This document shows, one piece after another, positions 1-25,925 of a DNA stretch of 25,925 bases (its first letter is position 1; each line of letters begins with the position of its first letter). Under the pieces are notes generated by a model. It was given only the letters and a program-made list of their open reading frames with translations. It searched no databases and was not told the origin of the DNA. Both the position numbers and the translations under genes were made by a program. This DNA comes from a virus, in the IMG/VR virus record IMGVR_UViG_3300050192_000021, positions 1 to 25,925 of that record; one strand, written 5' to 3'.

Positions 1-2
1 TG

Positions 3-725
3 TTCGCGTCCGAGCATTCCATGATGACTTTGTACGGTCGCGGCGGGGAAGCCCGAGTCGTGGGTGATATCCTGGCGAAGCACCCGACGGGCGTCATCTC
101 AATCGTAGGCGACTCCTATGACATCTACAACTTCTGCGAGAACATCATCGGCGGCGAGTTCCGAGAGCAGATTCGCAAACGGAACGGCAAGGTAGTCGTC
201 CGTCCCGACTCCGGCGACCCGCAGGTAGTCATCCCGAAGTGCTCCGACATCCTTTCCGAGAAGTTCGGATTCAGCGAGACCAGCAAGGGTTACAAGAAAC
301 TCGCTCCATGCGTCGGGCTGATTCAGGGCGATGGCATGGACTATTACAGCATCAAGGACATGTTCCAGGTCGCCGCAAACAATCACTACAGCGCGGAGAA
401 CTATGTGGTCGGCATGGGCGGCGGACTTCTCCGTAAGGTTAATCGGGACACCCAGAAGGTAGCCATGAAGTTGTGCAACGCCATCATCGACGGCAAGTCC
501 ACACCGGTCTCCAAGAACCCCATCACGGACCCAGGCAAGAAGTCCAAGAGCGGACGCCAAGCCTTGTTGTTCAACAAGATCAACCGCAGCTTCAACACCG
601 TGCAGGACATCCACGGCACGGGCATCGCGGGCGATATGCTGGAACCCGTGTTCCGCAACGGCGAGATGCTGCGAGTCCAGACCTTGGACGAAATCCGCAA
701 GTTGGCGGAAGTGGAGCTTCCATAA
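3..725 (+). CDS. Nicotinamide phosphoribosyltransferase (NAMPT), C-terminal part, 5' end outside window
   Basis: The frame is open from base 3, so the gene enters from the left. NAMPT joins nicotinamide and PRPP to make NMN, the first step of NAD salvage, in the cytoplasm. The visible 240 residues align by eye with the C-terminal half of human NAMPT. They include the EHS motif whose His (codon 15-17) corresponds to the phosphorylated catalytic H247, GDSYDIYN, the PRPP/phosphate motif RPDSGDP (Arg codon 201-203), IQGDGMD, GMGGGLL and a KSKSGR segment. The end (DEIRKLAEVELP) matches the normal family C-terminus, so the protein is not truncated here. The stop is immediately followed by the ATG of the next gene, so the two are probably co-transcribed. 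Phage NAMPT is known from NAD-reconstitution pathways that counter NAD-depleting defences; a partner NMN adenylyltransferase would have to lie outside this window. Identification is firm; the role is inferred. Confidence 0.95.
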   Translation, partial: FASEHSMMTLYGRGGEARVVGDILAKHPTGVISIVGDSYDIYNFCENIIGGEFREQIRKRNGKVVVRPDSGDPQVVIPKCSDILSEKFGFSETSKGYKKLAPCVGLIQGDGMDYYSIKDMFQVAANNHYSAENYVVGMGGGLLRKVNRDTQKVAMKLCNAIIDGKSTPVSKNPITDPGKKSKSGRQALLFNKINRSFNTVQDIHGTGIAGDMLEPVFRNGEMLRVQTLDEIRKLAEVELP

Positions 726-986
726 ATGCAAGGCGAACACAGTTTCAGCCCCATCACGGGGTGCTGTTCCAAATGCGGTGCAACGAGCCCCTATTGGGCT
801 TCAGGGATACACCAATCGCCATGCCCCGGAAACATGGGCATGCCTCGCCTTCTTCAAGAAATCAAGAACTTGGACGGCAAGCAAATCAAGACGGTCATCG
901 AACTTGTCCGCATGGTGAAGGCTGGGCGGGAGATCATCGCCCCGGCCCCGAATTGGAAATTCCCGGATGACCGGCGTACCTGGTGA
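726..986 (+). CDS. Small Cys-containing hypothetical protein (86 aa)
   Basis: Not recognised. The ATG follows the NAMPT stop directly (TAAATG), and a GTGGAG ribosome-binding sequence lies about 9 bases upstream inside the NAMPT gene, which supports translational coupling. The N-terminal half has a CCSKCG cluster and a further Cys in QSPCPGN, which could form a small zinc site. The second half contains a likely helix (IKNLDGKQIKTVIELVRMVKAGREI). The last residues overlap an upstream-extended version of the next frame, but that extension is not believed. The position behind NAMPT could mean an accessory role in the same region, but nothing in the sequence shows a function. The ORF is probably real, given its spacing and ribosome-binding site. 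Confidence 0.65.
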   Translation: MQGEHSFSPITGCCSKCGATSPYWASGIHQSPCPGNMGMPRLLQEIKNLDGKQIKTVIELVRMVKAGREIIAPAPNWKFPDDRRTW

Positions 987-1035
987 CAAATTGGGAATTA
1001 TAGTTAACTCCCACAAGAAACGAAAGGAGATAAAT

Positions 1036-1365
1036 GTGACAGACGAGCAAATCAAATACATGGTGGACCGTTTCCTTGAATGGCGGTTGCCAGAAAATTT
1101 CAACCCGGATGCCGGAATCAGTTTCAAGCCTGATTTCAACGAGCATACGGCGCATCCGATGAAGCATGAGCCGATAGGGACTAATCTGTTTGACGCCGCG
1201 CAGGCAGAAGAGATGGTTCGCTATCTGATTGATGGGCTTCCGAGTGACTTAAGCGAGCGCACGGCCCGGTTTCCGCGTCGCTTCCCCGATCGGGACAACG
1301 ATGATGATCCGGCGGACGGAGACGGTCGAAGTCATCATGACTGTTGCGGCAAACTCCAAGGCTAA
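1036..1365 (+). CDS. Conserved small phage protein, GTG start (109 aa)
   Basis: I chose the GTG at 1036 because a strong AAAGGAG sequence (about 1023-1029) sits 6 bases before it. The upstream in-frame ATG at 967 would overlap the previous gene and has no comparable signal. The N-terminus (VTDEQIKYMVDRFLEWRLP, then NFNPDAGISFKPDFN and GTNLFDAAQAEEMVRYLIDGLP) matches a small protein type I know from many phages and prophages of Gram-negative bacteria, of unknown function. About the first 75 residues are the conserved part. The rest (RFPRRFPDRDNDDDPADGDG and following) is Arg/Asp-rich, low complexity and probably disordered. It is the last gene before the independently transcribed PEP-CTERM unit. 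Confidence 0.8.
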   Translation: MTDEQIKYMVDRFLEWRLPENFNPDAGISFKPDFNEHTAHPMKHEPIGTNLFDAAQAEEMVRYLIDGLPSDLSERTARFPRRFPDRDNDDDPADGDGRSHHDCCGKLQG

Positions 1366-1401
1366 AGGCCATGCCGAGGCGATAATTCCCGATAAATTAG
1401 C

Positions 1402-1431
1402 TTGACATGCGGAGATAAAGGGTGCTACACT
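1402..1431 (+). promoter_or_regulatory. Sigma70-like promoter for the PEP-CTERM gene
   Basis: A perfect -35 box TTGACA (1402-1407) is followed after 18 bases by TACACT (1426-1431). A TG one base before the -10 box (TGCTACACT) makes it an extended -10 type. Transcription would start near 1438, giving a leader of about 36 bases that contains AGGAGG (1458-1463) 10 bases before the ATG at 1474. It is the best match to a host vegetative promoter that I saw in the window, and it serves a single gene closed by its own terminator. Confidence 0.75.
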
Positions 1432-1473
1432 TTACGAGTACAAGGAATTCAAATCTCAGGAGGAAATACCGAT

Positions 1474-2124
1474 ATGCTTAAGAAATTGGCAGTACTGTTA
1501 CTCGCGAGCAGCTTCATGCTGATGGCAGCGAAGGCCGACACCATCGTAGCAAGTTCGGCTACCAATACCACGAACAACTCTGGTTCCGCTACTCTGAACA
1601 TTGCACCGAATCTGCAATGGGCTCCCGCTATCCCCGGTCCGAACGTCCTGGACAGCTCGCACTGGATTTCCTACGCTATCACCGGAAACCCGGTGCAGGA
1701 CAACTTTGTCGTTGTTCCCAACGGCACGGATGTGATCTTCACGCAGACGTTCAACCTTGGCGCACCCGTGGAAGGCGGCTATTTGGACGTGTTAGCCGAC
1801 GACACTTCGTCCGTCATTCTGAACGGCACCACTATTTTCGCCGCGAACCTCAATGGCTCTTATCCTACCTGCTCAAACCAGCCCATCGGCTGCTTGACCA
1901 GTACGGAAGCCGTTATTGACCTCTCCCAGTTCGCCGGTCTTTTCACCACCGGCGTCAACACGCTGTCTTTCCAAGTGTATCAGGAGAACGGTTCTTCGTA
2001 CGGCTTGGATTACTACGGAGACATCAATACTCCTGAGCCTGGGACGCTTGCGATGCTTGGTATCGGCTTGGTTGGCCTGTTCCTGATGGGTCGCCGGGAA
2101 GTTGCCGGGTCCTTCGCCAGCTAG
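1474..2124 (+). CDS. Secreted PEP-CTERM domain protein (216 aa), phage cargo gene
   Basis: The ATG at 1474 follows a full AGGAGG site. Residues 1-21 form a signal peptide (KK, hydrophobic core, AKA before D22). The middle is a Thr/Asn/Gly-rich predicted beta-sandwich containing LDVLADDTSSVILNGT, typical of PEP-CTERM surface proteins, plus one close Cys pair (CSNQPIGC). The C-terminus carries the sorting signal: P187-E188-P189, a hydrophobic span of about 191-205 and the positive stop R207-R208. In bacteria such tails are cut by exosortase in systems tied to exopolysaccharide or biofilm export. The protein is therefore expected to be exported and sorted by host machinery. It has its own promoter and terminator, unlike its neighbours, which is the classic layout of a moron gene. 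A role in altering the host surface or blocking other phages is inference only. Confidence 0.9.
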   Translation: MLKKLAVLLLASSFMLMAAKADTIVASSATNTTNNSGSATLNIAPNLQWAPAIPGPNVLDSSHWISYAITGNPVQDNFVVVPNGTDVIFTQTFNLGAPVEGGYLDVLADDTSSVILNGTTIFAANLNGSYPTCSNQPIGCLTSTEAVIDLSQFAGLFTTGVNTLSFQVYQENGSSYGLDYYGDINTPEPGTLAMLGIGLVGLFLMGRREVAGSFAS

Positions 2125-2149
2125 TGTTTCCTCGCAGTTCCGCGTTTCA

Positions 2150-2195
2150 AAAGGGAAGCTGACTCGCCAGAGTTGGCTTCCCTTTTTCTTTGTCA
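2150..2195 (+). terminator. Strong rho-independent terminator
   Basis: Bases 2150-2165 pair with 2170-2185 to form a 16-bp stem: an outer AAAGGGAAGC/GCTTCCCTTT and an inner segment with two G-U pairs, closed by the tetraloop GCCA. A T-rich tract (TTTTTCTTTG) follows on the 3' side. It lies 25 bases after the PEP-CTERM stop and would isolate that gene from the genes downstream. Confidence 0.92.
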
Positions 2196-2237
2196 AAGTT
2201 ACCGCCGAGGGATTGCAGCTAAGTAGTATTATAGGGC

Positions 2238-3035
2238 ATGGAAAAATGGCCCCCAGCAACATACGATCAGTTTTGGCAGCGGGTTTGCGAAGCGATATTC
2301 ATCAAGAATCCTGACTGGTCGTCTATCGTCAAGCAACTGCCCGATAAGCTTGACATTAAGACTATCCTCCGCCGCACCATAGACACCGATGTGATTCAAA
2401 GCGTCCGGGCACGTGCACAGGGGTGGATTGGCAAGGACATTGTCGTCCAAAACAACATCAATCCCTACCGCGAAGGCGACTTCTATATGACGCCGCTTCG
2501 GTGGGCATACCTCCAAGTCTTCGGTCAATTCCAGCTCCTAGAAGGCTTCGTCAACTTGCTTTCTATCAACGGCGAAATGATCAACCCCAAGAATTGGCAG
2601 CCGGACTTAGCCGACCAATTGATTGAATTCGCTCAAGCCGTCACGTATTTCTCGGCCTACCTGCTTCTTTGCGACGAAGGCCGTCTCCCGGAGCCCATGA
2701 CGAGCAGCGCATGGCGCATATGCAAGCTTGACGATCCCCTCCTCGTGGAACCCATTCGGGATGAGGTCCGCAAAATCACCGAAACTCTTTCAAGCAAAAC
2801 ACGGGATTACGGGCAGGCGTTTTTGCGCCATGGTATACTTGGTCTCATTCACCGCCTATGGGACAAGATCGCCCGGTATGCGACGTTGTCCGCCGAGAAC
2901 CGGCCATCCAAGTTTGAATCGAAGCGGGACACGGTCACCGACATGCTCGGCTATTCCGTGCTCATTTGGTCGATACTGGAAGACATCAAGGCGCACTCGC
3001 CCGTGGTCATATCGACAGGAGAATTGATCCAATGA
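2238..3035 (+). CDS. Protein with C-terminal DUF1599/Nmad1-like all-alpha domain (265 aa)
   Basis: The C-terminal part (about residues 195-250) has the pattern of the DUF1599 nucleotide-modification-associated domain: a helix with RLWDKIARY, a spacer with FESKRDTVTDMLGYSVL, and a final helix. In that family the FES..DT..D..GY motif belongs to an all-alpha NTP pyrophosphatase fold. The N-terminal 190 residues are helical and rich in Trp and Phe (PDWSSIVKQLP, GDFYMTPLRWAYLQVFGQFQ) and are not recognised. It overlaps the following MazG-like gene by 4 bases (ATGA), so the two are probably made together. Nucleotide-pool control is the likely theme. No good ribosome-binding site precedes the ATG; a TATTAT at 2227-2232 would place a transcript start almost at the ATG. 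The fold assignment is by motif only. Confidence 0.7.
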   Translation: MEKWPPATYDQFWQRVCEAIFIKNPDWSSIVKQLPDKLDIKTILRRTIDTDVIQSVRARAQGWIGKDIVVQNNINPYREGDFYMTPLRWAYLQVFGQFQLLEGFVNLLSINGEMINPKNWQPDLADQLIEFAQAVTYFSAYLLLCDEGRLPEPMTSSAWRICKLDDPLLVEPIRDEVRKITETLSSKTRDYGQAFLRHGILGLIHRLWDKIARYATLSAENRPSKFESKRDTVTDMLGYSVLIWSILEDIKAHSPVVISTGELIQ

Positions 3036-3424
3036 TAGACGCAGCAGAGAGACAGAAGCTTCCGACCGGCGACGGGCGGGACGTGGCAAATGAAGTCACG
3101 CAGCTCCTATCCGCCGATGAGGACTTCATCGCATTGGTTCCCGACATCGAGGCTCGTGTCGTATCCGGCGAGAAGAAGTACGGTATGCGCTTGAAGACCA
3201 ACAACGGACGTAACGTAGACCTAGACCTTTACCAAGAGCTTCTTGACGGCCTGAATTACAGCATGCAGGCTTTCCTCCAGACTGACGACCATGCATACAC
3301 GGCCATCTTTTACGATTTGGCTAGACTTGCGTTCAAGATCAAGCGTATACTAACAACCTTGGAGGCACTCAATGACCAAAAAGGAACTAGCGACTCACAA
3401 ACATCTTTCGGGCACCCTGCGTAA
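3032..3424 (+). CDS. MazG-like all-alpha nucleotide pyrophosphohydrolase, probable (130 aa)
   Basis: The start is the ATG at 3032, overlapping the previous stop as ATGA, with AGGAGA about 9 bases upstream; the longer in-frame start at 2966 lies deep in the previous gene. The core GEKKYGMRLKTNNGRN followed by VDLDLYQELLDGLNY (about residues 45-75) matches a common phage protein type with KYG..L...NGRD and DLYQELLDA, related to MazG-like enzymes. Such enzymes cut NTPs or dNTPs to monophosphates. The acidic residues of the E/D-rich helix are the likely metal ligands. The C-terminal tail (from about residue 112) runs 53 bases into the next gene. Pairing with a DUF1599-type gene suggests a small nucleotide-metabolism operon. 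Exact substrate unknown. Confidence 0.68.
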   Translation: MIDAAERQKLPTGDGRDVANEVTQLLSADEDFIALVPDIEARVVSGEKKYGMRLKTNNGRNVDLDLYQELLDGLNYSMQAFLQTDDHAYTAIFYDLARLAFKIKRILTTLEALNDQKGTSDSQTSFGHPA

Positions 3425-3686
3425 GAGCGGCGATCCCCGACTGCGCAAGATGGCCAGTCACACTCGCGGCGGGATGGAAATCGTCAACAGTCTATTTGCC
3501 GCCCACGACGCCGTTAGCAAGATCAAGCTGCCGAAGGGCATCAAGGTTGAATCCATCACGTTCACGAACATCAACGGTAAGCGTGCAGGGGACCTTGAAT
3601 TCGCAACATGGGTCTTGGAAGAGGTTTTCCCCACACAAATGGCCAAAGAAAAAAATGCCTCCCGCGCCGACACGCCTGCGGTGTAA
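3372..3686 (+). CDS. Hypothetical protein (104 aa)
   Basis: Not recognised. The start is well supported by GGAGG at 3361-3365, 6 bases before the ATG, even though the gene overlaps the previous one by 53 bases. The N-terminal half is basic (KKELATHKHLSGTLRKSGD), followed by a helix with HTRGGMEIVNSLFAAHDAV and a short beta-type segment (KVESITFTNINGKRAGDLEFA). The C-terminus overlaps the next gene by 32 bases. It is a small basic cytoplasmic-type protein of unknown role. Confidence 0.65.
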   Translation: MTKKELATHKHLSGTLRKSGDPRLRKMASHTRGGMEIVNSLFAAHDAVSKIKLPKGIKVESITFTNINGKRAGDLEFATWVLEEVFPTQMAKEKNASRADTPAV

Positions 3687-3909
3687 TAAATGCGGTTGCT
3701 GGCTCCAGATCAGGGCCACGGACGGCAGGGTTTCCTGCGCATCCTGCGGCTCGTCCAACATCAAGCGTGCCCGGTTGAAGTCCCCCCACCCGCCGGAGCC
3801 GTGCGGCGAATGCTGCCATAACTGCAACGGATCGGACGGTTACGGATGCCCCGCTGCACCCGGCTGCTACACGAACTCCCCTCCTGGAACGTACGCCCCC
3901 AAACCTTAA
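3655..3909 (+). CDS. Cys-rich zinc-ribbon protein (84 aa)
   Basis: The likely start is the ATG at 3655, which overlaps the previous gene by 32 bases; the longer in-frame version from 3496 reads as out-of-frame Ser/Arg-rich sequence. The N-terminal segment is a clear zinc ribbon: C10-x2-C13, then after 14 residues C28-x2-C31 (CNKCG and CASCG). A second Cys-rich half follows (CGECCHNC, GCPAAPGC) and could bind another metal. The tail is Pro-rich. There is only an A-rich sequence rather than a good ribosome-binding site, so translation may depend on the upstream gene. Function unknown; nucleic-acid or protein binding is typical for such small phage ribbons. Confidence 0.65.
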   Translation: MPPAPTRLRCNKCGCWLQIRATDGRVSCASCGSSNIKRARLKSPHPPEPCGECCHNCNGSDGYGCPAAPGCYTNSPPGTYAPKP

Positions 3910-3913
3910 GACT

Positions 3914-3934
3914 TCCCCTTTCCTAGATAGGGGA
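3914..3934 (+). promoter_or_regulatory. Hairpin overlapping the ribosome-binding site of the next gene
   Basis: TCCCCT (3914-3919) can pair with AGGGGA (3929-3934) across a 9-base loop. The 3' arm is part of the GGGGAG ribosome-binding site for the ATG at 3944, so the stem would mask it. A similar arrangement precedes the tail tube gene. This is a short stem and may have no function. Confidence 0.35.
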
Positions 3935-3943
3935 GAACTCATA

Positions 3944-4795
3944 ATGGTGCTTTTAACTAAGGGCAAGCCGCTTGGACAGGGTGATCTTTCGATACTGGTT
4001 CGCGATGCCCAGGGCCATTGCGTCGATCCCTTCGCTATCAGTTATTCGATCTTCTTCGTCAAGGACTGCCAAGAATCACTGGTTACGCCCCCCCAATCTA
4101 TACCAAAGAGAAGTTCGCAGGGCGGATACTTCGTCCCGTTGACAATCCCCACGGCGTGGAGCGAGGGCACTTACAAACTGGTGTGGACCCTGGTGCAATA
4201 CCCGGAGAGCAGTGCTCAGGAGGTTTTCGAGGATTTCCGCATATTGAACGTGGAACCGGCTACCTCCGATTTCGAGGCCCCGTCGGCACTCATCACCCGC
4301 AAGCAGGTCGTGGACAAGTACACCGCTGCCATCATCATGATGGTTCGGGAGCTTCTGATGGACACGAACCCCGACCGCAACTACCATTTCCGCCCCCCGA
4401 CGCCGGGGAAGGTCGTGGCCGGATACACCACGAGAGTCGGCTATATCTGGGAAGACAGCACCGTCATCCGCATGGTCAAGAACAACATCTCCCGTGCGAA
4501 CACATGGAACCCCCGCACGTACTATGGCTTCACGCTGGAAACGCTCCCCGACGATTGGGCGAATTTCGTAGCGCTCGGTGCCGCATCATCGTGCCTGAGC
4601 AACGAATCCGCACGCTGGGCCGCCGATGAGTTCTCCTACAGCCTGAACGGCGTCAGCATCGACTTGCCGAAGACGCAACTCTACCAGTCGCTCGCGGCGG
4701 CGTATCGCGGCGAGTGGGACGAATGGGCACCACGCATCACCGCCATCCGCCCCACGAGCTGCGGACTTCGCCAGCAGCGCTGGATACTTGGCTAG
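3944..4795 (+). CDS. Virion structural protein, neck/connector candidate (283 aa)
   Basis: The ATG follows GGGGAGA by about 8 bases. Two parts are visible. Residues 1 to about 105 look like an all-beta domain (GQGDLSILVRDAQGHCVDP, GGYFVPLTIPTAWSEGTYKLVWTL, VFEDFRILNVE), similar in pattern to macroglobulin or Ig-like modules. The C-terminal part contains ARWAADEFSYSLNGVSIDL followed by a helix (SLAAAYRGEWDEW) and an I-K/R-P-type ending, a pattern I know from neck and connector proteins of large phages. It stands before other structural genes, so a virion role is likely. I cannot assign it to a specific position in the particle. No signal peptide or membrane segment. Confidence 0.65.
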   Translation: MVLLTKGKPLGQGDLSILVRDAQGHCVDPFAISYSIFFVKDCQESLVTPPQSIPKRSSQGGYFVPLTIPTAWSEGTYKLVWTLVQYPESSAQEVFEDFRILNVEPATSDFEAPSALITRKQVVDKYTAAIIMMVRELLMDTNPDRNYHFRPPTPGKVVAGYTTRVGYIWEDSTVIRMVKNNISRANTWNPRTYYGFTLETLPDDWANFVALGAASSCLSNESARWAADEFSYSLNGVSIDLPKTQLYQSLAAAYRGEWDEWAPRITAIRPTSCGLRQQRWILG

Positions 4796-4875
4796 ATAAG
4801 TAACCTATTTTCAATAACTTACAAAAATACGAGTTAAAAATCAACTTCCGCAGTATTGTATATGTGGAGGTTCAA
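4796..4875 (+). other. AT-rich spacer before the homing endonuclease
   Basis: This 80-base gap is visibly richer in A/T than the flanking genes (runs such as TTTTCAATAACTTACAAAAA). It contains no convincing gene or terminator. GGAGG at 4866-4870 serves the endonuclease ATG at 4876. The change in base composition together with the endonuclease gene suggests that this is the left edge of an inserted mobile unit. Confidence 0.5.
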
Positions 4876-5493
4876 ATGTTCGTCTATGTCATCGTCAACG
4901 ATGTCAATCTGAAGATTTACATCGGCAAAGTAGAGCGAGAAAAACTCCGCAGTTATTTACAGCAGAAGTTTTACAATGCTAAGCATGACATGCGAACATC
5001 CCATCTTTATGCAGCAATCCGCAAATACGGGCGGGAGCATTTTCACATTTATCCCTTGTTTGAGAGTGATAGCCGCGAAGAAATTATTGTCCGTGAAAAA
5101 CTACTAATCAAGGCCCTCAAGGCTCAGCATCGCGACATCGGCTATAACATTTGCGCTGGGGGTGAGGGTTTTACAGCTTCGCATCCTAGAAAAGGAATTC
5201 CCCGCACCCCCGAAGTCGTGGCCAAGATCAAAGCCGCCCGCGCCGTGCAAGATGAATCCCGTCGAGTAGAAGGTTGCCGAAAATATGCGGAAGAGCACAA
5301 AGATGAAATGTCCACACGAATGTCCCGCGAGATTCACGTCATGGGCGGCAAGGCAGGTTCCAGAGAAGCCAAGCAACGAGCCGCTAAAATCAGCGTGCAG
5401 GGCGGCAGCATCGTTAAGGCTCAACACACACGTTGGCACGTCAACCGAGGACTGACGAACCCAGACTGCTCTCTTTGCCCCCAATCTGACTAA
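4876..5493 (+). CDS. GIY-YIG family free-standing homing endonuclease (205 aa)
   Basis: The start ATG at 4876 lies 5 bases after GGAGG. Residues 1-18 carry the family signature: Y4-V-I, then Y15-I-G17-K. It is followed by HLYAAIRKYGREHFHI and a downstream helix with conserved Glu (REEIIVREKLLIK) and GYNICAGGEG, as in phage GIY-YIG enzymes. Residues around PRKGIPRTPEVVAKIKAAR resemble a NUMOD3 DNA-binding repeat. The C-terminal TRWHVNRGLTNPDCSLC resembles a zinc-binding tail seen in phage endonucleases. These proteins nick or cut DNA and copy their own gene into empty sites. It separates two virion-type genes and has more A/T than they do. The protein looks intact. Confidence 0.88.
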   Translation: MFVYVIVNDVNLKIYIGKVEREKLRSYLQQKFYNAKHDMRTSHLYAAIRKYGREHFHIYPLFESDSREEIIVREKLLIKALKAQHRDIGYNICAGGEGFTASHPRKGIPRTPEVVAKIKAARAVQDESRRVEGCRKYAEEHKDEMSTRMSREIHVMGGKAGSREAKQRAAKISVQGGSIVKAQHTRWHVNRGLTNPDCSLCPQSD

Positions 5494-5518
5494 CGGTTTC
5501 TTTACCTAGAGGTTCGAT

Positions 5519-6250
5519 ATGCCCTGGAAGAGCGCACTGCTCAAGACCGCCGAGGTACTATACCCGGACAAGGTTCAACCGGATGAGTTCAAATCTACGG
5601 TAGCCTACATGAATTCCATGGGTTGGCGCAAGACAGGCTATGCCGATTTCTACCATCCCCGCCGCCCCGAAATCGCCGTCCGCATCTACCCCGACGGGTG
5701 GACGGTGGCGAACGACTACTACCCGGACGACAAGGGGTCCGGGGATTCGCTCGACGAACTCAAGGCGTACTTGGCCAAAATCGGGCTGGGCAAGCCGATC
5801 CCGCGTCCGGGTCGGACGATCGATGTGCAGCCCGGTGCCGTGAAGCGGTTGACCGGAAGCCGGAAGGGATATGACTTCACCAACAAGGGGTGGCTTACAC
5901 CCGACGGTGTATTTGAAGGTTGGTCAAACACAAACATAAGTCATTGCGATATGGCTACTGAACTTTTTGGGTTCGGAGACCACCCAAAAGCGTTGTTTCC
6001 TAACAATTCCCCCGATGATGTTGCCGCTGACGAAGGTTACATAGCCGTGAGCAATGACGGGGTAAACGTCATGTTCACATTCAAGCGTTGGGACCGCAAC
6101 ACGATTGAAGTCTTGCGCGGAGCCATGGAGAACGGGAAGTTTCCTGCGAGACCCCTGATCACGCTTACGAACAGCGGGTTCCCGGGCAAACAGGTGATGA
6201 AGGAATTCGACAGACCCGAGCAGGCGGCGGACTGGCTGAGCAATCTGTAA
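5519..6250 (+). CDS. Protein with one copy of the repeated ITPDG-type module (243 aa)
   Basis: AGAGG (5508-5512) lies 6 bases before the ATG. Residues 1-80 are an unrecognised N-terminal domain that begins with KSALLKTAE. Residues about 122-243 form a module with W125-L-T-P-D-G, an H about 16 residues later, a G-Y-I-A-V centre, and the ending EFDRPEQAADWLSNL. The same layout, including a near-identical end, occurs at the C-terminus of the 2005-residue protein at 17581-23598, and more divergent copies occur inside that protein. I do not know a name for this module. The K-T-A near the N-terminus is one of the recurring tripeptides discussed in the findings. A virion-associated or injected role is inferred from this relationship. 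Confidence 0.75.
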   Translation: MPWKSALLKTAEVLYPDKVQPDEFKSTVAYMNSMGWRKTGYADFYHPRRPEIAVRIYPDGWTVANDYYPDDKGSGDSLDELKAYLAKIGLGKPIPRPGRTIDVQPGAVKRLTGSRKGYDFTNKGWLTPDGVFEGWSNTNISHCDMATELFGFGDHPKALFPNNSPDDVAADEGYIAVSNDGVNVMFTFKRWDRNTIEVLRGAMENGKFPARPLITLTNSGFPGKQVMKEFDRPEQAADWLSNL

Positions 6251-6258
6251 AGGACAAC

Positions 6259-7623
6259 ATGGTCAAGGGATTGATGGTTCTAAATAGCTCGTACGTAGGT
6301 TGCCGGGACATCTACTGGCAGAACGAACCATGCGACGGCGCGGTGGTAGGATACAACATCTACCGTGCGTTCGACCTTCCGTGCGATTGGGTCAAGCTGA
6401 ACGGCATCCCCATCCCGTTCCACTACTGGCGTGATCAGACGACCCTGCGCCAAGTCACCGTCCCCGTGGAGCAGCAGGATTGGCAGGAAGCCGGGGAACT
6501 CGGCCACTACATCATCCATCTCAAGGACATCCCCTACCAGAAGTGGGAGGACGAGCAGCGCCGCATGCGCCCCGTGGCCTCCAATTCGCCGTCTGATGTC
6601 GCTGTGTCGATAAACGGCACGTGGTACCGCCCGACCCGCGTCGTGGCGCTCGACAAGGCCGTGTGGCTCCAAGTGGACGACACGCTCAAGACCGGCGGTG
6701 CCGTGTCCGACACGGAAGCGATCCCGTACACGCAGAGTTCGGCCCCGCAGACGGTGACCGCGCCGCCCGGGGAGGCAATTTACCCGCCGAGCGAAAGCCC
6801 AATCACGCTGCAGGACGTGAAGATCACCTATTGGAAGCTCGAGAATTACGTGGACATCTTCACCAACCTGACCCGCACCTATTACACGGTCGTGCCCGTC
6901 AAGAAGGACGGCACCGAGGAGCACGTTCCGGGGGACCCCCGCAGCGAAATGGTCGATAATTATGCCGTGGAGAACATGGACTGGATGCAGGCGGAGATGG
7001 TGCGCCGCAACGGGTGGCTCTTCGAGCAACGCGGAGAACCCGCCTGGCTCATGTTCAGACGCACGCGGGGCGTAATCTGTGCTTGTGCTACCACGGGCAC
7101 CGGTCAGGCCCGTACAGCATGCCCAGCGTGCTATGAAACAGGTATTGTGGGCGGTTACTTCGGCCCCTTCGCCTTTCTCTACGTCGATCCCGATACGGCG
7201 CTCACCCGCCAGATCATGGAGGGCGGCATCAAGGTTTCAAGAGATTCCCGATCCTATCTTGGGCCGGTGCCCATCGTCCAGGATGGCGACATGATAATCC
7301 GCCGCAACGGGGAAAGACTGGTCATCGCCGGGGTCACTTACACCATGCCGCGTGGGACCATCCTCCAGCAGGAGTTCAATTCGTCTCTTCTGCCGCCGGG
7401 GGATACTCGCTATCTGGTTCCAGTGGTCCAGGAGCCGTTTCCTCCCGAAATCTACAATCCGACCAAGACTCCAGGCTATTTGGACGAGGCGACGGGCATC
7501 TTCGCCCCAGTCCCTGGGCAGCCCCCAAAGGGCGGGGAACCCGTGGTCACGGAGAACGAGCACCCCGGCGGCGATGTGCAGATCGGCCGCACCATCACGT
7601 GGGGGAACGTACAGAGCGGGTAA
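6259..7623 (+). CDS. Virion structural protein with FnIII-like start and CxC/CxxC cluster (454 aa)
   Basis: AAGGA lies just before the ATG. The N-terminus (DGAVVGYNIYRAFDLPCDWVKLNG) looks like a fibronectin type III or similar beta domain with the GYNVYR pattern. Later segments (LENYVDIFTNLTRTYYTVVPV) support a beta-rich build. Residues 274-291 hold a metal-type cluster: C274-x-C276, then C288-x2-C291 in TACPACYETGIVGGYFGP. The CPxCYxTGxVGGY pattern is known to me from structural proteins of large myoviruses. The C-terminal region is Pro-rich (EPFPPEIYNPTKTPG). It is probably a neck, tail-completion or baseplate component. The Cys cluster may stabilise the fold with zinc. Confidence 0.65.
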   Translation: MVKGLMVLNSSYVGCRDIYWQNEPCDGAVVGYNIYRAFDLPCDWVKLNGIPIPFHYWRDQTTLRQVTVPVEQQDWQEAGELGHYIIHLKDIPYQKWEDEQRRMRPVASNSPSDVAVSINGTWYRPTRVVALDKAVWLQVDDTLKTGGAVSDTEAIPYTQSSAPQTVTAPPGEAIYPPSESPITLQDVKITYWKLENYVDIFTNLTRTYYTVVPVKKDGTEEHVPGDPRSEMVDNYAVENMDWMQAEMVRRNGWLFEQRGEPAWLMFRRTRGVICACATTGTGQARTACPACYETGIVGGYFGPFAFLYVDPDTALTRQIMEGGIKVSRDSRSYLGPVPIVQDGDMIIRRNGERLVIAGVTYTMPRGTILQQEFNSSLLPPGDTRYLVPVVQEPFPPEIYNPTKTPGYLDEATGIFAPVPGQPPKGGEPVVTENEHPGGDVQIGRTITWGNVQSG

Positions 7624-7656
7624 AAAGAACTATCCAGCCCATTTAAGAGGATATCC

Positions 7657-8406
7657 ATGGCAACACTACCGAAAATCATCGCCTCCGACCTTGCAGACGC
7701 AGTATTCGAGCCGAAGACCGCATCCGTGTTCGATCCAGCCGACTGGCCGCTCCATTTCGTGGTCGCGGCGGCATTGAAGGGTACGGTCAAGCCATTCGAC
7801 CGGCAGAACGGACCTTACATCCGCGTTGCCGGTCAAGGGGACCTCTTCATCTATTCGAATGACGGCATGAACGCCTATGTCTACAACTCCCGCAACAAGA
7901 AGGCGTCCGCCAAGTTCGACATGTGGGGCGACAAGGTAGCGACCGTCGTTTCCAAGGCCGCGCACAGCGTCCTCAGCAATCCGAAGACGGCGTCCTTGCT
8001 TATCCCGGACGATCACCCATCCGACAATTACAAGCTTCAGAGAATCATGGGCGATCCGCTCGACCAGCCGATTTCAGCTTTTGCGCAGTATGAGCCGAAC
8101 CCCGGCTCGAATCAGATTGCGAATCCTCTATCCCCGATCCAGGGCGATGCCGCATTCTTCACGTACATGATCCCGGGTGCCGTGTTCCAGTCCCACGACG
8201 GCCACCAATGGGAAATAGAATCATACGACCAGGGAAGCTACAACGTTGAGTTATACGACCGCTGGTACCCGCGTGTGCGTGCCAACGTCTCGCTGGACGC
8301 CGTCCGCCGTTCCATTCATTCTTGGGTCGAGCCGATTCAACAAGTGGTTCCGCCGCCGCCGATTGGTGTCTCATACACGGGACAACCTGTTCGCATCGTA
8401 AACTAA
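7657..8406 (+). CDS. Hypothetical virion-operon protein with two KTAS sites (249 aa)
   Basis: Not recognised as a whole. AAGAGGAT is placed about 6 bases before the ATG. The protein contains PKTAS twice: K20-T21-A22-S23 and K110-T111-A112-S113. Each is followed by a similar acidic/aromatic stretch (VFDPADWPLHF and LLIPDDHPSDNY), which suggests two linked segments. The first segment has a small beta region (YIRVAGQGDLFIYSNDG). The second contains FFTYMIPGAVFQSHDGHQWEIESYDQG, an SH3-like pattern. The C-terminus is Pro-rich. K-T-A tripeptides also mark domain borders in the 2005-residue protein, so processing by the same phage protease is possible. Its place among virion genes makes a particle component likely. 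Confidence 0.62.
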   Translation: MATLPKIIASDLADAVFEPKTASVFDPADWPLHFVVAAALKGTVKPFDRQNGPYIRVAGQGDLFIYSNDGMNAYVYNSRNKKASAKFDMWGDKVATVVSKAAHSVLSNPKTASLLIPDDHPSDNYKLQRIMGDPLDQPISAFAQYEPNPGSNQIANPLSPIQGDAAFFTYMIPGAVFQSHDGHQWEIESYDQGSYNVELYDRWYPRVRANVSLDAVRRSIHSWVEPIQQVVPPPPIGVSYTGQPVRIVN

Positions 8407-8426
8407 AGCGGACTTGGAGGCTCGTC

Positions 8427-10067
8427 ATGATTGATCTCACGGGGGCCTCGCTGGTCGCCTATTTGCTCCGTATCATACGGGACATCGTTGCCAAGAACCC
8501 GAGATACCGCAAGGCGCTCGGCGAAGTCACCTTCCAAACCGCTACGGCAAGAACGCCAGCTAACTTAATAACTTTCGGAGACGTTCAAGTCATCGTGAAA
8601 AGCGTATCCTCTTCCGGAAATAGACTTTCGCCTGATTATTTTATGTGTACGCAGCACGGTCGGGCTATCCTTGCTCAGGTTGAAGACAAGGACGGTCTCT
8701 TCGTGGAATTCGTCCGCGAAGTCGACCCTGGCAACACCCTATTGGACCCGGGCGTCTACTACATGAACGTCGATTCCGTGGACGAAGCGACCCGCGATGT
8801 CGGGCTTACACTGCAGAAGTTCAAGTGGCGCGAAGGCTACATCCCACCAGCACAAGGTTCATTCATCTACTTCCGCGAGGGCCTTGATGGCACGGTCATG
8901 GTTCCGTCGGACACAAGCAACATTGGGGCGCAGATCAACTTCGCGGCATTCCAAGCGTATCTCATCCTATACACTCCGATCCAGACCATCGCGATAACCG
9001 ACACGCAGACGGGCGTCGTGCTCACTCCTATCGTCGATTATTGGATAACGCGAAACATGGGGAAGGTGATTTGCCAATCTACGGTTGGTGGGGAAGAGGT
9101 CATCTCTATCCCAACCAATGCGACCGGTCTTTCGTTCCAGGACCAGACGGGTTACGTACTCCGCCAGCGCGTGGACTACACGTACTACATGGGGCAGCGC
9201 ACACCCGCGCAGCCCGCGTTCATTCTTCTTTCAAGCTCAACGCCTATCGGCAGTACTATAACAGCAGTGGGAATGTACCAAGAAGACCCGTCGCCTCAAT
9301 ATGCTACGGTCAATCCCGAGAACTTCCTCAATTTGGTGCTCCAGCCAAACGAAACGCTCACGCCTAACCAAGTGTCCGTCCAATCGGCCATCACCGATCC
9401 GACCGTCATCGAGACGCCTTCTACCGCCACACCGGCGAATGCCCTGTTGCTGAGTCCGCTCCTCGGTCCCGGGCAATGGGCGCGGTGGGAAGTCCGCATC
9501 AATGCGGAGATGTTGGACAGTTCAAGCGATACCATGGTGACCCAGCTTCACAAGAAGGGTCGCAAGATGGAGATGAACAAGGACTTAGTGCCGGGTCTGT
9601 GGCTCGCAATCGGCGACCTCGTCGTGAAGGATGATCAGGTGGCAATCATCGTAAGTCCCACATGGACAGAGACTTATGAGGTATTTGGGTCTAAGGAAAA
9701 CCTGAGCTTCACGCTGGAGGTCAAGTCAAATGACCTTACCACGTCGTCGGAGATTTCTGAGCTTATCAAGCATCGACTCCTCGTTCAGGCCCGCACCAAC
9801 ATGGAGGCGGACGGCATCACGATCTTTGAAGTGGGTCGCGACCAGCAGGGGGAGCAGCGCGATCCGAGCGGCACGGCACCGTCTTACTCCTATATGCTCA
9901 ACGTTTCTGCGGCGGCGGATTGGAAGACATTCATTCCGTGCGTTACCAGACTAATCAGTTTCGAAGTAAATAGTGCGCCGTACATAGTAGGATACCCGGG
10001 AAAGCTCGTCTATTCCCCGCGTACCAAGGCAATGGGGCGCTTTCAATTCACGCCTTGGACTGCCTAA
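8427..10067 (+). CDS. Large virion structural protein, neck/baseplate candidate (546 aa)
   Basis: The start is the ATG at 8427, 6 bases after GGAGG (8416-8420); the longer frame from 8322 overlaps the previous gene and has no such site. The N-terminus is helical (ASLVAYLLRIIRDIVAKNPRY). Most of the rest is beta-rich with repeated Gly/Thr/Asn turns (DPGVYYMNVDSVDEA, DYTYYMGQRTP). Near the C-terminus, QLHKKGRKMEMNKDLVPGLW and a long SFTLEVKSNDLTTSSEISELIKHRLL segment resemble tail or baseplate wedge proteins of large phages in general build, but no specific family is recognised. It ends just before the FmdB-like gene and the sheath. A structural role is very likely; its exact site in the particle is unknown. 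Confidence 0.65.
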   Translation: MIDLTGASLVAYLLRIIRDIVAKNPRYRKALGEVTFQTATARTPANLITFGDVQVIVKSVSSSGNRLSPDYFMCTQHGRAILAQVEDKDGLFVEFVREVDPGNTLLDPGVYYMNVDSVDEATRDVGLTLQKFKWREGYIPPAQGSFIYFREGLDGTVMVPSDTSNIGAQINFAAFQAYLILYTPIQTIAITDTQTGVVLTPIVDYWITRNMGKVICQSTVGGEEVISIPTNATGLSFQDQTGYVLRQRVDYTYYMGQRTPAQPAFILLSSSTPIGSTITAVGMYQEDPSPQYATVNPENFLNLVLQPNETLTPNQVSVQSAITDPTVIETPSTATPANALLLSPLLGPGQWARWEVRINAEMLDSSSDTMVTQLHKKGRKMEMNKDLVPGLWLAIGDLVVKDDQVAIIVSPTWTETYEVFGSKENLSFTLEVKSNDLTTSSEISELIKHRLLVQARTNMEADGITIFEVGRDQQGEQRDPSGTAPSYSYMLNVSAAADWKTFIPCVTRLISFEVNSAPYIVGYPGKLVYSPRTKAMGRFQFTPWTA

Positions 10068-10072
10068 CCCGT
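10061..10072 (+). repeat. 12-base repeat TGCCTAACCCGT, copy 1
   Basis: TGCCTAACCCGT spans the stop codon of the 546-aa gene. An identical copy occurs at 10480-10491, just after the next gene, so the two copies bracket the FmdB-like gene. The role is unknown; see the findings. Confidence 0.5.
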
Positions 10073-10101
10073 TACTTTTTGAACTAGCTTAGGAGATTTT
10101 T

Positions 10102-10476
10102 ATGTCAAAATACGATTTCAAATGCAACAACGAGGATTGCGGCGTAGTCCAAGAACTCGTTCAATCCGTACACGATCCGCTGCCGGAATGGAAGAAGTGT
10201 CCGGCGTGCGGCTGCCGTGCGGAGCATGTCATCCTTCCGTCCGGGGCACCGTCCATCTCCCAAGCGAACCTTGAGAAACAGTCATTCGACTCCCTCATCG
10301 GACGCGACTCTGAAAAGCGCTGGGAGAACATCCGAGAACGGCAGACCAAGCGTGACAAGGTGCGCCATGCCACCGGTCAAGAGAATCTGACTATGACGGG
10401 ATTCAACGAATTCAAGCCCCTCCCTGCCGACAAGAAGCTTACATTGGTTAAGGGACTCAAGCAGGAAAACAACTAA
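10102..10476 (+). CDS. FmdB-like zinc-ribbon protein (124 aa)
   Basis: TTAGGAG (10089-10095) lies 6 bases before the ATG. The N-terminal 40 residues match the FmdB-type zinc ribbon (Zn-ribbon_8): start YDFKC, C8-x4-C13, a VQELVQSVHDPLPEWKKCPACG segment with C33-x2-C36, then a short beta end (AEHVILPSG). The remainder is basic and helical (RDSEKRWENIRERQTKRDK) and may bind nucleic acid. Small FmdB-like proteins are frequent in phage genomes, often among late genes, and their role is not settled. It is bracketed by two copies of a 12-base repeat and precedes the sheath, so control of late gene expression or an assembly-factor role are both open. Confidence 0.82.
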   Translation: MSKYDFKCNNEDCGVVQELVQSVHDPLPEWKKCPACGCRAEHVILPSGAPSISQANLEKQSFDSLIGRDSEKRWENIRERQTKRDKVRHATGQENLTMTGFNEFKPLPADKKLTLVKGLKQENN

Positions 10477-10572
10477 TCTTGCCTAACCCGTGCGCCACTA
10501 GACTAAAAAACTGACTTTCGCAAGCGATATAGAAGCCGTTGCTTCAACCCATTAGAGGGAGTATCCAACAAA
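10477..10572 (+). promoter_or_regulatory. 96-base leader of the tail sheath gene
   Basis: This is one of the longer gaps between structural genes. It contains the 12-base repeat, an A-run (10504-10510), two small hairpins (TCGC-AA-GCGA and GAAGC-CGTT-GCTTC, 10532-10545) and the ribosome-binding site AGAGGGAG about 12 bases before the ATG. Because sheath protein is needed in large amounts, a late promoter or an mRNA-stabilising leader is plausible. No consensus host promoter is evident. Confidence 0.35.
10480..10491 (+). repeat. 12-base repeat TGCCTAACCCGT, copy 2
   Basis: This is identical to the sequence at 10061-10072. Here it is the first part of the 96-base gap before the tail sheath. 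A loose promoter reading is possible (TTGCCT, 18 bases, TAAAAA at 10504-10509), but the match is weak. Confidence 0.5.
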
Positions 10573-13500
10573 ATGGCGTTATTCCAACAGTACACACAGC
10601 CGGGCGTCTACACTGAGGTCATCATCGCCGCCTCAGGAGCACCCCTATTTGGCACGACCCGCATTCCCGTCGTCATCGGTGAAGGTACCGCATTTTTCAC
10701 GTTCGCCAACCAAGAGTTGGTGCGCGGATCATCCGCCGTAGCAAACAACTTGGTCGTGAACGAAGACCTCTCCGACCAGGTGAACGGCATCACGAACACA
10801 TTCCAGACCACGTATTTCCCGATCGTTTCGAGCCAAGGCGTCGGCAAGACCACGAACGATCCGTCCCAAATTGTAGTCATTTCGGATGGAATCCCACTGA
10901 CTGTCATCTCTTTGAACGGTGCCACGGGCACGTTCCAGATGCAGGAAATCATCCCGGTAGGCAGCACGCTGGTCGTGTCCTATCAGTTCAAGCTCAACGA
11001 TACGCTTGTCGCGAACGAGAACCTCGGTGCGCAAATCCCAGCGTTTGGTACTGACATTCTTTCATCTACCACATCGGAAGCCATTCAAGAATCACATGTG
11101 ATCTCGTCCAGCCCTCCGGGGCCGGTGACGGTCGCAAACGCATCGACATTTACGGGCAACGTCGCCGTTCAATACGCTAGCGGAGCCTTCCTGACGCAAG
11201 TCGTTTCCGCCCCGACGCTAGGTCAATACGCCGTGACCGCAGGTGTGTATACCTTCAGCACAGCCGACGAAGGTGCTACCGTCCTCATCAGCTATTCTTT
11301 CACGAACGCCTCTACCGCGCAATCATTGACGGTCAGCCTGACCATCCCCGGCTTCCAGGGCAACAATGTCACGCTCGCCCTCACATTGACACCGGGCAGC
11401 GGCAAGTCTGATGCATTATCGATCTCCGGCGCTGGCACCGATGCAATCAGCCTCGAATTGCTCAAGGCCGACAACATCACCGTTCGTACATTAGCGAACG
11501 TCAACACGCTCATCTCGGCTGGCATTCCGACCGCACTCGGCTATCTGACCGGCATATTGACCGGTTCCGGTGTTAACCAAGCGTTGGCGCAGACCGCCAC
11601 GGCATTCACGGGCGGAAAAGGCCCGAACACGAACACGGTTTTCCAGACGCACTTTGCGCCCATCGTCGACGGAACCAATGGCGGCGTCGTCACGACCAAC
11701 CCAGCAAGCGTCGTCGTCCTTGTCAACGGCGTCGCGGTTACGGTTTCCGTGGTCGACGGTCAGTCAGGCCAAGTTACATTGGCCAACCCGGTCTCTTCCG
11801 GGTCCACGATGACCATCACCTACTACACGAACCACTATCAGCACACCGACGATTTGCTCCCCGCAGAGCAGGTTGCATCTATCGTCCAAGTAGGTCTCGG
11901 TCCGAACCGCGCCGACTACATCCAAGGCATCGACTATGTGTTGACCCAAGACGGCACCATGATTGCATGGGGTGCCAATACCGACATTGCGGCGGGCACG
12001 TCGAATTCAAACAGCGTCGCGCAATTCGGCCCGATACAGATCACTTCGACGCTCGTCGACGAACATATCTATCTGAGTCCTTGCACCGGCTCCGTGAACG
12101 GCATCAACGCAAATTTTACACTAGCCAATGTTCCCGTAGATGGAAGCGGGCTCGCCCGCTCTACGGACAACCCGTCCCTCATCTGGGTCTATGTAGGTCC
12201 AAGCCCCATCGCGGCTCTTGCCGCCGGAGCCGTAGTAGTCGCAGCATTAGACGGGGCAGCCGCACAGATCACTCTCTTCAACCCGCCGACATCGGGCAAC
12301 AACGTGTATGCATCGTACTACCGCTCCACATTGAACGACCACACCTACACGCTCACGGTTCAGACCCCCGGCATTCCTGGACAGGGAACCTACAGTGCGA
12401 CGAACGAACTCAACCAGATCGTCCCTGTTCCGACAATCGGCACGAACCATGTGGCCGACGGAAACTTCAATACGACCGGCATCATCTGGCCGTACAACTT
12501 CCCTGACTTTGAAATCCCGGCGAATTCCAAGACTGAAGCGATCACGCTCACGTTCCAAGATGACGACCTGCACTTCATCGTCACGCCTGCCGTGGGTGCA
12601 ACCGTCGCCGTAGCTATCGGGGCAACGGCAACCTTCACGGCTACCGAAGTTGGCTCGCTTGAACCGGATTGGTCGGCACCAAACGGTACTTCGAGCGTCA
12701 CGGTCGTCAACAACGCCGCCGAGCCCGTTCTTGTCGCGAATCAGGTCTACGCCAGCACCGGAACAATCTACAACGGCACCACGACAGCATTCCCGATATG
12801 GACTGCTAACACACTTTACAGCCTTGGCCAGATCATCTATGATTCCGGCACGGCAAGCATCCAGGTCGTCACGACCGCAGGTACTTCAAACGCAACGCGC
12901 ACGGCTTCATTCAGCGCAACGGCTGGAGTGACGGCACGAGAAGGCGGTTCCCCATCTAGCTCGCTGATTTGGACCTCCAACGGTCTCGCACCGGCGACGG
13001 CAGAACAGATTGTCGTCAACATCTGGTCCACCACGGGTGGTCAGAGCACGGTCAACGCCCTCGTGGCGCTTTTCTCAGGCTCCAACAAGGTCACGACCCC
13101 GAAGGCTGGCGTCGTCACCGCAGCAGTCACATCCGGTACGGGCACGTCGCTCGCTACCCCTATCGCCATCAGCTACTTCGAAGGCGGAGTCAACCCGACC
13201 ACAATCGATTATTCCGACCGCTTCCTCGTCACATCCACCATCGCAGGCGGCAAGGGAACGGGAGAGGCAACGACACCGGCGACGCCGAACGTCGATGCTT
13301 CGGGTCCTTGGTCCGCAGCTACGGTCTTCGCGGAAGGCCAGATCATCAGCTTCGTATACTCCGGGACCAGCTACCTCGCACAGGCTGGTCAATATGGCGA
13401 GTCCGGCGCTTCCACTCCATTCGTGGCGGGCAGCATCGTCACGGGCGCGACCACGACTGACCACGAAATTACATGGACGACATTAGGTCCCGTGCTCGCC

Positions 13501-14943
13501 CCGGTAGGAACAAACGGTTACCTTGGCCAAAGCTACGTAGACACCAATACGGGCGTCAAGTTCACCATTGTGGACCCAAACAACGCTCTTCCGTACGGTT
13601 GGACGACACTGCCTTCTCCGTCGTACCACTACCGTCCAGGCGACACGCTCCAGCTCATCGTCAACGCCAACCCAGTCGGTTCGTCTCTGAACCAAGCTTT
13701 GTTCACGACCGGTGCAATTCCGACAATCGAATTCTTGGGAACGCACACCAATGTCGTCACGACCTATGGCATGACCACGGGCGACACGGCTACCGTCATG
13801 ACCTTCAACGGCAACGACGGCAATGAACCGAATGTGGGTGAGTACTACTACATCACATTCACGATCAACAAGACCCCTCAGGACATGGCTCTCGTCCTCT
13901 ACACCGACCCGACATTGGCCTATGCCGCATACGGCACGCCGAACACCATCAACCGTGCATCTCTTGCCGTGCAACTCATGACGGCGAACGGCGCTCAGCA
14001 ATTCGGTGTGGTACAGGTTCCAGTGCAGCCGAACTTGAACACGGGAAGCGACTCATCTTACGAGTCCGCTATCCAGTCGCTCGCGGCTCCGCTTCCGGGA
14101 ACTCAGAACCACGTCAACGTCATCGTCCCGCTGTCCACGTCGGCACCTGTTCAGCAATTCTTGAGCCGCTTCCTTATCACGCAGGCAGCCCCTCGCCAAA
14201 AGGCCGAGGCAATCGCTTTCATCGGCACGAACATCTATGCCACACCGGCATCGGTTTCCGCGCTCGCACAGTCACTCGCTAATTCCCGCGTCATCCTGGT
14301 CGTTCCAGGCGCTCTACCGGGCGGCTATGGCATCCAGATCACGAACACGCAGACGGGCGTCGCACAAGAATATTGCGTGGACGGCACCTTCGCAGCCGCA
14401 GCTATGGCAGGCTTGAACGTCAACCCGGCTAACGACGTGGCGACGACCTTGACCTTCCAGGACATAGTCGGCTTCACGCGCCTTCTCGGCACACGTCTTG
14501 ATGACCCGACCATGGATGGCATCGCATCCAATGGTGCGACGGTCGTCATCGAAAACAACGGCGGTTTGCTGGTGCGCGATTACTTGAGCACCGATCCGAG
14601 CAACATTCTCACATCAATCCCGACGGTCACGACCACGACGGACTACGTCGCACAGTACTTCCGTGCGCAACTCGCGCAGTTCATCGGTCGTAAGCTCATC
14701 GGGTCAGTTCTCGGTTCGATCCAGATCGTTTGCAACAGTTTGCTCTCGAACTTGGTGAACGCATTGATCCTCCAGGGTTATGCGGCACCGGTCGTCAAGC
14801 AGGACGCGAGCGACCCAACGACGGTGGATATCGCCGTAGCATTCCAGCCTGTGTTCTCGATTCGTTACATCGGCGTGACATTCACGGTGACATCGTCCTC
14901 AGTCTCGTCTACGACGACGACTTCGACGCCAACAGCAACGTAA
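10573..14943 (+). CDS. Giant contractile tail sheath protein (1456 aa)
   Basis: The N-terminus (QYTQPGVYTEVIIAASGAP) is a classic sheath start. The last 400 residues have the sheath core: a Rossmann-like NSRVILVVPGALPGG segment, AAAMAGLN, RLLGTRLDDPTMDGIASNGATVV, NGGLLVRDYLSTD, and the C-terminal helix with YFRAQLAQFIGRKLIG that joins neighbouring subunits. The usual length is about 400-700 residues; here some 900 residues lie between the two ends. The extra part holds three related beta modules (about 58-156, 347-435 and 497-595), each with an NTxFQTxFxPIV- or NANFTLANVPV-like start, a V-x-V-x-x-NG- or VYVGP-like middle and a final YY or SY strand. It also holds two or three W-x-A-x-T-x-Y/F-x-x-G stretches (from 743 and 913) like carbohydrate-binding type modules. 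The Ser/Thr-rich end is disordered. The sheath contracts to drive the tube through the envelope. Confidence 0.88.
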   Translation: MALFQQYTQPGVYTEVIIAASGAPLFGTTRIPVVIGEGTAFFTFANQELVRGSSAVANNLVVNEDLSDQVNGITNTFQTTYFPIVSSQGVGKTTNDPSQIVVISDGIPLTVISLNGATGTFQMQEIIPVGSTLVVSYQFKLNDTLVANENLGAQIPAFGTDILSSTTSEAIQESHVISSSPPGPVTVANASTFTGNVAVQYASGAFLTQVVSAPTLGQYAVTAGVYTFSTADEGATVLISYSFTNASTAQSLTVSLTIPGFQGNNVTLALTLTPGSGKSDALSISGAGTDAISLELLKADNITVRTLANVNTLISAGIPTALGYLTGILTGSGVNQALAQTATAFTGGKGPNTNTVFQTHFAPIVDGTNGGVVTTNPASVVVLVNGVAVTVSVVDGQSGQVTLANPVSSGSTMTITYYTNHYQHTDDLLPAEQVASIVQVGLGPNRADYIQGIDYVLTQDGTMIAWGANTDIAAGTSNSNSVAQFGPIQITSTLVDEHIYLSPCTGSVNGINANFTLANVPVDGSGLARSTDNPSLIWVYVGPSPIAALAAGAVVVAALDGAAAQITLFNPPTSGNNVYASYYRSTLNDHTYTLTVQTPGIPGQGTYSATNELNQIVPVPTIGTNHVADGNFNTTGIIWPYNFPDFEIPANSKTEAITLTFQDDDLHFIVTPAVGATVAVAIGATATFTATEVGSLEPDWSAPNGTSSVTVVNNAAEPVLVANQVYASTGTIYNGTTTAFPIWTANTLYSLGQIIYDSGTASIQVVTTAGTSNATRTASFSATAGVTAREGGSPSSSLIWTSNGLAPATAEQIVVNIWSTTGGQSTVNALVALFSGSNKVTTPKAGVVTAAVTSGTGTSLATPIAISYFEGGVNPTTIDYSDRFLVTSTIAGGKGTGEATTPATPNVDASGPWSAATVFAEGQIISFVYSGTSYLAQAGQYGESGASTPFVAGSIVTGATTTDHEITWTTLGPVLAPVGTNGYLGQSYVDTNTGVKFTIVDPNNALPYGWTTLPSPSYHYRPGDTLQLIVNANPVGSSLNQALFTTGAIPTIEFLGTHTNVVTTYGMTTGDTATVMTFNGNDGNEPNVGEYYYITFTINKTPQDMALVLYTDPTLAYAAYGTPNTINRASLAVQLMTANGAQQFGVVQVPVQPNLNTGSDSSYESAIQSLAAPLPGTQNHVNVIVPLSTSAPVQQFLSRFLITQAAPRQKAEAIAFIGTNIYATPASVSALAQSLANSRVILVVPGALPGGYGIQITNTQTGVAQEYCVDGTFAAAAMAGLNVNPANDVATTLTFQDIVGFTRLLGTRLDDPTMDGIASNGATVVIENNGGLLVRDYLSTDPSNILTSIPTVTTTTDYVAQYFRAQLAQFIGRKLIGSVLGSIQIVCNSLLSNLVNALILQGYAAPVVKQDASDPTTVDIAVAFQPVFSIRYIGVTFTVTSSSVSSTTTTSTPTAT

Positions 14944-14955
14944 TCGGGAGAGAAG

Positions 14956-15450
14956 ATGCAGGTCACGAACAATATTACACAAAGCAACGGCATCATCATC
15001 GTCCAGATGCAGGCGCTGTTCGTTGGAGACCCGACGGACGCCAGCGACAAGCAGAAGATTTCGGCTTTCGGCGACCCGCTTGTCAATATGGCCGGTCGTG
15101 TTTTAGCCGATCCCAACAACCCTGGTTTTTCGTTTGGATTCCAGACGAACGACCTGATGGTCGGGATCACGACGCAGATGCAGAACAACCGGGCACGGTT
15201 TTTGACGCAGTTGCCCCTGCAGAAGCCATCGTACCCAAATGGTCAGCCTCCGACATGGTTTGCCCATGATCGTGATGAGTGCCGTCCGCTGCCGCAACTT
15301 CAGCCGTTGGATTGCGTGATAGCAAACGACGCTGCCCAAAACGAGGCGGTTACCTCGTGGATCGCTATCATGGTTACGCGGATTCAAGCAGCGATGCAAA
15401 TCCTGCGCAATCAGGTTATTTTGCCGAATATTCCGTATACCACGGTCTAA
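14956..15450 (+). CDS. Hypothetical virion-operon protein (164 aa)
   Basis: Not recognised. GGGAG (14946-14950) lies 5 bases before the ATG, and only 12 bases separate it from the sheath stop. Residues 1-75 look beta-rich (NGIIIVQMQALFVGDP, FSFGFQTNDLMVGITTQM). The C-terminal third is helical (AAQNEAVTSWIAIMVTRIQAAMQIL). The position between sheath and tube genes fits a tail terminator, tail completion or chaperone protein, but no motif identifies which. Confidence 0.65.
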   Translation: MQVTNNITQSNGIIIVQMQALFVGDPTDASDKQKISAFGDPLVNMAGRVLADPNNPGFSFGFQTNDLMVGITTQMQNNRARFLTQLPLQKPSYPNGQPPTWFAHDRDECRPLPQLQPLDCVIANDAAQNEAVTSWIAIMVTRIQAAMQILRNQVILPNIPYTTV

Positions 15451-15475
15451 GGGCCGCTTGGATAAAGGTGCAAAG

Positions 15476-16555
15476 ATGAGTTCAAAACTATTCGCACGTC
15501 GCAAGAAGGAAGCCGACGACGATATCATCGACGATGTTCAACCGGAAGTCGCTGAACCAGGCGAAGCTCCGATGGAGCCGCCAATGGAACCTCCGATGGA
15601 TGGAGTCGCGCCCGTAGGTGGACCAGGAGCAGCCCCCGGTGGACCCGCCGCCCCTCCCCCGCCGTCTGCAACACCGACCGCAGGGAATCCTTTTGCCGCT
15701 CTACCGACCGAAGTATTGACCGTCGTCATCGAAGCCATTTCCAAGATCGACGGTTTCGAATCGCAGCCCGCTACCCTTGGCGCTATTGAGCAGGTCGCCG
15801 AAGAATTGAAGAATCGTCCGATGGCTCCCCCGGAACAAGCGGGCGTCCCGGGAGGTGCCCCGATGAAGGCATCGCTCAAGAAGAAAACCGATGTCCCGGC
15901 TGACTGGCGTGTCGCAACCGCCGCCATGACGGCGGGCGGCATGACCACCCCTCAAGCCAACGTTCTAGCCTATTGGATGAAGAGTGAGGGCTACACGCCG
16001 CACAAGGCGGCATGGCTTATCAAGCGCGGACGCGCCAAGTTCCTACAAGCCAAATTCGCAGCCTCTATGGTTGCAGCCGCCCCCGGCGTTCCTCCGGTTA
16101 ACGAAGACACGCTGAACAAGGTTGAAGGGCAGCCGCACGATGTCCCGGAAATCGGCGAAGCACACGGCGACCGAGAAGGCGTAGACAAGGCTGAGGCGCA
16201 CAACAGCAATCCAGGTGCCAGCGTCACGGAAATCAAGGACCCGCAGAGCCTCAACAAACAGGCTAAGGAAGCTGAAATCTCCAGTGCCCTCAAGCTTGCC
16301 GAGACAATCGAGAAGAAGCTGGGTTCCCTGTACATGGACGCCAAGCCCATTGCCCGTGCGAATGCATGTGCACAGGTCACCGCCGCCGTCGAAGGCATCT
16401 ACGACACGATGAACAAGTTCGCGGAAGCTAAGAAGGTCCTGAACAAGTACGAGATGCAGGCGGCCAACGAAGATGAAGCTATCAAGGCAGTCGAGAAGAA
16501 GGACAAGAAGGACAAGAAGGCATCCTTCGACCTTACTCTCGCCGCCGCCGAGTAA
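15476..16555 (+). CDS. Pro-, Ala- and Lys-rich virion-operon protein (359 aa)
   Basis: Not recognised as a family. I chose the ATG at 15476, with AAAGGTG (15464-15470) 5 bases before it, over a TTG at 15458. The first residues (SSKLFARRKKEADDD) resemble the start of the 2005-residue protein (SKLFKKAAL). A Pro/Gly/Ala linker with repeated PMEPP follows (about 33-70), then a helical domain (TEVLTVVIEAISKI), and a segment with DWRVATAAMTAGGMTTPQA and PHKAAWLIKRGRAKFLQAKFA. The C-terminal helices contain KLAETIEKKLGSLYMDAK and end in a K/D-rich run. Coiled-coil and low-complexity parts suggest a scaffold, tail chaperone or internal virion protein. The location between sheath and tube supports a tail-assembly role, though no frameshift signal typical of tail chaperones was seen. 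Confidence 0.62.
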   Translation: MSSKLFARRKKEADDDIIDDVQPEVAEPGEAPMEPPMEPPMDGVAPVGGPGAAPGGPAAPPPPSATPTAGNPFAALPTEVLTVVIEAISKIDGFESQPATLGAIEQVAEELKNRPMAPPEQAGVPGGAPMKASLKKKTDVPADWRVATAAMTAGGMTTPQANVLAYWMKSEGYTPHKAAWLIKRGRAKFLQAKFAASMVAAAPGVPPVNEDTLNKVEGQPHDVPEIGEAHGDREGVDKAEAHNSNPGASVTEIKDPQSLNKQAKEAEISSALKLAETIEKKLGSLYMDAKPIARANACAQVTAAVEGIYDTMNKFAEAKKVLNKYEMQAANEDEAIKAVEKKDKKDKKASFDLTLAAAE

Positions 16556-16582
16556 TCAATCTCGGTAACTGATTTTGAGAGA

Positions 16583-16594
16583 CCCTAAGTAGGG
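16583..16594 (+). promoter_or_regulatory. Small hairpin overlapping the tail tube ribosome-binding site
   Basis: CCCT (16583-16586) can pair with AGGG (16591-16594) around the loop AAGT. The 3' arm is the start of the AGGGAG ribosome-binding site for the ATG at 16605. The layout resembles the stem before the gene at 3944. Only four pairs, so the support is weak. Confidence 0.3.
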
Positions 16595-16604
16595 AGAAAA
16601 CAAT

Positions 16605-17294
16605 ATGGCAGGTATCAGTCAATACGGCGGATATGTTTACCGCCAAGGAACATCGGGTCAGACCGAAACGGTTATCTCTAGCCGTTTCAAGATTTACACC
16701 CCGGCTGTGGACGTTGGCAAGTTCATCAAGCTCGGCGTGACCTCGTCGTTCTCCGTCTCGGAAACGAAGGCAGTTGACGCCGTTCGCGGTCTCGGATACG
16801 GCGACCAAGTGGCAGAACTCGTGCCCGGCGTGACCGCCCCGACCTCGTTGGCTATCGCCCGTACATGTCTCTACCTTGCCAACCTCATGCAGATGTTGGG
16901 CTACAAGGCTGGAGTCAGCGGTGCCGTCCGTTCCCTCAAGCACCACAAGTGGCCCTTTGATATCAAGACTGAAATCGTCTTCAGCGAGTTGGCTTCAACC
17001 GACCCTAACGTCGGGGAAGCAACCCTCGCGGATGTCCCGAACGAAGGTGGTTTGAACAACACCGGCAACCCAGGATTGTTCGCCGTAGCGACAGTCTACG
17101 AAGGCTGCTGGATGACATCGTACAACACGGCTTATCAGGTTGAGACCGCCGCCGTTGCCGAAGACACCAATGTGCAAGTCACTGACATCTTTGACGTGAG
17201 CGGTTCCGTGTACGGCGAATTCATCGACAGCGGTAACGCACCTGACGACACGACTGGAGCGTCACTCCTCTATAACGGCCTGACGACGGTATAA
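16605..17294 (+). CDS. Tail tube protein (229 aa)
   Basis: AGGGAG lies 8 bases before the ATG. The protein has the length and character of myovirus tail tube subunits. The segment VGKFIKLGVTSSFSVSETKAVDAVRGLGYGDQVAELVPG (about residues 35-74) matches the tube pattern of a loop, a beta strand, RGIG.GD, then AE..PG.T. A helix follows (SLAIARTCLYLANLMQMLGY), then WPFDIKTEIVF and late beta strands ending in VTDIFDVSGSVYGEF. Tube monomers stack as rings inside the sheath and form the channel for DNA and any injected proteins. The order sheath then tube is usual for contractile phages. A specific family is not certain from motifs alone. Confidence 0.75.
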   Translation: MAGISQYGGYVYRQGTSGQTETVISSRFKIYTPAVDVGKFIKLGVTSSFSVSETKAVDAVRGLGYGDQVAELVPGVTAPTSLAIARTCLYLANLMQMLGYKAGVSGAVRSLKHHKWPFDIKTEIVFSELASTDPNVGEATLADVPNEGGLNNTGNPGLFAVATVYEGCWMTSYNTAYQVETAAVAEDTNVQVTDIFDVSGSVYGEFIDSGNAPDDTTGASLLYNGLTTV

Positions 17295-17297
17295 ACC

Positions 17298-17531
17298 ATG
17301 AAAAACAAAAAGGGAAAGAAGACAATAAAGCGGGTAACACCGCTCAAGCCTGAAAGATTCGTCAAGGGCATACCTACTCCCCCGGACCCCCGGAACACCC
17401 CACTAACCGACGATGATGGGTGGGTCTATAATCCGGGAATAAAAGTACCCCAAAATAAAGAGCCTAAGCCCGAGAATAATGTGCCGCAGAAAAGCGGTTT
17501 CATAAGTTGGTTCCGGCGTCTTATCAACTGA
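17298..17531 (+). CDS. Small basic Pro-rich protein (77 aa), possible
   Basis: The ATG lies 3 bases after the tube stop and has no clear ribosome-binding site, so translation would rely on coupling with the tube gene. The sequence is highly basic at the N-terminus (KNKKGKKTIKRV), Pro-rich in the middle (GIPTPPDPRNTP), and ends with an amphipathic SGFISWFRRLIN. No family is recognised. It fills most of the gap before the large polyvalent gene, which favours a real gene, but the evidence is modest. Just downstream is an inverted repeat, AGAACC-TT-GGTTCT (17537-17550). Confidence 0.5.
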   Translation: MKNKKGKKTIKRVTPLKPERFVKGIPTPPDPRNTPLTDDDGWVYNPGIKVPQNKEPKPENNVPQKSGFISWFRRLIN

Positions 17532-17580
17532 CTCCAAGAACCTTGGTTCTAGACTTTCCACCTCTTTCTTGAGGCTCCTC

Positions 17581-20500
17581 GTGTCTAAACTCTTCAAAAA
17601 GGCGGCGTTACGCCCTGATATAATCGTCACTTACGCCTACGAATTTGCCAAAGAGTACGACCGTGAGTACGGCTCCGCCGGTTTCGCCAAGTCATTCTAC
17701 CCCGAAAATCAACTGACGCGCATCCTCATCGACAAGGCGCTGAACACCATCCCGAACTGTTCCAAGGGCGACGCCTACGAAATCGCCATTTCCGCTGAAA
17801 AAATCCTGGAAACTATGGGGATCAACCCCGTCGCCGCGAAGACCGGCTCAGTCATTGAACCGGGACTTCTGTACCAATCCCCCGGAGATTCCGGCGAAAA
17901 ATACCACGACTACAATCCCAATTGGGATTACGAGATAGATGAAACCCCGGACCCCACGATGGCTGCGACCGTAAAGTCCATCTGCGGGCGCATCTTCGCG
18001 AAGACCAACGTGCCGTTCCAAGTCTGGGCGGCGAAGCTTGGCAATGACGTAGGGACTTACATCAACGGCACCACGGGATACCCGGTCATCCTCATAGACT
18101 TGGAGAATCACCGTGGGTCCGAAGACCAGTTCGGAAAAACCATTTCCCACGAGTTGAAGCACCATGAGCAGGAGGATGCCGGTCGCGATTTCGACGAGGA
18201 CGAAGCGGAAAACGAATCCGAACACGAGGCATCCAAAACCGGTGCCAAGTCAGGATTTCGCGATTGGATGGGTAAGACCCCAACGACAGGGATGGGCAAT
18301 TCCCGAGACCTGACCGTGACGAAGTTCCAGAACAAGGAGGGCGTGCAACCCGAACCGTTCATGGACAAGTACACAATCGTGAAGGGATTCAGCAAGCACA
18401 ACCGTGGGTTCCAAGGAACCGGTGATGAAGTCAAGAGCGGATTCTATACGGTGTTCGACGGCGACAAGCCCATAGCCTCGATGTGCCAAGGGTCCCTCGT
18501 GGTGGACAAGAAGTATCGTCGCCAGGGCATCGGCATCGAACTGGCGAAGACCTTCATGCACGACTACCCGGATTACCGTCCATCTTCGGTGACCCCCAAG
18601 AGCAAGAAGCTGTTTGAAAAGGCGTGGGATGGCAAGACCGGTGCGATCAAGACCGCCTCAAAAAATAAGGCATTCTTGCTGACCGATGGGTTCTTCGTTG
18701 GCGGCGATGAGCATGAGCGCTTGGTTGAGAGAATGGGCCTGGTAGGCGGCGCTATCGATGATGAAGAATACGAGACCGCCTGTTCCGATGCCGTGAACAA
18801 TCTCGTCGAAAGAGGGGCCATCCGCCTGTGCGATGTCGAAACCTCCCGCCCCGTCGCTGCTCAGTTGGTCAAGCCGCCTTCCGATGCGCAGCGACGTGCC
18901 TTGGGGAAGCTGATCAAGGAACAGGGCGGCATCGTTTACGACATTCGCAAGGGCGATTATGGCGGTGCCATGACCGACGGGGAAGCTCGAACCGCCGGGG
19001 AATTCTGGCGTGTCGTGAACCAAGTGTTCGGCATCAAGACCGCCGACGCCCACAGCGACTACGCCAAGACCTTCCCGGATGATGAAGCATTCCTCAAACA
19101 TCACTACACGGGATTCATCCCGAGCCGCGCCTACGAGAACAAGGACTGGACGATGTGGAAGAAGGAGGATTTTCCCGTCCTCTTCAAGACTTTCACGTTG
19201 AAGAACGGGAAGCAGGTCGAACTCCGCAAGACCGGTCGTCCTAACAAGTACGTGAAGACGGACGAAAACCAGGATATCATCCGCGACCCCGCAACGGGAC
19301 TCGCCACTTACCTTTCCTCGGAAGAGATGAAAGCGCAGAACCTCCATGAGTTCGACACCGCGATCTTTGCCTTCGACATGGCGGGAAACTGCGTCGGGCA
19401 GGCGAATGACGAATGGGGAGCGGACGGGGTCTGGGTCGCCCCGCAAATACAGCGCCAAGGTCTCGGCGTGGAACTTCTCACCGAGCTTAAAAAGCAATAT
19501 AAACCCGAACGCCAGATGGGCCAGATGACGAATGAAGGCATCGGGCTGGCTAAGAAATACTATCAGAAGCTTAAGTCTTCTGCCGTTGCGTCCCCATTCA
19601 AGCAATCACTGCTTCAGCTTCGTCCGCAGATGGCTGCCGCTGCCCAAAAGGTCTATGACGAGTGGGTACCCAACGACGAAGGCGAGGATGATACATTCGG
19701 AGGCGGGGGAATCTGCGACCAAATCTCCGAGGCTATTCAGGGCGTCATCGTTTCCAACATGGAAGCGGACATCGCCGAAGGCGGGCAGGACGGCGACGAC
19801 CACGCTTGGACAATCGCATACTCCCAAACGGAAACCTATAGCGTGGACATCCATCCCTACGTGTATGAGCGCGGAGGCGGCTATTCATGGACGAAGGTTC
19901 CCGGCGTGCGTTTCGATGCCGACGACGTTGAGATATTCCCCGTGGATGTAAGCGCCGAAGACCTCAACAAGTATTCATCCTGCATCGAATGCAATCAGAA
20001 GATCAGCAAGAAGGCGAGCGCCGACGGGACGGTGCTTTCATGCGGCTGCGGGAAGAACGAGTTCAAGACCGCCGATCTGACATATAACACCCCCAGACAA
20101 CCGCTGGATTTCGATACCTTGTACGGCAAGGCGTTCAAAATCGTGGATAATGCGGGAGACCACAACATCGAAGGTTTCAGCATCGTTACACCGGAAAACG
20201 GCGATGCCTGGAATTGGCGTGAGCGCCCAGAATTCAAGTCTTTAGTAAAACAAAAACTCAATGATCCCGATTTCTTGGCCGATCACAAATACAATCAAAT
20301 CCTCAACTGTGCAAAGACCGCATGCTCCGCCGCCCAGGACGAGGCCGATATCAAGCAGATGAAAATGGATGCCGCCGCAACTGAAACGGGGACGCCAGAA
20401 CAGAAAGCCCGCGAACAGTTCGGTGTGTACCCGGCGGGAGAAGATGCACCCAACCCCCTCTTCATCTGGACAGACGGCATGGTCACGTCGGGCACGGACT

Positions 20501-23500
20501 ACCACGAGCAAATCGCCTGCTACGTCTATGACGAGGACCCCAAGGCAGTCGGGGTCTCTATGGTCGATAAATTCCTGCGCGAAACGGGTGCCGTCCGCAT
20601 CTCCGCCAATTTAACCGATGATTTCAACGTGCAGATTATGAAGTCCCCGACCAGACGGCAGATTCGCTCCATCGCCATCCTCAGCAAGGGCATGACGCTC
20701 TTTTGGGACATAGGGGATCAGATACCCGTTGGTGGGCGCATCGATATGAAGGGCGTGACCTCGGGTCGCGGAACATTCGGCGAATTCCAGCGCACCGTGG
20801 ATAAGAAGTTCGGCAAGATTGCCAGCCGCAAGGTCGCCCTGGACGCCGTGCTGGAGGAACTCAACAAGCCCATATCGGCGGAGGACCCGCAGCGCGACAT
20901 CGGCGGACAGGGCACCGGGGAGGAATCCCCAGCCAACTCAATGGCTACCGAGATTGACGAACCGGACAAGCAGTACAACCACCCGTTCGGTCTAGGCATG
21001 GGTACGGAACCGGAAAGTGCCCGCTACGCTAGCATACTGCGCAAGGAGATAGCCGCCATAGAGAAGCGTGCGTCCCTGTGGACGGCGGCGGATGTCGAGC
21101 AGTTGCAGGCGCTCCGCATGGAGCTTCATCTCTTTGCGAAGACAGCCGCCGAGATGCCAAAATACCTGTTTCACGGAACCAAGGGCGACAACGTGCCTAG
21201 CATCCTGAAGGGTGGTCTGAGAGCGAACTGTTATCTCTCCACAGAGCCTGTCGCCGCTTGGTACGCGGCGTGGGATGGAAACAAAAACAATGCCGTCGTA
21301 ATCCGTATACCCATCTCCAACTTAGATACCAGCGACCTTGTGAAGGTAAAGCGCCTGATGCCGGGAAGTTTGGCGCAAGTAGGGGACACCCGCATCTGGC
21401 AGTATGCCCAGCCGATACCCGTTTCCGAGGACGACGTATTCCCCCTGCGGGTCATCAAGACCGCCGAGCGCGGCCAGTTGAAGTTCCACGACCAGCCGGA
21501 CAAGCTGCCGCCCCGCGACGACATGAAGTCGCACATCGACAAGACGCAGCTCGATCCCCAACTGAAGAAGGACAAGAAGGAACGGAAGAATCCCGCCACG
21601 GTGCCCACCCCGGTTCCGCTGCCTCCGCAAGCCAAGATAGAAGGCACTCCGCCGACATCGGCCGCTCCTCTCAAGCAGGACCTCGCGTACCGCTCGCGGT
21701 TCGCCGCAAGCGATTCTGAAATTACGATCTATCGCGGGGAGGGGGGGACTTCCAAAAAAAGCGGTCCCTACTGGTCTCCCGACAAGGATTTCGCAAGACA
21801 ATTCACGCATTCAGGACTGGAAAGCGAACTGAAGAAAAACACGATTCAAGCGAGTGATGTCTACACCCCGAACCAGCCGGTGTATGGGGGCGATCCCGAC
21901 GCAATCGATTTCGCCGTCGCGGAAGCTCGCGGCAAGGGTTTCAAGGCCGTAAGACTGAGTGAAGGGCAGGGAGAACCAGATTCGATTTATGTGTTTGAAA
22001 GATCGGCCCTGAGAAACCGCTCACGGTTCGGCGCTCCGAAAAATGCAGCCGCCACGTTCGAGGGCAATGCGTGGATCACCCCGGAAGGGGGAATCTTCGG
22101 CGAAGGCGACGAGCACGGTGCCGCATTGGACCCGTCCTTGGACCCTGAAGACGAAGACCAGGCGGGGATGGAAGCCCGCCGTGCGAAGGCCATCCGCGAA
22201 GCCTTTGACAAGGGATGGGTCCGCGCAAACAATATCGTCGGCAACGAACTGAACGTCGAAATGGCCCATCCCATGACCGAGCAGCAGCGAGCCGTGCTCG
22301 CCGCGACCGGCAGAGGGAAGGTGGTCTACTACGACTTCCGTGGCCATCCCGAGGCTTTCGGACTCGTCCACGGACGCGGTCCATCATCGTTCGGCCAACT
22401 CCTGCGGGACCACGACGCTTTCTTCAAGTTGAGCGGTAAGACCGCCGCATCCGATCCCGACCAATACTGGGAGGAGCTAGTCAATGACCAAGAAGACAAA
22501 GCAAAAACGGAGTTCATGTCGCACCCAGACATCAAGCAAATCGCACTCGATAACGGCTGGACGATGGAAGAAGCTTGGGAAAACGTGGGTCGAGACTTCA
22601 CCAGCGAATTCCATAACCCCGCCAATCGATTCTTCGCGTCGGTGAAAAAAAAAGCCCACCAGCGTAACATCGGACGGATGTACCACGGCAGCAAGAGTGT
22701 GATCCCCGACAGCATGCTGCGCCGCTTCAATGGAAGCGGTGGACAGGACTCCGGGGCCATCTTCGTCACGCCGTCCATCGCTTATGCGCAAGCCTACCAA
22801 GGTACAAGCGGAGCACTCTACGCCGTGGAGATGGGCGCGAAGGACATCTTCGATCCGGAAAACGAACAGGACATGGAGCGTCTCTCGGACGGCTACGGCA
22901 ACTTGGTGGGGAGCGAATACGATTCCGAGGAAGCCGCGATGTCGGACTACCGGAACGCGGTCGGCGGCGAATATGGCGACCTGCTCGATTGGGCCGTTGG
23001 CGGTCAGATCATGGACGCGGTGGAGGCGGCTGGCTTCGACGGCATGCGCATGCGCGAGCGTCCAGGCAACATCTCCATCGGTCAGGGAGGCGGCTTCGAC
23101 ATCTCCGGCGAACCAATCGAAAGCGTGGCGCTGTTCAAGGGTCCGGTCAAGGCGACGCGCATCGACACTCCGGAAAAGCTAGCGGCGGTTAAGCCGAAAA
23201 TCAGAAAAAAAGTCAACAACGACGCAGACTGGCTGCTGAAAAACGGCGGTTGGATTTCAAGCACCGGGCAATCCATACCCCTGGATGCCAAAGAAGATGA
23301 TCATGGTGCCTTGGCGTTGACCGCAGGATTGGCGGAAATCACCTCCGAAGAGGACATGACGGACGAGCGCTGGAGCTACGCGGAGATGAACGCCCTTCGA
23401 AACGGGCACATCCGCGTCAAGCCAGAAGACGATCACATCTATTTAGAAATGTCGGGTATGAACAAGCGGAATACGCTGGCGGGGTTCTTACGCGGCGTCG

Positions 23501-23598
23501 GACGCCTGCCCTATGAAACATGCACTATCGATTGGCAAAGCGACAGCAAGAGTTTTGATTCAGCTGAAGAAGCAGCCGATTGGCTGGAAAGTCTTTAA
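17581..23598 (+). CDS. Polyvalent multidomain protein: zincin-like, GNAT x2, ART-like x3, repeated module x4 (2005 aa)
   Basis: I chose the GTG at 17581, 6 bases after GAGG; a TTG at 17569 is the alternative. Domains by residue: zincin-like motif H190-E-L-K-H194; GNAT 1 (about 250-345, RRQGIG at 313-318); repeat A (364-480); GNAT 2 (about 530-665, QRQGLG at 624-629); GGGGICD segment (C712, H741, D756; possible papain-like triad); zinc ribbon (C801, C804, C821, C823); repeat B (about 955-1080); ART-like 1 (FHGT, H1198, YLSTEP 1218-1223); Lys/Pro linker; ART-like 2 (YRGE 1384-1387, YWSPDKDFA from 1397); repeat C (1490-1618); ART-like 3 (YHGS 1701-1704, GAIFVTPS 1725-1732); repeat D (1886-2005). 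It fits the polyvalent proteins described for phages and conjugative elements, thought to enter the cell with the DNA and modify host targets. K-T-A occurs at most module borders. It lies between the tube and the candidate protease genes. Confidence 0.85.
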   Translation: MSKLFKKAALRPDIIVTYAYEFAKEYDREYGSAGFAKSFYPENQLTRILIDKALNTIPNCSKGDAYEIAISAEKILETMGINPVAAKTGSVIEPGLLYQSPGDSGEKYHDYNPNWDYEIDETPDPTMAATVKSICGRIFAKTNVPFQVWAAKLGNDVGTYINGTTGYPVILIDLENHRGSEDQFGKTISHELKHHEQEDAGRDFDEDEAENESEHEASKTGAKSGFRDWMGKTPTTGMGNSRDLTVTKFQNKEGVQPEPFMDKYTIVKGFSKHNRGFQGTGDEVKSGFYTVFDGDKPIASMCQGSLVVDKKYRRQGIGIELAKTFMHDYPDYRPSSVTPKSKKLFEKAWDGKTGAIKTASKNKAFLLTDGFFVGGDEHERLVERMGLVGGAIDDEEYETACSDAVNNLVERGAIRLCDVETSRPVAAQLVKPPSDAQRRALGKLIKEQGGIVYDIRKGDYGGAMTDGEARTAGEFWRVVNQVFGIKTADAHSDYAKTFPDDEAFLKHHYTGFIPSRAYENKDWTMWKKEDFPVLFKTFTLKNGKQVELRKTGRPNKYVKTDENQDIIRDPATGLATYLSSEEMKAQNLHEFDTAIFAFDMAGNCVGQANDEWGADGVWVAPQIQRQGLGVELLTELKKQYKPERQMGQMTNEGIGLAKKYYQKLKSSAVASPFKQSLLQLRPQMAAAAQKVYDEWVPNDEGEDDTFGGGGICDQISEAIQGVIVSNMEADIAEGGQDGDDHAWTIAYSQTETYSVDIHPYVYERGGGYSWTKVPGVRFDADDVEIFPVDVSAEDLNKYSSCIECNQKISKKASADGTVLSCGCGKNEFKTADLTYNTPRQPLDFDTLYGKAFKIVDNAGDHNIEGFSIVTPENGDAWNWRERPEFKSLVKQKLNDPDFLADHKYNQILNCAKTACSAAQDEADIKQMKMDAAATETGTPEQKAREQFGVYPAGEDAPNPLFIWTDGMVTSGTDYHEQIACYVYDEDPKAVGVSMVDKFLRETGAVRISANLTDDFNVQIMKSPTRRQIRSIAILSKGMTLFWDIGDQIPVGGRIDMKGVTSGRGTFGEFQRTVDKKFGKIASRKVALDAVLEELNKPISAEDPQRDIGGQGTGEESPANSMATEIDEPDKQYNHPFGLGMGTEPESARYASILRKEIAAIEKRASLWTAADVEQLQALRMELHLFAKTAAEMPKYLFHGTKGDNVPSILKGGLRANCYLSTEPVAAWYAAWDGNKNNAVVIRIPISNLDTSDLVKVKRLMPGSLAQVGDTRIWQYAQPIPVSEDDVFPLRVIKTAERGQLKFHDQPDKLPPRDDMKSHIDKTQLDPQLKKDKKERKNPATVPTPVPLPPQAKIEGTPPTSAAPLKQDLAYRSRFAASDSEITIYRGEGGTSKKSGPYWSPDKDFARQFTHSGLESELKKNTIQASDVYTPNQPVYGGDPDAIDFAVAEARGKGFKAVRLSEGQGEPDSIYVFERSALRNRSRFGAPKNAAATFEGNAWITPEGGIFGEGDEHGAALDPSLDPEDEDQAGMEARRAKAIREAFDKGWVRANNIVGNELNVEMAHPMTEQQRAVLAATGRGKVVYYDFRGHPEAFGLVHGRGPSSFGQLLRDHDAFFKLSGKTAASDPDQYWEELVNDQEDKAKTEFMSHPDIKQIALDNGWTMEEAWENVGRDFTSEFHNPANRFFASVKKKAHQRNIGRMYHGSKSVIPDSMLRRFNGSGGQDSGAIFVTPSIAYAQAYQGTSGALYAVEMGAKDIFDPENEQDMERLSDGYGNLVGSEYDSEEAAMSDYRNAVGGEYGDLLDWAVGGQIMDAVEAAGFDGMRMRERPGNISIGQGGGFDISGEPIESVALFKGPVKATRIDTPEKLAAVKPKIRKKVNNDADWLLKNGGWISSTGQSIPLDAKEDDHGALALTAGLAEITSEEDMTDERWSYAEMNALRNGHIRVKPEDDHIYLEMSGMNKRNTLAGFLRGVGRLPYETCTIDWQSDSKSFDSAEEAADWLESL

Positions 23599-23627
23599 AC
23601 TAGCCGTTTCTTACATAGAGGACATCC

Positions 23628-24554
23628 ATGTCATTCAAGAAGTTCGCCAACGCCGTTATGGAAGACCCTTCTATCCAGGTCTGCGACTGGGAAGCCATGC
23701 ACGCCGGGCAGCGGGTGTTCACAGGTGTTAAGACCGCCGCCGTCAAGAAGTTAGCGGCGAACAGCACACGTTATTTGCTGACCCACTGTACGATTATGTC
23801 ATCTGTAATGACCGAGCCGGAGCCGGAAGACCACCTGATCAAGCCGGAATGCTCGCACCTCGTCAACAACAACGACGACGCATGGAGCAACGAAGTCCTC
23901 AAGCTGTCCCACAAGTCGTTCGTCGGCGCATTCAACTTCGTAGAGCACTTCCAGAATTCCAAGTACGCCAAGGGCCACATCCTCGATGCCGTCCTCCGCA
24001 AGGTGGGCGTCATGCCGGACGGCACCATCAGCCCGAATGCCGCGTCCGATGTGTGGGTCTACTTCGTAGACATTCTCGTAGCGACCGACATGTCGCACGA
24101 GAAGCTCGTGACCGACATCCGCGACAGCAAGGTCAAGTACCTCTCGATGGGCTGCGTCACCGACCTAGTCATCTGCTCATTCTGCGGAGCCCGCGTCACA
24201 GACCAAGGCGCATATTGCAACCATCTCGCCTATCAGAAGGGTACATTCATCCCCGACGAAAACGGCATCTATCGCCGCATCGCCGAACTTTGCGGTCACA
24301 AGTCGCTCCCGAACGGCGGCGTCAAGTTCGTAGAAGCATCATGGGTGGCCACCCCGGCGTTTCCCGGCGCTTCAAAGCGCTCGGTCGTGGCGGAAGGCTG
24401 GCTCGGTCCTGGGTCGCCTTACACGCAAGAAGCTGAAGTTCAGGCTAGCAGCGAAAAGGAAGAATTCTCCAAGGCGGCATCCTTGAACGACAGCGATTTC
24501 CTTCCCCTGTCGGTTGAAATCGAACAAATTGCGCGTCGTCTACGGAAAAAGTAA
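23628..24554 (+). CDS. Candidate capsid maturation (prohead) protease with zinc finger (308 aa)
   Basis: AGAGG (23617-23621) lies 6 bases before the ATG. The layout follows a protease type known from large phages: a conserved His in NFVEH107, then AKGHILDAVL, a strand with VYFVDILVA, a helix (SHEKLVTDIRDSKV), then the Ser motif YLS173-M-G-C, followed by a zinc-type site C183-x2-C186 and YC197NH199L. A later segment (VKFVEASWVATPAFPGA) is a further family hallmark. By comparison with serine prohead proteases, H107 and S173 are the likely catalytic pair. The N-terminal TGVKTAAVKK (residues 32-41) and the acidic C-terminal tail may be autoprocessing regions. Prohead proteases cut scaffold and internal proteins during head maturation. 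Its position directly after the polyvalent gene suggests that protein may be a substrate. Alternative: a related scaffold or structural protein. Confidence 0.62.
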   Translation: MSFKKFANAVMEDPSIQVCDWEAMHAGQRVFTGVKTAAVKKLAANSTRYLLTHCTIMSSVMTEPEPEDHLIKPECSHLVNNNDDAWSNEVLKLSHKSFVGAFNFVEHFQNSKYAKGHILDAVLRKVGVMPDGTISPNAASDVWVYFVDILVATDMSHEKLVTDIRDSKVKYLSMGCVTDLVICSFCGARVTDQGAYCNHLAYQKGTFIPDENGIYRRIAELCGHKSLPNGGVKFVEASWVATPAFPGASKRSVVAEGWLGPGSPYTQEAEVQASSEKEEFSKAASLNDSDFLPLSVEIEQIARRLRKK

Positions 24555-25925
24555 ATGAACCCTCTTGTTTACAATGAACTATTTTTCACCAAGATCACGA
24601 GCGTCCCGAGCCTCTTCAAGAAGAAGGCAGAGAAGACCGGGGTCGAGGTCTTTGATCGCGTTTGGAACGATTTCCATGGTTCCATGCACGATCCGGGAAA
24701 CGAGAAACGAGAGTTCGGGGACGTGCTGAAGAAGCATCCCTCCAAGCACCAAGTCCTTGTCGCCCTCGGCAAGATGAACTACACGGTGGACAACGGCGGC
24801 TTCGCCCGTTGGATTGAAGACAATTACGCCTTTGATACGGGAGACCTGCTCCTCAAGAAGCTTCCGCACGACGATCACGCATTTCCCATCTTGTCCAAGG
24901 TCTACGACCTCGTGAAGGCCGTGCTGGATGCCTACGGCGAATTCGGAGTGGACTCCTTCAAAGACCTGAAGCACCTCCTCACCTACATGAAGGGACCAGA
25001 CAGCAGCACGCTGTGGAAGTGGTTCAAGAAAGCCAAGGGTCACCTGTTCCAATCCCAAAAATACATCCAGTCCCCGCACGACCTCAATTACGTCACGGGG
25101 AAGTGGGGTGTCATCCACTTCCACGAGAAACCCCTCAACGAGGGACTCGTGGAGAAAATCGAGAATGAGTTGTCTACCGAGGAGAATCAGGCCCGCAAGG
25201 ATGACCTCTCAACCGTTTTGGCCGTCATTGACGACCGGTTGGCGCTTCAGGAAGAGTGGGAGCGATTCAAGGACGGCGAATGGACGAACGCCGCAGAAGT
25301 CGCATTGGACACACTGGACGACCGCTATCACGAAACCGTATCCATCGCCACGCTGGCCGCTGAGGCTGCGGAGTGGTTTGATGCCACCCCCGATGAGGTA
25401 GCGGTGGTTATCGAGGGCGATGAAGTGCTGCCAAAGACATCCAGCCGCAAGGTCGCCGGGGGCCAAGAGTTCTCTGTAGTATCGACGGGGAAGACCGCGC
25501 AGGAAGCCTTCGGCAAGGCGGCAGAAAATGCACGAGCCGAATCCCGAGAAGAATACCCCGAAGGTTATTCGGGCACCATCGCGGAAAAGCAAGGGTTTGT
25601 GATGGTTGTCCCGCCTGCGGGGGTTGACCCCAAGAAGTATGCCCAGTGGTTGATGAACGGCGAGGAATCCACGGATATTCAGCTTGTTCCCGGCCAGAAG
25701 TGCCCAAAGTGCGAAGGCATCATAGAAGCTAAGTCACCGGGAGCTATGCCACGCTGTCCGAAGTGTGGCCTCCGTGCCTCTATGAGCACATTCGGCACCG
25801 GCGGCAGCCCTATGAAATACTACGCAACTGAGTGGGGAGCGTTCCCGCCGCAGCACGGGGCGCAGGTCGAACGCGACAAGCAGAAGATAGACGACAAGTG
25901 GGGTCCAGCCGGATGCGTTCAGTTG
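24555..25925 (+). CDS. Multidomain protein with DUF4375/DMP19-like motif and zinc ribbon, 3' end outside window
   Basis: The ATG follows the protease stop directly (TAAATG), and the frame is open for 457 codons to the window end. Residues about 20-110 contain HQVLVALGKMNYTVDNGGFARW (VDNGGF at 78-83), the hallmark of DUF4375, the family of the DNA-mimic protein DMP19. Residues 110-200 are helical (YMKGPDSSTLWKWFKKAKGHLFQ). K313-T-A is followed by a domain with GYSGTIAEKQGFVMVV, a pattern I have seen in mobile-element proteins. A zinc ribbon follows (C383-x2-C386, C401-x2-C404), and then DDKWGPAGCV at the very end, which in such proteins completes the GTIAEK domain. It looks like a second polyvalent-type protein. 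Activity is unknown; the DMP19 link rests on one motif. Confidence 0.7.
   Translation, partial: MNPLVYNELFFTKITSVPSLFKKKAEKTGVEVFDRVWNDFHGSMHDPGNEKREFGDVLKKHPSKHQVLVALGKMNYTVDNGGFARWIEDNYAFDTGDLLLKKLPHDDHAFPILSKVYDLVKAVLDAYGEFGVDSFKDLKHLLTYMKGPDSSTLWKWFKKAKGHLFQSQKYIQSPHDLNYVTGKWGVIHFHEKPLNEGLVEKIENELSTEENQARKDDLSTVLAVIDDRLALQEEWERFKDGEWTNAAEVALDTLDDRYHETVSIATLAAEAAEWFDATPDEVAVVIEGDEVLPKTSSRKVAGGQEFSVVSTGKTAQEAFGKAAENARAESREEYPEGYSGTIAEKQGFVMVVPPAGVDPKKYAQWLMNGEESTDIQLVPGQKCPKCEGIIEAKSPGAMPRCPKCGLRASMSTFGTGGSPMKYYATEWGAFPPQHGAQVERDKQKIDDKWGPAGCVQL

Follow-up and report, generated by a model that had tools for sequence, protein, structure and literature searches.

The question raised by this locus is why a large phage should carry, as a unit with signals of its own, a gene for a PEP-CTERM protein, that is, a substrate of exosortase. 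The gene lies near one end of a stretch of viral DNA (hereafter the window: the whole stretch of 25,925 nucleotides that was analysed, positions 1 to 25,925 of the IMG/VR record IMGVR_UViG_3300050192_000021). Phage genes that alter host surfaces are a known kind; we know of no described gene of this kind that uses the exosortase sorting pathway. The answer we favour, and hold to be reasonably probable, is that the gene is an accessory, moron-type gene of a large contractile-tailed Acidobacteriota phage, and that its product, P0001, is a host-derived or host-related substrate of the host exosortase which would remodel the surface or matrix of the infected cell.

The window covers part of the genome of a large virus with a contractile tail. 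This virus is related to Tunturi_5, a cultured jumbo phage of Tunturiibacter (Acidobacteriota) with a complete genome of 309 kb. Three phage genes of the window serve as landmarks:

3..725, + strand: nicotinamide phosphoribosyltransferase (NAMPT), flanking phage gene with its 5' end cut (phrog_448, E 4e-71)
2238..3035, + strand: DUF1599-like gene (nucleotide-modification associated), flanking phage gene (PF07659, E 2e-4, under the cut-off)
10573..14943, + strand: tail sheath of a contractile-tailed phage (phrog_2839, E 4e-21)

About ten window genes match Tunturi_5 at 38-68% identity. They include NAMPT and the sheath, the C-terminal part of which is 48% identical to the Tunturi_5 sheath. The matched genes at 3944, 6259 and 8427 are annotated in Tunturi_5 as head-tail connector, minor tail protein and tail terminator, respectively, and those at 16605 and 23628 as virion structural protein and head maturation protease. 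The DUF1599-like gene has 21 related loci in IMG/VR. The sheath protein (1456 aa) has a long N-terminal extension, and the sheath family is matched by approximately its last quarter only. Also in the virion region, positions 17569-23598 hold a very large, multi-domain ORF of 2009 aa that includes a GNAT acetyltransferase domain as well as segments that look repeated. The PEP-CTERM unit is located between a block formed by NAMPT and small genes and the DUF1599-like gene. An earlier, sequence-only reading of the window had placed it in a phage virion region, which is only roughly right: phage genes surround the unit, but the virion genes start at 3944.

That reading had also named a bacterial origin of the DNA at this point as the weak spot of its proposal. 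The contig is metagenomic and P0001 has bacterial homologues, so that bacterial DNA misassembled onto a phage contig, or a bacterial region misnamed viral, deserves consideration as an artefact. Against this stand the phage genes on both sides of the unit, the PEP-CTERM genes of a complete cultured phage of the same clade and, above all, a second contig of 51.7 kb (IMGVR_UViG_3300047539_000045, hereafter L002). The unit recurs in L002 with both junctions unchanged and as a diverged allele that differs by about 9% within the gene, which makes a misassembly very unlikely. Contamination is thereby ruled out as an explanation to be pursued, and we consider an artefact of either kind scarcely credible. 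Most flanking genes differ by less than 1% between the window and L002. A block at 1401-2990, spanning the PEP-CTERM gene and the greater part of the DUF1599 gene, diverges by about 6-10%, a pattern that suggests allele exchange.

The unit itself consists of the following elements:

1402..1431, + strand: sigma-70-type promoter-like site, TTGACA (1402-1407)-18-TGC-TACACT (1426-1431), extended -10, 10/12 match
1458..1463, + strand: ribosome-binding site AGGAGG, 10 nt 5' of the ATG (1474)
1474..2124, + strand: gene of the PEP-CTERM protein P0001, 216 aa (TIGR02595 and PF07589 above cut-off; Acidobacteriota homologues)
1474..1536, + strand: signal peptide, residues 1-21, predicted cleavage between AKA and D (A19 and A21 invariant in alignment A1)
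1537..2025, + strand: mature domain with invariant ADDT, NG and two cysteines (C133, C140) in alignment A1
2029..2121, + strand: PEP-CTERM sorting tail TPEPGTLAMLGIGLVGLFLMGRRE and short C-terminal extension (HMM matches)
2149..2186, + strand: intrinsic terminator with 17-bp stem, 4-nt loop and T-run (-27.6 kcal/mol, z = -5.3)

The PEP-CTERM ORF is thus preceded by the window's best sigma-70-like promoter and followed by a hairpin terminator. Across both strands of the window, the site at 1402-1431 is the sole match of at least 10/12 with an extended TG; by chance, about 0.06 such sites would be expected per 25.9-kb strand and 0.0003 in the 108-bp gap. Promoter, ribosome-binding site and terminator stem are identical in L002. 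The promoter and AGGAGG that had been proposed are present, as is the terminator, the stem of which is 17 bp long rather than the 16 bp noted earlier. The description as a complete isolated unit holds as far as sequence signals go, since these are self-contained on both sides of the ORF; a promoter and a terminator of its own are one hallmark of a moron. The unit is most likely transcribed by the host RNA polymerase, separately from the adjacent phage genes. The further suggestion of expression in a latent or pseudolysogenic state found no evidence; a host-type promoter is equally compatible with early transcription in a lytic infection.

The protein has the architecture that the sequence-only reading had assigned to it. 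By inspection, its N-terminus MLKKLAVLLLASSFMLMAAKA, followed by D, is a normal signal peptide made up of MLKK, a hydrophobic run and AKA, and the A-x-A residues are invariant in the alignment. The C-terminal end reads TPEPGTLAMLGIGLVGLFLMGRREVAGSFAS, a hydrophobic helix followed by Arg-Arg. A failure of this end to score with any PEP-CTERM model would have spoken against a sorting tail; it reaches 20.5-24.4 bits with TIGR02595 (curated cut-off 16) and 27.2 with PF07589 (cut-off 20.7). P0001 was rejected as a member of the named subfamilies PepA, THxN and FxDxF, every score being below cut-off; with the PepA equivalog NF033554, a floc-forming PEP-CTERM protein, it scores 21.1 bits against a cut-off of 80. 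The mature domain is probably a beta-sandwich and may be a carbohydrate-binding one. An AlphaFold model made from the single sequence, without an alignment, was uninformative (pLDDT 41). The only match to a solved structure was the rhamnosidase 3w5m, with a non-significant profile E of 0.73. As a lead within this non-significant match, the invariant ADD of the P0001 family aligns with an ADN of the 3w5m chain. The matched region is one that we take to be CBM67, a rhamnose-binding module; at this E-value, P0001 has no significant match to any solved CBM67 domain.

The nearness of the unit to virion genes and a mature domain that may bind carbohydrate (the non-significant rhamnosidase-domain match) could be taken to mean that P0001 is an adhesin on the particle, helping it to bind exopolysaccharide. 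From what is understood of tailed-phage biology, the particle is assembled in the cytoplasm, and signal peptide and sorting tail direct P0001 out of it; a role in the virion is therefore very improbable.

The sorting tail also led to the likely host. Among 84,980 genomes, the tail pattern TPEPGTLAMLGxGL has a single occurrence, in a metagenome-assembled genome of the Bryobacterales (Acidobacteriota). A comparison of the tail variant with host genomes, which had been proposed as a route to the host, thus gave a single match that led to relatives in the same phylum. In a homologue survey of 396 Acidobacteriota genomes centred on this genome, relatives of P0001 were found in 14, ten of them with E < 1e-19. 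Phage and host sequences share ADDT, NG, the two cysteines and the tail (alignment A1). The host copies are single-gene units, mostly with AGGAGG (present in L160, L162, L165, L167 and L168) and a 3' hairpin. In the two genomes inspected (G071 and G116), an exosortase is encoded 30-32 kb away from the relative. In both, the genes flanking the relative encode a nucleotide-sugar dehydrogenase and a TviC-like epimerase; in G071 there is also an adjoining glycosyltransferase, the best match of which is a PEP-CTERM/XrtA-system family. In these two genomes the relatives look like chromosomal proteins of an exopolysaccharide locus. The idea that the host homologues are themselves prophage genes found no support, the neighbours being exopolysaccharide and metabolic genes.

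The relationship to Tunturi_5, together with the P0001 homologues found by the search within Acidobacteriota, makes a host from this phylum likely. This agrees with the expected host group, one with exosortase and exopolysaccharide genes. A phage-encoded exosortase was considered and rejected, as none was detected in any of the eight phage records examined; the host must therefore supply the enzyme. Of 61 genomes from the presumed host class, 25 have an exosortase, and this share of less than half counts against the preferred explanation. It fits better with a host that has no exosortase, in which the tail, being a hydrophobic helix followed by Arg-Arg, would be a mere C-terminal anchor of a periplasmic membrane protein, for instance an inner-membrane superinfection-exclusion protein. 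Conservation of the PEP motif itself, with scores above the cut-offs, argues for a sorting tail, as does the position of relatives in exopolysaccharide loci some 30 kb away from an exosortase; a simple anchor appears distinctly unlikely.

The comparison with L002 bears on whether the phage has any use for the protein. Between the two alleles, the PEP-CTERM gene has a dS of 0.257 and a dN of 0.052 (dN/dS ~0.2). In the tail-containing part at 1951-2121, 11 synonymous changes stand against one nonsynonymous change (dN/dS 0.026, i.e., ~0.03). These substitutions indicate purifying selection on the protein, most strongly on its tail. The GC content and codon usage of the gene match the phage and give no sign of recent capture. 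In L002, indels break the frame near the gene end, and the DUF1599 gene of this contig is likewise frame-broken. Assembly of mixed strains is the likely cause, although the L002 copy may be a real pseudogene in that strain. These indels weigh against the preferred explanation, as does an out-of-frame PEP-CTERM gene in a 231-kb relative (L010, IMGVR_UViG_3300029911_000001, also seen in two other contigs).

L010 has two PEP-CTERM genes. The one at 1561-2108 lies between a NadM-Nudix gene and an endonuclease gene, near the NAD-salvage/DUF1599 region, and is unrelated in sequence to P0001. Its signal-peptide part and PEP tail are in different frames, identically in three contigs, which may reflect a pseudogene, frameshifting or an assembly error.

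Tunturi_5 (PP885688.1) encodes two PEP-CTERM proteins above cut-off, gp97 and gp179, both annotated as hypothetical; the terms "PEP-CTERM" and "exosortase" do not occur in the main text of the paper on the Tunturi phages (PMC11924767). Gene gp179 is bracketed by terminator-like hairpins, and relatives of its product occur in 18 of 297 Acidobacteriota genomes. The product (L154 4379-5017) has an NGYCLDLA segment that is reminiscent of thioester-type surface domains. For gp97 and a protein of another contig (L029), the BLASTP alignment is confined to the tail region, and homology is therefore not claimed.

Elsewhere in the clade the trait is patchy. PF07589 is absent from 17 of the 21 DUF1599-sharing records, and a PEP-CTERM gene from all 47 further clade contigs, thirteen of which exceed 75 kb; in both sets, many records are fragments. 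Presence in some relatives and absence from others is the second hallmark of a moron. Since the trait is present in Tunturi_5 and the 231-kb relative and absent from the 47 contigs, it is accessory cargo, probably acquired more than once.

This distribution, the host-like structure of the unit and the broken copies in relatives would all suit a captured passenger, a host PEP-CTERM gene taken up with its own promoter and terminator and expressed without benefit to the phage. Two points speak against this reading, which we regard as unlikely: the two phage alleles show purifying selection on the protein, strongest on the tail, and related phages repeatedly carry unrelated PEP-CTERM proteins.

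Farther afield, a pattern scan of IMG/VR for PEP-CTERM tails returned at least 119 stretches; those that could be read lie at the C-terminal end of an ORF. Among the matches listed, 89 stretches were examined, and at least 29 of them have a portal, terminase or tail homologue as well. One FGQTSGT-type family of about 213 aa accounts for 56 of the clustered PEP-CTERM proteins among the matches listed; its genes (L044, L048, L061, L033, L049 and others) lie near portal and terminase genes in soil podovirus-like contigs. It is possibly a widespread phage PEP-CTERM family. Close relatives of P0001 were absent both from cultured phage records searched by tblastn and from genome contigs searched with short peptide patterns, a method blind to the distant homologues found otherwise. 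Queries consisting of a consensus PEP-CTERM tail, or of PEP-CTERM sequences from IMG/VR phages, gave nothing among cultured phages; such short queries are insensitive enough to miss Tunturi_5. A phage-borne gene for an exosortase substrate is borne out by a tail above the cut-offs on a phage contig. The label "unusual" for such cargo stands only in part: PEP-CTERM phage contigs are numerous in IMG/VR, but almost no literature on them was found.

For the timing of expression, processing, destination and benefit of P0001, we infer the following course under the preferred explanation, an accessory phage gene for a host-exosortase substrate. P0001 would derive from, or be kin to, a PEP-CTERM protein of a host exopolysaccharide/exosortase locus. 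The host RNA polymerase would start from the sigma-70 promoter of the unit and transcribe it separately from the phage genes on either side; the product would be exported by Sec, and the host exosortase would recognise and process its tail. The mature domain would then be released into, or attached to, the outer surface or exopolysaccharide of the host. There, P0001 would most likely compete with or add to a host matrix or surface component, as the host homologue belongs to an exopolysaccharide locus, and by competing with or supplementing host PEP-CTERM proteins it would alter the infected cell's surface. The most probable benefit would be less adsorption of further phages, or an altered matrix or clumping. 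Of the two roles first suggested, superinfection exclusion is plausible and biofilm modification a candidate.

More tentatively, phages might repeatedly and independently exploit the host exosortase/PEP-CTERM route, placing diverse tagged proteins on the infected-cell surface or exopolysaccharide and so controlling adsorption, superinfection or biofilm. This would amount to a widespread, as yet unrecognised class of phage surface-remodelling genes. In the literature searched, phage use of the exosortase route was absent beyond passing mention, and it appears to be undescribed. To our knowledge, most PEP-CTERM proteins still lack an assigned function, and one that is kept under selection by a phage offers a handle on what these proteins do. 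The cultured pair of Tunturi_5 and Tunturiibacter makes the question accessible in the laboratory.

Compared with known systems, P0001 resembles the substrates of the PEP-CTERM/exosortase (EpsH) system (TIGR02595, PF07589; PMC1569441) in its signal peptide, PEP motif, hydrophobic stretch and basic end, and in the likely host lineage, as in EpsH-type systems, exosortase is found near exopolysaccharide genes. Unlike those substrates, it is encoded on a phage without a detected exosortase and needs the host enzyme in trans. The chromosomal Acidobacteriota homologues (L159-L168, L173-L175) are 30-42% identical to P0001 (alignment A1) and share with it ADDT, NG, the two cysteines, the PEP tail and the single-gene unit, mostly with a 3' hairpin. 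The phage copy differs in its shorter N-terminal region, its promoter and its tail, which reads TPEPGTLAML in the phage and VPEPSSLLLLGTGL in these homologues. The Tunturi_5 proteins gp97 and gp179 are PEP-CTERM proteins as well, from a cultured jumbo phage of Acidobacteriota that is related to the present one, and gp179 has hairpins and host homologues too, but their mature domains are unrelated to that of P0001 and their genome positions are different. The FGQTSGT type (e.g., L044, L048) shares the placement of PEP-CTERM genes within a few kb of portal or terminase genes, but it is another protein family, with a VPEPASLALLGVGLLGLG-type tail and on podovirus-like contigs. Within the literature searched, the nearest precedent is a list of transferred genes in hot-spring viral contigs (PMC11003980), which includes TIGR03118-family proteins (n = 13), with an exosortase-interaction C-terminus, among the cellular genes in viruses; the passage in question treats them as horizontal transfers of unknown function, without the analysis of sorting, promoter and host that is given here for the present unit.
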